From Solirubrobacteraceae bacterium (GTDB lineage: Bacteria > Actinomycetota > Thermoleophilia > Solirubrobacterales > Solirubrobacteraceae): a stretch of DNA of 64,000 bases. Shown here piece by piece: positions 1 through 64,000 of this stretch; position 1 is the first letter of the stretch, and each line of letters opens with the position of its first letter. The notes beneath the pieces are model-generated. The model was not told where the DNA came from, made no database searches, and saw only the letters and a list, made by a program, of their open reading frames with translations. The stretch is taken from assembly GCA_030447505.1 (NCBI GenBank), contig JAUJOT010000009.1:37233-101232 (forward strand). The letters are read 5' to 3'. The position numbers and the translations under genes are program-made.

Positions 1-261
1 CGGGCGAGCCCGATCAGGCGGCGGAGGCCGCGCCGGCAGACGAGCCGGCGGCCGTGTCAGAGGAGTCGGTCGCCGACGCGGAAGCGGAGGCGCCGGCGCC
101 GGCCCCGGCTGGGGGTGGCCGGATCCGCCTGGGCGGCGCGACGTACGGCGGGGCGGCGGCTGAGCTGGCACCGGCGGCGCCTGCGGCGGGCGAGCCCGAT
201 CAGGCGGCGGAGGCCGCGCCGGCAGACGAGCCGGCGGCCGTCTCAGAGGAGTCCGTCGCCG
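1..261 (+). repeat. 186-bp-period direct repeat inside the Ala-rich gene
   Basis: Bases 1-75 recur at 187-261 with two visible differences, both silent third-base changes (GTG/GTC and TCG/TCC). The first copy is cut by the window edge, so the repeat could extend further left. The period of 62 codons keeps the reading frame, as expected for repeat expansion within a low-complexity protein. Confidence 0.8.
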
Positions 262-536
262 AAGCCGCGCCGGCGGAGGCACCGGTCGCGGAAGCCGCGG
301 TCGCGGAGGAACCCGTCGCCGACGCGCCGGCGGCCGAGGAAGCCGTCCCGGCCGCGGCCGCACCGGAGGTCCGGCCGGAGATCGCGCGCCTCGAGGCGGA
401 GGCAAAGGCCGCGGCGCAGGCCGCGTACGACGCCTACGACGTCCGCCACGGCCAGCGGCCGGCGCCGAACGCCGCCGAGCTGCTGGCCGCCGCCGCGGCG
501 GCGGCGAAGAAGCTCGCCGAGGCGAAGGGAGGCTGA
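3..536 (+). CDS. Ala/Pro/Glu-rich low-complexity protein, C-terminal part (5' truncated)
   Basis: The open frame runs in from the left window edge, so the N-terminus is missing; 177 codons are visible. Composition is dominated by Ala, Pro, Glu and Val with repeated short EEPVA/EAAPA-like units. The last 55 residues differ: a helical, charged Ala-rich stretch starting PEIARLEAEAK and ending KKLAEAKGG. A GTG at 54 could be taken as a start, but the same frame continues upstream with the same repeat, so I treat that as internal. No domain is recognised; such tails are often extensions on nucleic-acid-binding or envelope proteins, but nothing here shows which. Confidence 0.55.
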   Translation, partial: GEPDQAAEAAPADEPAAVSEESVADAEAEAPAPAPAGGGRIRLGGATYGGAAAELAPAAPAAGEPDQAAEAAPADEPAAVSEESVAEAAPAEAPVAEAAVAEEPVADAPAAEEAVPAAAAPEVRPEIARLEAEAKAAAQAAYDAYDVRHGQRPAPNAAELLAAAAAAAKKLAEAKGG

Positions 537-740
537 CCGGCTCGGCGCCGCTCCACCTACGCGGGAGCGCGAGCTGGACGATCCCCGCCCGACACGAGGA
601 CGAGCATCGCTGGCCCGCGGACGTCCATCGCACGGTCCGCTCGTGCTGCCTGATCGCGCCGCGCGATCTGGGACTCGACAGGCCGTGATCCGAAGGCGGC
701 GGCGGCGGGGCATCCGTGCCCGGCGGCCGTCCCGTCCGTG
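537..740. other. Intergenic spacer between convergent genes
   Basis: The spacer separates the 3' ends of the Ala-rich gene and the mIHF-like gene. I see GC-rich sequence and no convincing gene or canonical terminator. Confidence 0.4.
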
Positions 741-1061
741 TTACTGGCAGACCTTTGCGGCCAGCACGCTGCGCTGGCGCTCGGTCATCGATCCAACCGT
801 CTTCGTCTCGACGAATCCGATGTCCGTCAGGAACTTGCTGCAGCGCGTCGTTCCCCACCGGCGCTGGCTGGTGAGAAGCTCGGCGATCGTCATGCTCGCC
901 GCCTCCGAAGGGCAGCTCAAGATGACCTCGTCGACGCTGACCGCCCCCTCGCCGATCTTGCGCTTGAGCTCCGCGCGCGCGAGGCGTACCTCGTTCGCGC
1001 GCTGAAGGGCCTGCATGTGCTGCGGCGGCGCAGGGGTGATCGTCGCTGTCGCTTCGTGCAT
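741..1061 (-). CDS. Actinobacterial integration host factor (mIHF)-like protein
   Basis: The 106-residue product matches the mIHF pattern: an N-terminal helix with RARAELK-type sequence (here RLARAELKRKIGEG, about residues 27-40), a central helix-turn with MTIAELL, then WGTTRCSKFL and a C-terminal VGSMTERQRSVLA helix. Family members are small nucleoid-associated DNA-binding proteins that bend DNA and affect chromosome organisation and phage integration. The ATG at 1061 has GGAGGA four bases upstream. It stands alone behind a 280-bp leader with a plausible promoter. Thermoleophilia often carry divergent mIHF paralogues; this one lacks the usual long basic N-terminus of streptomycete proteins, so it may be a paralogue rather than the main copy. 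Confidence 0.85.
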   Translation of the reverse strand: MHEATATITPAPPQHMQALQRANEVRLARAELKRKIGEGAVSVDEVILSCPSEAASMTIAELLTSQRRWGTTRCSKFLTDIGFVETKTVGSMTERQRSVLAAKVCQ

Positions 1062-1237
1062 GGGTCCTCCCCGGCTGCCCCATCCGCTGGAGCAGCGCTA
1101 CGTGGTTGTTCATTTGCTAGTGCGCAGGCACGGCGGGCACGTATTGCAAGCCGACCAAGAGTCCGTTCCGGCACTCCCTCTCAGGGTCCCCGGCCGGGTC
1201 TGCTGCATTCCCGCTCGCCCGCGCTGAGCGCTCCGCG

Positions 1238-1266
1238 AAGGTATGCGAGCCCGGGTTCGCGATCAA
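1238..1266 (-). promoter_or_regulatory. Putative sigma-A-type promoter of the mIHF-like gene
   Basis: Read on the minus strand there is TTGATC (1266-1261), a 17-base spacer and TACCTT (1243-1238). This would give a leader of about 170 nt before the mIHF start. Pattern match only. Confidence 0.35.
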
Positions 1267-1340
1267 GGGATGTGCTCGCTCAGAGCGATGTTTTTCTTCT
1301 GTCGCGGGCTTGTGAAAAGTTGGACAAGCAGGTCGGCCGG

Positions 1341-2585
1341 TCAGACCGGCAGCGGACCGTGCTGGGCCTCGAAATCGGTCTTCACCGAGGCGAGGACATC
1401 GAGCGCGCGGTCGAGCGTGGCGCGGTCGTGCGTGGCCATGACGCTCGTGCGCAGCAGCGCCCCGCCGGGCGGCACGGCCGGATGGATCGCGACGTTGACG
1501 AAGACACCGGCGTCGTAGAGCGCGCGCCACAGCAGCACGGCCTTCCAGTCGTCGCCGACGATCACCGGCACGATCGGCGTCATCTGATCACCCTCGTGCT
1601 CGACGACCTTGAAGCCGCGCTCGCGCAGCCCGCCATGCAGATAGGCGGCGTTGTCGAGCACGCGCTCGAGCAGCTGCGGGCCCTCCTCGGAGCGCACGAT
1701 GCGCAGCGCCGCGAGCGCGGCGCCGACGGCGGCCGGAACGGCGGCGGCGGTGAACAGGAACGCGCGGCTCTGCACGCGCAGGAAGTCGATCACCTCGTGG
1801 TCGCCGGCGAGAAAGCCGCCACAGCTGGCGAGCGACTTGGAGAACGTTCCCATCCGCAGGTCGACGCGGTCCTCGACGCCGAGCAGCTCCGACGCGCCCG
1901 CGCCGCGCGCGCCGAGCACGCCCGCCCCGTGCGCCTCGTCGACCATCAGCCGCGTGCCATAGCGCGCGCACAGCTCGCTGATCCGCCCCAGTGGCGCCAC
2001 GTCGCCCTCCATCGAGAAGACGCCGTCGACGACGACGAGCACGCCGCCTCCGTCGCCGGCGGCCTTCTCGAGCGCGCGCTCGAGCTTGTCCATCCGGTTG
2101 TGGCGGAACGCGCGCAGCTTGGCGCGGCTCAGCAGGCAGCCGTCGAGGATCGAGGCGTGGTCGCCGGAGTCGGCCACGACGGTGTCGCCGGGCGCAAGCA
2201 GCGTGCCGAGCGCGGCGAGGTTCGCCTGGTGGCCGGTCGTGAAGACGAGCGCCTCCTCGACGCCCATCCAGTCGGCGATCTCCTGCTCGAGCTCGAGGTG
2301 CAGCGCGATCGTCCCGTTGAGCAGCCGTGAACCCGTCAGGCCGGTGCCATACCTGTTGAGCGCCGCCTGCGCGCCCTCGATCACGCGCGCGTCGCCGGTC
2401 AGGCCGAGGTAGTTGTTCGAGCCGAGCATGATCCGCGCGGCGCCCTCCATCTCGACGACCGGACCGGCCGGGCCCTCGAGCGTGCGGAAGTAGGGAAGCA
2501 GGTCGGCCTCGCGCGCAGCACGCAGCTGCTCGGCGCGTTCATGGCCGCGGACCTTGGCGAAGACGTCGTGTGACAGGGAGGCCAT
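1341..2585 (-). CDS. Alpha-oxoamine synthase, serine palmitoyltransferase-like (PLP)
   Basis: A 414-residue fold-type I PLP enzyme of the AONS/KBL/SPT family, which condenses an amino acid with an acyl-CoA and releases CO2. The Schiff-base lysine is K250 in GTFSK; D216 of VDEAH and H143 of GDHASILDG are the expected cofactor contacts. The glycine-rich segment at residues 80-92 reads GTGLTGSRLLNGT, which is the form found in serine palmitoyltransferases (TGSRxLNG), not the GGSR form of BioF or the GTRNISG form of KBL. RHN at about 161-163 also fits SPT. No bio genes are nearby. The divergent neighbour is an N-acyltransferase-like gene, as would suit sphingoid-base synthesis. The ATG at 2585 lacks a Shine-Dalgarno sequence, so the mRNA may be leaderless. 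BioF-like activity cannot be excluded. Confidence 0.75.
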   Translation of the reverse strand: MASLSHDVFAKVRGHERAEQLRAAREADLLPYFRTLEGPAGPVVEMEGAARIMLGSNNYLGLTGDARVIEGAQAALNRYGTGLTGSRLLNGTIALHLELEQEIADWMGVEEALVFTTGHQANLAALGTLLAPGDTVVADSGDHASILDGCLLSRAKLRAFRHNRMDKLERALEKAAGDGGGVLVVVDGVFSMEGDVAPLGRISELCARYGTRLMVDEAHGAGVLGARGAGASELLGVEDRVDLRMGTFSKSLASCGGFLAGDHEVIDFLRVQSRAFLFTAAAVPAAVGAALAALRIVRSEEGPQLLERVLDNAAYLHGGLRERGFKVVEHEGDQMTPIVPVIVGDDWKAVLLWRALYDAGVFVNVAIHPAVPPGGALLRTSVMATHDRATLDRALDVLASVKTDFEAQHGPLPV

Positions 2586-2590
2586 GTAGC

Positions 2591-3733
2591 GTGCGGACCG
2601 TGAGCGTCGACGTGCGGGCCGTCTCGTCGAGCCGCGATCTGCGGGAGTTCATCGAGCTCCCGTTCCGGCTGCACTCTAGCTCGCCGCAGTGGGTGCCCCC
2701 GCTGCGGCTCGAGCGACGCATCTTCCACAGTCGCCGCATGAACGCGTACTTCACGCACGCGGGGGCGCAGGAGTTCCTCGCGCGGACGATGAGCGGGGGC
2801 GGGCAGCGAGTCGTGGGGCGCATCTCGGCACAGGTCGACGGCGCCTACGACGCGCAGCACGGCCCCGGCACGGGCATGTTCGGGTTCCTCGAGCTCGAGG
2901 ACGACCCGGAGGTCGCGCGCGCGCTCGTCGATACCGCCCAGGCGTGGCTCGCCGAGCGCGGCCGCCACCACATGATCGGTCCGATGGACTTCACGATGAA
3001 CGACGAGTGCGGCGTCCTGATCGAGGGCTTCGAGCGCGAGCCGATGATCAAGCAGCCCTGGCAGCCGCCGCACTACCAGAGCCTCTGCGAGGCCGCGGGC
3101 CTGACGAAGGCGATCGACCTGTGGATGTGGGAGCTCGTGATCGACGACCGCGAGAAGATCCGGCCGATCATCTTCGAGCTCGCCGAGCAGTGCGAGGCCA
3201 AGTACGGCGTCAAGCTGCGCCACATGCGCCGGCGCGACCTGCCCGAGGAGATCAAGGTCTTCGGCGAGGTCTACAACGCCGCCTGGAAGGACAACTGGGG
3301 CTTCGTTCCCTACTCGGACTCAGACCTCAAGCACTACGCCGAGGAGCTGCAGCTCGTCTTCGACAAGAACTGGTTCATGGTCGCCGAGAAGGACGGCGCG
3401 ACGATCGGGATCGCGATCACCGTGCCCGACGTCAACCAGGTGCTCAAGAAGATGAACGGGCGCATCCTGCCCTTCGGGTGGTGGCACTTCCTGCGCCGCG
3501 CGAAGATCATCGACCGCGTCCGCGTCGGCTTCCTCGGCGTCAAGCCCGAGTACCGGCACACCGGCACCGCGGCGCGCTTCTATGTCGAGCACTTCGAGAT
3601 GGCGCACGCGACCCCGCAGAAGTGGGGCGAGATGGGCTGGATCCTGGAGACGAACCGTGCGATGAATCGAGGCATGGAGGCGATGGGCGGACGGGTCGTG
3701 AAGCGCTTCCGCGTCTACGAGTCGAGGTTCTGA
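2591..3733 (+). CDS. GNAT-fold N-acyltransferase-like protein, ceramide-synthase candidate
   Basis: A 380-residue member of the large family of about 380-aa GNAT-superfamily proteins characterised by a WVPPL motif near residue 36, a GRISAQVDGAYD strand, GFLELEDDPEVA, GPMDFTMNDECG and a C-terminal acyl-CoA-binding-type segment FLGVKPEYRHTG. Proteins of this superfamily transfer acyl groups from acyl-CoA to amines; the bacterial ceramide synthase of Caulobacter is an unrelated-to-eukaryote acyltransferase of this general kind. I chose GTG 2591 because GGGAGG lies nine bases upstream; GTG 2570 would overlap the divergent SPT-like start. The SPT-like neighbour five bases away supports acylation of a sphingoid-type amine. 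Substrate is inferred only. Confidence 0.65.
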   Translation: MRTVSVDVRAVSSSRDLREFIELPFRLHSSSPQWVPPLRLERRIFHSRRMNAYFTHAGAQEFLARTMSGGGQRVVGRISAQVDGAYDAQHGPGTGMFGFLELEDDPEVARALVDTAQAWLAERGRHHMIGPMDFTMNDECGVLIEGFEREPMIKQPWQPPHYQSLCEAAGLTKAIDLWMWELVIDDREKIRPIIFELAEQCEAKYGVKLRHMRRRDLPEEIKVFGEVYNAAWKDNWGFVPYSDSDLKHYAEELQLVFDKNWFMVAEKDGATIGIAITVPDVNQVLKKMNGRILPFGWWHFLRRAKIIDRVRVGFLGVKPEYRHTGTAARFYVEHFEMAHATPQKWGEMGWILETNRAMNRGMEAMGGRVVKRFRVYESRF

Positions 3734-3734
3734 C

Positions 3735-4832
3735 ATGCAATCGATCGCCACCCCCTTGCGGCCGCAGGCGCGCGCAGCGAGGACGGCGCGGACGGCACAG
3801 CGAGTCTGGCTGCGCTCCCCGTCGTGGGACCTGTCGTTTCTCATCCTCAGCGCGGCCCTGGTGCCGATCCCGCTGCTCATGTTCCACGCGCTCGGCATAT
3901 CGCAGACGGCGGTCAATCTCGTCGTCGCCGGACTGATCGGCGGGCCGCACCTGTACTCGACGTTCACGTACACGTTCATGGAGCCCAGCTACCGCCGCCG
4001 GCACAGGCGCTTTCTCGCGGCGTCGCTCGCGCTGCCGGTCTTCGTGACGGTGTTGGCGTTCGTGAACCTCCAGATCCTGCTGACCGTCTTCTTCCTCTGG
4101 GCGTCGATCCATGTGCTGCACCAGATCACGTACATCAACGACTGCTACACGGCGAAGGGCCCGGTCGCGCGACCGGCGCGCGAGAAGCTCGTCGACTACG
4201 GCGTCGTCTTCCTGTGCCTGTATCCGATCGCGACGCCGCAGATCCTCGAGGGGTCCTTCCAGCTCGGGGGGACGCCGCTCTACGTGCCCGAGTGGGCGAC
4301 GCACGGGCTCGTCGCCGACGTCCAGGTCTACGGCGTCGCCACGCTGTTTGCCGTGTTCTTCGTGCTCTGGGTCGCGAAGTCGGTGCGTGACCTGCGCGCC
4401 GGCCGGCTGCTGGTCCCGAGCGTCCTGCTGATCGGCCTGACGATCGCGATCGGCTTCACGCTGCCGCTGTTTCCCAACAGCGACGTCGCCTTCCAGGGCT
4501 TCAACGTCTGGCACTCGCTTCAGTATCTGGCCCTCGTCTGGTTCCTGATGGCAATGCGCAAGGAGCGCGGGGAGATCGACAATCGCTTCGTCGCGGAGAT
4601 GAACGGGCCCGATCGGGTGTGGCGCTTCTACGGTCTGGCGGTCGCGCTGACCGCCGCGGCGGCCGCGCTCGTGCTCGTGATCCACGCGGGCTTCGGGGTA
4701 CCGCTGCAGCAGGCGTACTACATCGTCATCCTTTCGACGTTGCTCCAGCACTACTACCTCGATCACCTTCAGTTCACGAAGCTCGGCGACGTACTGGGCA
4801 CAGGGGACCGGCTGCTCGCCGGCCGCTCGTGA
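3735..4832 (+). CDS. Multi-pass membrane protein with conserved-looking His motifs
   Basis: A 365-residue polytopic protein with about eight or nine hydrophobic segments (first near residues 30-50, last near 325-345). His-bearing motifs sit at membrane boundaries: HVLHQ, WHSLQY and QHYYLDH, an arrangement reminiscent of di-metal lipid desaturases or hydroxylases but without the complete set of HxxHH boxes, so I do not assign that activity. ATG 3735 follows the upstream stop by one base, so it is co-transcribed with the GNAT gene; its end overlaps the next gene. Context suggests a role in modifying or moving the lipid made by the neighbouring enzymes. No confident family assignment. Confidence 0.65.
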   Translation: MQSIATPLRPQARAARTARTAQRVWLRSPSWDLSFLILSAALVPIPLLMFHALGISQTAVNLVVAGLIGGPHLYSTFTYTFMEPSYRRRHRRFLAASLALPVFVTVLAFVNLQILLTVFFLWASIHVLHQITYINDCYTAKGPVARPAREKLVDYGVVFLCLYPIATPQILEGSFQLGGTPLYVPEWATHGLVADVQVYGVATLFAVFFVLWVAKSVRDLRAGRLLVPSVLLIGLTIAIGFTLPLFPNSDVAFQGFNVWHSLQYLALVWFLMAMRKERGEIDNRFVAEMNGPDRVWRFYGLAVALTAAAAALVLVIHAGFGVPLQQAYYIVILSTLLQHYYLDHLQFTKLGDVLGTGDRLLAGRS

Positions 4833-5149
4833 CCGAGCGGCGCCCAGAGATCTTCGACCAGGCCGCCTTCGCGGACGAGGCCGAGGTGCTCGACGGCGTC
4901 GCGGTTCTCGCTGACGGCGAGGCGCGGCCACTCGCGCCGGCGCGGCCAGCCGGCGCGCTGACGCCGGCCGTCGTGCAGACCGTCGCCGTCGTCGGCGCGA
5001 GCATCGTGGCCGGCGCCGCGACGCTGGCGATGGTCCAGCGGCGCCGGACCCGGCGGCTCGCGCGGCGCCGGCGCCGGATGATCGCGCCGGTGCTCGCGAG
5101 CCGGTCGTTCCTCGTCGAGGTGCACGTCCTCGGCGAGCGCGGCAAGTAG
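4829..5149 (+). CDS. Small single-TM protein, end of the lipid-type operon
   Basis: GTG 4829 overlaps the preceding TGA (GTGA), giving a 106-residue product. The N-terminal 45 residues are acidic and presumably on one side of the membrane, followed by one hydrophobic helix (about residues 46-68), a run of basic residues (RRRTRRLARRRRR) and a C-terminal SFLVEVHVLGERGK. Positive-inside reasoning puts the C-terminus in the cytoplasm. Translational coupling argues that it is a true gene working with the membrane protein. Function unknown. Confidence 0.6.
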   Translation: MTERRPEIFDQAAFADEAEVLDGVAVLADGEARPLAPARPAGALTPAVVQTVAVVGASIVAGAATLAMVQRRRTRRLARRRRRMIAPVLASRSFLVEVHVLGERGK

Positions 5150-5217
5150 CGCGCCGGCCGCAACGTGCGGGATCGGCGGCGCGGGCGTCCTGCCCGGCGC
5201 GTAGGTTGCGCTGCGCG

Positions 5218-6099
5218 ATGGTCGAGGTCCGCGTCGAGGTCGTTCCCCGCTGGCCGTTTCGGCTGCCCGCGTACGGCGGCGGCGACGGCGTGATGCGCCG
5301 GCGCGGGCCCCTGGTCGAGCGCCTGCTGCACCTCGAGGGGCGCCCGGCGATCGTCCGCGTCGCGCAGAGCGCCGAGCGACGCGTGCTGTTCCGGGCCTCG
5401 GCGCAGGAGCGCGCGGACGCCGAGGCCGCGATCGCGCGGATGCGCTTCGCGCTCGGCGTCGACGACGACCTGCGTCCGTTCTGGGAGCTGTATCGCGACG
5501 ACCCGCTCGTGGGCCCATCGCTGCGGCGCCGGCCCTGGCTGCGCGCGAAGCGCCGCCCCTTCGCCTTCGAGGCGCTCGCCTGGGCGATCTGCGAGCAACT
5601 GATCCAGACGTCGCAGGCGGTCAGGATCGAGGCGCGGATCGTGCGCGCGCTCGGCGTGCGCTGCGCGCAGACGGGCCTGCGCGACGTCCCGACCGCGGCG
5701 GCGCTCGCCGACTGCTCGCCGGCGCGCCTCGAGAGCTTCGGGCTGGGGGGCCGGCGCGCGATCGCTCTCGTGCGCGCCGCGCGCGAGGTCGCCTGTGGTG
5801 CGATCGATCTCGAGGGACCCGAGCACGAGCGCGCCTGGCGACGGCTGCTGGCGATCCCGAACGTCGGCCGCTGGACCGTCGAGATGCTCGCGCTGCACGG
5901 CCAGGGTCGCTACGACGTCGTCCCCGCCGGCGACCTCAACTTCCACAAGCTGCTCGGCCGCGCGCGCTGCGGCGGCAACCCCGCGGCGCGGGCCGACGAG
6001 GCCGACGTGCGCGCGCTGTTCGAGCGCTACGGCGAGTGGCGCGGGTTGGCGGGCGCGCACGCGCTGCGCGCGCCCGCCGCCGCGCTGGCGGTGCCCTGA
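5218..6099 (+). CDS. AlkA-like DNA-3-methyladenine glycosylase (HhH-GPD)
   Basis: The HhH-GPD superfamily is seen in the C-terminal half: helix-hairpin-helix IPNVGRWTVEML (about residues 217-228) followed by YDVVPAGDLNFHK, where the aspartate of AGD aligns with the catalytic Asp of AlkA. The N-terminal 100 residues resemble the AlkA N-domain. The enzyme would excise alkylated purines and hand abasic sites to base-excision repair. ATG 5218 is preferred over TTG 5206. It is about 290 residues, usual for the family, and converges with a YcaQ-like glycosylase gene, giving two alkyl-base glycosylases side by side. Confidence 0.8.
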   Translation: MVEVRVEVVPRWPFRLPAYGGGDGVMRRRGPLVERLLHLEGRPAIVRVAQSAERRVLFRASAQERADAEAAIARMRFALGVDDDLRPFWELYRDDPLVGPSLRRRPWLRAKRRPFAFEALAWAICEQLIQTSQAVRIEARIVRALGVRCAQTGLRDVPTAAALADCSPARLESFGLGGRRAIALVRAAREVACGAIDLEGPEHERAWRRLLAIPNVGRWTVEMLALHGQGRYDVVPAGDLNFHKLLGRARCGGNPAARADEADVRALFERYGEWRGLAGAHALRAPAAALAVP

Positions 6100-6187
6100 G
6101 CTGCGAGCCATGGGCATGTCGCGCGCGCTGAGCTCGTCCTGCGCGCGCGAACGCATCAGCACGCGCGCGCCTGCCCCGTGAGCGCCC

Positions 6188-7411
6188 TCACTGCCCGCCG
6201 ACCTCGACCGCTGCCGCGCCGCGCCATGCCGCCAGACGCTCGAGCGCGCGCGTCAGCGCGCGGTCCAGCGCAGCCGTGCGGCGCACGCCGGGCTCGCGGT
6301 GCAGCGCGAGCACGCGCAGCACTCCGGCCTCGCGGTCGAGCGTCGTGTCGGCGCGCGCGACGAGCCGCTCGCGGTGCAGGATCGGCAGCACGTAGTAGCC
6401 CCAGCGCCGCTGCGCCGCCGGGACGTAGATCTCCAGGCGATGGTCGAAGCCGAACAGCTCGGCGGCGCGGGCGCGGTCGCAGAGCAGGTTGTCAAACGGC
6501 GACAGTGCCGTGGTGCGGCCGCCGGGTGCGAGGTCGCAGCTGCCGTCGAGGTCCTGCGGCGCGCCGAACCACTCGCCGCGCAGCCCCTCGACGGCGACCG
6601 GCTCCAGGCGCCCCGCTGCGACGAGCTCGGCGAGCGTCGCGGCGAGCCGGGCGTAGCGGCGGCGCAGGAAGTGCGCGCGCACGTGCCCTGCGCGCGCGAC
6701 GCCGAGCATGCGCACGGCGCGCAGCGCGGCCTCGCGCTCGGCCTCGTCGTCGCTGAGCTCTGCGGCGGCAGGGCAAGCCGCGGCGCCCGGCGGCAGGCAG
6801 CGCTCGAAGACGTCCCACAGCCGCTCGCCGGCGATCCGCCGGGCGACGCCGACACGGCCCGTGATCCACAGCAGGTGCAGCAGCCGCGCGATCGTCTGGC
6901 GCCCCGAGACCTCGTCTGTCCACCAGCCGTGGCGCCACGGCTCGAGCGAGCGATCCTCGAGGTCGCGCGCGCGCAGCGGCCCGCGCTCGCGCAGCTCGTC
7001 GAGCAGCTCCTCGCTGAACGCCGCGTTCGCCGCCAGGAAGGCCCGCGCCCGCTGCGCGCGCGGACCCGGCGCGTGCAGCCATGTGCGCATCGCCCAGCGG
7101 TGCAGCGGGAGGTCGGCCGTCGCGACGAGCGAGGCCTCGTGCGCCCAGCCGTCGAACAGCGCTCGCCGCTCGTAGGCGGCGCGATCGAGCGCCTCGTCGC
7201 GCAGCGCGCCGAGCCGTGCGAAGAGGACGAGCAGCGGGCTGCGCGCCACCGTGCTGACGGGGTCGAGTTGCAGGCAGCCGATCCGCTGCGTGACCGCCGC
7301 GACGGCGTCCGGCCCGCGTCCGCCGGGCGGCGGCGCGCCCGCGAGCCCCTGCGCGTGCAGGGCCAGCCGCCGCGCGTGCGCGAGCGAGACCGTCCGGCGT
7401 GCTGCGCTCAG
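6188..7411 (-). CDS. YcaQ/AlkZ-family winged-helix DNA glycosylase
   Basis: The product begins with a segment typical of the family (SLAHARRLALHAQGL) followed by IGCLQLDPVSTVARSP; the Q-hydrophobic-D triplet QLD corresponds to the catalytic motif of YcaQ-type (AlkX) enzymes, whereas AlkZ has QxQ. Later landmarks are DGWAHEASL, WHGWW-like RHGWWTDEV and LSPFDNLLCDR. Such HTH_42 proteins remove alkylated bases and can unhook interstrand crosslinks. The start is awkward: no ATG/GTG/TTG lies near the expected N-terminus. CTG 7411 overlaps the upstream TGA (CTGA) and gives a family-typical N-terminus; the alternative GTG 7495 would overlap the previous gene by 88 bases. Confidence 0.75.
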   Translation of the reverse strand: MSAARRTVSLAHARRLALHAQGLAGAPPPGGRGPDAVAAVTQRIGCLQLDPVSTVARSPLLVLFARLGALRDEALDRAAYERRALFDGWAHEASLVATADLPLHRWAMRTWLHAPGPRAQRARAFLAANAAFSEELLDELRERGPLRARDLEDRSLEPWRHGWWTDEVSGRQTIARLLHLLWITGRVGVARRIAGERLWDVFERCLPPGAAACPAAAELSDDEAEREAALRAVRMLGVARAGHVRAHFLRRRYARLAATLAELVAAGRLEPVAVEGLRGEWFGAPQDLDGSCDLAPGGRTTALSPFDNLLCDRARAAELFGFDHRLEIYVPAAQRRWGYYVLPILHRERLVARADTTLDREAGVLRVLALHREPGVRRTAALDRALTRALERLAAWRGAAAVEVGGQ

Positions 7412-8424
7412 ATTCCCTCGCCCGGCAGGAACTCGTTGGTGAAGGCGCGCTGCGCCGTCTGCGTGCTCGGGAGCAGGTCGTTGTCGGTCATCCACTGCGC
7501 GTAGCGCTGCCAGTCCTGCGGATCCTGAAAGCCGAACGGGCGGTCCTCGTCGGCCGGGAAGAAGACCGGGAGCGTCGCCCGGATCTGCGCGCGCTGCAGG
7601 TTGCGATCGAGGTCCGGGTTGGCCTTCACGAGCGCGTCGACGCCCGTCTCGACGTCCTTGCGCAGCGCGTCGTGACCGCGCGCGAGCGCGCGCATGAAGC
7701 GCCGCAGCAGCGGCCCGCGCGAACGCACGTCCGCCGCGCGGGCGACGACGATCAGCTCGTTGTACGTCGGCACGCCGACCTCGTCCATCCGCAGGATCAC
7801 GGGGTCCTTGTTCTGCCGGCGCAGCTCGACGCCCTCGACGTTCCAGAACATCCCGAGCACCGCGTCGACGCGCTTGGTCAACAGCGCCGGCACGAGGTTG
7901 AAGCCGACGTCGATCGCCTTGACGCGGCCGGCGTCCACGCCCGCCTGCTCGAGGATCGTCTTCAGGTACGCGTCCTGGTAGGGGATACCGGCCGTGGCGA
8001 CCTTCTTGCCCTCCAGCGCGGCAGGGCTGCGGATCGGCCTCTTCTGCAGCGAGACGATCGAGGTCAGCGGCTTCTGGACGAGCGCCCCGACCGACACGAG
8101 CTCGGCGCCCTTGGCGCGCGCGAGCAGAAGCTCCGGCTCGTAGGAGATCGCGAGGTCGGCCCTGCCCGCGGCCAGCAGCTTCAGCGGCGCCGACGGGTCC
8201 GACGGCGTGCGCGGCTTCACGTCGAGCTTCGCGGCGTCGAAATCGCCTTGTTGGATGGCCGCGTAGATCCCGGCGTGGTCGGCGTTGGGCAGGTAGTCCA
8301 GGACGAGGTCGACGCGCTCGCTGGCGCCGCCGCCGGTCGTCTCCTCTTTCTCGCCGCAGGCGGCGAGCGCGAGCGCGAGCAGCACGGCGGGCAGGACGAG
8401 CACGGGCAGGCGGCGACGGGTCAC
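7408..8424 (-). CDS. thiY: ThiY/NMT1-type lipoprotein, HMP-precursor-binding component of ABC importer
   Basis: A 338-residue extracytoplasmic solute-binding lipoprotein: basic start, hydrophobic segment and lipobox LAAC (Cys about residue 22). The mature part opens with LVLDYLPNADHAGIYAA, the NMT1/ThiY signature (PNxxHxGxY), and contains ADLAISYEPELLLA and GIPYQDAYL. Family members bind N-formyl-4-amino-5-aminomethyl-2-methylpyrimidine or related pyrimidines for thiamin salvage. GTG 8424 overlaps the stop of the permease gene (GTGA). The upstream TPP riboswitch independently supports the thiamin link. Confidence 0.88.
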   Translation of the reverse strand: MTRRRLPVLVLPAVLLALALAACGEKEETTGGGASERVDLVLDYLPNADHAGIYAAIQQGDFDAAKLDVKPRTPSDPSAPLKLLAAGRADLAISYEPELLLARAKGAELVSVGALVQKPLTSIVSLQKRPIRSPAALEGKKVATAGIPYQDAYLKTILEQAGVDAGRVKAIDVGFNLVPALLTKRVDAVLGMFWNVEGVELRRQNKDPVILRMDEVGVPTYNELIVVARAADVRSRGPLLRRFMRALARGHDALRKDVETGVDALVKANPDLDRNLQRAQIRATLPVFFPADEDRPFGFQDPQDWQRYAQWMTDNDLLPSTQTAQRAFTNEFLPGEGI

Positions 8425-9167
8425 GGAGCGCTTCCTCTCGATTGGCGGGCCCACGGCAGCAGCCGCCGCTCGACGAGCGCGAGCAGGCCGAACAGCGTGA
8501 CGGCGAACACGGACAGGATCAGCACGGCGGCGAACGCGCGCGCCGTCTCGTACTGCGGGATCGCCTTGAGCATGAGATTGCCCAGGCCGGCGTCGGAGCC
8601 GGCGAGCTCGGCGAGGACGGCGGCGATCGCCGCGACCGCGACGCTGAGCTTGGCGCCGGTCAGCACGCCCGGCAGCGCCGCCGGCGCCTCGACCATCCGG
8701 AACGTCTGCCAGCGCGACGCGCCGAACGTCCGCATCAGCTTGCGCAGGTCGGCGTCGACGCGATCGAGGGCGTCGAGCGTCGGCACGACGATCGGAAAGA
8801 AGCAGACGAGCGCCACGATCGCGAGCTTGGGCATGAGGCCGAAGCCCCACCACGCGACGAGCAGCGGCGCGACGAGCACGATCGGGATCGTCTGTGAGCC
8901 GATCAGCAGCGGGTACAGCGCGCGCCGCAGCGCGCTGCTGAAGTGGATCGCCACCGCACAGGCCAGACCGAGCACGAGCGCGACGAGCATGCCGAGCCCG
9001 ATCTCGCCCGCCGTGACCGTGAAGTTGCTCCACAGCAGAGCGCGGTCGTCGTAGAGCGCGGCGAGGACCGCGCTCGGCGCCGGCAGCACGATGTCCTCGA
9101 TGCCGCTGAACTGCGCGTAGGCCTCCCAGACGGCGCCGAGGGCGAGCAGCAGCAGGACGGCCATCAT
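8421..9167 (-). CDS. thiX: ThiX-type ABC transporter permease
   Basis: A 248-residue BPD-type inner-membrane permease with about six hydrophobic segments and the EAA loop near MRTFGASRWQTFRMVEAPAAL, which contacts the ATPase. It resembles SsuC/TauC/ThiX permeases. ATG 9167 overlaps the ThiZ stop and its own stop overlaps the ThiY start, so the three genes are translationally coupled. It would import a thiamin pyrimidine precursor together with ThiY and ThiZ. Confidence 0.88.
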   Translation of the reverse strand: MMAVLLLLALGAVWEAYAQFSGIEDIVLPAPSAVLAALYDDRALLWSNFTVTAGEIGLGMLVALVLGLACAVAIHFSSALRRALYPLLIGSQTIPIVLVAPLLVAWWGFGLMPKLAIVALVCFFPIVVPTLDALDRVDADLRKLMRTFGASRWQTFRMVEAPAALPGVLTGAKLSVAVAAIAAVLAELAGSDAGLGNLMLKAIPQYETARAFAAVLILSVFAVTLFGLLALVERRLLPWARQSRGSAP

Positions 9168-9943
9168 GCGCGCAGCTCCTGCAGCGCGCGCTCGCGCAGC
9201 GCGACGAGGCGCGGATCGGTGCGCCTGCGCGGGCGCGGCACGTCGACGTCGAGCGTCGCCACGACGCGGGCCGGCCGCGGCGAGAGGACGGCGACGCGGT
9301 CGGCGAGCACGATCGCCTCCTCGACGTCGTGCGTGACGAGCATGACGGTGCGCGGCTGTACCGCCAGCGCGCCCGCCAGCCAGTCCTGCATCTCCTGGCG
9401 CGTCAGCGCGTCGAGCGCGGCGAACGGCTCGTCGAGGCAGAGCACGGTGCGGCCCGACAGCAGCGTGCGCGCGAACGCGACGCGCTGGCGCATCCCGCCC
9501 GACAGCTCGTGCGGGCGCGCGCGCTCGAATCCCTCGAGGCCGAAGTCGCGCAGCAGGACAGACGCCTGCCTGCGGGCGGCGTCACGCGCGAGCCCGGCGA
9601 CGCGCAGCGCGAGCGCGGCATTGTCGACGGCGCTCTGCCACGGCAGCAGCAGGTCGCGCTGCGCCATCAGCGCCGCGGGAGCGGCGTCGACGGCGCCCGC
9701 GTCGGCTTCGATCAGTCCGCAGACGAGCTCGAGCAGCGTCGTCTTGCCGCAGCCGCTGGGCCCGACGACGGCGACGATCTGGCCGGCCCGGGCCTCGAGC
9801 GAGACGTCGTCGAGCGCGGTGACCGGCGCGGCGCAGCGGTGCGGCGCCGGGAACGTTTTGCAGACGCCGCGAAGCGAGACCGAACCGAGCTCGGCCCCCA
9901 CCTCCGTCGGCGCCTCCTCGGGCGCTCGAATCCGCGTCAGCAT
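9164..9943 (-). CDS. thiZ: ThiZ-type ABC transporter ATPase
   Basis: The nucleotide-binding subunit has Walker A GPSGCGKTT, Q-loop AQRDLLLPW, signature LSGGMRQR, Walker B VLCLDEPFAALD and switch histidine in THD. The start is set by the riboswitch: the in-frame ATG at 9961 is part of the conserved TAATGCC element of the TPP aptamer, while ATG 9943 has GGAGGGAG immediately upstream, within the aptamer's 3' strand. I therefore call 259 residues from 9943. First gene of the thiZXY operon on the minus strand. Confidence 0.9.
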   Translation of the reverse strand: MLTRIRAPEEAPTEVGAELGSVSLRGVCKTFPAPHRCAAPVTALDDVSLEARAGQIVAVVGPSGCGKTTLLELVCGLIEADAGAVDAAPAALMAQRDLLLPWQSAVDNAALALRVAGLARDAARRQASVLLRDFGLEGFERARPHELSGGMRQRVAFARTLLSGRTVLCLDEPFAALDALTRQEMQDWLAGALAVQPRTVMLVTHDVEEAIVLADRVAVLSPRPARVVATLDVDVPRPRRRTDPRLVALRERALQELRA

Positions 9944-9944
9944 C

Positions 9945-10036
9945 GCTCCCTCCGCGGGCATTACCCCACAGGTTCGAAGGGTCAGCGCCGCACGCGGGCG
10001 CTATCTCAGCCGGCCTCGCGCCAGCCCCCCTGGTCT
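9945..10036 (-). promoter_or_regulatory. TPP riboswitch (THI element)
   Basis: On the minus strand the conserved blocks appear in order: AGGGGGGCT near 10032, GGCTGAGATAGCG (10012-10000), a variable hairpin, ACCCTTCGAACCTG (9983-9970), then GGGTAATGCCCGCGGAGGGA ending near 9947. These are the diagnostic pyrimidine- and pyrophosphate-sensor elements of the TPP aptamer. The ThiZ Shine-Dalgarno (GGAGGGAG) lies in the closing-stem strand, four bases before ATG 9943, so ligand binding would be expected to hide the ribosome site. No separate expression platform terminator is visible. Confidence 0.95.
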
Positions 10037-10090
10037 CCGGACTTCGCCAAAGCCTACTTCCTGGCGCGAGCGACGTACCCGCCAGACCCG

Positions 10091-10711
10091 CTAGCGCAGC
10101 CGCCCGCGCACGACGTAGATCTCCTCCTCTTCGAGGTCGGGCATCCGCTCCGCCAGCAGCGGCCCGACCGATCCGCGCTCGCGCGCGATGACGTCGCCGC
10201 GCAGGCCCGCGTCCTCGAGTGCCTCGAGCGTGCGCGACACGTCGTTGACGGAGGAATGCACGAGCAGCACGGTGCCGCCGGGGTTGAGGTGCTGCGAGAC
10301 GTCGGAGCAGATGCGCTCGAGGATGCTGCGGCCGCCGGCGCCGCCCTCCCACGCGCGCGACGCGCCGCGCGTCGGGATGCGGCCGCTGGGCAGGTACGGC
10401 GGGTTCGAGACGACGATGTCGAAGCGCTGCTCGGAGACCGGCGCGAAGAGGTCGCCGTGGCGTGGAACGACGCGCACGCCGTTGATGCGCGCGTTGAGCC
10501 ACGCGGTCGCGAGCGCGCGGCGCGAGACGTCGACGACCGTGACGCGGCGCGCCCCGCCCTTCGCAGCCGAGACCGCGATCGCGCCGCTGCCCGTGCCGAG
10601 CTCGAGGACCTCCGCATCGCGCAGCCCATCCTGCTGGCGCACGACGTCGGCCAGCAGCCAGGTGTCGCTGCGCGGGCGAAACACGCCGGGTAGCGGAGTG
10701 ATGATGTGCAC
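10091..10711 (-). CDS. HemK/PrmC-like SAM-dependent methyltransferase
   Basis: A class I methyltransferase of about 206 residues. It shows FRPRSDTWLLAD at the N-terminus, motif I LELGTGSGAIAV, acidic loop VVDVSRRAL and the catalytic NPPY (VVSNPPYLP), which marks enzymes that methylate amide nitrogens or bases. The short form without an N-terminal helical domain resembles the HemK2/YfcB-like release-factor methyltransferase group and the archaeal/eukaryotic Mtq2 type. GTG 10711 gives a compact start; a GTG-type start at 10744 would add an unlikely Arg/Pro leader. The target is unknown. Confidence 0.7.
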   Translation of the reverse strand: MHIITPLPGVFRPRSDTWLLADVVRQQDGLRDAEVLELGTGSGAIAVSAAKGGARRVTVVDVSRRALATAWLNARINGVRVVPRHGDLFAPVSEQRFDIVVSNPPYLPSGRIPTRGASRAWEGGAGGRSILERICSDVSQHLNPGGTVLLVHSSVNDVSRTLEALEDAGLRGDVIARERGSVGPLLAERMPDLEEEEIYVVRGRLR

Positions 10712-10746
10712 GCGCGGCGGGTATCCCGCGCAGCGCGGTCCCAAAC

Positions 10747-11892
10747 ATGACGCTCGAGCCCACCATCGACCGCTGCGCTGCGACGCTCGGCGCCAGGCGT
10801 GCCGTCTTCGACGCTCCGCGTGCTCGTATGGTCGGCCTCGAGGAAGAGCTCATGCTGCTGGACCCGCGGACGCTCGACCTGGCGCCCTGCGCCGAGCAGG
10901 CGCTCGCCGCCCTCGCTGGCGACGCGCGCTTCAAGCCCGAGCTTCCCGCCGCGCAGATCGAGAGCGTGACCGTGCCGCGCGAGACCGCCGGCGCCGCCGC
11001 GGCACAGCTGCGCGCGGCCCGCCGCGACCTCGCCGCCACGCTCGACGGGCGCGCGGTCGCCGCGGCCGCCGGCGTGCACCCGTTCGCCGCCGCGATCGGC
11101 GAGCTCAACAGCGGCGGGCGCTACAGCGCGCTGGAGGAGGAGTACGCCAGCATCGCCCGCCGCCAGCTCGTCTTCGGCCTGCACGTCCACGTCACGCTCG
11201 GCGGGTCCGACCTCGCCGTCGTCGTCCACGACGCGCTGCGCTCCTATCTGCCGGAGCTCGCTGCGCTCGCTGCCAACGCGCCGTTCTACGAAGGCCGCGA
11301 CAGCGGGCTTGCGAGCGTACGACCGCGGATCGCGGCGATGCTCCCGCGTCAGGGGATCCCGCCTGCGCTGGGCAGCTGGTCGGCGTTCGAGCGCGCGCTG
11401 CAGTGGGGCGCGAGCGCGGGCTGCGTGCTCGACGCGCGGCGCTGGTGGTGGGAGCTGCGGCTGCACCCGACCTTCGGCACGATCGAGGTGCGCGTCGCCG
11501 ACACGCAGACGACGGTCGGCGAGACGGCCGCCTTCGCCGCGGTCGTGCACTGCCTCGTGACCTTGCTCGAGGAGCGCGCCGGCGCCGGCGAGCCGCTCGC
11601 GGTCGCGCCGACATGGCGGATCGCGGAGAACAGCTTCGTCGCCGCGCGCGACGGACTCGACGCACAGCTCGCCGACCTCGTCACGGGCGAGCGCGAGCCG
11701 GTGCGCGAGCGCCTCGAGCGGCTGCTCGACGAGCTCGCGCCGGTCGCGGCGCGGCTGGCCTGCGAGGCCGAGCTCGAACACGCGCGCGCGCTGGCGGCCG
11801 GTCCCGGCGGTGCCGCGCGCCAGCGCAGCGAGGCGGCGCGGGGCGGCCTCGACGGGCTCGTCGCGTGGCTTGCGGGTCGCCTGCTGGCGTAG
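10747..11892 (+). CDS. Carboxylate-amine ligase, YbdK/GCS2 family
   Basis: 381 residues with the GCS2 landmarks MVGLEEELMLLDP (residues 28-40), FKPELPAAQIE, GVHPFA, FGLHVHVTLG and WWELRLHPTFGTIEVRVADTQTT. Family members ligate glutamate to an amine such as cysteine (weak gamma-glutamylcysteine synthetase in YbdK; EgtA in ergothioneine synthesis is related). No egt genes are visible beside it, so I stay at family level. It is divergent from the methyltransferase gene, with only a few bases between the two regions. Confidence 0.85.
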   Translation: MTLEPTIDRCAATLGARRAVFDAPRARMVGLEEELMLLDPRTLDLAPCAEQALAALAGDARFKPELPAAQIESVTVPRETAGAAAAQLRAARRDLAATLDGRAVAAAAGVHPFAAAIGELNSGGRYSALEEEYASIARRQLVFGLHVHVTLGGSDLAVVVHDALRSYLPELAALAANAPFYEGRDSGLASVRPRIAAMLPRQGIPPALGSWSAFERALQWGASAGCVLDARRWWWELRLHPTFGTIEVRVADTQTTVGETAAFAAVVHCLVTLLEERAGAGEPLAVAPTWRIAENSFVAARDGLDAQLADLVTGEREPVRERLERLLDELAPVAARLACEAELEHARALAAGPGGAARQRSEAARGGLDGLVAWLAGRLLA

Positions 11893-11953
11893 CGCCCGGC
11901 GTCGCGTCGTAGCAGCCGTTCAGCGGGCCTCGCGAGGGGGTAGGCAAACCGCC

Positions 11954-13000
11954 GTGCTCGCTCTTCCTCAGCCGCGTGGCGAGATCAGCGCAGCGCTGCT
12001 GTCGGCCCTCGTGCAACCGGTCCACCCGCTCCAGGCGCCGCCGCTTGCGGCCCCCGCAGATCCGCTCAGCGACCAGGACCTGCAGCTGGCGCTGTACTGC
12101 TGCTATGAGCTGCACTACCGCGGTCTGCCGGGCGTCGCGCACGAGTGGGAGTGGGAGCCGACGCTGCTGGCCCTGCGCCGTGATCTCGAGGCCGCCTTCG
12201 AGGCGGCGCTCGCCGCCGCCGTCGCGCAGCCGTCCGCGCTCGACGCGCCGGAGGAGATGGACCTCGCGCTGCGTGCGATCGCGGAGGCCGACGACGGCCC
12301 GTCGCTGTCGCGCTACATCGAGCGCCAGGCGACGGCCGAGCAGCTGCTCGAGTTCGTCACGCACCGCTCGGCCTACCAGCTCAAGGAGGCCGACCCGCAC
12401 TCGTGGGCGCTGCCGCGCCTGCACGGCGAGCCGAAGGCTGCGCTCGTGCAGATCCAGGTCGACGAGTACGGAAACGGCGATGCCGGGCGCATCCACGCGC
12501 AGCTGTTCGCCGACGCGATGGACGAGCTCGGGCTCGACGCGCGCTACGGCGCCTACATCGACCACCTGCCGGGAGTGACGCTCGCGACCGTCAACCTGAT
12601 GTCGCTCTTCGGGCTGCACCGCCGCTGGCGCGGCGCGATCGTGGGGCACCTCGCGCTGTTCGAGATGGAGTCCTCGATCCCCAACCGCCGCTACGGCGAC
12701 GGACTGCGGCGTCTGGGCTACGGCGATCGCGCGACGGGGTTCTTCGACGAGCACGTCACCGCCGACGCGGTTCACGAGAACATCGCGGCGGTCGATCTGG
12801 CCGGCGGGCTTGCGCGCCAGCAGCCCGAGCTCGAGCGCGACATCCTCTGGGGCGCGGCGACGCTCGTCGCGCTCGATGCCAACCTCGCGCGCCACGTGCT
12901 CGGCGCGTGGGAGGAGGGCGTCAGCTCGCTGCGGCTGCGCCTGCCGCCCGGAGTCCGCGAGCACGCCGCGAGCGGCGAGCGCTCAGCCGCCGCGTCCTGA
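11954..13000 (+). CDS. Haem-oxygenase-like iron-containing redox enzyme
   Basis: The 348-residue product has the pattern annotated as iron-containing redox enzyme family: an N-terminal LYCCYELHYRGLPG and HEWEWEP, then VQIQVDEYGNGDAGRIHAQLFADAM, and near the C-terminus FFDEHVTADAVHENIAAVDL. Glu, His and Asp residues in these helices are the expected ligands of a di-iron or mono-iron site in the seven-helix HDO fold. Characterised HDOs carry out oxidative chemistry on amino or fatty acids, but the substrate here is unknown. GTG 11954 was chosen; upstream frame is Arg-rich shadow. Its 3' end overlaps the CDGSH gene on the opposite strand by 18 bases. Confidence 0.75.
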   Translation: MLALPQPRGEISAALLSALVQPVHPLQAPPLAAPADPLSDQDLQLALYCCYELHYRGLPGVAHEWEWEPTLLALRRDLEAAFEAALAAAVAQPSALDAPEEMDLALRAIAEADDGPSLSRYIERQATAEQLLEFVTHRSAYQLKEADPHSWALPRLHGEPKAALVQIQVDEYGNGDAGRIHAQLFADAMDELGLDARYGAYIDHLPGVTLATVNLMSLFGLHRRWRGAIVGHLALFEMESSIPNRRYGDGLRRLGYGDRATGFFDEHVTADAVHENIAAVDLAGGLARQQPELERDILWGAATLVALDANLARHVLGAWEEGVSSLRLRLPPGVREHAASGERSAAAS

Positions 13001-13201
13001 TTCGGCGCCGCTCGGCGCGCGAAAGCGCACGACCTTGTGCGAGCCGTCGCAGAACGGGCGCAGGCGCGACTTGCCGCAACGGCACAGCGCGATCGTCCCG
13101 GCACCGGCCTCGATCTCGTTTCCGTCCTGGTCCTCGAGCCGAAACGGCCCGCGCACGAGCAGCGGCCCGTCGCGGTAGCTCGTGATGCGCGCCTCGTTCA
13201 T
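12983..13201 (-). CDS. CDGSH-type [2Fe-2S] protein
   Basis: A 72-residue protein with one CDGSH finger, ALCRCGKSRLRPFCDGSHK, whose three Cys and one His ligate a redox-active 2Fe-2S cluster (mitoNEET/MiNT group). The N-terminal half, PLLVRGPFRLEDQDGNEI, is the usual short beta region found before the finger in bacterial CDGSH proteins. ATG 13201 is used. It converges and overlaps with the iron-redox-enzyme gene; these two families are often neighbours, suggesting electron delivery, which is inference here. Confidence 0.88.
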   Translation of the reverse strand: MNEARITSYRDGPLLVRGPFRLEDQDGNEIEAGAGTIALCRCGKSRLRPFCDGSHKVVRFRAPSGAESGRGG

Positions 13202-13252
13202 CGCGTCGCTGTCATCCCCCGCTCGGCCGGGGCTCATGCGGCGCGCTGATCG

Positions 13253-14677
13253 TCAGCCGGCATGGGTCGGCTGCGTCAGCGCCTTGACGAAGTCCTCGAG
13301 CTGGGCCGTCGTCCAGCACTCGAAGGCCTGGCAGTGCTGCTCGTACGTCGCGATCACCGAGTCGCCGTAGTTCCAGTACAGCCGCGGCTCGGGGTTCAGC
13401 CAGAACGTCCGTCCGGCGCGCGCCGCGACCTGGCCGAAGATGTCGGCGCGCGGGTCGCGCCCGTTCGTGCGCGCGTCGCCGAGCACGATGACGGTGGCGC
13501 GCGGGTGCAGGTCGTCCTCGACGAGCGCGCGGAACTCCGACCACACGCGCCCGTAGTCGGTGTAGCCGCTGACGTCGGCGACGCCCGCGTCGCGCGCGAT
13601 CGCCTCCGACACCGTGCGGAAGTCGCGCTCGCGGTCGAAGACGTCCGTCACCTCGCTGATGCGCTCGATGAAGACGAACGAGCGCATCTTGCGAAACGAG
13701 TCGTGCAGCGCGTGCAGCACGCTGAGGAAGAAGACCGACGCGCTCGTGACCGACGTCGACACGTCGCAGAGGACGTAGATCTCCGGCCGCCGCGGGCGGA
13801 CGGGCTTGAAGCGAAGATCGACCGGCACGCCGCCTGTCTGCAGCGAAGCGCGCATCGTGCGGCGCACGTCGACATGCGCGTGGCGGGCGTGCCCGCGCAG
13901 CTCCCGGCCCTGCGTCTTCAGCCGCCGCTTGAGCTGCGCGACGACGCGATGCACCGCGGCGAGGTCCTGCAGCGGGCCGCTCGGCAGCGCGCGATCGAGC
14001 TCGTTGAGCGGCCGTGACGGCGGCAGCTTCTCCGTGCGCTCGATCTGGCCGCGCTCGAGCTCGCGGCGCATGAGCGCCTCGAAGCGCCGCAGCGCCTCGC
14101 GCGGGACGCCGTCGCGGCGCGGGTCGCCCTGCGGCAGCTCGTGCTGCGGCTCGGCGCGCAGTCCGAGCGCGCGGCGGATGCGCTGCACGTCGACGCCGAT
14201 GACGCCCGAGCCGTCGCCCGGGCGTCCGAACGCGGCGATCGCAAGCCGCGCCAGGTCGCGCATGAGCGACTCCTCGCCGGCCTGCAGGGCGGCGGCGATC
14301 TGGCGGCGCAGCTCGTCGAGGTCGATCTCGCCGCCGACCTCGACCTCGTCCTCGCCCTCGCGGCCTGCCTGCTCGCCGCAGCGCTCGCGCACGCCCTCGC
14401 GGATCGCCGCCGCCTCGGCGGCGCGGAAGAAGAAGCGCTCGAAGACGAGCTCGAAGATGCGCCGGTCCTCCTGGGACTTCGCGAGCGTCGCCGCGAGCGC
14501 CTCGCGGAAGTCCTCGGGCTCCGTCCACGGGATCGCGGCGAGCACGGCGAAGGCGTCGAGCAGCTGCGACGTCCCGCTGTTGACGCCCTCGGCGCGCAGC
14601 TCCTCGCCGAACTCGACGAGCGCGGCGGCGAGGCCGGGGGGGGCGGCGTGGGACGTCGCGTCGCGGCTGGCGGCCAT
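13253..14677 (-). CDS. VWA domain protein, CoxE-like
   Basis: 474 residues. The C-terminal half is a von Willebrand A/CoxE domain with MIDAS motif DVSTS (residues 305-309) and a GYTDYGRVW segment; the N-terminal half is helical and charged. Proteins of this group act with a MoxR AAA+ ATPase as a chaperone pair for cofactor insertion or complex assembly, as in CO dehydrogenase maturation. A moxR gene lies 2.4 kb away on the same strand but is frameshifted, and the two are separated by an opposite-strand gene. The target is unknown; no molybdenum hydroxylase gene is in the window. Confidence 0.82.
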   Translation of the reverse strand: MAASRDATSHAAPPGLAAALVEFGEELRAEGVNSGTSQLLDAFAVLAAIPWTEPEDFREALAATLAKSQEDRRIFELVFERFFFRAAEAAAIREGVRERCGEQAGREGEDEVEVGGEIDLDELRRQIAAALQAGEESLMRDLARLAIAAFGRPGDGSGVIGVDVQRIRRALGLRAEPQHELPQGDPRRDGVPREALRRFEALMRRELERGQIERTEKLPPSRPLNELDRALPSGPLQDLAAVHRVVAQLKRRLKTQGRELRGHARHAHVDVRRTMRASLQTGGVPVDLRFKPVRPRRPEIYVLCDVSTSVTSASVFFLSVLHALHDSFRKMRSFVFIERISEVTDVFDRERDFRTVSEAIARDAGVADVSGYTDYGRVWSEFRALVEDDLHPRATVIVLGDARTNGRDPRADIFGQVAARAGRTFWLNPEPRLYWNYGDSVIATYEQHCQAFECWTTAQLEDFVKALTQPTHAG

Positions 14678-14803
14678 CGCGACCGATCATAGGTCTCGTC
14701 GTCGGCTTTGACGGCGCCGTGCCGCGGCCATCGAAGCCGCGATCGCGAGCGGCAATCCAGCGATCGATCCGATCGCGACGCCCGCGGGTGGTAGCGTCGG
14801 CGT

Positions 14804-17110
14804 GTGGGGGATAGGCGATCGCTGCAGGGACGTCTGGCGCCGGCGATCGCGTGCGCGGGGCTCGCCGTGCTCGTGCTCGTCCTCGCGTTCGTGCCGGGGT
14901 CGCCGCTGCGCCGCGACGACCCGCAGGTCACGAAGAAGAAGGCGTCGTTCGACTCCGAGGCGCCCGCCACTGCCCCCGCGCACTGGCTGCCACCGGAGGA
15001 CTGGGTCTACAACCACTGGCTGCCGTACGACGAGGGGCGGCTGCACTCGCTGCTCGGTGTGACGCGCGGCCAGATCTGGCGCCATCTGCGCGACGACCGC
15101 CACAACCTCGCCGAGCTGGCCGGCGCGCATGGCTGGCGCGACCCGGCCGCGCTCGCGACGGCGCTCGTCGCGCCACGGGCCCGCGACGTGACCCCCGCGA
15201 CGCTCGCCAAGCTGCGCGCGCGGGCGCTGCGCACGCTGACGCAGGGCCATCTCGCGCAGCACCTGCTGTTTCACTCGCTGCATCAGTTCGCGATCCCGAG
15301 CGAGGCGCCGGCGATCTTCGGCGTCACGGACGCCGAGTTCCGCCAGCTGCGTCGCGCCGAGCAGAGCCCGCTCGAGATCGGACGCGTGCACGGCCGTTCG
15401 CCGTCGCGAATCCAGGCACTCGCCTCGGCTGTCCTGCGCGAGCGCGTGCGCTTCGGCAGCGACAGCGGCGCGATGACCGCCCGGCAGGGACGGATCCTCC
15501 TGCGTCGCCAGCTCAGCCAGCTCCCGCGCTGGCTGGCGCAGGTGCGCTACAACGGACCGCCGCCGACGCACGCCGGCCGGCTGACCGGCAAGCCGCGCGA
15601 CTTCGCGGCGAACCCGGCGCTGTCGGCCGACGGCCGACGAGTCGTCTTCGAGTCATACCTGCAGAAGCTTCCGCTCGCGCTGAAGCGAGGGGAGATCAGC
15701 GTGCTGTCGCGCGCGGTCGCCGGCGGCGAGGCGCGCGACGCGTCGTTCAGCGTCCGGCGGCGCACGCCGCGCTCCGCGTACAACCCGACGGTGTCGGCCG
15801 ACGGACGGATGATCGCGTTCGAATCCGCGGAGGGCAATCTGAACTTCGCGAAGCGCTATGGGCAGATCCGCGTCTTCGTCAACGACGCCAGGACGGGCCG
15901 CACGATCGGCATGCCGCGCCCGCCGGCGCGCGCGGGCATCTCGCGGTCCGAATACAACCCGGTCATCTCGGCGGATGGGCGCGCGGTCGCCTACCAGGCG
16001 CAGCGCCGCGGCGGCCAGAGCGCCGTCTACGTCACCGACCTTCGCAACCGCCGCACGCAGCTCGCCAGCCGCGGCGCGCGCTCGGCGCCGCGAGCCGACG
16101 ACGGCGTCTACGACCCGGCGATCTCCGGCGACGGGACGAAGGTCGCGTTCACGACCGCGGCTTCGAACCTCGGCGCCGGCGACCTGCGCGGCCGCACGCA
16201 GGTCTTCGTGCGCGACCTGAAGGCGCGGACGACGACGCTCGTCAGCCGGCGCAGCGGCAGCCGTGGCGCGATCGCGAACGAGTACTCGGCGGATCCCGCG
16301 ATCTCTCGCGACGGGCGCTACGTCGCGTTCGCCTCGGCTGCCGACAACCTCGCCGCTGCCAGCGGCAGCGAGGGGTCGCGGATCTACGTGCGCGACCTCG
16401 AGACGCAGCGCACGACGGCGGTCAGCGATCCGCGCGGGTTCGCGTTGAAGCCCTCGATCAGCGCGAACGGGAGGATCGTCGCCTACACCTCGATCCGCCG
16501 CGGCCGCTCGCGCGTGTACTACCGCGACGCCCGCGGCCACGGGCGCGAGCGGCTGGCCTCACGTGCGACGGGCGTCCGCGGGGCGGCCGCGAACGGGAAC
16601 TCGGCGGACGCCGCGATCTCCGCAGACGGTCGCCGGATCGCGTTCACTTCGGCGGCCGCGAACCTGTCCGGCGACAAGCCCGACAACCGCCGCGGCGTCT
16701 TCGTCCGCGACCTGCGCTCGCACGCCACGACGCTCGCGAGCGCCGCGGTGCCGCAGCCCGCCGTCGCGGGCGAGCCGAAGCCGAAGCTGGGCCCGCGCGC
16801 AGCGCCGCCACCTGCCCCTGCTCCGCCGACCGCCGGCCCCGCCCACAGCGCGGTCGTGTCGATCTTCGACAACGCGTTTCACCGCGGCCGCGACCGGCCG
16901 ACGATCCGCCTGCGGGCGGGCGGCACCCTCACCTGGCGCTGGCTCGCGCAGCAGTCCCATCAGGTCGCGCTGCGTTCCGGCCCGCGGCCGCTGCAGTCGC
17001 CGACGAAGACCGCCGGAACGTACTCCGTCCAGCTCGACAGGCCCGGCAGGTACACGTTCGTCTGCTCGATCCACGCGCCGGGCATGCGGATGTCGGCGAT
17101 CGTCGACTGA
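14804..17110 (+). CDS. Secreted/anchored TolB-like beta-propeller fused to a cupredoxin domain
   Basis: 768 residues. An N-terminal hydrophobic segment (about 14-30) acts as signal anchor. Residues about 60-240 are helical, with HWLPPEDW and HLLFHSLHQF. From about 255 to 640 there are seven or so PD40 units with the recurring form NPxxSADGRxVAFxS. A Pro/Ala linker (about 642-660) leads to a C-terminal cupredoxin domain whose type I copper ligands are visible: H719, C754, H757 and M761 (or M763) in FVCSIHAPGM. The protein is thus an exported propeller carrying a blue-copper electron carrier. No operon partner is obvious. Function unknown. Confidence 0.8.
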   Translation: MGDRRSLQGRLAPAIACAGLAVLVLVLAFVPGSPLRRDDPQVTKKKASFDSEAPATAPAHWLPPEDWVYNHWLPYDEGRLHSLLGVTRGQIWRHLRDDRHNLAELAGAHGWRDPAALATALVAPRARDVTPATLAKLRARALRTLTQGHLAQHLLFHSLHQFAIPSEAPAIFGVTDAEFRQLRRAEQSPLEIGRVHGRSPSRIQALASAVLRERVRFGSDSGAMTARQGRILLRRQLSQLPRWLAQVRYNGPPPTHAGRLTGKPRDFAANPALSADGRRVVFESYLQKLPLALKRGEISVLSRAVAGGEARDASFSVRRRTPRSAYNPTVSADGRMIAFESAEGNLNFAKRYGQIRVFVNDARTGRTIGMPRPPARAGISRSEYNPVISADGRAVAYQAQRRGGQSAVYVTDLRNRRTQLASRGARSAPRADDGVYDPAISGDGTKVAFTTAASNLGAGDLRGRTQVFVRDLKARTTTLVSRRSGSRGAIANEYSADPAISRDGRYVAFASAADNLAAASGSEGSRIYVRDLETQRTTAVSDPRGFALKPSISANGRIVAYTSIRRGRSRVYYRDARGHGRERLASRATGVRGAAANGNSADAAISADGRRIAFTSAAANLSGDKPDNRRGVFVRDLRSHATTLASAAVPQPAVAGEPKPKLGPRAAPPPAPAPPTAGPAHSAVVSIFDNAFHRGRDRPTIRLRAGGTLTWRWLAQQSHQVALRSGPRPLQSPTKTAGTYSVQLDRPGRYTFVCSIHAPGMRMSAIVD

Positions 17111-17125
17111 GACGAGGACGGTCGC

Positions 17126-17976
17126 TCAGGCCCGGCCAGGCGCGGCCACGCCTGGCGGCCGGCCGAGCTTCACGCCCACGCGCTCGGCGACGATGTCGAG
17201 GTCGGTGCGGTGCTTGACGATGATCGACAGCGTCTCGCGGAACGTCGTCGCGTCGATGTCCTGCGCGCCGAGCAGCAGCAGCGCGCGGGCCCAGTCGACC
17301 GACTCGGCGATCGAGGGCGGCTTCTTGAGATCGAGGTCGCGCACCATGCCGACGATCTCGACGAGCTTGCGCGCGATCGTGTGATGCAGGTCGGGGACGT
17401 GCAGGCGCACGATCTCGAGCTCGTGCTCGAGCTGCGGGTAGTCGAGCCACAGGTACAGGCAGCGGGATGCGAGCGCGCCTGCACCAATCCGAGCTCGGGG
17501 ATCGAGATCTGGAAGTCCGACAGGACCTCGAGCAGCATCGCCTCGAACTCCTGATCGGTCTTGTCGATCTCGTCGATCAGCAGGACGATCGGCTGCTCGG
17601 AGGTGATCGCGTCCATCAGCGGTCGGGAGAGCAGGAACTCCTCGCCGAAGATGTCGTCGTGGACGTCGTTCCAGGCTGTGTCCTGGCGTTCGGCCTGGAT
17701 GCGCAGGAGCTGCTTGCGGTAGTTCCACTCGTACAGCGCCTTGGCCTCGTCGAGCCCCTCGTAGCACTGCAGGCGCACGAGCCGGCGGTCGAGGACCTTG
17801 GCGAGCGCCTTGGCGAGCTCGGTCTTGCCGACGCCGGCGGGGCCCTCGACGAGGATCGGCTTGCCGAGCTTCGTCGCCAGGTAGGAGACGAGCGCGGTCG
17901 ACTCGCCCGGCAGGTAGCCGACGTCGCGCAGTCCCGCAGCGAATGCGGCGACGGAGTCGGGGGCGGCGGCGGTCAT
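17126..17976 (-). pseudogene. MoxR-family AAA+ ATPase gene, internally deleted and frameshifted
   Basis: From ATG 17976 the frame encodes a normal MoxR start with Walker A EGPAGVGKTE and Walker B VLLIDEIDK, through to FQISIPELG near 17490. The frame then degenerates. A second frame, one base off, picks up at about 17468 with SRCLYLWLDYPQLEHELEIV and runs to the family-typical C-terminus at 17126. Relatives have about 24 residues between ELG and RCLY, including the sensor-1 Asn in LTSNRTRE; only about 25 bases remain here. So around 47 bases are missing and the frame is broken. Either the gene is inactive or the assembly is wrong at this point. Confidence 0.8.
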
Positions 17977-17982
17977 CGCCGG

Positions 17983-18234
17983 ATGATAGGAACTCCGGTT
18001 GTGCCCGCGACGATCATCGGCGCGCCGGACCTGTCCGCGACGCCGGTGGCGCTGCTGATCGGGTTCGGCGTCCTCGTCGCGCTCGTCGGCCATCTCGCGG
18101 GATCGCGGCGGACCGTCGTCGTCGGCATCGCGATCCTCTTCGTCGCAACCGCGCTGCTGCTCGTCGGGGGCTACATCGCCTATCAGGACGACGCGATCGA
18201 CCCGCGCCCCTGCGACGCGCCGGGCGGCTGCTGA
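17983..18234 (+). CDS. Small two-TM membrane protein
   Basis: ATG 17983 (or GTG 18001) opens an 83-residue (77-residue) product with two hydrophobic helices, roughly TPVALLIGFGVLVALVGHLA and VGIAILFVATALLLVGGYIA, and a short Cys-containing tail CDAPGGC. It starts seven bases from the divergent moxR start, so the two may share a control region. No family recognised. Confidence 0.5.
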   Translation: MIGTPVVPATIIGAPDLSATPVALLIGFGVLVALVGHLAGSRRTVVVGIAILFVATALLLVGGYIAYQDDAIDPRPCDAPGGC

Positions 18235-18343
18235 GCGCCGACGTCAGATCGCGGCCCGCCGCTGCGCCGCACCGTGGACGGAGGCGCTGTGAGTCCCAAA
18301 ACCCACTATCCTTAGCGGCGTGATACCAGGCGAGGCCACCTAA

Positions 18344-19423
18344 GTGCTCGACGACGTCTTCGCTCCTCTTCGGCTCCCCCAGAAGGCGCTTGACGCTCTG
18401 GAGTCCCTGGGAGACATCGCGGAGGATCTCGGCGCCCTGCGAGAGGGGGTCGGCAGCGGCATGGACACGCTGGAGGAGACGACCACCTCGATCCACGGGG
18501 ACATGGGCGAGCTGAGCACGCGCCTGGAGGGTCTCGCCCGGATGGAGGAGACGACCACCTCGATCCACGGGGACATGGTCGAGCTGAGCACGCGCCTGGA
18601 GGGTCTCACCCGGATGGAGGACGCGCTGGAGGATGGCCTGAGCGAGTTGAGCGCCCGGGTCAAACGGCTGAGCAAGCAGCTCGAGGTCCTCCCCACGCCA
18701 CAGCTCGACCAGGGCGACCCGTTCCCCGAGTTCACGCTCGAGTCCCCGAACGGCCCGATCGAGCTTCGCGAGCGCTGGCGCGACCGTCCGCTCGCGGTGG
18801 CGTTCCTGCGCCACATGGGCTGCACGTTCTGCCGTGAGCACCTCTCGCAGTTGGACCAGGCCCGCGACGAGATACACGCGGCGGGGGGCGATGTCGTGGC
18901 CATCCTCCAGAATCGAGGGGGCGAAGTCCGCGACTTCTGCGACGAGCGCGGAGTGGGGCTGGACTGCTTGGGAGACCCGCGGCGCGACGGCTACGAGGCG
19001 GTTGCGCTCAAGAAGGGCTCTTGGAAGGAGTACCTCGGGCCTCAGATCGTGATGCGCCAGTTGCAGGCCGCCCGCTCGGGGTACAAGCCGGGGCTGCCCA
19101 AGGGAAGCGTCGCGCAGCGCCCCGGCACGTTCGTCGTCGGCACCGACGGGCTGGTCGTCTTTGCGCACTACAACCGCGACTCGAGCGACAACCCGACGAT
19201 ACAGGCTGTCGTCGCCGCGATCCGGGAGGCGACGGGAGCGAGCACGAACGGCGCCGTCGCGATTCCTCGCTCGATCGTCCCGCGCGCCGCGATGCCCGCC
19301 GAGGCTGCGCGTGACCTCTTCGATGGCCGAACCGGTGGTCGACTACAGAGAAGCGGAGCGTTCCCTGAAGCGGTCACCTGCCGAGCAGAACCAGGGCAGC
19401 GCAAAGGGCGCGGCAAATGCTGA
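18344..19423 (+). CDS. Coiled-coil protein fused to AhpC/TSA-type thioredoxin-fold domain
   Basis: 359 residues. Residues 1-118 open with FAPLRLPQKALDALESL and continue as a coiled coil containing a tandem 24-residue repeat (two near-identical units, residues about 43-90). Residues about 122-300 form a peroxiredoxin-like AhpC-TSA_2 domain: FPEFTLESPNG, then FLRHMGCTFCREHL with C160 and C163 as the probable redox pair, and a C-terminal PGTFVVGTDG strand. The last 58 residues look unstructured. The GTG at 18344 has no strong Shine-Dalgarno. This domain family is linked to thiol-dependent detoxification or lipid reduction; the coiled-coil N-terminus is unusual and could mediate oligomerisation. 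Confidence 0.72.
   Translation: MLDDVFAPLRLPQKALDALESLGDIAEDLGALREGVGSGMDTLEETTTSIHGDMGELSTRLEGLARMEETTTSIHGDMVELSTRLEGLTRMEDALEDGLSELSARVKRLSKQLEVLPTPQLDQGDPFPEFTLESPNGPIELRERWRDRPLAVAFLRHMGCTFCREHLSQLDQARDEIHAAGGDVVAILQNRGGEVRDFCDERGVGLDCLGDPRRDGYEAVALKKGSWKEYLGPQIVMRQLQAARSGYKPGLPKGSVAQRPGTFVVGTDGLVVFAHYNRDSSDNPTIQAVVAAIREATGASTNGAVAIPRSIVPRAAMPAEAARDLFDGRTGGRLQRSGAFPEAVTCRAEPGQRKGRGKC
18472..18615 (+). repeat. Tandem 72-bp direct repeat in the coiled-coil region
   Basis: Two adjacent 72-base units (18472-18543 and 18544-18615) differ at only a few positions and encode the two 24-residue coiled-coil units. High nucleotide identity indicates a recent in-frame duplication. Confidence 0.9.
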
Positions 19424-19478
19424 TGGCCTCGACGCACTCGAGCTCTCGCTGACCGACGAGATCATCGCGACTGACCGC

Positions 19479-20237
19479 TCAGGCGTCGTCGCGCGAGCGG
19501 GGGATCTCGCCCGGGCGCGGCGGCGGCTCGTCCGCGTCGAAGGACCCGTCGCCGGGAGGCTCGAACGTCAGCCGGCGCGCATCCTCGCGCGTGACCGCCC
19601 GGTCGCGCCGGGCGACGACCTCCGTCCGCGCATCCGAGCGCGGAACCAGCGCCGTCTCGAAGTCGTCGCGCACGAGTGAGCGCGCCCGTGCGCGGGAGCG
19701 CGCCTCGGCGGATCCTGGCGCCGGTGGCCGTGCGGGCGGCGGGTCGGGCTCGGCTGCCGGCAGCCGCGGCTCGGGGCGGCCCGCGACCCGGATGCGCTGC
19801 CCGACGAACGCGAGCGCGCCGGCCGCCACGAACGCGACGAAGAAGCCCCACTGGATGCCGACCGTGCCGCCCTCGCCGCTGACGTCCGGACGGTCGAAGA
19901 CGCGGTAGAAGATCAGCGCGCTGGCCCACAGCCCGGCCGCGAAGATCACCGCGCCGTCTCCTCCCGGCAGGTGAAACGGGCGCTCGTCGGCGCGCGCGAG
20001 CAGCAGCGCGATGACACCGGCGGCGACGAGGAAGATCGCGGCCTCGACGAACGAGACGGCGCCAAAGGCGCTGATCGTGTCGCTGGCGAACGTCCTCGTC
20101 CCCGTGATCACGACGTTCTTCTCATACCACGGCAGGAACATCGCCAGCAGCAGGCCGATCGCCGCGCCCGCCGCGAAGCGCTGGTCGCGGTCGAGCGCGA
20201 CGTAGGCCGCGCGCAATCGCTGCGCGGCCTGGTTCAC
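19479..20237 (-). CDS. Four-TM membrane protein with charged cytoplasmic tail
   Basis: 252 residues from GTG 20237, which overlaps the stop of the upstream small gene. Four hydrophobic segments lie between residues about 20 and 145, with LLLAMFLPWYEKN after the first. The remaining 100 residues are Pro/Arg/Asp-rich (PEPRLPAAEPDPPPARPP...), presumably cytoplasmic and disordered. No family recognised. Convergent with the peroxiredoxin-like gene. Confidence 0.65.
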   Translation of the reverse strand: MNQAAQRLRAAYVALDRDQRFAAGAAIGLLLAMFLPWYEKNVVITGTRTFASDTISAFGAVSFVEAAIFLVAAGVIALLLARADERPFHLPGGDGAVIFAAGLWASALIFYRVFDRPDVSGEGGTVGIQWGFFVAFVAAGALAFVGQRIRVAGRPEPRLPAAEPDPPPARPPAPGSAEARSRARARSLVRDDFETALVPRSDARTEVVARRDRAVTREDARRLTFEPPGDGSFDADEPPPRPGEIPRSRDDA

Positions 20238-20470
20238 GCCGAGACGCCGGCCGCCGCGTGCGCCTCGTGCCGCTGAGCGCTGATACGTTCGCAGACCGCA
20301 AAACGCATCACCCGCGTGAGGCACAGCACGATCCTGTCGCTCGTCGCCAGCGCCGTCGGCTCGTTGCGCCGGGGCTCCTTGCAGCCGACCACGGCGAGGC
20401 CGTGATCGGCCGTCGCCCTGTCCTCCGGCGAGGCGCTGGGGACCCACGTCGTGGCGCCGTCCGCGGCCAT
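20234..20470 (-). CDS. Small hypothetical protein, coupled to the membrane protein gene
   Basis: A 78-residue product from ATG 20470 that ends with a GTGA overlap onto the next gene. It has a central GLAVVGCKEPRRNEP and a C-terminal IVLCLTRVMRFAVCERI segment with three Cys. No motif is recognised. The coupling and shared strand are the main reasons to accept it. Confidence 0.5.
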   Translation of the reverse strand: MAADGATTWVPSASPEDRATADHGLAVVGCKEPRRNEPTALATSDRIVLCLTRVMRFAVCERISAQRHEAHAAAGVSA

Positions 20471-20508
20471 CGCGCGATTGTACGCCCGGCACCGGCGGGG
20501 ACCCGCTG

Positions 20509-21291
20509 ATGCAGGAGGACCGCGTCGCCCACCGCCACGCCTACGGGCGCAGCCGCGCGCAGTACGCAGTGCTCGAGCTGCCGCCCGGCGAGGGTCCGTT
20601 CGCGGTCGTCGTGCTGCTGCACGGCGGCTTCTGGCGGCTGGGCTTCAACAGGACGCTGATGAACCCGCTCGCGCACGATCTGCTCGGCCGCGGCTTTGCG
20701 GTCTGGAACGTCGAGTACCGGCGTCTGGGAATCGGCTGGGGCGGCGGCGGCGGCTGGCCGCAGACGTTCGAGGACGTCGCCGCCGCGATCGACCTGCTCG
20801 CCGACGTCGAGGCGCCGCTCGATCTGCGCCGCGTGATCGCCGTCGGACACTCCGCGGGCGGACAGCTCGCGCTGTGGGCGGCGGCGCGCGCGAAGCTGCC
20901 GCCCGGCGCGCCGGGGGCGCAGCCGCGCGTGGCGCTCGCCGCCGCGGTCGGCCAGGCCGCCATCTGCGATCTGCGCGCGGCGCACGCGGCGCGCCTCGGA
21001 GCCGGCGTCGTGCGCCGGCTGCTGGGCGGCTCGCCCGCGCGCGTTCCCGAGCGCTACGACCTCGCCTCGCCGGCCGCCCTGCTGCCGCTCGGCGTGCCGT
21101 TGCTGCTCGTCTGCGGCGAGCGCGACAGCGTCGTTGCGCCGTCGCAGTCGCTCGACTACGCGCAGCGGGCGCGCGCACAAGGCGACGAGGTCAGCGTGGT
21201 CGTGCGCGCCGGGGAAGGCCACTTCGAGCACCTCGAGGCGGCCGGCGGCGCGTGGGGGGACGTCGTGCGATGGCTCGAGCCGCTGCGCTGA
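20509..21291 (+). CDS. Alpha/beta hydrolase, carboxylesterase/arylformamidase-like
   Basis: 260 residues with oxyanion motif HGGFWR (38-43), nucleophile elbow GHSAGG (S115), an acid in CGERDSVV and a histidine in GEGHFEH near the C-terminus. This is the layout of the HSL/kynurenine-formamidase-like branch of small-molecule esterases. No tryptophan-catabolism genes are adjacent, so no substrate is assigned. ATG 20509 lies 38 bases from the divergent small gene, implying a shared control region. Confidence 0.75.
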   Translation: MQEDRVAHRHAYGRSRAQYAVLELPPGEGPFAVVVLLHGGFWRLGFNRTLMNPLAHDLLGRGFAVWNVEYRRLGIGWGGGGGWPQTFEDVAAAIDLLADVEAPLDLRRVIAVGHSAGGQLALWAAARAKLPPGAPGAQPRVALAAAVGQAAICDLRAAHAARLGAGVVRRLLGGSPARVPERYDLASPAALLPLGVPLLLVCGERDSVVAPSQSLDYAQRARAQGDEVSVVVRAGEGHFEHLEAAGGAWGDVVRWLEPLR

Positions 21292-21327
21292 GGTCCGCAG
21301 CGGAGGATCCGCGCACGGCTGCGAGGG

Positions 21328-22890
21328 TCAGCGCTTCGCGCGCCGTGCCTTCAGCACCCGCAGCGTGCCCTTGCCCGAGCTGCGCCTGCCGGTCAGGTCC
21401 TTGGCGCCGATCACGACGCTGTAGCGACCGGGCGCGCGCGGCGGCCTGGGCCAGCGCAGCGTCCGCACCCCGCTGCTGAGCTGGCCCGCGAGCGTCACGA
21501 CGGTCCGTCCGCGGCGCAGGCGCAGCGTCACGTAGGACGGCTTGTTGACGGCGACCTTGACCGAGGCGGGCCTGCCGCCGCGCACCTTCGTCGAGATCAG
21601 CGCAAGCGCGGGCGGCCGGCTGAGGTACGCCGTCCAGCGTCCTGCCGCCGCGCAGTACGGCGCCGGATCGGCACGAACGGGCGAGGGCGCGGGAACCGCT
21701 CCGCCGGTGAGCGCGGCGGCTGGCGCGGGCGCCGCGTCCTCGGTCAGCCGCGCGCAGAGGTTGCGCAGGAAGTCGCGCGCGAGGACGTGGTAGTGCACGT
21801 CGGCGTCGCGCTGCAGCGAGTAGCGCGACCAGCCGCCCGTGTCGTAGGCGGGAAGCTCGACGCGCAGCTGCGCCTCGCCCGCGGCGAACAATCCGACGCC
21901 CTCGGGGTCGGCGGTCAGCTTGGCGTAGTCGTGCAGCCCGTTGACCGCCTGGGTGAAGCCGTTGAGCACGCGCAGACCCGCGGCGAAGGAGTAGATGAGG
22001 TAGTGCGCGCCGGCCGGCGTGGCGACGCGAACACCGCTCGGCGGCGCTGCGCGGAAGATGCCGAGCCCTGCCTTTGCGGCCGTGAGGTAGGCCGGCTCGT
22101 CGAGCATCACGCCCGCTCGCGCGATCGCCTGCACGGCCGTGCCCTGCGCGAGCCCGCTGACCCAGGGCGCGCGGCCGCCATCGAAGTCGAAGAGGTACTC
22201 CCAGGCGATCCCGCCGGCGCGCTGCGCCGCGAGCGGCAGCGCCTCGTCGACGATCGATCGCAGCGACGTCGTGTAGCCGCCCTGCCACAGCCCGTTGACC
22301 TTGCCGAACGTGGCGAGCCACTGGATCTGCAGCCCCTCGCCGGCGTAGTACTGCCAGACGAGCCTGCTGCCCTGGAAGCTCACGCGCGCGCCGTGTCGCA
22401 GCAGCGGCCCGCTCGCCCACCACGCGCGGTTTCGCCTGACGGTCTCGAACAGCGCCGGCAGGCGACTGACCGTGAGCCCGCCGGACGCCGCGACGTCCTC
22501 GAGGTTGCGCAGGACGGCTGCGAGCGCGGCCTTGCGGGCGCCGCTGAGCTTGCCGCGCAGCCGCAGCGCGTCGGCGTGGATGCGGCGCTTCTCGTCGTGC
22601 GTCGCCTGGTCGATCGCCCCGGCGGCGAGCATCCGCGCAAGCTCGCCGCGCACGCTGCGCTTGCGTGCTGCGGCGCGCGTCAGCAACCCGTGCGAGCGCG
22701 GTGCCGGCGACGAGCGCGCCGCGCGCGCATCGGCCGGCGCGGCGCTCGCGGGCGGCAGCTGCCGATCGTCGCGAACGAAGCTGCTGCCGTCGCTGCGCAG
22801 TGTCAGCAGCGGTGAGGCAACGGCGGTCGGCACGAAGACCAGCGCGACCAGGAGCGCCGGCGCGAGCCCTGTGAGCGGGGTCCGGCGCAC
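21328..22890 (-). CDS. Secreted D-glucuronyl C5-epimerase-like protein
   Basis: 520 residues from GTG 22890, with a signal peptide (PLTGLAPALLVALVFVPTAVAS). After a helical region, the segment from about residue 200 to 400 carries the C5-epimerase C-terminal domain pattern: WEYLFDFDGGRAPWVSGLAQGTAVQAIARA, split as two adjoining blocks, then LGIFRAAPPSGV and YDTGGWSRYSL. In animals this domain converts glucuronate to iduronate in heparan sulfate; bacterial homologues act on or are predicted for uronate polymers. The C-terminal 100 residues are a beta-sandwich-like module ending RVLKARRAKR, possibly for cell-surface binding. The target polymer is unknown. Confidence 0.7.
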   Translation of the reverse strand: MRRTPLTGLAPALLVALVFVPTAVASPLLTLRSDGSSFVRDDRQLPPASAAPADARAARSSPAPRSHGLLTRAAARKRSVRGELARMLAAGAIDQATHDEKRRIHADALRLRGKLSGARKAALAAVLRNLEDVAASGGLTVSRLPALFETVRRNRAWWASGPLLRHGARVSFQGSRLVWQYYAGEGLQIQWLATFGKVNGLWQGGYTTSLRSIVDEALPLAAQRAGGIAWEYLFDFDGGRAPWVSGLAQGTAVQAIARAGVMLDEPAYLTAAKAGLGIFRAAPPSGVRVATPAGAHYLIYSFAAGLRVLNGFTQAVNGLHDYAKLTADPEGVGLFAAGEAQLRVELPAYDTGGWSRYSLQRDADVHYHVLARDFLRNLCARLTEDAAPAPAAALTGGAVPAPSPVRADPAPYCAAAGRWTAYLSRPPALALISTKVRGGRPASVKVAVNKPSYVTLRLRRGRTVVTLAGQLSSGVRTLRWPRPPRAPGRYSVVIGAKDLTGRRSSGKGTLRVLKARRAKR

Positions 22891-23001
22891 GAGTCCGATG
22901 CTAGGTGCAACCCGCCGGCGGCGCTGCAGTTGCCCTTGCAGTCGCGCGCTGCGAAGCGCTCGATCTTCGCCCGACTGCGCGTGCACGTACCCTTGTGCCC
23001 G

Positions 23002-24153
23002 ATGCGCGCGCCGTCCCACACCGCAATCGGCACCTGGAGCGGTGGGCGCTACCTGCATTTCGGCGAGCCGATCGCCGAGCAGCGCCTCGAGGCGCTGCTG
23101 ACGCCCGGCGCCGCCCTCGACACGCTCCTGACCGCCGACGCCTACGGCGCGGGCGAGGCCGACCGCGTGCTCGGCCGCGCGCTGCGCGGCGCCGAGCGCG
23201 ACGCGGTCTGCGTGATCGGCGCGATCGGGCACGACTTCTACGAGGGCGAGCGCGAGGGCGCGAAGGGCTATCCGCGCTTCACCGACCCGCGGCTGCGCGG
23301 CGCGGGCGGGACCGCATACGCCGACTACGTCCGGATGGCGACCGAGCGCAGCCTCGAGCGCATCGGAATCGACGCCTTCGACCTGCTGCTGCTGCACAAC
23401 CCCGATCGCACGGGCTACACGAGCGAGACCGTCTGGGAGGCGATGCGCGGCGTACGCGACGACGGGCTGACCGGCAGCCTCGGGATCGCCCCCGGTCCGG
23501 CCAACGGCTTCACGCTGGACGTCATCGACTGCCTCGAGCGATTCGGCGAGCTGATCGACTGGGCGATGGTGATCCTCAACCCGCTCGAGCCGTGGCCCGC
23601 CGAGCTGTGCCTCGCGGCCGCGCGCGAGCACGGCGTCAAGGTCATGACGCGCGTCGTCGACTACGGCGGCCTGTTCTGGGACGACGTGCGGCCGGGCCAC
23701 GCGTTCGCGCCGCGCGATCACCGCACCTTCCGGCCCGACGGCTGGGTCCAGGCGGGCAACGAGAAGCTCGAGCGGCTGCGCCCGATCGCCGAGCGCCACG
23801 GGCTGACGATGCTCCAGCTCGCCGCGCAGTGGTGCCTCGCGCACGAGCCGGTCGCCTGCGTCGTCCCGACGCTGATCCAGGAGATCGGCGCGGACGCGCG
23901 GCCGATCGAGGACAAGCGCGCAGAGCTGCTGGCGACGCCCGCCGACGTCGTGCTCGACGAGGCCGAGGCCGCGCGGCTGCGCGCGATCGGCGACAACACC
24001 GGCAGCATGTCGCTGAAGGGCGCCGACCCGCAGCACGAGGGCGAGCCGCGCCCCGACCGCTGGCCGCTGACCCCCGACCTCGGCGCCGTCGCGCGGCGCT
24101 GGGGCATCGAGCCCGACCGCGACCTGCGCCACCTCTCCGCGACCCGTGTCTAA
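23002..24153 (+). CDS. Aldo/keto reductase family protein
   Basis: A 383-residue TIM-barrel protein with the AKR features GTWSGGRYLHFGEP, TADAYGAGEADRVLGRAL, LLLLHNPDRTGY and WCLAHEPVACVVPTL. The catalytic Tyr of the usual D-Y-K-H set is probably Y in ADAYG; the HNPDR replaces the common HxPD. It is longer at the C-terminus than most AKRs. ATG 23002 is favoured; its stop lies inside the next gene (8-base overlap), so it is co-expressed with the antiporter. Substrate unknown. Confidence 0.75.
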   Translation: MRAPSHTAIGTWSGGRYLHFGEPIAEQRLEALLTPGAALDTLLTADAYGAGEADRVLGRALRGAERDAVCVIGAIGHDFYEGEREGAKGYPRFTDPRLRGAGGTAYADYVRMATERSLERIGIDAFDLLLLHNPDRTGYTSETVWEAMRGVRDDGLTGSLGIAPGPANGFTLDVIDCLERFGELIDWAMVILNPLEPWPAELCLAAAREHGVKVMTRVVDYGGLFWDDVRPGHAFAPRDHRTFRPDGWVQAGNEKLERLRPIAERHGLTMLQLAAQWCLAHEPVACVVPTLIQEIGADARPIEDKRAELLATPADVVLDEAEAARLRAIGDNTGSMSLKGADPQHEGEPRPDRWPLTPDLGAVARRWGIEPDRDLRHLSATRV

Positions 24154-25261
24154 GGCGCGCCGTTTTCTCCTGTCCGGCTCGGGCTGGCCGTACCTGCTCG
24201 TGCCGTTGATCCCGATCGCGATCGTGCTCGAGTTCAGCCATGCCGAGGCGGCGCTGATCTTCGGGGCGGCGGCGGCGGGCGTCGTGCCGACGGCGGCGCT
24301 GATGGGTCGCGCCACCGAGGAGCTCGCGCACCGCTCGGGCCCCGGGATCGGCGGTTTCCTGAACGTGACGTTCGGCAACGCGCCCGAGCTGATCATCGCC
24401 TTCTTCGCGCTGAACGCCGGCCTGCAGGAGGTCGTCAAGGCGTCGATCATCGGCTCGATCCTCGGCAACATCCTGCTCGTCATGGGCGCCGCGATGCTCG
24501 TCGGCGGGCTCAAGCGCCCGGTGCAGACGTTCAACCCGACGGCCGCCGCCGTGCAGTCCTCGATGCTGCTGCTCGCCGCGGTCGCGCTCGTCATGCCGAC
24601 GATCTTCCAGCTCGTCGCGGGCGGCGGGCTGCCCGGCGTCGGCGAGGACCGCGTCGACTTCGGCTCCGACCTCGAGCGCATGTCGCTCGTCGTCGCCTTC
24701 ATCCTGCTGGCCTCCTACGCCGCCGGCCTGTTCTTCTCGCTGAAGTCACACCGGGCGCTGTTCAACCCGACATCCGAGGCCGAGGAGCACCTCGACGAAC
24801 CGTGGTCGGTCCGCACGGCGGTGATCGTGCTCGCGGTCGCCGGTGTCGCCGTCGGCATCATGTCCGAGATCCTCGTCGGCTCGATCTCCGAGGCCTCCGA
24901 GACGATCGGCCTGAGCGAGTTCTTCGTCGGCCTGATCGTCGTCGCGATCGTCGGCAACGCCGCCGAGCACTGGGTCGCGATCTACTTCGCGGCGAAGGAC
25001 AAGATGGACCTCGCCGTGAACATCTCGATCGGCTCGAGCGCACAGATCGCGCTCTTCGCGGCCCCCGTGCTCGTGATTCTCTCGTTCTTCGTCGGCCCCA
25101 ACCCGATGGCGCTCGTCTTCAACGGATTCGAGCTCGGGGCGGTCTTCCTCGCGATCCTGATCGCCAACCACGTCACCCACGACGGCGAGTCGACCTGGTA
25201 CGAGGGCCTGCAGCTGCTCGCCGTGTATACCGTGCTCGGCGTCGTCTTCTTCTACGCGTAG
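24146..25261 (+). CDS. Ca2+/H+ antiporter, CaCA/Cax family
   Basis: 371 residues with about eleven hydrophobic segments and the two inverted alpha-repeat signatures: GNAPELIIAF (residues about 76-85) and GNAAEHWVAI (about 271-280). The Glu in each is the ion-binding residue of Cax-type cation/proton exchangers. It would export calcium (or other divalent cations) using the proton gradient. GTG 24146 overlaps the AKR gene. Confidence 0.92.
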   Translation: MSKARRFLLSGSGWPYLLVPLIPIAIVLEFSHAEAALIFGAAAAGVVPTAALMGRATEELAHRSGPGIGGFLNVTFGNAPELIIAFFALNAGLQEVVKASIIGSILGNILLVMGAAMLVGGLKRPVQTFNPTAAAVQSSMLLLAAVALVMPTIFQLVAGGGLPGVGEDRVDFGSDLERMSLVVAFILLASYAAGLFFSLKSHRALFNPTSEAEEHLDEPWSVRTAVIVLAVAGVAVGIMSEILVGSISEASETIGLSEFFVGLIVVAIVGNAAEHWVAIYFAAKDKMDLAVNISIGSSAQIALFAAPVLVILSFFVGPNPMALVFNGFELGAVFLAILIANHVTHDGESTWYEGLQLLAVYTVLGVVFFYA

Positions 25262-25285
25262 TGCCGCGCTAGGACGAACCACGAG

Positions 25286-26257
25286 ATGCAACTGCTCGAG
25301 TTCGGCGGGTTGATCGTCGTCCTGATCGTGCTGCTGGCACTTGACCTGCGCTTCTTCGCGCGCGGCCGCGAGGGGACGTTCCGCGAGAGCGTGATCTGGT
25401 CCCTGGGCTGGCTGGCGCTCGGCCTCGCGGTGACGGGGGTCGTGCTGGCGCTGCACGGCAGCGAGGACGCCATCAACTACGTGACGGTCTACCTCATCGA
25501 GCGCTCGCTGTCGCTCGACAACCTCTTCGTCTTCATCCTGCTGTTCGCGTACTTCGGCGTGCCGCACCGGTACCGGGCGCGGCTCATCTTCTGGGGCATC
25601 ATCGCGGCGCTCGTGCTGCGCGGGCTGGCGATCCTCGGAGGGACCGCGCTGATCGAGCAGTTCCACTTCGTCCTGTACGTGCTCGGCGTGCTGCTGCTCG
25701 TGCTCGCCTACCGGATCTATCGCGGCGTCGGCGAGAACGTCGACCCGGACCGCAACCTGATCGTGCGCGGCGTGCGCAGGCTCTTCCCGGTGACGGACGG
25801 CTTCCGGCAGGGCCGCTGGTTCGTGCGCGAGGACGGCCGCCGTTTCGTGACGCCGGCATTTCTCTGCCTCGCGGCGATCGTCGCCGCCGACATCGCGTTC
25901 GCCGTCGACTCGATCCCGGCGGCGTTTGCGATCACGCGCGAGCCGTTCATCATCTGGGCCGGCAACGTCTTCGCGCTGCTCGGCCTGCGCGCGCTGTTCG
26001 TCCTCGTCGAGGGGCTGATCCGGCGCTTCCGCTACCTCGACGAGACGATCGCCTTCGTGCTGGGGCTGATCGGTGTGAAGCTGCTCGTCGAGGAGTGGGT
26101 CAAGGTCGGCCCCGTCACGAGCCTGGTGATCGTCGCGGTCGCGTTCGCGATCGGCATCACGGCGTCGCTGATCGGCGACAGACGCGACCCGGAGGGCACC
26201 GCGGCTCGCCTCGAGGCGCGGACCGAGCGCGCCCCCGCGGTCGACCACGACCTGTAG
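25286..26257 (+). CDS. TerC/Alx-family integral membrane protein
   Basis: A 323-residue membrane protein with the TerC pattern: ALDLRFF at the N-terminus, YLIERSLSLDNLFVF, and AADIAFAVDSIPAAFAIT; the paired Asp residues in SLDN and AVDSIP are conserved in the family. Characterised members export manganese or support metal loading of secreted proteins; the tellurite name is historical. It follows the Ca2+/H+ antiporter by 24 bases, making a cation-transport pair. No yybP-ykoY Mn riboswitch is seen in the short spacer. Confidence 0.92.
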   Translation: MQLLEFGGLIVVLIVLLALDLRFFARGREGTFRESVIWSLGWLALGLAVTGVVLALHGSEDAINYVTVYLIERSLSLDNLFVFILLFAYFGVPHRYRARLIFWGIIAALVLRGLAILGGTALIEQFHFVLYVLGVLLLVLAYRIYRGVGENVDPDRNLIVRGVRRLFPVTDGFRQGRWFVREDGRRFVTPAFLCLAAIVAADIAFAVDSIPAAFAITREPFIIWAGNVFALLGLRALFVLVEGLIRRFRYLDETIAFVLGLIGVKLLVEEWVKVGPVTSLVIVAVAFAIGITASLIGDRRDPEGTAARLEARTERAPAVDHDL

Positions 26258-26269
26258 CGGGAGGCGCGA

Positions 26270-26593
26270 CTATCCCTCGGCGAGCTCGTCGGCCTCGGGC
26301 TCGGCGTTCTCGTCGTCGCCGACGATGTCGTCGCCGGCGCCCAGGCCGGCGCCCAGCGTCGCGCCGTGGCGCACCTGAAAGGCCTGCATGAGCTCGTCGC
26401 GGGCGTCGGCGTCGACCGGAACCTCGTCGGAGATCAGGACCCAGTCCGAGCCCTCGAAGTCCTCCATGTTGAAGATCTCGGTGTCGACGTCCGGGGAGTC
26501 GTCGATGACGACGAGCACCTCGGTCTGAGGATTGAAGTACGTGCCCGGGCGGTTGACGATGTCTTCGAGCTCGAACTGTCGCGGATTGGCCAT
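26270..26593 (-). CDS. Small acidic conserved protein
   Basis: 107 residues from ATG 26593, beginning MANPRQFELEDIVNRPGTYF and continuing EVLVVIDDSP, DWVLISDEVPVD. The C-terminal 30 residues are Asp/Glu/Gly-rich. The fold looks like a small alpha/beta domain. No characterised family is recognised. Convergent with terC, 12 bases apart. Confidence 0.65.
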   Translation of the reverse strand: MANPRQFELEDIVNRPGTYFNPQTEVLVVIDDSPDVDTEIFNMEDFEGSDWVLISDEVPVDADARDELMQAFQVRHGATLGAGLGAGDDIVGDDENAEPEADELAEG

Positions 26594-26896
26594 GGCCCTT
26601 CTTCTATCAGGAACGGTTGCGGATCCGCCGCTCGATCTGCTCGTCGACGTCGAGCGGGGTCCGCGCCGGCACGTACCCGTCGCGTCTTGCGCGCAAGCAC
26701 GTGCTGGCGAATCTCGCAGCTCGTCGTCGACCGCGGGCGGCGCTCGGCCCGTCCTCGATCTGGAGATGACGGCAGCCGGCCCAGAGTGCACCGGTCACCT
26801 GTCGACAGCATCGATGCGGCCCGCTACCCTGCCCGGTAGCACGGCATTGACTGACCAGTCAGTCTACGCGTTCCGATACGTCCCGCAGGAGCATCC
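26594..26896. other. Divergent intergenic region
   Basis: About 300 bases between the small acidic gene and the acyl-CoA dehydrogenase. It holds the palindromic operator at 26849-26864. A 63-codon minus-strand frame (26607-26798) is possible but its Arg-rich content is not convincing. Confidence 0.4.
26849..26864. promoter_or_regulatory. Perfect palindrome GACTGAC-CA-GTCAGTC, probable TetR-family operator
   Basis: A 7-bp perfect inverted repeat with a 2-base centre, 32 bases before the acyl-CoA dehydrogenase start. TetR-family repressors of fatty-acid degradation commonly bind palindromes of this TGAC...GTCA type. No tetR gene is in the window next to it, so the regulator would be encoded elsewhere. 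Confidence 0.7.
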
Positions 26897-28069
26897 ATGG
26901 TCGATTTCACGCTTAGCGACGAGCAGAAGGACCTTCGCGAGCTGGCGCACGACTTCGCGGCGAAGGAGATTCGCCCCGTCGCGTGGGAGCTCGACCGCGA
27001 CGGCGGGTGGCCGCAGGCGATCATCGACAAGGCCCACGAGGTCGGCCTGATGAACATCCACATCCCCGAGGAGTACGGCGGGGCGGGCCTGACTTACCTC
27101 GACGGCTGCATCATCGAGGAGGAGCTCTCGTGGGGCTGCTCGGGAGTCCAGACCTCGCTTGGCGCCAACGGCCTCGCCGCCGCGCCGGTGATGCTCGGCG
27201 GCTCCGAGGAGGTCAAGCGCGAGTTCGCCGACGAGCTCGTCTCCGAGCCCAAGCTCGCCTCCTTCTGCCTGACCGAGCCGGACGCCGGCTCCGATGTCGC
27301 GGGGATGCGCACGAAGGCGGTCCGCAAGGGCGACAAGTACGTCCTCAACGGCTCGAAGTGCTTCATCACGAACGGCAGCTACGCCGACTTCTTCGTCGTC
27401 TACGCGAAGACCGACCCGGAGGCCGGTCAGCGCGGCATCTCCGCCTTCCTCGTCCGCAAGGACGACACGGTCATCGTGGACAAGAAGGAGGACAAGATGG
27501 GCCAGCGCGCCTCCAATACCGCGACGATCACGTTCGACGACACCGAGGTCGACGCGCGGTACCTGCTCGGCGAGGAGAACAAGGGCTTCAAGCTCGCGAT
27601 GATGGTGCTCGACCGCACCCGTCCCGGCGTCGCGGCGATGGCGACCGGCATCTCGCGCGCGGCGTTCGAGTTCGCCACGGCGTACTCCAAGGAGCGCGTC
27701 CAGTTCGGCGTGCCGATCGCGATGCACCAGGCGATCCAGTTCATGATCGCCGACATGGCGACGAAGGTGCACCTCTCGCGCCTGGCGACCTGGAACAGCG
27801 CCGTGCTGCTCGACCAGGGCAAGCGCAACACCCTCGAGTCCGCGCACGCCAAGCGCTTCGCGGCCGACTCTGCGATGGAGGTCGCGACCGACGCCGTGCA
27901 GGTCTACGGCGGCTACGGCTTCATCAAGGACTACCCGGTCGAGAAGCTCATGCGCGACGCGAAGATCATGCAGCTCTACGAAGGCACGTCGCAGATCCAG
28001 CGGCTTGTCATCGCCCGCGAGACGCTGCTGCCACGGCGCGTCGAGCAGCCCGCGCCCGCGACGGCCTGA
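26897..28069 (+). CDS. Acyl-CoA dehydrogenase
   Basis: 390 residues with the ACAD signatures FCLTEPDAGSD (FAD and substrate binding), FITNGSYADFFVV, QRASNTATITFDD and the C-terminal YGGYGFIKDYPVEKLMRDAKI. The catalytic base is E362 in QLYEGTSQIQ, the position used by short/medium-chain enzymes. It performs the first beta-oxidation step, passing electrons to ETF. It heads an operon with the HCDH-ECH fusion and lies directly behind a TetR-type operator, so fatty-acid-responsive control is likely. Confidence 0.95.
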   Translation: MVDFTLSDEQKDLRELAHDFAAKEIRPVAWELDRDGGWPQAIIDKAHEVGLMNIHIPEEYGGAGLTYLDGCIIEEELSWGCSGVQTSLGANGLAAAPVMLGGSEEVKREFADELVSEPKLASFCLTEPDAGSDVAGMRTKAVRKGDKYVLNGSKCFITNGSYADFFVVYAKTDPEAGQRGISAFLVRKDDTVIVDKKEDKMGQRASNTATITFDDTEVDARYLLGEENKGFKLAMMVLDRTRPGVAAMATGISRAAFEFATAYSKERVQFGVPIAMHQAIQFMIADMATKVHLSRLATWNSAVLLDQGKRNTLESAHAKRFAADSAMEVATDAVQVYGGYGFIKDYPVEKLMRDAKIMQLYEGTSQIQRLVIARETLLPRRVEQPAPATA

Positions 28070-28159
28070 CGCTCCGAAGCGTTCTGCGCCGCTCCACCCG
28101 GTGACCCCCGCGACCGTCGTTGCCCAGGCTCACGTCGATCGGCAGGGCATACTGCAGCG

Positions 28160-28270
28160 ATGGCCGCTCGTCATCTCCCGACGGAGGCCGCCGTTGCCGA
28201 CGCGGCCGCCCGGAGCGACGTCCGGATCGCCGCGGCCGTCGACCTGATCGGCAACGAGCTGGTGCCCTGA
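28160..28270 (+). CDS. Possible 36-residue small ORF
   Basis: ATG 28160 opens a 36-codon frame (begins MAARHLPTEAAVADAA, ends DLIGNELVP) that stops four bases before the SRPBCC start. There is no strong Shine-Dalgarno. The position suggests translational coupling, but the sequence alone does not prove expression. Confidence 0.2.
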   Translation: MAARHLPTEAAVADAAARSDVRIAAAVDLIGNELVP

Positions 28271-28274
28271 GCCG

Positions 28275-28736
28275 ATGCGCACCGTCGTGGTGCGGCAGCT
28301 GCTGCCGGGCGCCTCGCTCGACGAGGTGGCACGGTTGTGGTTCGACCTCGGGCGCCGGCCGTCGATCGTCGACGGCTTCGGCACGCTCTCGCGCAGCGAG
28401 GGCGATTGGCCGCACGCCGGCGCGCGGATCGTCTGGGACTCGCTGCGAAACGGCCGCGGCCGCGTCGTCGAGCACGTGCTCGAGTACGAGCCCGGCGTGA
28501 CGCAGCTCGTGCGCATCGAGGATCCCGCTCTGACGGGCACGCAGCGCGTGCGCTTCGTCCCCGGCGAGCGCGGCTGCGAGATCCGCCTCGAGCTCGCCTA
28601 CGAGCTCAAGCGGAGAGGCCGGCTCGCGGCGGTCCTGAGCGATCTGTTCTTCGTGCGTCGCACCCTCGGCGACGCGCTGCGCCGGACGCTCGGGCGCTTC
28701 GCGGTCGAGCTGCAGGCCGACCGCGAGATGAGATGA
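28275..28736 (+). CDS. SRPBCC/START-like protein
   Basis: 153 residues from ATG 28275. It starts with a beta strand (RTVVVRQLLPG) and shows the polyketide-cyclase-like helix-grip pattern: W-F-D-L-G-RR-P-S-I-V-D-G-F, then EHVLEYEPG and CEIRLELAYELKRRG, ending in a long C-terminal helix. Such proteins bind hydrophobic ligands in a cavity. Its place between two beta-oxidation genes fits an acyl or aromatic ligand. No catalytic residues can be named. Confidence 0.65.
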   Translation: MRTVVVRQLLPGASLDEVARLWFDLGRRPSIVDGFGTLSRSEGDWPHAGARIVWDSLRNGRGRVVEHVLEYEPGVTQLVRIEDPALTGTQRVRFVPGERGCEIRLELAYELKRRGRLAAVLSDLFFVRRTLGDALRRTLGRFAVELQADREMR

Positions 28737-28760
28737 CCAACGAGAAGGAGAACTGACAGC

Positions 28761-30752
28761 GTGTTCGTGTTCAAGGCTGCGGTCGTCGGAGCAGGGACGA
28801 TGGGCGGAGAGATCGCCCAGGTGATCGCCTCCGCGGGCATCCCGGTGCTGCTGAAGGACATCCAGCAGGAGCTCGTCGACCTCGGCCTGAAGAAGGCCGA
28901 GGAGGTCACGAACGCCCAGCTCGGCGGGCTCGTCGAGAAGCAGAAGATCAGCCGGGAGCAGGCCGACGCGCAGGCGCAGGAGATCCTCGGCCGGATCACG
29001 GGAGCGATCGAGTACGAGGGCTTCGGCGACGTCGACTTCGTCATCGAGGCCGTGCCGGAGCGGATCGAGCTCAAGCAGGCCGTCTTCGCCGAGCTCGATG
29101 CGATCACGCCGGGGCACGCGATCCTCGCCTCGAACACGTCGTCGCTTGCGATCAGCGAGATGGCCGACGCGACCTCGCGCCCCGACAAGGTCGTCGGCTT
29201 CCATTTCTTCTATCCGGCGTCGATCATGCGCCTCGTCGAGATCGTCGAGGGCGCCGACACGTCGCCCGAGACGATGCAGACGGCGACCACGTTCGCGCAG
29301 ACGATCCGCAAGCTGCCGATCGCGTGCGGCGAGGAGCCGGGCTTCGTCGTCAACCGGGTCCTCAACTCGGCGATCAGCGAGATCTGGCGCGTCCAGGAGG
29401 AGAAAGACCTGTCGGTCAAGGCGGTCGACGACGCGCTGTCGCAGGCGCGCGTCGCGCCGATGGGCCCGTTCTTCCTCACCGACCTGCTGGGCCTCGACAC
29501 GGTGCTGCACGTCGCAGAGCACCTGCAGGAGTCCTACGGCTCGGAGTCCTTCTACATCCACCAGGGGATGAAGGCGCTCGTCGCGGCCGGCGATCTGGGC
29601 GCGAAGACCGGCAAGGGCTTCTATGACGATGGCCAGCCGCGCTCGGAGGGCGAGACGGAGTTCGACCACGAGGAGCTCACGCAGCGCTTCGTGCTCAAGG
29701 CTCTGGTCGAGGCGTGCCTGCTGCTCGAGGACGGGATCGCGACGGTGCGCGACATCGACCTCGGCCTGATGGCCGGAGCCGGCCTGGTCCCGCCGCCGTT
29801 GGCGCGCGCCGACCAGACCGGCCTCGACGTGGCGCTGGCCGCGCTCGAGCGTGCCGCGGTGCAGTGGGGCGAGCAGTTTAGGCCGCCGCTGATCCTGCGC
29901 CGGCTCGTCGCGCAGGGCCGCCTCGGCGCGAAGACGGGCCAAGGCTTCTTCGCGTACAAGCAGCCCGACGACGGCTTCGAGCAGGGCGAGGCCGTCCAGC
30001 TCGAGACGTGCGACGGCTACGCGATCGCCTGGCTCGACCGGCCCCCGGCGAACTCGCTGTCGTCGCAGGTCATCAGCGAGCTCGCGCGCATCTGGGAGCA
30101 CGTCGAGAGCGAGGACGGCATTCGCGCGCTGATCCTCGCCTCGGCGAACCCGATGCTGTTCTGCGCGGGCGCCGACATCAAGGCGTTCGCGCAGATCGAC
30201 GAGGCGACCGGCGCCGAGCTGCTGGACGAGACGCACGCACTGCTGCGGCGGATGGAGTGCTCGTCGACGGTGACGATCGCAGCGGTCAACGCGGTCGCGT
30301 TCGGCGGCGGCTGCGAGCTCGCGATGGGCTGCGACGTACGCATCGCCGCGCAGTCGGCGAGCTTCGGTCAGCCTGAGATCAACCTCGGGATCATCCCCGG
30401 CTTCGGCGGCACGCAGCGGCTCCCGCGGCTCGTGGGGACGGCGCGAGCGCTCGAGCTCAACCTGACCGGCGATCCGATCTCCGCCGAGGAGGCGTTCGAG
30501 ATCGGGCTCGTGAACCGCGTCGTGCCCGATCACGAGCTGCACGACGCGGCGCGCGCGTGGGCGCGCAAGCTCGGCGGCCAGCCTCCCCTGGCCGTGGCGG
30601 CGATCAAGCGCACGACGGCCGGCGACGCGGATCTCGACCAGGGCATCGAGGCCGAGAAGGACGCCTTCGGCGAGATCTTCCGCAGCGACGACGCGCGCGA
30701 GGGAATCACCGCGTTTCTGGCCAAGCGCTCGCCGCGGTGGACCGGGAGGTGA
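28761..30752 (+). CDS. Bifunctional 3-hydroxyacyl-CoA dehydrogenase / enoyl-CoA hydratase
   Basis: 663 residues. The N-terminal NAD-binding domain has GAGTMG (residues 10-15) and the HCDH signature around FHFFYPASIM; two C-terminal HCDH domains follow (residues about 185-280 and 300-400, each with a GAKTGxGFxxY block). Residues about 410-660 are an enoyl-CoA hydratase/crotonase domain: CAGADIKAF, AFGGGCELAMGCD (oxyanion hole) and EINLGIIPGFGGTQRL. This order, dehydrogenase first, is the reverse of FadB and matches the archaeal/actinobacterial fusion type. It carries out steps two and three of beta-oxidation. SD AAGGAG lies about 10 bases before GTG 28761. Confidence 0.95.
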   Translation: MFVFKAAVVGAGTMGGEIAQVIASAGIPVLLKDIQQELVDLGLKKAEEVTNAQLGGLVEKQKISREQADAQAQEILGRITGAIEYEGFGDVDFVIEAVPERIELKQAVFAELDAITPGHAILASNTSSLAISEMADATSRPDKVVGFHFFYPASIMRLVEIVEGADTSPETMQTATTFAQTIRKLPIACGEEPGFVVNRVLNSAISEIWRVQEEKDLSVKAVDDALSQARVAPMGPFFLTDLLGLDTVLHVAEHLQESYGSESFYIHQGMKALVAAGDLGAKTGKGFYDDGQPRSEGETEFDHEELTQRFVLKALVEACLLLEDGIATVRDIDLGLMAGAGLVPPPLARADQTGLDVALAALERAAVQWGEQFRPPLILRRLVAQGRLGAKTGQGFFAYKQPDDGFEQGEAVQLETCDGYAIAWLDRPPANSLSSQVISELARIWEHVESEDGIRALILASANPMLFCAGADIKAFAQIDEATGAELLDETHALLRRMECSSTVTIAAVNAVAFGGGCELAMGCDVRIAAQSASFGQPEINLGIIPGFGGTQRLPRLVGTARALELNLTGDPISAEEAFEIGLVNRVVPDHELHDAARAWARKLGGQPPLAVAAIKRTTAGDADLDQGIEAEKDAFGEIFRSDDAREGITAFLAKRSPRWTGR

Positions 30753-31507
30753 CGGCTGCTTTCGACGTTCTGGCCCTGGCGGAGCTCGTGCGCGGCGCCG
30801 GGTCGGTCGTCGCGCTGACCGGCGCCGGGATCTCCGTCCCCTCCGGGATCCCGGACTTCCGCACGCCCGGGACCGGGATCTGGGAGAACGTCGATCCGAT
30901 CGAGGTAGCGCACATCGACGCCTGGCGCGCGAACCCCGAGCGGTTCTGGAGCTTCTACGGGCAGCGCTTCCGCGCGCTCGGCGACAAGGAGCCCAACGGC
31001 GCGCACCGCGCGCTGGTGCAGCTCGAGCGCCGCGGGCTGCTCGACGCGGTGATCACGCAGAACATCGACATGCTGCATCGATGCGCCGGAACGCAGGCGC
31101 TCGTCGAGGTGCACGGGTCGATCGCGACGTGCTCGTGCCTGTCGTGTGGAGAACGGGTCGCGTCGGCGACGGTGACCGAGCAGCTTGCAGAGACGACCGT
31201 GCCGGCGTGCAGATGCGGGCGGCCCTTGAAGCCCGACGTCGTCCTGTTCGGGGAGTTCCTGCCCCAGGAGGCGCTCGAGCGGGCGACGCGGCTCGCCGAG
31301 CGCGCCGACCTGCTGCTGTGCATCGGCTCCTCACTGGAGGTGTATCCGGTTGCGCAGCTGCCCGGGATCACGCTGCGCCACGGGGGCGACGTGGCGATCG
31401 TGACGCAGGGTCCGACGCCGTACGACGGGCGCGCCGCGGTCCGGCTCGAAGGTGACGTGGAGTCGGAGCTTGCCGCGTTGACGGCGGCGTTGAGCCAGGT
31501 CGGTTGA
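30749..31507 (+). CDS. SIR2-family NAD-dependent protein deacylase
   Basis: About 252 residues. Motifs: GAGISVPSGIPDFR, the catalytic segment TQNIDMLH with HG (VEVHGS) and PDVVLFGE. The zinc ribbon has CLSC and then CRCG, i.e. a C-x-C in the second half rather than CxxC, a variation seen in some actinobacterial sirtuins. The enzyme removes acyl groups from lysines using NAD. GTG 30749 overlaps the upstream TGA (GTGA); GTG 30737 is also possible. Being coupled to beta-oxidation genes suggests control of acyl-CoA metabolic enzymes. Confidence 0.9.
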   Translation: MTAAFDVLALAELVRGAGSVVALTGAGISVPSGIPDFRTPGTGIWENVDPIEVAHIDAWRANPERFWSFYGQRFRALGDKEPNGAHRALVQLERRGLLDAVITQNIDMLHRCAGTQALVEVHGSIATCSCLSCGERVASATVTEQLAETTVPACRCGRPLKPDVVLFGEFLPQEALERATRLAERADLLLCIGSSLEVYPVAQLPGITLRHGGDVAIVTQGPTPYDGRAAVRLEGDVESELAALTAALSQVG

Positions 31508-31587
31508 GGCCGGCGCAAGCCGGCGAGGGGCGAGACGTCGGCCGAGCCCTCCAGCTACCGAAGCGACGCGTGGAGCTGCACAGCGCG

Positions 31588-31619
31588 AAACCGCCGCGAC
31601 CCGGGGGTCACGGCGGTTT
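31588..31619. terminator. Bidirectional terminator hairpin
   Basis: AAACCGCCGCGACCC pairs with the complementary GGGGTCACGGCGGTTT around a short loop (one internal mismatch). The A-run on one side and T-run on the other fit termination from both the sirtuin operon (plus) and the hydrolase gene (minus). Confidence 0.88.
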
Positions 31620-31645
31620 CGGTCACTCCCCGAATCGACGCGTGG

Positions 31646-34111
31646 CTACTCGCCCGCGTGGGCGTGGCTGGCGCGCGTCCCCGCTCCGACCTTGATCGCG
31701 TACTTCGACGGCTTGATCTGCACCGTCGGGTTGTCGATCTGGCCGAGACGATCGATGAGCTTGATCCACTGCGACGGCTTGAGGACCGACTCCGCGATCT
31801 TGCCGGCCTTCGTGTTGGCGTCGAACTGCGGACGGAAGCCCACGTGGATGTGGTCGGCGTGGTCGCTCATCGCGAGCGTGTTGTCCGTGCCGTCGTACTT
31901 CATCAGGGTGATGATCTGGGCCGGCTTCATCGTGCCCTGCAGCGTCAGCAGCCGGCGCACGGCGATGTCCGTGATCGAGCCCGCGCCCTGGTTGCCCAGG
32001 ATCGGGATCCCGTTGATCTTCGCGATGTCGAGCGCGTTGCCCGACGAGTGCGCCGAGACATTGCCGCTCGTCGTGTAGAAGCCGTGGCCGCAGCGCAGCG
32101 ACGTGACCGTCGGCTTCAGACCGGACGATGCGAGGAACTCGAGCGTCGCGAGCGCACGGCGGTCGACGACCCCGCCCTCGATGTCGCGGCGACCACAGGA
32201 GTAGATCTCGATCCGCGGGTTGGCCAGGACGCGCTGGATGAGGTTGTCCTTGCTCATCAGCAGGATCTGGCCGATCGTCGCGCCCTGGGCGTTCTCGCCG
32301 AAGAACGGGTTCTTGCCCTGCGCGCGGTAGATCGCCGTCGACTCGAGCAGCTTCCAGCCGTCGAGGATCGGCTTCGGGTCGATGCGCGGCGCGCCGCGGC
32401 CGGCCGGGCGGATCTCGAACATGACGTTCGGGGCGATGCCCCGCGAGACCTTGCCGATGCGGCCGAGGATCGTGCCCGTGATGACGCGGCGGCCGGGGAC
32501 GAGGCGCTTGAGCACGACGTCTTCCTTGTTGAGGCCGTAGACGCCGGTGAAGTACGACTTGACGCTCGAGCCCGGAGCCAGCGCGGACTCCGACTCCATG
32601 ATCTGCTGCTTGCCGCCCGCCGACAGCGCCTTCGGACGCGTCGGGTTGGCGAACAGGCGCTCCTTGGCGAGGTCGGTGCTCTCCTGCGCGGCCTCGGCGG
32701 CGGGCTCGACGGCGGCCTTGACCTTGCCGCCGGCCTTCTTGGCGGCTGACCCCGCGCTGGCAGCCTGCTTCGGAGCGGGATCGGCCTTCGGCAGCGCGAG
32801 CTCCTTGGCGATCGACGCCTTGGTCTGCGTCTTCTCCTTCGGCACCGGCACCTGGGCCGCGACCTTCTTCAGCCCCGCATACGTGTACGTGTTGCCGTAG
32901 ACGTCGCGCAGCATCACGAACTTGCCGAGGCGCGCGTTCTCGCCGACCTTGATGATCTTGCCGTCCTGCACGGCGACGACCGGCGAGCCCGGCTTCGCGA
33001 AGATGTTGATCCCGCGACGCTTGCTGTTGGCCTCGACCGGCAGGGCGGCGTTCTTGCCGCGAGCCACGCGACGCGACGCGTCGCGCTCGGAGATGTCGTC
33101 GGCGTACCTCGCCGCGGCATGCACCGGGAACCGGCCCTGCGTCAGGCCGCTGAGCGAGCCGACCAGGTCAGACGGCATCCCGCCGATGAAGCGCGCCCGC
33201 ATGAGCACGGAGTCGACATACCAGTCCGCGTGGTTGTAGGCGAAGATCGCCTTGCGCAGATCCGTGTCCGCCCCCGCTGCCTTCAGGTAGCGGGCCGCCG
33301 CGAAGATCGCGTCGACCGGGTTGTAGGGGTCCTTCTTGCCGTCGCTGTTGGCGTCGACGCCGAAGGTCTTCCAGCTCGAGGGGATGAACTGCATCCAGCC
33401 CATCGCGCCGGCCGACGAGACGTTGAGGTTGCGGCCGTAGTCGGTCTCGATCTCGTTGATCGCGGCCAGGACCTCCCAGCGGATGCCGTACTGGATCCCG
33501 GCGGCCTGGTAGATCGACAGCAGGAACGGCGGGATGCGGAACTTGTTGATGAAGAAGTTCGGAACGCCCACCGGGACAGGTCCGATGCTCGCCAGGGAGA
33601 GCGTCGGGTTCTGCAGCGTCGGAAGGCCACTGGGGAAGCGCAGCTTCGTCTTCTCGGGGCGCGCGCGCTCGGGCAGCGGCGAGCGGAGAAGACGGCCGGC
33701 GGAGTCGAAGACCGGCTGCCCGACGGAGGGCTTGCGCTTCTTCTTGCCGGATCGGGTCGTCTGACCCTCGGTCTGCTCCTCGCCGGCGGCACCCGGAAGG
33801 ACCGGGGCGGTCTGCGTCGGCGCAGGCGGTGGCGGCTTGATCGAGAGCGACGGCAGGCCGCTGCTGGGAGGCGCCTGTGTGGGCGTCGTCTCCGTGATGG
33901 CGACGATCGCTGCGTTGACGCCCGGAAACCTGATCTGGTCAACAGGCGTATCCGCCCCGATATCCAGCGTGATGATCTTCGTTGTGCCGCCGACGAGCGT
34001 CACTTTGAACGTGCGAACAACCGCGTTCGCGGGTGACGCAAAGGTCCCAAGACCAGCGGTGAGCCCGCCGGTCAGGGCCAAGGCGATGAGCAGCCTTCGC
34101 TTGTCGTGCAT
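31646..34111 (-). CDS. Secreted three-domain peptidoglycan hydrolase (lytic transglycosylase, LytM-like, M15-like)
   Basis: 821 residues from ATG 34111 (AGGGA five bases upstream; ATG 34123 is alternative). A signal peptide ends near SPANA. After a Pro-rich linker comes an MltB/SLT-like transglycosylase domain with catalytic Glu in INEIETDYGRN and GAMGWMQFIPSSWK. Next is a LytM-like segment (GINIFAKPGSPVVAVQDG... YGNTYTYAG) that lacks the HxH zinc ligands. The C-terminal 180 residues look like an M15/VanY-type peptidase: H688 and D695 in SAHSSGNALDI, and H754/H756 in DHADHIHVGF. It would cut glycan strands and peptide stems in the cell wall. A putative promoter lies 60-90 bases upstream. Confidence 0.82.
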   Translation of the reverse strand: MHDKRRLLIALALTGGLTAGLGTFASPANAVVRTFKVTLVGGTTKIITLDIGADTPVDQIRFPGVNAAIVAITETTPTQAPPSSGLPSLSIKPPPPAPTQTAPVLPGAAGEEQTEGQTTRSGKKKRKPSVGQPVFDSAGRLLRSPLPERARPEKTKLRFPSGLPTLQNPTLSLASIGPVPVGVPNFFINKFRIPPFLLSIYQAAGIQYGIRWEVLAAINEIETDYGRNLNVSSAGAMGWMQFIPSSWKTFGVDANSDGKKDPYNPVDAIFAAARYLKAAGADTDLRKAIFAYNHADWYVDSVLMRARFIGGMPSDLVGSLSGLTQGRFPVHAAARYADDISERDASRRVARGKNAALPVEANSKRRGINIFAKPGSPVVAVQDGKIIKVGENARLGKFVMLRDVYGNTYTYAGLKKVAAQVPVPKEKTQTKASIAKELALPKADPAPKQAASAGSAAKKAGGKVKAAVEPAAEAAQESTDLAKERLFANPTRPKALSAGGKQQIMESESALAPGSSVKSYFTGVYGLNKEDVVLKRLVPGRRVITGTILGRIGKVSRGIAPNVMFEIRPAGRGAPRIDPKPILDGWKLLESTAIYRAQGKNPFFGENAQGATIGQILLMSKDNLIQRVLANPRIEIYSCGRRDIEGGVVDRRALATLEFLASSGLKPTVTSLRCGHGFYTTSGNVSAHSSGNALDIAKINGIPILGNQGAGSITDIAVRRLLTLQGTMKPAQIITLMKYDGTDNTLAMSDHADHIHVGFRPQFDANTKAGKIAESVLKPSQWIKLIDRLGQIDNPTVQIKPSKYAIKVGAGTRASHAHAGE

Positions 34112-34173
34112 GTGTCCCTGCATCTCCCCCCTGGAGGTGTCCCTGGTACGCGAGCCCGATCCGCGTGCGCGGC

Positions 34174-34203
34174 ACACTACCGCTAATCGCCGTCAGACGT
34201 AAA
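34174..34203 (-). promoter_or_regulatory. Putative promoter of the peptidoglycan hydrolase gene
   Basis: On the minus strand TTTACG (34203-34198), an 18-base spacer and TAGTGT (34179-34174). Pattern match only; a c-di-AMP (ydaO) riboswitch was looked for here because such genes are often under its control, but its conserved blocks were not found. Confidence 0.3.
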
Positions 34204-34390
34204 CCCGCGCTAAGCGACCGAACATCGAAGCTGCATTGCAGCGGTCGCGCAGGACGGAAGCACGGCAGGGGCGACGCCCGTGCTCCAGCCGCGGCAGCGC
34301 TCTGGCAGCGCTCTTCAACTCGCGCGCTCGCGAGGAGAGCACACTGCGCTAGCCTCCGTCCGCCCGGCAATCAGGAGGAATTTCCCCCCG

Positions 34391-34837
34391 ATGAGCGACT
34401 ACGAGGACGCCGAAGGACTGCGCGAGCGGCTGACGAAGCAGGGCGAGGACACGCTGGGCAAGCTCGCCGAGGATCTGATGGCGAACCCGCTCGTCGCGGG
34501 TGCAATCCAGCGTGCATTCGACGCGCGCGAGAAGGCGTCGAGCGCGCAGGAGGCGGCCCTGGGAGCGCTCATGCTTGCGTCCGCGGGGGACATCGAGCGC
34601 CTGACCCGGCGCGTGCGCTCCGTCTCGCAGCGGCTGGAGGGCATCGAGGACGGCATCGACCGCCTCGACGAGCGCCTCGCGGCGACGGCGACGGCGACGG
34701 GCATCGACGCGCGCATGGAAGCGATCGAGGCGCAGCTCGCGGCGCTCACGAAGGAGCTGTCGGCGCTGCACAAGGCACTGCCGGGCGCGCCCAAGCCGGT
34801 CTCCTCTCGACAGGAACGCCTGAAGGTCTCAGGCTAG
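34391..34837 (+). CDS. Coiled-coil protein, phasin-like in size and composition
   Basis: 148 residues from ATG 34391 (AGGAGG 11 bases upstream). The sequence is helical and rich in Ala, Glu, Arg and Leu, with a heptad-rich central part (ERLTRRVRSVSQRLEGIED) and a short Pro/Ser tail. There is no TM segment. Phasins and structural scaffold proteins share this profile, but no signature assigns it. A second coiled-coil gene of related style lies at 35601. Confidence 0.65.
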   Translation: MSDYEDAEGLRERLTKQGEDTLGKLAEDLMANPLVAGAIQRAFDAREKASSAQEAALGALMLASAGDIERLTRRVRSVSQRLEGIEDGIDRLDERLAATATATGIDARMEAIEAQLAALTKELSALHKALPGAPKPVSSRQERLKVSG

Positions 34838-34869
34838 TGGGCCGCCCACGTTCCTGGGCGACCCACTAG
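34834..34869. terminator. Bidirectional terminator palindrome containing both stop codons
   Basis: CTAGTGGGCCGCCCA and TGGGCGACCCACTAG form a 15-bp stem (one mismatch) with a 6-base loop. The TAG of the plus-strand coiled-coil gene and the TAG of the minus-strand phosphorylase gene both lie within the arms. Confidence 0.88.
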
Positions 34870-35576
34870 ACCGCACCGGCGCCGTCTGGCGCGCCGAGCG
34901 CCGCCGCGCCGGCGCGGCCGAGCCGCTCGGCCGCCTCCAGCAGCGTCTCGGCGTCGATCCGCCGGCGTTCGCCGTCGGCATCGAAGACGTCGCTGACCGC
35001 GAGCAGGCAACCGACCTGGATCCCGCGCAGCTGACCGACGCGCAGCAGGGTGGCGGCCTCCATCTCGACCGCGAGCGCACCCGCCTGCCGCCACTCGCGG
35101 GCCCGACCGCGGTCGCGTTCGTAGAAGAGGTCGCTCGAGGCGATCGCCCCGGTACGCGCTCGGGCGGCGCGCTCGAGCGCCGCGACGAGCTCGGCGTCGG
35201 CTGCGACGCGGCCGTCGGCACCGAGCGCGCGGCTCGTGCCGTCGAATGCGAGCGCGGCGTCGGCGACGACGAGATCGCCGAGCTGCAGGGCTTCGTCCAG
35301 CGCGCCGCACGTCCCGACCCGGATCGCGGCCTGCAGGCCGAGATCGCAGAGCTCCTCGAGCACGATCGCCGCGCTCGGGCCGCCCATCCCGGTGCTCTGG
35401 ATCGTCATCAGCTGCCCGTCGGCGGCCGTTCCCGTGTAGCCCCATAGGCCGCGGTTGTGGTTGAACATCTTCGGCTCGCTGAGGACGAGCTGCGCCAGCG
35501 CGAGCGCGCGGCCCGGGTCGCCGGGCAGCAGCGCGCGGGAGGCAAGTCGGGCGGTTGGGTGGATGTGGACGGGCAT
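34866..35576 (-). CDS. Nucleoside phosphorylase (PNP/UDP family, DeoD/Udp-like)
   Basis: 236 residues from ATG 35576. Family motifs are PGDPGRALALAQ near the N-terminus, FNHNRGLWGYTG, GMGGPSAAIVLEEL, the phosphate-binding VGTCGAL and EMEAATLL, which binds the ribose. It would cleave a purine nucleoside or uridine with phosphate to base plus ribose-1-phosphate. DeoD versus Udp cannot be settled from this. It is divergent from the coiled-coil gene at 35601 with 24 bases between starts. Confidence 0.85.
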   Translation of the reverse strand: MPVHIHPTARLASRALLPGDPGRALALAQLVLSEPKMFNHNRGLWGYTGTAADGQLMTIQSTGMGGPSAAIVLEELCDLGLQAAIRVGTCGALDEALQLGDLVVADAALAFDGTSRALGADGRVAADAELVAALERAARARTGAIASSDLFYERDRGRAREWRQAGALAVEMEAATLLRVGQLRGIQVGCLLAVSDVFDADGERRRIDAETLLEAAERLGRAGAAALGAPDGAGAV

Positions 35577-35600
35577 CAGAGCGCGCCATATCATCCGTGG

Positions 35601-35939
35601 ATGGCCGAAAAGAGGAACGTCTCGCGTGCCGACGCGGTCCGTGACGCGGTCGATCAGGCGTTCAAGACGCAGATTCCGCGCGAGCGGATCGGCGAGCTGC
35701 TCGACGAGCTTGGCAGCACCGCGGGTCGCCTGCGCGGCGCCGTCGACGAGCTGCGCCCCGCGACGGAGGCCGAGATCAAGGCCCTCCGGTCAGAGATCGC
35801 GGCGCTGCAAGCGCGCGTCACCGCGCTCGAGGCCGCGACGAAGCCGGCGCCGCGGCGACGACCAGCGGCCGCGAAGAAGCCGGCCACGCCGCGGGCGCGC
35901 AAGGCGCCGGCGAGCGAGCCGCCGACCGCCGGTTCCTAG
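35601..35939 (+). CDS. Coiled-coil protein with Lys/Ala/Pro-rich basic tail
   Basis: 112 residues from ATG 35601. An N-terminal AVDQAFKTQIPRERIGELLDEL and a coiled coil to about residue 75 are followed by a histone-H1-like basic tail (KPAPRRRPAAAKKPATPRA). The tail suggests nucleic-acid or polymer binding. No catalytic motif. Possibly operonic with the SCP2 gene 25 bases on. Confidence 0.6.
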   Translation: MAEKRNVSRADAVRDAVDQAFKTQIPRERIGELLDELGSTAGRLRGAVDELRPATEAEIKALRSEIAALQARVTALEAATKPAPRRRPAAAKKPATPRARKAPASEPPTAGS

Positions 35940-35964
35940 GTCACCGAAGGAAGGGATGCGCACG

Positions 35965-36390
35965 ATGGGTGCCGAGTTCAGCGGTTCCAAGGAGTTCCGG
36001 ACGGTCATGGACCGCATCTTCACGATGATGAGCGATGACCCCGAGATGGGCCCGAAGCTGCGCGACGCGGACGTGCCGCAGCGCTACGAGTTCGAGGACG
36101 TCGACATGGTCGTCAACATCCGCGCGGCCGATGAGGGCGAGGAGGGATGCCTGTTCTGGCAGTGGAACGACGACATCGACTGGAAGCCGAAGGTCAAGAT
36201 GTCGATGTCCTCGGAGACCGCCAACAAGTACTTCCAGGGCAAGGAGAACGTCGCGGTCGCCATCGCCCGCCGGCGGATCAAGGCCAGCGGCGACGTCAAG
36301 GCCGCGCTCGCCCTGATTCCGATCACCAAGCCCGTCTACGCGCAGTACCGGGCGGTCGTCGAGGCCGAGTATCCGCACCTGAAGGTCTGA
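35965..36390 (+). CDS. SCP2 sterol-carrier-like domain protein
   Basis: 141 residues from ATG 35965 (GAAGGAAGGG about nine bases upstream; ATG 35956 is too close to that site). The chain is FRTVMDRIFTMMSDDPEMG, a VVNIRAADEGEEG strand and a C-terminal IKASGDVKAALALIPITKP, the lipid-cavity helix typical of SCP2-like proteins. These bind acyl chains or sterol-like lipids. No fused enzyme is present. Confidence 0.72.
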   Translation: MGAEFSGSKEFRTVMDRIFTMMSDDPEMGPKLRDADVPQRYEFEDVDMVVNIRAADEGEEGCLFWQWNDDIDWKPKVKMSMSSETANKYFQGKENVAVAIARRRIKASGDVKAALALIPITKPVYAQYRAVVEAEYPHLKV

Positions 36391-36409
36391 GCAGCGGCGT
36401 TAAGCCGCG

Positions 36410-36438
36410 TTGACAGCGCGTCGTCTGAGGCGTATGTA
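36410..36438 (+). promoter_or_regulatory. Strong sigma-A-type promoter
   Basis: TTGACA (36410-36415), a 17-base spacer and TATGTA (36433-36438). The -35 is consensus, rare in this GC-rich window. Transcription would begin near 36445, 200 bases before the DUF3618 gene. Confidence 0.6.
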
Positions 36439-36444
36439 TGCAGG

Positions 36445-36564
36445 ACCAGGTCGAAAAGTGGGTGGCTCGCCACCCGCGAGGCGCCGCCGGTACGAAGACG
36501 AGCGCCGCCGACCAAGGCAGCGGGCCGCATCGCCCGCAGACGGCGGGGCCACGGTCCCGCCGTC
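36445..36564 (+). ncRNA. Candidate structured leader or small RNA
   Basis: Downstream of the promoter are three successive hairpins: GGGTGG-CTCG-CCACCC (36460-36475, extendable to 36458-36477), GCGGGC-6nt-GCCCGC (36520-36537) and GACGGCGGG-8nt-CCCGCCGTC (36539-36564, perfect 9-bp stem). The last could serve as a terminator, though no T-run follows. No known RNA family is recognised. Confidence 0.35.
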
Positions 36565-36646
36565 GTCGTGATCTGAGCCGTCGCGATCGCGCACTGCGGC
36601 GCAGCGGCGTTTCGCGCGCTTGCCGAGCCGGGTAGGCGACCCTCCA

Positions 36647-36985
36647 ATGAGCGCTTCAGAGCACGACCCGGCACTACCGGCGCAGGAGCACCCCGACGCG
36701 GGGCCGATCCCGAGCGAGCGCGAGCTGCTGCTCGAGCAGATCGAGGAGACGCGCGAGGAGCTCGGTGCGACCGTCGACGCCCTCGCGCACAAGGCCGACA
36801 TCAAGGCGCAGGTGCACGAGAAGGTCGAGGAGCGCAAGGAGCACCTGCACCAGGTGCAGGTCGAGGCGACCGGCAGGCTGCGCGAGACGCTCGATCGGCC
36901 GGCTGTGCCGGCCGCGATCGCCGCCGTCGCGGTGCTGTTGCTGCTGATCAGGCGGCGCCGGCGCCGTCGCGCGGCGACCCGCTAG
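36647..36985 (+). CDS. DUF3618 membrane-anchored protein
   Basis: 112 residues from ATG 36647. The central IEETREELGATVDALAHKADIKAQVHEKV is the DUF3618 pattern, given in two parts: IEETREELGATVDALA, then HKADIKAQ. It ends in a single TM helix (about residues 86-102) and a basic tail RRRRRRRAATR. Such proteins occur across Actinobacteria, often next to holin-X-like proteins, as envelope-associated components; function unproven. Confidence 0.82.
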   Translation: MSASEHDPALPAQEHPDAGPIPSERELLLEQIEETREELGATVDALAHKADIKAQVHEKVEERKEHLHQVQVEATGRLRETLDRPAVPAAIAAVAVLLLLIRRRRRRRAATR

Positions 36986-37036
36986 CACGCGCCCGCAGGT
37001 TCTGCGATCCGCGAGGGGCGACCCTAGACTCGACCC

Positions 37037-38050
37037 ATGGACCTGCTCGAGCGCGTCCGCGCGACCGCTCTGCTGCCTGCCGAGAAGCCCGTCGTCGTGC
37101 TGCTGTCGGGCGGGCGCGACTCGGTCTGCCTGCTCGACGTCGCGGTGCGCCTCGCGGGACCGCAGGCCGTGACCGCGCTGCACGTCAACTACGGCCTGCG
37201 TGACGCCTCCGGCGCCGACGAGTCGTTCTGCCGCGAGCTGTGCGAGCAGCTCGGCGTGAAGCTCGACGTCGAGGCGGCGCAGCGTCCGCAGGACGCGGGC
37301 AACCTGCAGGCCTGGGCGCGCGACGTGCGGCTCGGCGCCGGCGCGCTGCTGGCGCTCGAGCGCGGGGCGCGGCTGGCGACCGGCCACACCGCAAGCGACC
37401 AGGCCGAGACCGTCCTCTACCGGCTGGCCGCGTCGCCCGGACGGCGCGCACTGCTGGGAATGTCAGAGCGCGACGGGCTGCTCGTGCGCCCGTTGCTGCA
37501 GGTCACGCGCGAGGAGACCGCCGCTCACTGCGCGACGCGCGGCCTGGGCTGGCGCGAGGACGCGTCGAACGACGACCTCGCGTATGCGCGAAATCGGACG
37601 CGCGCGCGGCTCATGCCGGCGCTGCGGGAGCTGCATCCGGCGGCCGAGCGCAACGTCGTGCGCACCGCCGAGCTGCTGCGCGAGGAGGCCGCGGTGCTCG
37701 ATGAGGTCGTCGACGCCGCGCTCGCCGGCCGCGACAACATCGCGGTCGCGCACCTCGGCGCGCTGCCGGCGGCGCTTGCTCGGCTTGTCGTGCGGCGTCT
37801 GGCCGAGGACGCGGTGGGCGGGCTGTGCGCGCGCGCAGCGGGTCGGCTCGACGACATCCTGGTCCTCGACGAGGGCGCGCTGGACGTCGGCGACGGCGCG
37901 CGCGCGGTCGTCAGCGGCGGGCTGCTGCGGATCGAGCGGACACCGCCGCGACGTCCGGCGCCCGCGCCCGCCGGCGCGGGCGGGCCGCAGTCGTCGTCGT
38001 CCTATGACGCGCGTGCGCAGCTTCCCGGCGTGCGTCCTGGCGGCTCGTAG
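37037..38050 (+). CDS. tilS: tRNA(Ile)-lysidine synthase
   Basis: 337 residues. The N-type ATP pyrophosphatase loop is seen as LLSGGRDSVCLLD (SGGxDS), followed by ALHVNYGLR, ATGHTASDQAETVLYRL and DASNDDLAYARNRTR, all TilS landmarks. It converts C34 of the AUA-reading tRNA-Ile to lysidine. The C-terminal region is short, as in other actinobacteria. Followed by hpt and ftsH, the conserved tilS-hpt-ftsH order. Confidence 0.95.
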   Translation: MDLLERVRATALLPAEKPVVVLLSGGRDSVCLLDVAVRLAGPQAVTALHVNYGLRDASGADESFCRELCEQLGVKLDVEAAQRPQDAGNLQAWARDVRLGAGALLALERGARLATGHTASDQAETVLYRLAASPGRRALLGMSERDGLLVRPLLQVTREETAAHCATRGLGWREDASNDDLAYARNRTRARLMPALRELHPAAERNVVRTAELLREEAAVLDEVVDAALAGRDNIAVAHLGALPAALARLVVRRLAEDAVGGLCARAAGRLDDILVLDEGALDVGDGARAVVSGGLLRIERTPPRRPAPAPAGAGGPQSSSSYDARAQLPGVRPGGS

Positions 38051-38062
38051 ACTCCCGCTCGC

Positions 38063-38596
38063 ATGCGCGACGACGCCGTCGGCGAGATCCTCGTCCAACC
38101 CGATGACCTCGCCCGGCGTGTTCGCGAGCTCGGCAGCCAGATCAGCGCCGACTACGAGGGCCGCGACCTGCTCCTCGTCGGCGTCCTCAAGGGCGCGGTC
38201 TTCTTCCTCTCGGACCTCATGCGCCACATCGCCGTGCCCTGCGAGCTGGACTTCATGGCCGTCGCGAGCTACGGCTCGGCGACGGACTCCTCGGGCGTCG
38301 TGCGGATCCTCAAGGATCTCGACGTCGCGCTCGAGGGGCGCCACGTGCTGATCGTCGAGGACATCGTCGACTCGGGGCTCACGCTGCAGTACCTGCTGCG
38401 CAACCTCGGCGCCCGCAACCCCGCCTCGATCGAGGTCTGCGCGCTGCTGACGAAGCCGGCCCGGCTGAAGGTCGCGCTCGAGCCACGCTACGTGGGATTC
38501 GAGATCCCCAACCGCTTCGTCGTCGGCTACGGCCTCGATCACGTCGAGCGCTATCGCAACCTGCCCTACGTCGCCGCCCTCGAGGATACGGGCTGA
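38063..38596 (+). CDS. hpt: Hypoxanthine phosphoribosyltransferase
   Basis: 177 residues with PRPP-binding signature HVLIVEDIVDSGLT, GVLKGAVFFLSDLMRH and MAVASYGSATDSSG. It salvages hypoxanthine/guanine to IMP/GMP. ATG 38063 lies 12 bases after tilS, so they form an operon. Confidence 0.95.
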   Translation: MRDDAVGEILVQPDDLARRVRELGSQISADYEGRDLLLVGVLKGAVFFLSDLMRHIAVPCELDFMAVASYGSATDSSGVVRILKDLDVALEGRHVLIVEDIVDSGLTLQYLLRNLGARNPASIEVCALLTKPARLKVALEPRYVGFEIPNRFVVGYGLDHVERYRNLPYVAALEDTG

Positions 38597-38710
38597 GGTG
38601 CGGATATCACGCCTACGAGCGCGGGTAGAGACGCTTGATCCGATCGGCGGGACGCTCGCGTACCCCTGCTACGCTGGCCGTTCCGTGACCACCAGGGTTT
38701 CCGCATACAC

Positions 38711-40681
<1,971 letters not shown>

Positions 40682-40719
40682 CACCCGCTGTCGCGCCCGA
40701 CGACGTAGCCTCTGCGCGA

Positions 40720-41565
40720 ATGCGCGCGGACGTCCCCGACCCGATCGTGATGGGGATCGTCAACGTGACTCCGGACTCGTTCTCAGACGGCGGCGAATGG
40801 CTCGATCCCGCTGCCGCCGTCGCGCACGGGCTCGCGCTCGTCGCGCAGGGCGCGCAGATCCTCGACATCGGCGGCGAGTCGACACGGCCGGGCGCCGACC
40901 CGGTCAGCGCCGCCGAGGAGCTGCGCCGCGTCGCACCTGTCCTCGAGGGCCTCGCGAGCGCGGGCGCGCGACTGTCGATCGACACCTCCAAGGCTGCGGT
41001 CGCGGCCGCCGCGCTGGACGCCGGCGCGACGCTCGTAAACGACGTCACCGCCCTTCGCGGGGATCCCGCGATGGCGGCGCTCGTCGAGCAGCGCGGCTGC
41101 GAGATCTGCCTGATGCACATGTTGGGCGAGCCGAGAACGATGCAGCGCGATCCGCGCTACGGCGACGTGGTCGACGACGTGAAGGCCTTCCTTTCCGGGC
41201 GGCTGGAGTTCGCGGTCGGCGCCGGGATCGCGGAGCGGCGCGTGTGGCTCGACCCGGGGATCGGCTTCGGCAAGACGATCGACCACAACCTCGAACTGCT
41301 CGCGCGCCTGGACGAGATCGTCGCGCTGGGCCGGCCGGTCGTCGTCGGCACGTCGCGAAAATCGTTTCTCGGAACGATCACCGGGCGCGAGGCGGGCCAG
41401 CGCGTGGCGGGCACGATCGCCACCAACGTGCTCGCGCTCGCGCGTGGGGCGCGAATCTTCCGGGTCCATGACGTCGCGCAGGCGCGCGATGCCCTGCTCG
41501 TGGCGGCTGCTACGTTGCGCGGGCGATGGGCCCCGCCGACGACGACATCGAAGACGACGGCCTAG
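40720..41565 (+). CDS. folP: Dihydropteroate synthase
   Basis: 281 residues. Signature GIVNVTPDSFSDGG, then LDIGGESTRPGAD and SIDTSKAAVA; RPVVVGTSRKSFLG near the C-terminus binds pterin and phosphate. It joins p-aminobenzoate to hydroxymethyl-dihydropterin diphosphate and is the sulfonamide target. It overlaps folB by 40 bases. Confidence 0.96.
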   Translation: MRADVPDPIVMGIVNVTPDSFSDGGEWLDPAAAVAHGLALVAQGAQILDIGGESTRPGADPVSAAEELRRVAPVLEGLASAGARLSIDTSKAAVAAAALDAGATLVNDVTALRGDPAMAALVEQRGCEICLMHMLGEPRTMQRDPRYGDVVDDVKAFLSGRLEFAVGAGIAERRVWLDPGIGFGKTIDHNLELLARLDEIVALGRPVVVGTSRKSFLGTITGREAGQRVAGTIATNVLALARGARIFRVHDVAQARDALLVAAATLRGRWAPPTTTSKTTA

Positions 41566-41975
41566 ACGACGACTTCGACGACGAGGGCAGCCGCCTGCAG
41601 ACGGTCGTGACCGTCGAGGTCAACGGCCTGTCGCTCTACACCCATCTCGGCGTGACGGCGGCCGAACGCGAGGTCGGCCAGCGGCTGATCCTCGACATTC
41701 GGCTCGAGCTCGCCGACGCCGCCGTGACGGTGACGGACCGGCTCGAGGACACGGTCGACTACGGGCGCGTGTGCGAGGTCGCCGCGCTCGTGGCGACGCA
41801 GCGCTCGGACAAGACGCTCGAGCGGTTGTGCGGCGCGGTCGCCGATCGGTTGCTCAAGGACTTCGATGCGCAGGTGGTGTCGGTCAAGGCCTCGAAGCCG
41901 GAGCCTCCGATCCCCTTGCCGGTCGAGGATGTGTCCGTCGAGGTCTGGCGGGAGCTGGAGGAGCCGGAGGACTGA
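41526..41975 (+). CDS. folB: Dihydroneopterin aldolase
   Basis: 149 residues. The core, VEVNGLSLYTHLGVTAAEREVGQ and DTVDYGRVCEVA, is the FolB pattern, shown here as separate short blocks: NGLSLYTHLGVTAAER and TVDYGRV. An acidic N-terminal tail (DDDIEDDGLDDDFDDEG) is unusual and depends on the ATG at 41526; GTG 41609 would remove it and much of the overlap with folP. The enzyme makes 6-hydroxymethyl-dihydropterin. Confidence 0.93.
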   Translation: MGPADDDIEDDGLDDDFDDEGSRLQTVVTVEVNGLSLYTHLGVTAAEREVGQRLILDIRLELADAAVTVTDRLEDTVDYGRVCEVAALVATQRSDKTLERLCGAVADRLLKDFDAQVVSVKASKPEPPIPLPVEDVSVEVWRELEEPED

Positions 41976-42034
41976 GGCTTGTGCCGTGGCCGGTCCGGGA
42001 TGTCTCCGCCGCGATCGCCGTCAAACTGCCGCGA

Positions 42035-42541
42035 ATGCAGATCGGTCATCTGGGGCTGGGCTCGAACATCGGCGACAGGCGCGCGAATCTGCAGGCCGCC
42101 GCCGACGCCCTGCCAGGCCACGGCGTCGCAGTGCTCGCCAGCTCGTCGACGTACGACACCGAACCGGTGGGCGAGATCCTCGACCAGGCCGACTTCCTCA
42201 ACGCATGCCTGCGCGTCGAGACCGAGCTCGATCCGGAAGCGCTGCTGGGTGCATGCAAGGCCGTCGAGCGCGACCTCGGCCGCCGCGGCGGCGGCCCGCG
42301 TCACGGCCCGCGCCCGATCGATGTCGACCTGCTGCTGCTCGGAGACGTCGAGTACAGCTCCGAGCGCCTGACGCTGCCGCACGAGCAGGTGCTGGCGCGC
42401 CGCTTCGTCCTGATCCCGCTGCTCGAGCTGGACTTCACGCTGACGACGCCGTCGGGCGAGCGCCTGGCAGACGCGCTCGCGGCGCTGCCGCTCGACGAAG
42501 GGGTGCGGCGCGCGGGACCGCCGCTAGCCTTGGGCACGTGA
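42035..42541 (+). CDS. folK: 2-amino-4-hydroxy-6-hydroxymethyl-dihydropteridine pyrophosphokinase
   Basis: 168 residues from ATG 42035, which gives the usual start MQIGHLGLGSNIGDR. Further motifs: FLNACLRVETEL and HGPRPIDVDLLLLGD, where the Asp pair binds Mg-ATP. It pyrophosphorylates the pterin for FolP. GTG 41981 is an alternative start that would add 18 residues. Confidence 0.94.
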   Translation: MQIGHLGLGSNIGDRRANLQAAADALPGHGVAVLASSSTYDTEPVGEILDQADFLNACLRVETELDPEALLGACKAVERDLGRRGGGPRHGPRPIDVDLLLLGDVEYSSERLTLPHEQVLARRFVLIPLLELDFTLTTPSGERLADALAALPLDEGVRRAGPPLALGT

Positions 42542-43341
42542 GCGGACACGACATCACCTCGCCGGCGAACGGCGGCGAAAGCGACGCGCGCGGGCGCCGT
42601 CGCAACCCTGCCGAGGAGGCGCGCACGCTCGTCGCCTCGATGACCGTCGGATACCTCGCGACGGTCGGCCAGAACGGCGACCCCTGGTGCTCGCTCGTCG
42701 TCTACGGCGCGACGGCCGACGGCGAGCCCGTCCTGCTCGTCTCGACGATGGCCGAGCACGGGCGCAACCTCATCCACGACGCGCGCGCGAGCCTCGCGCT
42801 CAACGATCCGTCGGCGCCGGGCGATCCGCTCGACCGGCCCCGGATCACGCTCGCCGGTCGCGCCGTGCGGCCCGAGGGCGAGCGCGCCGAGCAGGCGCTC
42901 GACGCGCACGTCGCGGCAATCCCCGGCGCGATGCTGTACGCCGGCTGGGATGACTTCACGCTGTGGGTGCTCGAGGTCGAGCGGGTGCGCTGGGTCGGCG
43001 GCTTCGCCGTCATGGAGACGGTCAGCGCCGAGGACTACCGCGCCGCCGAGCCCGACCCGACAGCGCCCGTGGCGGCGAAGTCCGTCGCGCATCTCAACAA
43101 GGACCACGCCGACGCGCTGCTCGCCATCTCGCGCGAGCTGGGCGGTGCGCGCGGCGCCGTCTCGGCCGTCTGCACCGGGATCGACCGCTACGGGATCGAC
43201 CTGAGCTGCACCGGAGCCGGGCAGTCGGCGGCGGCGCGCGTGCTCTTCGACGAGCCGCTGGCGAAGGCCGCCGACGTGCGCCCCGCGACGGTCAGGCTCG
43301 CCCAGCGGGCGCGCGAGCGGCAGGCGCGCGTCGCCGACTGA
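42538..43341 (+). CDS. HugZ-like FMN-binding split-barrel protein with DUF2470
   Basis: 267 residues from GTG 42538 (GTGA overlap with folK). The N-terminal pyridoxamine-oxidase-like barrel runs from about residue 20 to 165 (TVGYLATVGQNGDPWCSLVVYG... SLALNDPSAPGDPLDRPRITL), and the C-terminal DUF2470 domain has VAHLNKDHADALL. HugZ-type proteins degrade haem or bind F420/FMN. The family is clear, the substrate is not. Confidence 0.82.
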   Translation: MSGHDITSPANGGESDARGRRRNPAEEARTLVASMTVGYLATVGQNGDPWCSLVVYGATADGEPVLLVSTMAEHGRNLIHDARASLALNDPSAPGDPLDRPRITLAGRAVRPEGERAEQALDAHVAAIPGAMLYAGWDDFTLWVLEVERVRWVGGFAVMETVSAEDYRAAEPDPTAPVAAKSVAHLNKDHADALLAISRELGGARGAVSAVCTGIDRYGIDLSCTGAGQSAAARVLFDEPLAKAADVRPATVRLAQRARERQARVAD

Positions 43342-43349
43342 GCGGCCCC

Positions 43350-44027
43350 GTGCTGTTCGACGAGCTCGTCGCGCGGATCGGCGCCGAGCGCTATCGCGCT
43401 GCCTGCCACGCCGCCTGGAGTACGGGCGCCGGCACCGGACGCTGCAGCGCCGTGCGATCGTGGCCCGGCGACCTCCAGATGGTTCCGCACGAGTTCTCCG
43501 ACGCCTGGTGGCACGGCGACGCGTCGCTCGCCGAGCGGCTGGAGATGGGCCTGCGGCTGTACCGCGAGATGCCCTGCTACGCGAGCACGATCGAGCTCAA
43601 GAGCTTCTACGAGCAGTTCGGCGCCGACGAGAGGCGCGCGCTGTGGCAGGCCTTCCGCGCGGTGCTCGACTGCGACGACGATCGCCTGGCCGACCCGCTG
43701 TGGGTGGACTTCTTCGAGGATCGTGGCACGGTCGAGGAGGCATGGCGCGAGACGACGCGGCGCGACGTCGACCCATGGGAGCGGCGGCTCGTGCGCGTGC
43801 TCGACGTCGCGGGGCCCGTGCCGTGGCGTCTGAAGGAGGAGCTGTTCGCGGCGCTCGTGCGCGAGCCGCGCTTTCACCACGCGATCTTCCGGGCGATCGC
43901 CGGCAGCGCGTTCGACCTCTACGGCGATCTCGATCCGCCGGCCGCGGCGCGCTGGCTCGGGCGGCTTGACCTGCCGCCCCAGACGCCCGATCTGGCGGCG
44001 CTGCGTGTGCGGCTGGGCGCCGGCTAG
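43350..44027 (+). CDS. Hypothetical protein
   Basis: 225 residues from GTG 43350, 8 bases after the HugZ-like stop. It is mostly helical, Trp-rich (about ten Trp) with features such as FSDAWWHGDASLAERLE and LYREMPCYASTIEL. No motif, signal or TM helix is recognised. The position and codon use agree with a real gene. Confidence 0.6.
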   Translation: MLFDELVARIGAERYRAACHAAWSTGAGTGRCSAVRSWPGDLQMVPHEFSDAWWHGDASLAERLEMGLRLYREMPCYASTIELKSFYEQFGADERRALWQAFRAVLDCDDDRLADPLWVDFFEDRGTVEEAWRETTRRDVDPWERRLVRVLDVAGPVPWRLKEELFAALVREPRFHHAIFRAIAGSAFDLYGDLDPPAAARWLGRLDLPPQTPDLAALRVRLGAG

Positions 44028-44047
44028 GCACGGCCAGCGACGTAGCC

Positions 44048-44078
44048 GGAGGTCCTGCCTCGTCTCAGCAGGACCTCC
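44048..44078. terminator. Bidirectional terminator hairpin
   Basis: GGAGGTCCTGC and GCAGGACCTCC make a perfect 11-bp stem with a 9-base loop, between the convergent hypothetical gene and the LPIP-repeat gene. Confidence 0.9.
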
Positions 44079-44092
44079 GATCGTCGTGTCGA

Positions 44093-44427
44093 TCAGTTGC
44101 CGCCGCCGATCGGCAGGAAGCCGGGGATCGGCAGCCCGCTCGGGATCGGCAGGTTGGCCGGGATCGGCAGGTTCGTCGGGATCGGCAGGCCCGACGGCAC
44201 GCCGCCAGGAGTCGTCGTCGCGCCGGGCCTCGTGCCGCCACCGAAGATGCCCTGCAGAACTGCGGTGAGCGGTTGATGGCGCTCTGAACCGGACCCTGCG
44301 CCGCGCTGGGCAGGCCCGAGACGATCGCCTGCAGGCGCTCGACGCCCGTCAGCATCGCCCCGGTCGCGACGCTCAGGGCCGCGGTGAGATGCGGCTGGGC
44401 GGCGTCTGAGACGTCGCCGGAGCGCAT
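44093..44427 (-). pseudogene. LPIP-repeat protein gene, frameshifted
   Basis: From ATG 44427 the frame encodes MRSGDVSDAAQPHLTAALSV and VQSAIN, then shifts to nonsense. The adjacent frame picks up at about 44270 with PLTAVLQGIFGGGTRPGATT and continues into repeated LPIP units (SGLPIPTNLPIPANLPIP) to 44093. One extra C near 44268 would join the two frames as ...INPLTAVLQGIF. So it is either a single-base deletion mutant or a sequencing error. The intact product would be about 111 residues with a proline-repeat C-terminus. Confidence 0.7.
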
Positions 44428-44505
44428 CGCCGCGACGATGCTGAGGACCTTCCTCGTGCTTACAACGCAACCCGAGCGTCGATGTAAGCAACGAGTTCGT
44501 GAAGT

Positions 44506-44535
44506 TTGTTCGGCGTTGGATCCGCCCCGTAGAGT
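44506..44535 (+). promoter_or_regulatory. Putative promoter of coaX (leaderless)
   Basis: TTGTTC (44506-44511), an 18-base spacer, TAGAGT (44530-44535). The predicted start point is at or next to ATG 44543, implying a leaderless message. Confidence 0.45.
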
Positions 44536-44542
44536 CGTCCGC

Positions 44543-45307
44543 ATGCTCCTCGCCGTCGACGTCGGCAACACGCAGACGCACTTCGGCACGTTCCGCGGCG
44601 ACGAGCTGGTCGAGCACTGGCGCTTCGCGACGATCACCGAGTCGACGGCGGACGAGATCGGCGCGGTGCTGCGCAACCTGCTCGAGCTGCGTGGGATCGG
44701 CCTGGCGGACATCGGTGCGTCGATCGTCTCCTCGACCGTGCCGCCGCTCGCCCCGCAGTGGCTGGCGATGGGCGAGCGCTACCTGGGCCACGAGATGCTC
44801 AACGTGGGGCCGGGGCTGAAGACCGGCATGGCGCTGCGCTACGACAACCCGCGCGAGATCGGCGCCGACCGGCTCGCCAACGCGGTCGCGATCCGCGAGC
44901 GCTTCGGCGGACCGGCGATCTGCGTCGACTTCGGCACGTCTGTGAACTTCGACATCGTCGGCCGCGACGGGGACTTTCTCGGCGGCGTGCTCGTGCCGGG
45001 CGTCGAGATCTCGCTCGCCGCGCTGACCTCGCGCGGCGCCAAGCTGCCGAGCATCGACCTCGAGCCGCCGCGCACGCTGATCGGCAAGTCGACCGTCGAC
45101 GCGATCCGCTCCGGCGTCGTCTACGGTTTTGCCGGCGCGATCGACGGCATCCTGCGGCGCCTGTTCGACGAGCTCGGCGACGAGACGGACGTCATCGCCA
45201 CCGGCGGCCTCGCCAGCGCGATCGTCCCGTTCACAGAGCGCATCGACGAGGTCGACGACCTGCTGACCCTGACGGGCCTGCGGCTGCTGTACGAGCGCAA
45301 TGCCTGA
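44543..45307 (+). CDS. coaX: Type III pantothenate kinase
   Basis: 254 residues from ATG 44543. It starts LLAVDVGNTQTHFGTF, the ASKHA phosphate-binding motif, with GADRLANAVA and CVDFGTSVNFDIV (the phosphate-2 motif, usually DxGTAxT) and GGLASAIVP (adenosine motif) further on. It performs the first CoA-synthesis step. No Shine-Dalgarno is visible, in keeping with the leaderless promoter. Confidence 0.95.
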   Translation: MLLAVDVGNTQTHFGTFRGDELVEHWRFATITESTADEIGAVLRNLLELRGIGLADIGASIVSSTVPPLAPQWLAMGERYLGHEMLNVGPGLKTGMALRYDNPREIGADRLANAVAIRERFGGPAICVDFGTSVNFDIVGRDGDFLGGVLVPGVEISLAALTSRGAKLPSIDLEPPRTLIGKSTVDAIRSGVVYGFAGAIDGILRRLFDELGDETDVIATGGLASAIVPFTERIDEVDDLLTLTGLRLLYERNA

Positions 45308-45343
45308 GGCCGCGCCCCGCCTCGCGCCTACCATGGACCCCTG

Positions 45344-46351
45344 ATGCCCCGCACACTCGGCGACCCGTGGAAGCTCGCCCACCTCGACGTCCCCAACCGC
45401 GTCGTGCTCGCGCCGCTGGCGGGGATCGGCAACTGGTTCGTGCGCCTGCAGGCCAAGCGCTATGGCGCGGGGATGGTGGTGTCGGAGATGGTGTCGAGCT
45501 TCGGCGTGCACCACCGCAACGAGAAGACGTGCGAGGAGATGCTGCGCATCGATCCGGCCGAGCGCGCCGCCGGGCCCGGCGGGCCGATCTGCATCCAGCT
45601 CTTCGGTCAGGAGCCCGACGTCATGCGCAGCGCCGCTGCCAGCGTCGCGCACGACACGACCGCCGACGTCATCGACCTCAACATGGGCTGCCCCGTGCCG
45701 AAGGTCTGCAAGACCGGCGCGGGCGCCGCGCTGATCGACGATCCCGACCTCGCGGTCGAGGTCGCACGCGCCGCGCGCGAGGGCTCGAAGCTTCCCGTCA
45801 CCGTGAAGATCCGCAGCGGCCGGCGTGCCGGCGCGCGCGACGGCTTCGACCTCGCGCACCGGCTCGTCGACGAGGCCGGCGTCGCGGCGATCGGCTTCCA
45901 CCCGCGCTCGGCGCAGGTCCACCACAAGGGCACGCCCGACCTCGACCTCGCGCGCGAGCTCGTCGAGACCCTGCAGGCACCCGTGATCCTCAGCGGCGGG
46001 ATGAGCGACCCCGGCACGATCCGCCGTGCCTTCGAGTACACCGGCTGCGAGGCGGTCATGCTCGCGCGCGGCGCGCTCGGCAACCCGTGGCTGTTCGCAC
46101 GGCTGCTCGGGACCCGCGACGTGGAGCCGACGACGGTCGAGGTCCTCGACGAGCTCGAGTGGGTCATGCAGCGCGCCGTCGAGCACCTCGGCGAGCGTCG
46201 CGCGGGGCGCTATCTGCGCAAGTTCTATCCCTGGTACGTCGACCGGATCGGGGGCTCCAAGGCGCTGCAGGCGGCGCTTCAGGCGACCGACACGGTCGAC
46301 GAGGCGCGGGCCGTGCTGGCCGCGGTGCACGAGCTTTCCGTCGCTGCTTGA
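45344..46351 (+). CDS. dusB: tRNA-dihydrouridine synthase
   Basis: 335 residues. The FMN TIM barrel has APLAGIGNWFVR, catalytic Cys in LNMGCPVPKVCK, VKIRSGRRAG and HPRSAQVHH, then GGMSDPGTIRRAF. It reduces uridines in tRNA D-loops. It lies between coaX and greA; a terminator follows it. Confidence 0.92.
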   Translation: MPRTLGDPWKLAHLDVPNRVVLAPLAGIGNWFVRLQAKRYGAGMVVSEMVSSFGVHHRNEKTCEEMLRIDPAERAAGPGGPICIQLFGQEPDVMRSAAASVAHDTTADVIDLNMGCPVPKVCKTGAGAALIDDPDLAVEVARAAREGSKLPVTVKIRSGRRAGARDGFDLAHRLVDEAGVAAIGFHPRSAQVHHKGTPDLDLARELVETLQAPVILSGGMSDPGTIRRAFEYTGCEAVMLARGALGNPWLFARLLGTRDVEPTTVEVLDELEWVMQRAVEHLGERRAGRYLRKFYPWYVDRIGGSKALQAALQATDTVDEARAVLAAVHELSVAA

Positions 46352-46399
46352 CGCGCTGCTACCATGCGGCGTCGCCTGCGCAGCCCTCCGCTGCTCCCA

Positions 46400-46420
46400 C
46401 CCGCCCAGAGGCGGGTTTTT
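46400..46420 (+). terminator. Intrinsic terminator after dusB
   Basis: CCCGCC-CAGA-GGCGGG followed directly by TTTTT. It is 16 bases before greA ATG 46436, so it could also act in the greA leader. GreA would need its own promoter or read-through. Confidence 0.85.
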
Positions 46421-46435
46421 CCATCTACAGAGGCC

Positions 46436-46915
46436 ATGCCCAAGGACGTCATCCTCACCGCCGACGGACTCGAGAAGCTCAAGACCGAGCTTGCTCATCT
46501 GCAGGGCGACAAGCGCCGCGAGGTCGCTCAGCGCATCAAGGAGGCGCGCGAGTTCGGCGACATCTCAGAGAACTCCGAGTACGACGACGCCAAGAACGAG
46601 CAGGCGATGCTCGAGGCGCGCATCGCGCAGGTCGAGGAGCGCCTGCGGTCTGCGTCCGTCGTCGACGCGAAGGACGTCTCGACCGACGTCGTCCAGGTCG
46701 GCTCCGTCGTCAACGTCAAGGACGAGGCCAGCGGCAAGACGCAGAAGTTCACGATCGTCGGCTCGCCCGAGGCCAAGCCGCCCGAGCGGCTGTCCTACGA
46801 GTCGCCGGTCGGCAAGGCGCTGCTGGGCCACAGGCGCAACGACGTCGTCGACGTCCCGTTGCCCAACGGCAAGAGCATCCAGTACAAGATCACGAAGATC
46901 GACGTCGGGCTCTGA
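46436..46915 (+). CDS. greA: Transcription elongation factor GreA
   Basis: 159 residues from ATG 46436. The N-terminal coiled coil has DISENSEYDDAKNEQ, carrying the acidic tip residues, and the C-terminal domain YESPVGKALLGHRRNDVV. It promotes RNA cleavage in backtracked RNA polymerase. Followed after 6 bases by lysS. Confidence 0.96.
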   Translation: MPKDVILTADGLEKLKTELAHLQGDKRREVAQRIKEAREFGDISENSEYDDAKNEQAMLEARIAQVEERLRSASVVDAKDVSTDVVQVGSVVNVKDEASGKTQKFTIVGSPEAKPPERLSYESPVGKALLGHRRNDVVDVPLPNGKSIQYKITKIDVGL

Positions 46916-46921
46916 GCCGCC

Positions 46922-48361
46922 ATGGCTGACGAGCTGCTCGCCGTCAGGCGCGCGAAGCTCGAGAAGCTGCGTGCCGACGGGATCGACCCGTTCCCGCATC
47001 GGTTCGCGGGCGTCGAGCCGGTCGCCGCAGTGCTCGCCGCGCACGAGGCGCTCGAGGCCGGTCAGGAGACCGATGCCACGCACCGCGTCGCCGGACGGCT
47101 CGCCGCCCGTCGCGGTCAGGGCAGGATGGCGTTCCTGGACCTCGTCGACCGCTCCGGGCGCCTGCAGCTGCAGGCGCGCCAGGACGTGCTCGGCGACGAG
47201 CTGCACGAGCGGCTGCTCACCCAGGTCGACCTCGGCGACATCATCGGCGTCGACGGCACCGCGCTGCGCACGAAGCGCGGCGAGATCTCGCTGAGGATCG
47301 AGCGCTTCACGGTCCTTGCGAAGTCGCTGCGCCCGCCGCCCGAGAAGCACCACGGCCTGCAGGACGTCGAGACGCGCTACCGGCGCCGCGAGCTTGACCT
47401 GATGGCCAACGAGGAGGCGCGCGAGCTGTTCATCGCGCGCGCGAAGGTCATCACCGCGATCCGCAGCTTGCTCGACGGCGAGAACTTCATCGAGGTCGAG
47501 ACGCCGATCCTGCAGCCGCTCTACGGCGGCGCGCTCGCGCGCCCGTTCACGACGCACCACAACGCTCTGGACCGCACCCTGTACCTGCGCATCGCGACCG
47601 AGCTCTACCTCAAGCGCTGCATCGTCGGCGGGCTCGAGCGCGTCTACGAGATCGGCAAGAACTTCCGCAACGAGGGGCTGTCGACGAAGCACAACCCCGA
47701 GTTCACGGTGCTCGAGTTCTACGAGGCGTATGCCGACTACAACGACGTCGCCGACCGCCTGGAATCGCTCGTGCGCTCGGTCGCGGCGCAGGTCGGCTCG
47801 ACCGGTCGGATCGACTTCGAGGGGCCGTGGCGGCGCGTCACGCTGCGCGCCGCAATACGCGATGCGACCGGAGTCGACTTCATGGAGCACCGCGACCGCG
47901 CCGGCCTCGTCGCCGCGATCGGCGACCGCCTGCCGACAGGCGGACGCACGTGGCCGCAGCTCGTCGACGACCTGCTCAGCAGCTTCGTCGAGCCGACGCT
48001 GCAGCAGCCGACGTTCCTGATGGACTACCCCGTCGAGCTCTCCCCGCTGGCCAAGGCGCACCGCTCCGAGCCGGGGCTCGTCGAGCGCTGGGAGGCATTC
48101 TGCGCCGGCATCGAGATCGCCAACGCCTTCACCGAGCTCAACGATCCCGACGAGCAACGCGCCAGGTTCGAAGCGCAGGCGCGCCTGGCGGCCGAAGGAG
48201 ACGAGGAGGCGGCACCGTACGACGAGGTCTTCGTGCAGGCGCTCGAGCAGGGCATGCCGCCTACAGGTGGGGTCGGATTGGGTATAGACAGGCTTGTGAT
48301 GTCCCTACGCGATCGATCGTCCATCCGCGAAGTCGTGCTTTTCCCGGCGATGCGCGACTGA
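46922..48361 (+). CDS. lysS: Lysyl-tRNA synthetase, class II
   Basis: 479 residues. OB-fold anticodon domain in the N-terminal 140 residues (GRLAARRGQGRMAFLDL). Class II motif 2 is FRNEGLSTKHNPEF and motif 3 GVGLGIDRLVM near the C-terminus. The RVYEIGKNFRNEG block and DYPVELSPLAK are lysine-enzyme features. Confidence 0.97.
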   Translation: MADELLAVRRAKLEKLRADGIDPFPHRFAGVEPVAAVLAAHEALEAGQETDATHRVAGRLAARRGQGRMAFLDLVDRSGRLQLQARQDVLGDELHERLLTQVDLGDIIGVDGTALRTKRGEISLRIERFTVLAKSLRPPPEKHHGLQDVETRYRRRELDLMANEEARELFIARAKVITAIRSLLDGENFIEVETPILQPLYGGALARPFTTHHNALDRTLYLRIATELYLKRCIVGGLERVYEIGKNFRNEGLSTKHNPEFTVLEFYEAYADYNDVADRLESLVRSVAAQVGSTGRIDFEGPWRRVTLRAAIRDATGVDFMEHRDRAGLVAAIGDRLPTGGRTWPQLVDDLLSSFVEPTLQQPTFLMDYPVELSPLAKAHRSEPGLVERWEAFCAGIEIANAFTELNDPDEQRARFEAQARLAAEGDEEAAPYDEVFVQALEQGMPPTGGVGLGIDRLVMSLRDRSSIREVVLFPAMRD

Positions 48362-48563
48362 TGCCTGAGCGGTGCGACATTTGGGCAGTCGATGCGTTGG
48401 TAGACTGCCCCATGTCCGCCTTCTGTCGCCGACCCCTCATCCATTTCGTTCGCGGAGCCGAAAGGATGAACACCGTCGGGCAATTCGCCGTCGGTAGAAG
48501 CACATCCGGCCGAGGCAAGCACCGAGGCTAGAGGCCCCGTCCCAGCAGGAAGGATCAAGCAGC
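48362..48563. other. Intergenic region before clpC
   Basis: About 200 bases with an 8-bp perfect inverted repeat GGGCAGTC...GACTGCCC (48383-48410, 12-base loop) soon after the lysS stop. It could be the lysS terminator, though no T-run follows, or an operator. A TTTCG...CGAAA inverted pair lies near 48445-48465. No CtsR box was seen. Confidence 0.45.
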
Positions 48564-51173
<2,610 letters not shown>

Positions 51174-51205
51174 GGACCGGCGCCACGGCGGCTGAGAGAA
51201 TCAGC

Positions 51206-51229
51206 GAGGGCGGCCTGCGGGCCGCCCTC
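51206..51229. terminator. Bidirectional terminator after clpC
   Basis: GAGGGCGGCC-TGCG-GGCCGCCCTC, a perfect 10-bp stem with tetraloop, followed by a G/T-rich stretch. It separates clpC from the convergent glycosyltransferase gene. Confidence 0.9.
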
Positions 51230-51240
51230 GGTCGTCGTTG

Positions 51241-52593
51241 TCAGGGAATGACCGGCAGGTCGCGGCTCCTGCAGATCTTGCGATCGGCGTCCGATCGCGT
51301 GCGAAACGCGCTCAGGACCGGTGCGGCGTGGATGATGAACTGGTCGGGCTGTCCTCCGGCGATGTCGCGGCGCGCGACGAAGGCCAGATACGGCGGCCCG
51401 GCATAGGAGCTGTCCGATGGGCAGCGGCTGATCGCGCGCGCGGCCGCTTCGACCTCGGCATCGGACAGCGTCCGCGCCGGCCCGGAGGCGGCGAGCGGCC
51501 GCGTGAAGAGCGCCGGGTCGTCGGGCGCGACGAGCAGCGAGACGAGCTGCGCGGCGGCGACGGCTGACGCCAGCGCGACCGCGACGCGCCGCCGGACGGA
51601 CGAGGGCGTCTGCGTCCGCCGCGTCAGCGCCGCGACGACGCCGCACGCCGCGAGGCACACGAGCGGCGGCTCCACGACGACCATCGCGGTCAGGTAGCTA
51701 CCGTGCTTGAGCAGCGTCGCGAGCATGAGCAGCGAGCCGACCGACGCGACGAGCAGGCTGCGCGCGAGGTCTTGGTCGTGCAGGCGCTTGCGCTCAGGCC
51801 ATGCGAGCGCGGCCAGGACGAGCAGCGGCAGGACGTTCCATCCCGCCTGCGCCCAGAGCCCCGCGACGTACTGCAGCGAGGCGTAGCCGGCCTGCGTCTG
51901 GGCGTGGACGACGTTCGTCCACAGCGCCTCGCCGAAGAGCGCGAAGAACGCCACCGCCAGCACGCCACCGGCGACGACGAAGCCTGTCAGGCCGTGGCGC
52001 ACGTGGCGCCCGAGCAGCACGATCGCGAGCGCCGGCAGCAGGAGCGCGAGCTTGAACGTCGCCGCGACGGCGGCGAGCACGCCGCCGAGGATGGCCGTGC
52101 AGCGACGGCTGGCGGCCAGCGCCGCGGCCATGATGAGCGGCGCGGCAAGGGTCTCGGGCAGCAGCTGCGCGTGCTCGCGCAGCGCCCATGGCGTGACGAG
52201 CGACGCGAGCGCCGCCAGGAGCGCGGCGTCGCGCCGCCGCGTGAGTCGCCAGACCGCGATCAGCACGAGCAGCGAGACCGCGGCCTTGGATGCCGCCATG
52301 GCGATGCGGATCGCCGTCGCGCTGTCGTCGATCGCGAGCACGGCGGCCCCGACGTAGAAGAGCGACGGCGGTTGTGCGGCGGCGAAATCGCGGTACAGCG
52401 ACTGGCCGTCGAGCACGTAGCGCGCGCTGAGCGAGTACACGCCGTCGGAGTACTCCCAGTAGCTCCGGCCCTGCCAGACGGCCAGCGCGACGAGGAGCAC
52501 GGCACTCAGCACGAGCCAGCACACAAGCAGTGCCGGCCCGCCCGCCCGCGCGGCCACCGGCGAGCGATCGTCCTCCGCGTGCCCCGAGGCCAT
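51241..52593 (-). CDS. GT-C-fold membrane glycosyltransferase (ArnT/PMT-like)
   Basis: 450 residues from ATG 52593 (a GTG at 52605 is also possible). It has about ten TM segments and, after the first, the acidic EYSDGVYSLSARYVLDGQ and LYRDFAAAQPPSLFYVG stretch that characterises GT39/GT83-like polyprenyl-phosphate-dependent sugar transferases. Residues after 340 form a soluble C-terminal part. It probably transfers a sugar to a lipid or protein outside the membrane. Acceptor unknown. Confidence 0.75.
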   Translation of the reverse strand: MASGHAEDDRSPVAARAGGPALLVCWLVLSAVLLVALAVWQGRSYWEYSDGVYSLSARYVLDGQSLYRDFAAAQPPSLFYVGAAVLAIDDSATAIRIAMAASKAAVSLLVLIAVWRLTRRRDAALLAALASLVTPWALREHAQLLPETLAAPLIMAAALAASRRCTAILGGVLAAVAATFKLALLLPALAIVLLGRHVRHGLTGFVVAGGVLAVAFFALFGEALWTNVVHAQTQAGYASLQYVAGLWAQAGWNVLPLLVLAALAWPERKRLHDQDLARSLLVASVGSLLMLATLLKHGSYLTAMVVVEPPLVCLAACGVVAALTRRTQTPSSVRRRVAVALASAVAAAQLVSLLVAPDDPALFTRPLAASGPARTLSDAEVEAAARAISRCPSDSSYAGPPYLAFVARRDIAGGQPDQFIIHAAPVLSAFRTRSDADRKICRSRDLPVIP

Positions 52594-52656
52594 CGCGCCG
52601 CACACTACAAAGCACGGCCCCGCGTGAGCCCGAACGAGCGCGCCCGAGCGCCGTCG

Positions 52657-53058
52657 CTACAGCAGCGTGCCGCGCGCGAGCGCGATGTCGACGTGCGTCT
52701 CCCAGCGCGCGATCCGTCCCTCACGCACCGTCCAGACATGGGCGGCCGCCCAGCTGAGCTCGCGGTCGGCGCCGCGCGGCGTGGCGTTGATCGAGACGAG
52801 CGCGAGCACGTGCTCTGGGCTCAGCGCGATCAGGCCGTCGATCGTGATGTGCATCGACTCGTAGCTGTCGTCCCAGCGCGCGACCCACTGGTTCCAGCCC
52901 TCGATCCCGCGCAGCGTCGACTCCGACGGGCGCAGCGGGTCGCAGACGAGCTCGATGGCAGGATCGACGCGGTCGTTCAGAAGGGAGAGGCCGTCGCCGT
53001 TCCAGCGCTCGTAGAGCTGGTCGGCGATCTCTGTGGCAGTAGGTGTCACGCAGATCAC
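52657..53058 (-). CDS. NTF2/SnoaL-like protein
   Basis: 133 residues from GTG 53058 (GTG 53049 also possible). The pattern IADQLYERWNGDGLSLLND, then GIEGWNQWVARWDD and a C-terminal VWTVREGRIARWETHVD, is typical of the SnoaL/DUF4440-like cone fold. Such proteins are small-molecule isomerases or ligand binders. No active-site assignment. Confidence 0.72.
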   Translation of the reverse strand: MICVTPTATEIADQLYERWNGDGLSLLNDRVDPAIELVCDPLRPSESTLRGIEGWNQWVARWDDSYESMHITIDGLIALSPEHVLALVSINATPRGADRELSWAAAHVWTVREGRIARWETHVDIALARGTLL

Positions 53059-53189
53059 GATAGGCGCGCCGCGCGAAGGCCTGGCCAGCTGTTCGAGCCG
53101 GAAAGCGGTTCCACCGCGCGTCGCAGTCCGAGCGAACGGTGTTCGCCGTGGCATCACGCGCGCCGCGGCCGCGGCCTAGCATCCGGCGC

Positions 53190-54362
53190 ATGAGCGATTG
53201 GCCTCCGCGCGCGGCGGGCGACGTGCCGCCGCCCACGAGCCGCGGTGCGCCCGCGACCCGCGTCGTCCATGCTGGGCTGCCCGCTGCCGCGCAGGGGACG
53301 CCGTTTCTGCCGGGACCGGTGCTCGCGGCGCCGTTTCACCTGAGCGGCCCGAGCGACGCGTCGCGGTACGGGTATGCGCGCTACGCCAACCCGACGTGGA
53401 CCGCCTACGAGGCCGCGCTCGGCGAGCTCGAGGGCGCGGCGGCCGTGCTCTTCTCGTCGGGGATGGCGGCGATCACAGCGGTGCTCGTGCCGGCGCTCGG
53501 GCCCGGCGACGTCGTCGTCGTGCCCGGTGACGGCTACCCCGGCGTCACGTCGATCGCGACCGAGCAGCTGCGCCCGCGCGGGATCGAGGTTCGCGTCGTA
53601 CCCAGCGAGGATGCCGCGATCCGCGCTGCGCTGCCGGGTGCCTCACTCGTCTGGATCGAGACGCCGTCCAACCCGGGCCTCGCCGTGCTCGACGTCGAGG
53701 CGCTCGCCGGCGCGGCGCACGCCGCCGGCGCGCTGCTCGCCGTTGACAACACGCTCGCCACCCCACTGCTGCAACGCCCGCTGGAGCTCGGCGCCGACCT
53801 GTCGGTCGCCAGCGCGTCGAAGCTGCTCACGGGCCACAGCGACCTCGTGCTCGGGTACGTCGCGACGGCCCACGCGGCGCGCGCGGAGCAGCTGCGCCAC
53901 TGGCGCGGTCTGACGGGCGCGATCGCCGGGCCGCTCGAGACGTGGCTCGCGCACCGCTCGCTCGCCACGCTCGACGTCCGCCACGCGCGCCAGTGCTCCA
54001 ACGCGCTGGCGCTGGCACGGGCGCTGAGCAGGCGCCCCGACGTGCGCGACGTGCGTTATCCGGGCCTGCCCGCGCATCCTGCGCACGAGCTCGCGGCGCG
54101 CAGCCTCGGCGGCGAGCGCTTCGGCTCGGTGCTGTGCTTCGACCTCGAGACGCAGCAGCGCGCCCAGGCGTTCCTGCTCGCCTGCCGGCTCGTCGCCGAG
54201 GCGACGAGCTTCGGCGGCGTGCACAGCTCAGCCGAGCGGCGCCTGCGCTGGGGCGTCGACGACGTCTCGCCGGGCTTCATCCGCCTGAGCGCCGGGATCG
54301 AGGACGCCGACGACCTCGTCGCCGACGTGCTCGCCGCGCTCGACGCGGCGGCTACTGCCTGA
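53190..54362 (+). CDS. Cystathionine gamma-synthase/lyase-type PLP enzyme
   Basis: 390 residues from ATG 53190. Fold-type I Cys/Met-metabolism enzyme: YARYANPTWTAYEAALGELEG early, SSGMAAITAV, VDNTLATPLLQRPLELGAD and the PLP lysine in SASKLLTGHSDLVLG. The C-terminal EATSFGGVHSSAERR and RLSAGIEDADDL are characteristic. It could act as cystathionine gamma-lyase, gamma-synthase or O-acetylhomoserine sulfhydrylase; the sequence does not decide. Confidence 0.88.
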   Translation: MSDWPPRAAGDVPPPTSRGAPATRVVHAGLPAAAQGTPFLPGPVLAAPFHLSGPSDASRYGYARYANPTWTAYEAALGELEGAAAVLFSSGMAAITAVLVPALGPGDVVVVPGDGYPGVTSIATEQLRPRGIEVRVVPSEDAAIRAALPGASLVWIETPSNPGLAVLDVEALAGAAHAAGALLAVDNTLATPLLQRPLELGADLSVASASKLLTGHSDLVLGYVATAHAARAEQLRHWRGLTGAIAGPLETWLAHRSLATLDVRHARQCSNALALARALSRRPDVRDVRYPGLPAHPAHELAARSLGGERFGSVLCFDLETQQRAQAFLLACRLVAEATSFGGVHSSAERRLRWGVDDVSPGFIRLSAGIEDADDLVADVLAALDAAATA

Positions 54363-54484
54363 CGCGCAGCCCGATCCCCAAGATCAGGCACGCAGCATCC
54401 GGCAATCGGTTGCCGTCGCTGCGCCAGGCGCTGTTGATGAACACGGGGGGCGAAGCCGTCGGGGTCGGACTCTAGGGTGAGCAG

Positions 54485-55867
54485 ATGGCGCGACCGACCA
54501 CGATCCACGTCTGCTCCGGCTGCGGCCACCAGAGCGCGCGCTGGCACGGGCGCTGCCCGGGCTGCCAGGCCTGGAACACGCTCGTCGAGGAGCGTCTTCC
54601 AGGCCCCGCCGGCGGCGGGCGCGCCCGTGCGGCTGGCGGCGGGGCAGGGATCGCGGTCGCGGCCGGCAAGCCGATCCGGCTCGCCGACGTCAGCACGGAG
54701 CGCGTTCCGCGCATGCTCACGCAGATCGGCGAGCTCGACCGCGTGCTCGGCGGCGGCCTCGTGCCGGGCTCGCTCGTCCTGCTCGGCGGCTCGCCGGGGA
54801 TCGGCAAGTCGACGCTGACGAACATGGCACTCGGCAACCTGGCCGCCGCCGGCCGGCGCACGCTCTATGTCTCCGGCGAGGAGTCGACAGCGCAGATCCG
54901 CCTGCGCGCCGAGCGCCTGACGCCGGCGACGACGGGCGCCCTCGACGTTCCCGTGCTCGCCGAGACAGACCTCGACACGATCCTCGCCACGCTGCGCGCC
55001 GAGCGCCCGGAGGTCGTCGTCGTCGACTCCGTCCAGACGCTGCATGCCGCCGACCTGGCGGGCGCGCCGGGCTCCGTCGGACAGGTTCGCGAGGTTGCGG
55101 GGCGGATCATGCAGGTCGCCAAGAGCGACGCGATCGCCGTGCTGCTCGTCGGCCATGTCACGAAGGAGGGCGCGCTCGCCGGGCCGCGCGTGCTCGAGCA
55201 CCTCGTCGACTGCGTGCTGCAGTTCGAGGGCGAGCGCGAGCGCACGTACCGCACGCTTCGGGCGCTGAAGAACCGCTTCGGCTCGACGAACGAGGCGGGC
55301 GTCTTCGAGATGCGCTCCGGCGGCCTCGTCGAGGTCCTCGATGCAAGCGCGCGCTTCGTCGCCGAGGCGACGGGCAAGCCCGGCTCCGTCGTGCTGGCGG
55401 CGATGGAGGGCTCGCGGCCGCTGCTGGTCGAGGTCCAGGCGCTCGTGTCGCCATCGGAGCTCGTGCCGCCGCGACGCGTCGTCACGGGCCTGGATCGCAA
55501 CCGCCTGGCGCTCGTGCTCGCCGTCCTCGGACGTCATGCGGGCATCGGCGCCGGCAACGCCGACGTCTTCGTCAACGTCGTCGGCGGGCTGCGCGTCGAG
55601 GAGCCGGGCGCCGACCTCGCGGTCGCGCTGGCGGTCGCGAGCGCGGCGCGCGGCGCGCCGCTGCAGGCGGGCGGCAGGGCCGCTGCCGTGGTCTGCTTCG
55701 GCGAGCTCGGCCTGACCGGCGAGCTGCGCTCGGTCGGCCACGCGGACCGTCGCCTGGCCGAGGCCGCCAGGTTCGGCCTGCACGGCGTGGTCTGCCCGCA
55801 GAGCGCGGCGACGCTGCGCCAGGCGCTGCGCGCCGTGCTGCCCGCACGCGCCCCGCAGGCCGCCTGA
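54485..55867 (+). CDS. radA: DNA repair protein RadA
   Basis: 460 residues. Zinc finger C10, C13, C24, C27 (HVCSGCG... GRCPGCQ), RecA-like core with Walker A GGSPGIGKST (101-110), the RadA-specific KNRFGS (ALKNRFGSTNE) and a C-terminal Lon-protease-like domain. It drives branch migration during recombination. DisA follows, the conserved radA-disA order. Confidence 0.97.
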   Translation: MARPTTIHVCSGCGHQSARWHGRCPGCQAWNTLVEERLPGPAGGGRARAAGGGAGIAVAAGKPIRLADVSTERVPRMLTQIGELDRVLGGGLVPGSLVLLGGSPGIGKSTLTNMALGNLAAAGRRTLYVSGEESTAQIRLRAERLTPATTGALDVPVLAETDLDTILATLRAERPEVVVVDSVQTLHAADLAGAPGSVGQVREVAGRIMQVAKSDAIAVLLVGHVTKEGALAGPRVLEHLVDCVLQFEGERERTYRTLRALKNRFGSTNEAGVFEMRSGGLVEVLDASARFVAEATGKPGSVVLAAMEGSRPLLVEVQALVSPSELVPPRRVVTGLDRNRLALVLAVLGRHAGIGAGNADVFVNVVGGLRVEEPGADLAVALAVASAARGAPLQAGGRAAAVVCFGELGLTGELRSVGHADRRLAEAARFGLHGVVCPQSAATLRQALRAVLPARAPQAA

Positions 55868-55921
55868 GCGATCGGCGAGGAGGCCCGATCGGGGCAGGAC
55901 GTCGATTTTTTAAGCAGCCGC

Positions 55922-55927
55922 TAAAAT
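55922..55927 (+). promoter_or_regulatory. Putative -10 element of disA (leaderless)
   Basis: TAAAAT with no convincing -35. The predicted start point is near 55934, next to ATG 55935. It favours the second ATG as DisA start. A weak hairpin (CGATCGG...CCGATCG, 55869-55891) and T-run precede it. Confidence 0.4.
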
Positions 55928-55934
55928 GGGCTGG

Positions 55935-57047
55935 ATGGTCCAGCGAGTCGGGGATGAGTCACACGAGCTCGAGTCACGTCAAGAGCCCCGATTGGTCAAG
56001 GCGCTGGAGATGGTCGCGCCCGGCACGACGCTTCGCGAGGGGATCGACAACATCGTCCACGCGCGGACCGGCGGGCTCATCATCGTCGGCGAGGTCGACG
56101 ACCTGAGCTTCCTCTTCTCGGGCGGCATCAAGCTCGAGATCGACTACTCGCCCGCGCTGCTCTACCAGGTCGCCAAGATGGACGGGGCGATCGTGCTGAA
56201 CGCCAATGCGACGAAGATCGCGATGGCCAACGTCCAGCTGATGCCCGACCCGACGATCCTCTCGGTCGAGACCGGCACCCGCCATCGCACCGCCGAGCGC
56301 GTCTCCAAGCAGACCGACGCGCTCGTCATCGCGGTCTCCCAGCGCCGCGAGGTCGTCTCGCTCTACGTGGACGGCGGCAAGTACATCCTCGAGGACATCC
56401 CGGTGGTGCTCGCCAAGGCCAACCAGGCGCTGGCGACGCTCGACAAGTACCGCACGCGTCTGGATCAGGTCTCCACGCGCCTGACGGCGCTCGAGTTCGA
56501 GGGCGGCGCGACGCTGCACGACGTGCTGACCGTGCTGCAGCGCGCCGAGCTCGTCACGCGGATGGCGGTCGAGATCGAGCGCTACATCGTCGAGCTCGGC
56601 AGCGAGGGCCGCCTGATCGAGATGCAGCTCGAGGAGACGATGGTCGGCACCGCCGCCGACAAGGCCGCGCTCGTGCACGACTACCTGGCCGAGAACACCG
56701 ACGAGGAGTTCGCCGGCGCGCTTGACCAGATCGGCCGCCTGCCGCACCACGACCTGCTCGACTTCGGTCGTCTCGCCGAGGTGCTGGGCTATGACCGCAA
56801 GCTCAACACCCTCGACTATCCGGTGTCGCCACGGGGCTTTCGCATCCTCGGCCGGATCCCGCGCCTGCCCAAGCTCGTCGTTGCGCAGATCGTCGCTGAC
56901 TTCGGTGGGCTCGACGAGCTGCTCGCCGCCACCGACGCCGAGCTCGAGACCGTCGACGGCGTGGGCGAGATTCGGGCGAAGGACATCCGCGAGGGCCTTC
57001 GCCGGCTACAGGAGATCAACCTCGTGGACCGTTACCTGCAGACTTGA
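55935..57047 (+). CDS. disA: DNA integrity scanning diadenylate cyclase DisA
   Basis: 370 residues from ATG 55935 (55926 adds three). The DAC domain spans about 20-150 with DGAIVLN and GTRHRTAERVSKQ, the ATP-condensing residues. A helical middle section and C-terminal helix-hairpin-helix (DGVGEIRAKDIREGL) bind branched DNA. It makes c-di-AMP and links DNA damage to signalling. No ydaO riboswitch was found in this window. Confidence 0.96.
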   Translation: MVQRVGDESHELESRQEPRLVKALEMVAPGTTLREGIDNIVHARTGGLIIVGEVDDLSFLFSGGIKLEIDYSPALLYQVAKMDGAIVLNANATKIAMANVQLMPDPTILSVETGTRHRTAERVSKQTDALVIAVSQRREVVSLYVDGGKYILEDIPVVLAKANQALATLDKYRTRLDQVSTRLTALEFEGGATLHDVLTVLQRAELVTRMAVEIERYIVELGSEGRLIEMQLEETMVGTAADKAALVHDYLAENTDEEFAGALDQIGRLPHHDLLDFGRLAEVLGYDRKLNTLDYPVSPRGFRILGRIPRLPKLVVAQIVADFGGLDELLAATDAELETVDGVGEIRAKDIREGLRRLQEINLVDRYLQT

Positions 57048-57100
57048 CCGACCCGTCCCGCCGACGCCGGGACAACACGAAGGAGGACACCATTCCCGAA

Positions 57101-57658
57101 GTGACCGAAGAGCACCTGCTGGAGGACCTGGACGCTCGTCCGCTGGAGAACATCGAGTTCGAGCTCGGCGACAACGTCGTGTATCCGCATCATGGGGCCG
57201 GGCAGGTCCTCAAGAAGGAGCGGCGCAAGATGTTCGGTGAGGAGCGCGAGTACCTCACGATCAAGATCCTGCACAACGACATGACGGTGATGGTCCCGTG
57301 CGAGAACGCCGCGCTTGCCGGCCTGCGTCGCGTCATCGACGAGGAGACCGTCAAGAAGGTGCTCCACGTCCTAGCGGATGATGTCTCCGAGATGCCCAAG
57401 AACTGGAACCGCCGGTTCAAGCACAACCGCGACAAGATCAAGACCGGTGACATCTACGAGCTGGCCGAGGTCGTTCGCAACCTCGCCATCCGTGAGCACG
57501 AGAAGGGTCTCTCCACCGGTGAGAAGCAGATGTTCACGCGTGCGAAGAAGATCCTCGCGTCGGAGCTGATGTACGCGCTGGACAAGGACGAGGAAGAGGC
57601 CGAGCAACATCTGGACAACCTGCTCGCCGACAGCGCCGGCGTGACGGTGTCCAAGTAG
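57101..57658 (+). CDS. carD: CarD-family RNA polymerase-binding transcription regulator
   Basis: The N-terminal Tudor-like RNA-polymerase-interacting domain starts FELGDNVVYPHHGAGQV, followed by a helical C-terminal domain with WNRRFKHNRDKIKTGD and KILASELMYALD. CarD stabilises promoter open complexes. The start is unsettled: GTG 57101 is the only near canonical codon in front of the core, but the best Shine-Dalgarno (AGGAGG at 57081-57086) is spaced five bases from an in-frame ATT at 57092, and TTG 57044 lies further upstream with no Shine-Dalgarno. Confidence 0.9.
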   Translation: MTEEHLLEDLDARPLENIEFELGDNVVYPHHGAGQVLKKERRKMFGEEREYLTIKILHNDMTVMVPCENAALAGLRRVIDEETVKKVLHVLADDVSEMPKNWNRRFKHNRDKIKTGDIYELAEVVRNLAIREHEKGLSTGEKQMFTRAKKILASELMYALDKDEEEAEQHLDNLLADSAGVTVSK

Positions 57659-58311
57659 CGCTCGCGCTCGTTCTGGCCGCAGGTCGCGGGGAACGCCTCG
57701 GGTTGCGCGAACCCAAGGCGTTCGTCGCGTTGGCGGGCCGTCCGATGCTCGAATGGAGCATCGACGCGCTGAAGGCGGTGACGGAGATCGACGCGATCGT
57801 GGTCGCGCTGCCGCCGGGACGGGACGCGCCGGCGGGCACGATCGGAGTTCCCGGCGGCGCCCATCGGTCGCAGTCCGTTCGCGCCGCGCTGAACGCCGCC
57901 GACGGCGACCCCGTGATCGTCCACGACGCGGCGCGGCCGCTGCTGACCGCCGACATCGTGCGGGCCGCGCTCCAGCAGCTCGAGCTGCACGGCTGCGACG
58001 CCGTGATCGCGGCGGCGCCGGTGACCGACACGATCAAGCAGGCAGACGACGGCCTCGTCGTGCGAACGCTCGAGCGCTCGTCGCTGTGGGCGGTGCAGAC
58101 GCCGCAGGTCTTCCGCCGCGCCGCGCTCGAGCGCGCGCTCAGCGCGCCTGACGCCGTGCTGGCCGCCGCGACCGACGATGCCTCGCTCGTCGAGTGCGCG
58201 GGCGGGACGGTGCGCGTGACGGCGTCAGGCGCGGAGAACCTGAAGATCACGACGGCCGGCGACATGCAGGTCGCCGAGCTCGTGCTGCGCGAGCGTGCGG
58301 TCGACCGTTAG
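57655..58311 (+). CDS. ispD: 2-C-methyl-D-erythritol 4-phosphate cytidylyltransferase
   Basis: The frame shows the full IspD signature LVLAAGRGERLGLREPKAF near the N-terminus and IVHDAARPLL, VTDTIKQ, WAVQTPQVFRR further on. It makes CDP-ME in the MEP isoprenoid pathway; ispF lies 1.7 kb away. No ATG, GTG or TTG precedes the LAAGRG motif in this frame; TTG 57703 would remove this CTP-binding motif. I place the start at the carD overlap (GTAG, 57655) only as a marker. Either a rare start codon, a fusion by frameshift from carD, or a sequence error is involved. Confidence 0.88.
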   Translation, partial: VALALVLAAGRGERLGLREPKAFVALAGRPMLEWSIDALKAVTEIDAIVVALPPGRDAPAGTIGVPGGAHRSQSVRAALNAADGDPVIVHDAARPLLTADIVRAALQQLELHGCDAVIAAAPVTDTIKQADDGLVVRTLERSSLWAVQTPQVFRRAALERALSAPDAVLAAATDDASLVECAGGTVRVTASGAENLKITTAGDMQVAELVLRERAVDR

Positions 58312-58323
58312 CATGCGCCGCGC

Positions 58324-59193
58324 ATGATCGGTAGACAGCCTCGGCGCGCGATCGCCATCGGCTTCGTCGCGGCGCTCGCGGGCGCCGCCGGCGTCGCAGT
58401 CGCGCAGAGTCCCGCGCCGCCGAGCGGCGACTTCGGCGGCGGCGCGATCGGCCTGCCGGTCGACGAGGACACGGTCGCCAAGGACATGCTGCTGTCGATT
58501 CGCGCGCTGGCGAGCGGGCGGATCGGCGTCGACGGCCAGCTCTACACGGCCTGCGGCCAGGCGACGATCAGGGGCAGGACGCGGCTCGCGTCCGACGGCA
58601 GCTTCACGCTGCGCGGCGAAGCGGCCCGATCGACGTTCACCGTGCGAGGACGGCTGACGCCCGAGGGCGGTACGGGAACGGCGCGCGCCACGTTCCGCGT
58701 GCGGACGCGCCGCCGCGCGTCGCGCACCTGCAGGAGCCGCACGGTGACCTGGACCGTGCGGCGCCCTGAGGCGCTCGCAGCGCCGGCGCCCGCGCCGGCC
58801 GAGGCGACGCTCTTCGGCTTGACGTCGCAGAACGGCGCCAACGCCAGGCGGCCGATCGTCCTGCATGTGACGAAGGGCGGGCGGGCGATCGAGCGCCTCG
58901 TGCTCGGCTTCCGCGCCAGATGCGAGCGACGGCGCGTCGTCGTCAGCGACGACATCAACTACTCGCCCGAGTTCGACGTCGCCGCCGACGGGTCGTTTCG
59001 CGTCGTCGAGCGCTTCAAGCTCACGTACTCCGACGTGATCCAGCGCTCGACGATCGTCGTGCGCGGGCAGTTCGACGAGGCGGGCGCCGTCGCGGGCAGG
59101 CTGTCGGTCACGCAGCGCTACACGAACCGCCGCAATGGCCGGCGCGTCGACCTGTGCAGGACCGGTACGCAATCGTGGTCGGCGCGGCCCTGA
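58324..59193 (+). CDS. Secreted protein with duplicated beta-rich domain
   Basis: 289 residues from ATG 58324. A signal peptide ends around AGVAVAQS. The mature part has two homologous halves of about 100 residues: each has a Cys-bearing strand (TACGQATIRG; FRARCERRRVVV), a DGSFxxxE segment, a T-V-R-G strand, a G-T-A or A-G-R strand and a final Cys (RTCRSR; VDLCRTG). Four Cys could form two disulfides. No known family is named, but such modules are common in Thermoleophilia secretomes (from memory, unverified). Confidence 0.7.
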   Translation: MIGRQPRRAIAIGFVAALAGAAGVAVAQSPAPPSGDFGGGAIGLPVDEDTVAKDMLLSIRALASGRIGVDGQLYTACGQATIRGRTRLASDGSFTLRGEAARSTFTVRGRLTPEGGTGTARATFRVRTRRRASRTCRSRTVTWTVRRPEALAAPAPAPAEATLFGLTSQNGANARRPIVLHVTKGGRAIERLVLGFRARCERRRVVVSDDINYSPEFDVAADGSFRVVERFKLTYSDVIQRSTIVVRGQFDEAGAVAGRLSVTQRYTNRRNGRRVDLCRTGTQSWSARP

Positions 59194-59203
59194 GCGGTCG
59201 CCG

Positions 59204-60034
59204 GTGCTGACCGACTACCACCTGCACCTGCGGCCCGACGAGCCGGGGACGGAGCCCGCGCAGTACTTCACGGGCGCGAACGCCGACCGCTACCGGGCCG
59301 TAGCCGAGGAGCGCGGGATCAGCGAGCTGGGCTGCTCCGAGCACATCTACCGCTTCGCTCAGGCGCTCGACGTGTGGCAGCACCAGCTCTGGCGCGAGAG
59401 CGCGAAGGACGACCTCGATGCGTACGCGGGGTTCGTGAGAGAGGCGACCGACCTCAAGCTCGGCGTCGAGGCGGACTTCATCGCCGGCCGCGAGGATCGC
59501 ATGGCGACGCTGCTGGATGCGCACGACTGGGACTACGTCGTCGGGGCGGTGCACTTCGTCGGAGAGCACGCCGTCGACCACGACGGCTACGAGGTCTGGG
59601 ACCACCGCTCGCAGCGCCCGGACGAGCTGTGGCGCCGCTACTTCGTCACCCTCGGCGAGGCGGCGCGGACCGGAATCTTCGACATCCTCGCCCACCCCGA
59701 CCTGATCAAGATCTGGGGGTCGCGGCGACCGGTGCCCGAAGGTGATCTGCGCCGCTTCTACGAACTCGCGATGGACGGCATCGCGGAGTCGCAGATCGCG
59801 ATCGAGCTCTCCACCGCGGGCCTGCGCAAGCCGGTCGGCGAGCTGTACCCGTCGCGGGCGTTCCTGGAGATGTGCCTCGACGCCGGCTGCCCGGTGGCGC
59901 TCTCGAGCGACGCGCACGTGCCGGGCGACGTCGGGCGCGGCTACGACCAGGCCCTCGAGCTGCTCGATGCCGTCGGCGTCCGCGAGCTCGCCGTCTTCGA
60001 GCGGCGCGAGCGGCGGCTGGAGCCGATCGCGTGA
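59204..60034 (+). CDS. PHP-domain phosphoesterase, histidinol-phosphatase-like
   Basis: 276 residues from GTG 59204. The PHP metal-binding motifs are YHLHLRPDEPG (HxH), GCSEHIYRF, EADFIAG, GAVHFVGEHAVD and AHPDLIK, then SSDAHVPGDVG. The arrangement matches HisK-type histidinol phosphatases. No his genes are adjacent; the substrate remains open. It overlaps ispF by four bases. Confidence 0.82.
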   Translation: MLTDYHLHLRPDEPGTEPAQYFTGANADRYRAVAEERGISELGCSEHIYRFAQALDVWQHQLWRESAKDDLDAYAGFVREATDLKLGVEADFIAGREDRMATLLDAHDWDYVVGAVHFVGEHAVDHDGYEVWDHRSQRPDELWRRYFVTLGEAARTGIFDILAHPDLIKIWGSRRPVPEGDLRRFYELAMDGIAESQIAIELSTAGLRKPVGELYPSRAFLEMCLDAGCPVALSSDAHVPGDVGRGYDQALELLDAVGVRELAVFERRERRLEPIA

Positions 60035-60543
60035 GCCCGTCGGATGGTTCGTCGGCCGTCCGCACGGGGCTGGGCTGGGACTCACACCGCTTCAGGACGG
60101 GCCGGCCGCTGATCCTCGGCGGCGTGCAGTTTCACGGCGCGGAACTGGGTCTGGACGGCCACTCCGACGCGGATGTGCTCACGCACGCGGTGATCGACGC
60201 GCTGCTCGGTGCGGCGGGCCTGGACGACATCGGCGCGCACTTTCCGGACAGCGATCGGGCCTACGAAGGGGCGGACTCGATCGCGCTGCTGCGCGAGATC
60301 GTCGCGACCTTGGCGCAGCAGGGTCTTGCGATTGTGCACGTCGACACGACGGTCCTGATGGAGCGCCCGAAGATCGGCTCCCACCGCGCGGCGATTCGCT
60401 CGCGACTCGCGCAGGCGCTCGGCGTCGAGCCGTCGAGCGTAAACGTCAAGGCCTCGACGGGGGAGGGGATGGGCTTCGTCGGTCGCTTGGAGGGCGTCGC
60501 GGCGCTGGCCGTGGCGACCGTCGAGCTGCGCTCTGGCCGCTGA
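60031..60543 (+). CDS. ispF: 2-C-methyl-D-erythritol 2,4-cyclodiphosphate synthase
   Basis: 170 residues from GTG 60031 (GTGA overlap). Metal site D-x-H is DSHRF, with the family block LDGHSDADVLTHAVIDALLG and the C-terminal KASTGEGMGFVGR that closes the CMP site. It cyclises CDP-ME2P in the MEP pathway. Confidence 0.96.
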   Translation: MSPSDGSSAVRTGLGWDSHRFRTGRPLILGGVQFHGAELGLDGHSDADVLTHAVIDALLGAAGLDDIGAHFPDSDRAYEGADSIALLREIVATLAQQGLAIVHVDTTVLMERPKIGSHRAAIRSRLAQALGVEPSSVNVKASTGEGMGFVGRLEGVAALAVATVELRSGR

Positions 60544-60549
60544 GCCGGC

Positions 60550-60957
60550 TCAGGCCAGCGTCCGCACCGCTTGGCGGGCCGCCTCCTTGATCCGGGCCGC
60601 GTCGAGTGGTGCCGCCGATCCGAGCTCCGCCAGGCCGCGGCGAGTGAGCACGACGGCCACGCCAGCGGCGCCGCCGGCCACGCCGAGGGCGATCATCCAG
60701 GCGGGCATCACCCGGCGCAGCGCCATCAGCGGCAGCGAGCCGACCGCGGCAACGCCGACGGTCCCGGCGGCGCCGGCCCCCGCGAGCAGGCGCGCGCCCT
60801 TGGCGCCGCCGGCGGCGCGCTCACCGACGTCAGCGCGCAGGTGCTCGACCTCGCGCCGGACGGTCTCGCCGACGTCGCGAACCATCTGCGCGAAGAACTC
60901 GCCGGTCGCCGTCCCGCCCGACTGCGTCATTGGCTCGCGCTGCGCCTCTTCGCTCAT
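60550..60957 (-). CDS. Holin-X/phage-holin-3-like membrane protein
   Basis: 135 residues from ATG 60957. An N-terminal coiled region (FFAQMVRDVGETVRREVEHLRADV) is followed by two TM helices with a short turn (GTVGVAAVGSLPLMALRRVMPAWMIALG and GGAAGVAVVLT, quoted in part). This fits the actinobacterial holin-X superfamily, commonly found with DUF3618 proteins. There is no phage context, so it is probably envelope-related. Confidence 0.65.
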   Translation of the reverse strand: MSEEAQREPMTQSGGTATGEFFAQMVRDVGETVRREVEHLRADVGERAAGGAKGARLLAGAGAAGTVGVAAVGSLPLMALRRVMPAWMIALGVAGGAAGVAVVLTRRGLAELGSAAPLDAARIKEAARQAVRTLA

Positions 60958-61091
60958 CGTGCTCTCCCGCGATCGGTTGCCGATCGCGAGGCATACCCCG
61001 AAGAACACCGCGCTGCGCATCGCGTCCGCCGCGCGGCAGATCTCCGCGCTCGCGCTCTGCATGCGTTGCGCGGCGAGGGAGCGGGGACCCC

Positions 61092-61550
61092 GTGGCCGTG
61101 GAGGCGGTGATCATGTGTGGCATCCAGGGCGCCGGCAAGAGCACGTTCGCGCGCGAGCGGTTCTTCGACACGCACGTACGCATCTCCCGCGACCTGCTGC
61201 GCACGGCCCACCGCGAGGCACGCTTCCTGTCGGTCTGCCTCGAGACGCGCCAGCCGTTCGTCGTCGACAAGATCAACGCGACGCGCGCCGACCGGGCGCC
61301 CTACGTAGACGCGGCGCTGGAGGCCGGCTTTCGCGCCGTCGCCTACTGGCTCGACGTGCGTCCGCGCGATGCGATCGCCCGCAACGCCGCGCGTCCCGAC
61401 CGGTCACGGGTTCCCGTCAAGGCGATCCTCGGGACATACAAGCGCCTCGAGGTTCCATCCCGCGACGAGGGCTTCGCGGAGCTCTGGCACGTCGATCTCA
61501 CGCCGGACGGTTTCATCGTCGTGCCGGCACCCGACGACGTCGCCGCCTGA
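61092..61550 (+). CDS. P-loop AAA kinase (zeta-toxin/PNK-like)
   Basis: 152 residues from GTG 61092. Walker A GIQGAGKST (10-18), then RISRDLLRTAHREARF and FVVDKINATRADRAPYVDAA, the pattern of small polynucleotide-kinase/zeta-like ATPases. YWLDVRPRDAIARNAARPDR gives the LID-like Arg-rich region. The phosphoacceptor is not identified; no antitoxin partner is seen. Confidence 0.7.
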   Translation: MAVEAVIMCGIQGAGKSTFARERFFDTHVRISRDLLRTAHREARFLSVCLETRQPFVVDKINATRADRAPYVDAALEAGFRAVAYWLDVRPRDAIARNAARPDRSRVPVKAILGTYKRLEVPSRDEGFAELWHVDLTPDGFIVVPAPDDVAA

Positions 61551-61557
61551 ATCTGTA

Positions 61558-61576
61558 CTGGTGGGCCGCCCACTAG
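61558..61576. terminator. Palindrome at convergent junction, relative of the 34.8-kb element
   Basis: CTGGTGGG-CCG-CCCACTAG, an 8-bp stem with one mismatch. It contains the TAG stop of the minus-strand SRPBCC gene and lies 8 bases beyond the kinase stop. Confidence 0.55.
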
Positions 61577-62082
61577 CGCCGTGTAGGCACAGCAGCCGCA
61601 GCAGCCGCCGCGCGTCGTGCCGCCGCTGCGGCGCGCGCCTGCTCATGCTCGGCCTGGCGCTTGAGCTCGCGCAGCGACCGGCGCAGGTTCTCGCGCACGG
61701 CCGGGGCCGCGACCTGCTCGGCGAGCCAGCCGAGCACGCCGGCGCCCGCGACGCCGTACTGCAGGCGCAGCTCGACGCGGGTGCGCGCGCCGTTGGCGCG
61801 CGCGCGCAGGCGCCATCGGCCGCGCTGATCGATCCCCGTGACCGACGTCCACGCGAGCTCGCGCGGCTGCTCGTGCTCGACGATCTCGACGAGCCCGCCG
61901 ACCTCGGCCGAGCCGACGCGCATCAGCGTGCGGTAGCGCGCGCCGCAGCCGCTGACCTGCTCGGAGGCGACCTCCCAGCGCGTGACGCCGTCCATGAAGT
62001 GCAGGTAGCGCGTCGGGTCGGTGACGAAGCCCCAGACGAGCTGCGGCGGCGCGACGATGTCGATCGCCGCCTGAACCCTCAT
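61573..62082 (-). CDS. SRPBCC/START-like polyketide cyclase-family protein
   Basis: 169 residues from ATG 62082 (overlaps the upstream stop). The helix-grip fold is seen as MRVQAAIDIVAPPQLVWGFVTDPTRY, here split: IDIVAPPQLVWGFVTDP and RTLMRVGSAEVGGLVEIVE; the last 50 residues form a long helix and an Ala/Arg-rich tail. It binds lipids or other hydrophobic ligands. It is the last gene of an operon with an acyltransferase, which suggests lipid handling. Confidence 0.75.
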   Translation of the reverse strand: MRVQAAIDIVAPPQLVWGFVTDPTRYLHFMDGVTRWEVASEQVSGCGARYRTLMRVGSAEVGGLVEIVEHEQPRELAWTSVTGIDQRGRWRLRARANGARTRVELRLQYGVAGAGVLGWLAEQVAAPAVRENLRRSLRELKRQAEHEQARAAAAARRAAAAAAAVPTRR

Positions 62083-63044
62083 CCGAGGATCGGCAGGCGC
62101 CGCTCGGCGGCCAGCGCCTCGAGCGTCTCCTGCATCGTCGTGACCACGTGGTCGTAGACCTCGCCGACGTCGGGCTCGGGCCCGAACTGCTCGCGCAGGT
62201 CGATCGCCGGCAGGACCTCGACCGTGATCTTTGCCGGCAGCGGGATGTGGCCGAGCATGTCGCCGACGTTGAGGCCCCAGGGCACGGCGACCGAGATCGG
62301 CAGCACCTTCAGCCGCAGCAGCTTGTCGAGCATGAGCAGCCGCGCGAGGCCCTCTCCGCGGCTGAGGAAGAGCGCCGTCTCCTGACCACCGATCGCGACG
62401 ACCGGGACGATCGGCACGTCGTGCTCGAGCGCGAGGCGCACGAAGCCGCGACGGCCGTCGAAGTCGATCTGGTTTCCCTCCCACGTAGGGCGGTGGACCT
62501 CGTGGTCGCCACCCGGGTAGACGAGCAGCGCGGCACCCGACGACAGCGCCTGGCGAGCGTTCTCGGGCGACGCGGCGACGGTGCCGTAGCTGCGCAGGAA
62601 GCCGAGTCCGGGCATCGACAGCAGGAGGTTGTGGGCGAGCTGGTGGAAGCGCCGCTCGACGCCGAAGTACGTGCTGAAGGCGAGCGTGAAGACGAGCGAG
62701 TCGGGCGACATATTGCCGCCCGAGTGGTTGCCGACGAGGAGCACCGGCCCGTCCTCGGGGATGTTGCCCAGGCCGCGCACCTCGCCACGAAACCAGAGGC
62801 TCGCGACCAGCCACTGAGCGGGCAGGCTCTCGCGGATGTAGTCGGGGTCGCGCTCGTCGAGGTCGGCGACGGGGACGCGCGCTCTGATCGCCCGCGCGAC
62901 CGCCTCGACGAGCCGTTCGATCGGGCTGCGGCCCTCGGCGTGCCCAGGTTCCTGCTCGTCGGGGCCGTCGGCGGCCTTCGCGAACGGCTTGGCTTCGGCC
63001 TTCTGGCCGTTGCGCGATCTGCCGCTCGCGGTCTGCGTTGCCAT
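62079..63044 (-). CDS. PlsC-like lysophospholipid acyltransferase
   Basis: 321 residues from ATG 63044. The glycerolipid acyltransferase block reads NHSGGNMSPDSLVF (variant of NHx4D), followed by YPGGDHEVHRPTW and FVRLALEHDVPIVPVVAIGG. A 75-residue charged N-terminal extension precedes it. No strong TM helix is predicted. It transfers an acyl chain to a lysophospholipid or related acceptor. It overlaps SRPBCC by four bases. Confidence 0.85.
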   Translation of the reverse strand: MATQTASGRSRNGQKAEAKPFAKAADGPDEQEPGHAEGRSPIERLVEAVARAIRARVPVADLDERDPDYIRESLPAQWLVASLWFRGEVRGLGNIPEDGPVLLVGNHSGGNMSPDSLVFTLAFSTYFGVERRFHQLAHNLLLSMPGLGFLRSYGTVAASPENARQALSSGAALLVYPGGDHEVHRPTWEGNQIDFDGRRGFVRLALEHDVPIVPVVAIGGQETALFLSRGEGLARLLMLDKLLRLKVLPISVAVPWGLNVGDMLGHIPLPAKITVEVLPAIDLREQFGPEPDVGEVYDHVVTTMQETLEALAAERRLPILG

Positions 63045-63067
63045 CGCCTGCGAGTCTACGACTGGCG

Positions 63068-63982
63068 CTACGCGGCCCGCTCGCAGCCGAGAGCGCGCCG
63101 CGGCCCGAGCGCGTCGACGCGCCCGAAGAAGTCCTCCAGGAGGCCGATCGTCGGCCGGGGGCGCTCGACCTGCGGGACGTGGCCGCATCGCTCGAGCACG
63201 ATCTGCTCGGCCGACGGCAGCCAGCGCGCGACGTAGCGCGCGAACGCCGGCGGGATGACGCGGTCGTGCGAACCCCAGACGAACAGCGCCGGCGCCTCGA
63301 GCTGCGAGAGGCGGGGGTAGAAGCCGTTGCGGCCGTACGGCGCGTCGAGGTAGATGTTGCGGGCCGCCGAGAGGAAGGCGATTCGCGCGCCCGCGCTTGC
63401 GTAGATGCGCTGAAACTCGTCGACGACGACGTCTGCCAGGCTCGGGTCGACCGCGTCGGGATCGGCGAACAGCGACCAGAAGTGATCGGCGACCCTGTCG
63501 CGGCTGAGCTGATGCGGCAGCAGGCCGAGCTCGGGCCGCAGCGCCCGCACGATCGGGTGATACGTGCGCTTGACGAAGGCCACCGCCGGACACAGCAGCG
63601 CCAGTCCTCCGACGCGCTCGGGATCGCGTAGGCCGAGCTCGATCGCGACCCGGGCGCCCATCGAGTTGCCCCCGACGTGTGCGCGCGAGATGCCGAGCGC
63701 GTCCATCGTCTCGCGCACCGTCGCGGCAAACCAGCGCGCCGTGTAGGGCGCGGTCGCCGGCTTGGAGGACGAGCCGAAGCCGGGCAGGTCGAGCGCGTGG
63801 ACGCGATAGCGCTTCGACAGCGCCGCCGCTGTATCGAGGAACGAGCTCTTGGCGCCGCCGAGGCCGTGGATCAGCAGCACGTCGGGGCCGCACCCCATCG
63901 TGAGCATCGAGACGCGGCGACCGGGCAGGCGGACCTGATGGATGCGCAGCAGCGGATCGCGGCCGTTCTCCTGGCGGAACAT
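63068..63982 (-). CDS. Alpha/beta hydrolase (possibly 5' truncated)
   Basis: 304 residues from ATG 63982. Oxyanion LIHGLGGAKSS, nucleophile GNSMGA, acid in WGSHDRVIPP and His in CGHVPQVERP are all present. The frame stays open to the right window edge (AIAFEG precedes the Met), so the true start may lie outside. It resembles lipases and meta-cleavage hydrolases. First visible gene of the minus-strand lipid-type operon with the acyltransferase 24 bases on. Confidence 0.82.
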   Translation of the reverse strand: MFRQENGRDPLLRIHQVRLPGRRVSMLTMGCGPDVLLIHGLGGAKSSFLDTAAALSKRYRVHALDLPGFGSSSKPATAPYTARWFAATVRETMDALGISRAHVGGNSMGARVAIELGLRDPERVGGLALLCPAVAFVKRTYHPIVRALRPELGLLPHQLSRDRVADHFWSLFADPDAVDPSLADVVVDEFQRIYASAGARIAFLSAARNIYLDAPYGRNGFYPRLSQLEAPALFVWGSHDRVIPPAFARYVARWLPSAEQIVLERCGHVPQVERPRPTIGLLEDFFGRVDALGPRRALGCERAA

Positions 63983-64000
63983 GCCCTCAAAGGCGATCGC

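What the first reader, a model, noticed from the sequence alone, without database searches (positions are those of the whole stretch)
36410..36646. Strong promoter followed by three hairpins with no gene
A consensus TTGACA-17-TATGTA promoter is followed by three hairpins, the last with a perfect 9-bp stem, in a 200-base stretch before the DUF3618 gene. This may be a small RNA or structured leader controlling the DUF3618 protein. I recognise no known RNA family.
Basis: partly seen in the sequence, partly recalled or inferred. Interest (0 to 1): 0.6.

Follow-up and report, generated by a model that had tools for sequence, protein, structure and literature searches.

The report
New structured small RNA in soil actinobacteria
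Between two ordinary genes lies a gene for a small folded RNA of about 130 bases, not described before as far as we could find, that many related soil bacteria keep with its own start signal and shape even after losing the genes next to it, so it probably does a job of its own that is still unknown.

Summary
Window 36410-36575 is a conserved RNA gene. A promoter (TTGACA-17-TATGTAT) is followed by five helices: P1 closes a three-way junction with P2 and P3, then come hairpin P4 and terminator-like hairpin P5. DNA search finds it in 17 further genomes of the family; a covariance model finds it in 58 of 232 genomes of the order (five more with a broader model) and convincingly nowhere outside. 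Thirteen pairs (17 sequences, structure-blind alignment) and 23 pairs (45 sequences) change on both sides; in a structure-blind alignment the four strongest covarying pairs of 8778 are helix pairs. Rfam has no match; SRP RNA, tmRNA and RNase P RNA lie elsewhere in the genome. The "DUF3618 leader" idea is not supported: DUF3618 is not the usual neighbour, six genomes in four genera (this one included) lost the usual neighbour (a MerR-cyclase gene) but kept the RNA, and in two congeners the next gene is convergent. Best reading: an independently transcribed, structured, trans-acting small RNA with unknown partner; a leader/attenuator is the main rival. Transcription itself is untested. New RNA family of a known kind.

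The parts
36410..36439 (+). Promoter of the RNA: -35 TTGACA (36410-36415), 17-base spacer, -10 TATGTAT (36433-36439)
   Evidence: Sequence; TTGAC kept in 42 of 45 relatives, TTGAC-N18-TA in 27 of 45 vs 0.1% chance
36446..36575 (+). Predicted small RNA (ends inferred: start about 7 nt after the -10, end in the T-richer stretch after P5)
   Evidence: Conservation ends at about P5; z = -4.73
36449..36513 (+). Helix P1: 36449-36454 pairs with 36508-36513, closes a three-way junction
   Evidence: C-G/U-A/U-G changes; 36451-36511 covaries also in the structure-blind alignment
36458..36477 (+). Hairpin P2: 36458-36465 with 36470-36477; contains a U-G pair kept in 41 of 44 sequences; variable length in relatives
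   Evidence: 6 of 8 pairs with changes on both sides; the highest covariation scores
36480..36506 (+). Hairpin P3: 36480-36486 with 36499-36506 (bulged A36501); upper stem P3b present in relatives
   Evidence: Covariation at P3b in the structure-blind alignment; shortened to a short hairpin in distant relatives
36520..36537 (+). Hairpin P4: 36520-36525 with 36532-36537; nearly invariant GCGGGCCG...CCCGC
   Evidence: Two pairs with changes on both sides, rest nearly invariant
36539..36564 (+). Hairpin P5: 36539-36549 with 36554-36564; terminator-like
   Evidence: Compensatory changes; T is 34% in the 6 nt after it against 10-18% further on, over 45 relatives
35965..36390 (+). Upstream neighbour: SCP-2 sterol-transfer family gene (not part of the RNA)
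   Evidence: Pfam PF02036, weak but above cut-off; conserved neighbour
36648..36985 (+). Downstream neighbour: DUF3618 gene (not part of the RNA)
   Evidence: Pfam PF12277; not the usual neighbour in relatives
37025..38050 (+). tilS (37037-38050) with a -10-like TAGACT (37025-37030) 6 nt before its ATG, i.e. probably its own leaderless promoter (not part of the RNA)
   Evidence: Sequence; Pfam PF01171

Best explanation
It is a free-standing small RNA gene. RNA polymerase starts at its own housekeeping-type promoter (about 36446), makes an RNA of about 130 nt, and stops after hairpin P5, an intrinsic-type terminator with a weak T tract. The RNA folds into a three-way junction (P1, P2, P3) plus hairpin P4 and works in trans as a structured RNA. 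Because sequence is most conserved in the junction, the P1-P4 linker and P4 rather than in one open seed, I think protein binding (or structure-dependent regulation) is somewhat more likely than simple base-pairing to mRNAs. Shown: conservation, structure, conserved promoter and terminator-like end, independence from neighbours. Inferred: that it is transcribed, its exact ends, that it acts in trans. Unknown: its partner.
For: DNA hits in the family with the flanks downstream of P5 unaligned. Covariance model hits in 58 of 232 genomes of the order, five more synteny-supported ones with R2. Compensatory changes: 13 pairs on a structure-blind alignment, covariation 0.237 vs 0.140 in shuffles; 23 of 41 pairs with 45 sequences; the top 4 and 8 of the top 10 of 8778 column pairs are model pairs in a structure-blind alignment. 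Promoter conserved and T enrichment just after P5. RNA kept where the usual next gene is lost genome-wide: G000, G005, G006, G112, G198, G145; next gene convergent in G005 and G006. One copy per genome nearly always. tilS has its own -10-like box here and in several relatives.
Against: No transcript data. The terminator's T tract is weak. The RNA always sits in the same SCP2-[RNA]-(cyclase)-tilS-hpt-ftsH neighbourhood, as a leader would. In some genomes the cyclase start codon is only a few bases after P5 (L007, L075, L077), so the cyclase there may depend on read-through. The RNA is absent from many genomes of the order, so it is not essential.
Confidence: 0.72

Rival explanations
1. A cis-acting leader: aptamer-like P1-P4 followed by terminator P5 controls the next gene (ancestrally the MerR-cyclase, or the tilS-hpt-ftsH cluster) by transcription attenuation.
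For: Promoter, structured RNA, terminator and a same-strand gene follow each other in most genomes; the cyclase start codon is within about 5-25 nt of P5 in several.
Against: The cyclase was lost in members of four genera with the RNA intact; the next gene is convergent in G005 and G006; tilS has its own leaderless promoter box; cyclase without the RNA is common; no alternative (antiterminator) pairing among the top covarying pairs.
Confidence: 0.2
2. A leader specific to DUF3618.
For: DUF3618 starts 83 nt after P5 here; no clear promoter of its own was seen.
Against: The RNA is in dozens of genomes where the next gene is not DUF3618.
Confidence: 0.03
3. A short protein-coding gene: a frame reading roughly GR-VGGSP-ARRRR-DERRRP runs through the RNA in many relatives.
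For: The frame is open in several relatives.
Against: It stops early in the congener G006 (L006), in L034 and L047, and shifts in others; 16 of 45 have a P1-P3 interval that differs by a number of bases not divisible by 3; no consistent start codon, and the ATGs overlap the -10 box. High G+C makes open frames common.
Confidence: 0.02
4. A merely G+C-rich terminator region with chance hairpins.
For: G+C about 74%; any such stretch folds.
Against: z = -4.73 and strong covariation in five helices, including P1 and P2, which a terminator does not need.
Confidence: 0.03

Closest known systems
Intergenic small RNAs of bacteria in general (independently transcribed, intrinsic terminator)
   Same: Own promoter, structured body, terminator-like hairpin, intergenic, single copy.
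   Different: No sequence or structure match to any of 4227 Rfam families.
6S RNA (RF00013) and the mycobacterial RNA-polymerase-binding RNA Ms1 (the latter from memory)
   Same: Free-standing structured RNA; no Rfam 6S is detectable in this genome, so an analogue's place may be open.
   Different: Not a single long rod with a central bubble; it is a three-way junction plus two hairpins, about 130 nt.
Transcription-attenuating leaders/riboswitches
   Same: Structured RNA then terminator, often just before a same-strand gene.
   Different: Kept when the downstream gene is lost or convergent.
Small SRP RNA (RF00169)
   Same: Similar size.
   Different: The genome's SRP RNA is elsewhere (G000:C3:256627-256726, 69 bits).

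Membership tests
Independent bacterial small RNA gene | Conserved RNA secondary structure with compensatory changes | tested here: met
Independent bacterial small RNA gene | Own promoter and own terminator | tested here: met
   Sequence level only: conserved promoter, T enrichment after P5
Independent bacterial small RNA gene | Retained independently of neighbouring genes | tested here: met
Independent bacterial small RNA gene | A discrete transcript is made | not testable with these tools
   No RNA-seq available
6S RNA (RF00013) | Match to the family covariance model | tested here: not met
   No match at this locus nor elsewhere in the genome up to E = 10
6S RNA (RF00013) | Rod-like fold with central bubble | tested here: not met
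   Consensus is a three-way junction plus two hairpins
6S RNA (RF00013) | Binds RNA polymerase holoenzyme | not testable with these tools
   Needs biochemistry
cis-regulatory leader / riboswitch | Constant association with a downstream same-strand gene | tested here: not met
   Convergent next gene in G005, G006; cyclase lost in six genomes that keep the RNA
cis-regulatory leader / riboswitch | Conserved alternative pairing (antiterminator or anti-SD) | tested here: inconclusive
   Not among the top covarying pairs; invariant P4/P5 G+C strands could pair otherwise without leaving a trace
SRP RNA, tmRNA, RNase P RNA | Match to the family model at this locus | tested here: not met
   No match here; each is found elsewhere in the genome

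The most novel reading that the evidence does not exclude
An order-specific structured RNA that binds a core machine (for example RNA polymerase, as 6S and Ms1 do, or a ribosomal or RNA-processing factor), with a fold unlike any described regulator RNA.
Probability: 0.15. Interest if true: 0.75.

Novelty: new member of a known kind. Interest (0 to 1): 0.52.

Why it matters
Hardly anything seems to be known about regulatory RNA in Solirubrobacterales, a common but little studied soil order; my literature searches (open-licence papers only) found no RNA work on them. This gives a well-bounded RNA family with a consensus structure and a model that can be searched for and knocked out. Its retention uncoupled from its neighbours says it has a selected role of its own.

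Tried and rejected
Rfam at gathering and at E up to 10: only chance hits. Hidden SRP, tmRNA or RNase P RNA: rejected. Short protein: rejected. P4-loop/linker pseudoknot (ACG with CGU): fits some sequences, is broken in others, and no covariation supports it (and reading the alignment by eye). A marginal hit in another family of the class (G318, L073) has no such promoter and none of the conserved neighbours (SCP2 and cyclase searches negative): taken as false. No convincing member outside the order in a sample of the phylum. The pattern scan of all genomes was too loose; rescoring its loci with the model left only Solirubrobacterales records, one MAG labelled only Actinobacteria (L165, followed by the same kind of HTH/cyclase gene start) and two chance-level hits. 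The regions upstream of tilS in 26 genomes without a hit were searched: no hidden copy scored well. Laying the whole genome in the Python box was not possible.

Full report
Observation. The -35 is perfect; the -10 TATGTAT is weak by the E. coli yardstick, which is why the consensus scan misses it. The stretch 36446-36575 folds better than all 200 dinucleotide shuffles (z = -4.73).

Conservation. A DNA search of 60 relatives gave strong matches in the window's genus (5 of 6 congeners) and in 12 further genomes of the family; they begin in the promoter or in the RNA body and end at about P5, while the 70 bases before DUF3618 do not match (the 17 loci read). A covariance model from 17 sequences (R1) found it in 58 of 232 genomes of the order, one copy each except one fragmentary duplicate. 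A broader model (R2) added five genomes with the right neighbours and nothing convincing outside the order. Named records place it in Solirubrobacterales. Many genomes of the order lack it: upstream of tilS in 26 genomes without a hit no good match remains, and in some the SCP2 and cyclase genes directly abut.

Structure. The consensus is P1 (36449-36454/36508-36513) closing a three-way junction with P2 (36458-36465/36470-36477) and P3 (36480-36486/36499-36506), followed by P4 (36520-36525/36532-36537) and P5 (36539-36549/36554-36564). On a plain MAFFT alignment of 17 sequences, 93.8% of cells pair, 13 pairs change on both sides, and the covariation score is 0.237 against 0.140 in shuffles and at most 0.084 when slid. 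With 45 sequences 23 of 41 pairs do (this alignment was fitted to the model). A new structure-blind alignment of the 45 ranks model pairs first to fourth among 8778 column pairs, with P1, P2, P3b, P4 and P5 all represented in the top 20. A U-G pair in P2 kept in 41 of 44 sequences (A-C on the other strand) fixes the + strand. In the window's own minimum-energy fold P1 is replaced by a pairing of the 5' end with the unconserved tail; the P1 of the family rests on covariation.

Variation. P2 grows by up to about 40 nt in some genera; in distant families P3 shrinks to a short hairpin, and in one of them P2 carries a recurrent GGCGACUGGGG. In one genus (L074, L075, L077) P1-P3 seem replaced by a single hairpin, while P4, P5 and the promoter remain. 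P4 is the most constant sequence.

Signals. TTGAC is found in 42 of 45 relatives just upstream, and TTGAC-N18-TA in 27 against 0.1% per locus by chance; most then have TAnnnnT. T rises to 34% in the six bases after P5 and falls to 10-18% beyond: a weak intrinsic terminator.

Neighbours. The common order is SCP2 - RNA - MerR/class III cyclase - (convergent two-component pair in this genus) - tilS - hpt - ftsH. Here the cyclase and the two-component pair are absent and DUF3618 lies between RNA and tilS. The cyclase ortholog is missing from the whole genome in G000, G005, G006, G112, G198 and G145, in four genera whose other members have it, and all six keep the RNA. In G005 and G006 the next gene is convergent. 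tilS has a -10-like TAGACT 6 nt before its ATG here, and similar boxes in several relatives, so it probably makes its own leaderless mRNA. So the RNA does not depend on any one downstream gene.

Interpretation. The evidence supports a free-standing structured small RNA. Transcription, exact ends and trans action are inferred. I prefer a protein-binding or structure-dependent role because conserved unpaired bases are few and scattered, with no obvious seed; that step is weak. The main rival is a leader/attenuator of the cyclase gene, which fits the tight spacing in some genomes but not the retention after loss.

Known families. No Rfam match. SRP RNA, tmRNA and RNase P RNA are elsewhere. The Rfam 6S model finds nothing in this genome, and the fold is not 6S-like. 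Literature searches found no description, though only open-licence papers are held.

Verdict. A real, new, order-specific RNA family of an ordinary kind; function open.

Noticed in passing
window 37025-37039: tilS has TAGACT six bases before its ATG; similar boxes at 6-7 bases recur before tilS in L014, L064 and L065, suggesting leaderless mRNAs are common in these bacteria.
   Followed up: partly
L132, L133, L134, L135: A MerR-HTH/class III adenylate or guanylate cyclase gene and a convergent LuxR-type response regulator/kinase pair lie between the RNA and tilS in congeners; the cyclase is lost repeatedly across the family.
   Followed up: partly
L074:2950-3110, L075 (minus strand) 4960-5130, L077:1540-1690: One genus has a reduced version of the RNA: P1-P3 replaced by one hairpin, P4, P5 and promoter kept.
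   Followed up: partly
L054, L055, L056, L057, L076, L165 (in the P2 region of the RNA): In one distant family of the order P2 is long and carries a recurrent GGCGACUGGG(G) segment, unexplained.
   Followed up: no
45 relatives, promoter region (window 36433-36439): The -10 of this RNA is mostly TAnnnnT (T at position 7) rather than TAnnnT, at a constant 17-18 base spacing from TTGACN.
   Followed up: no
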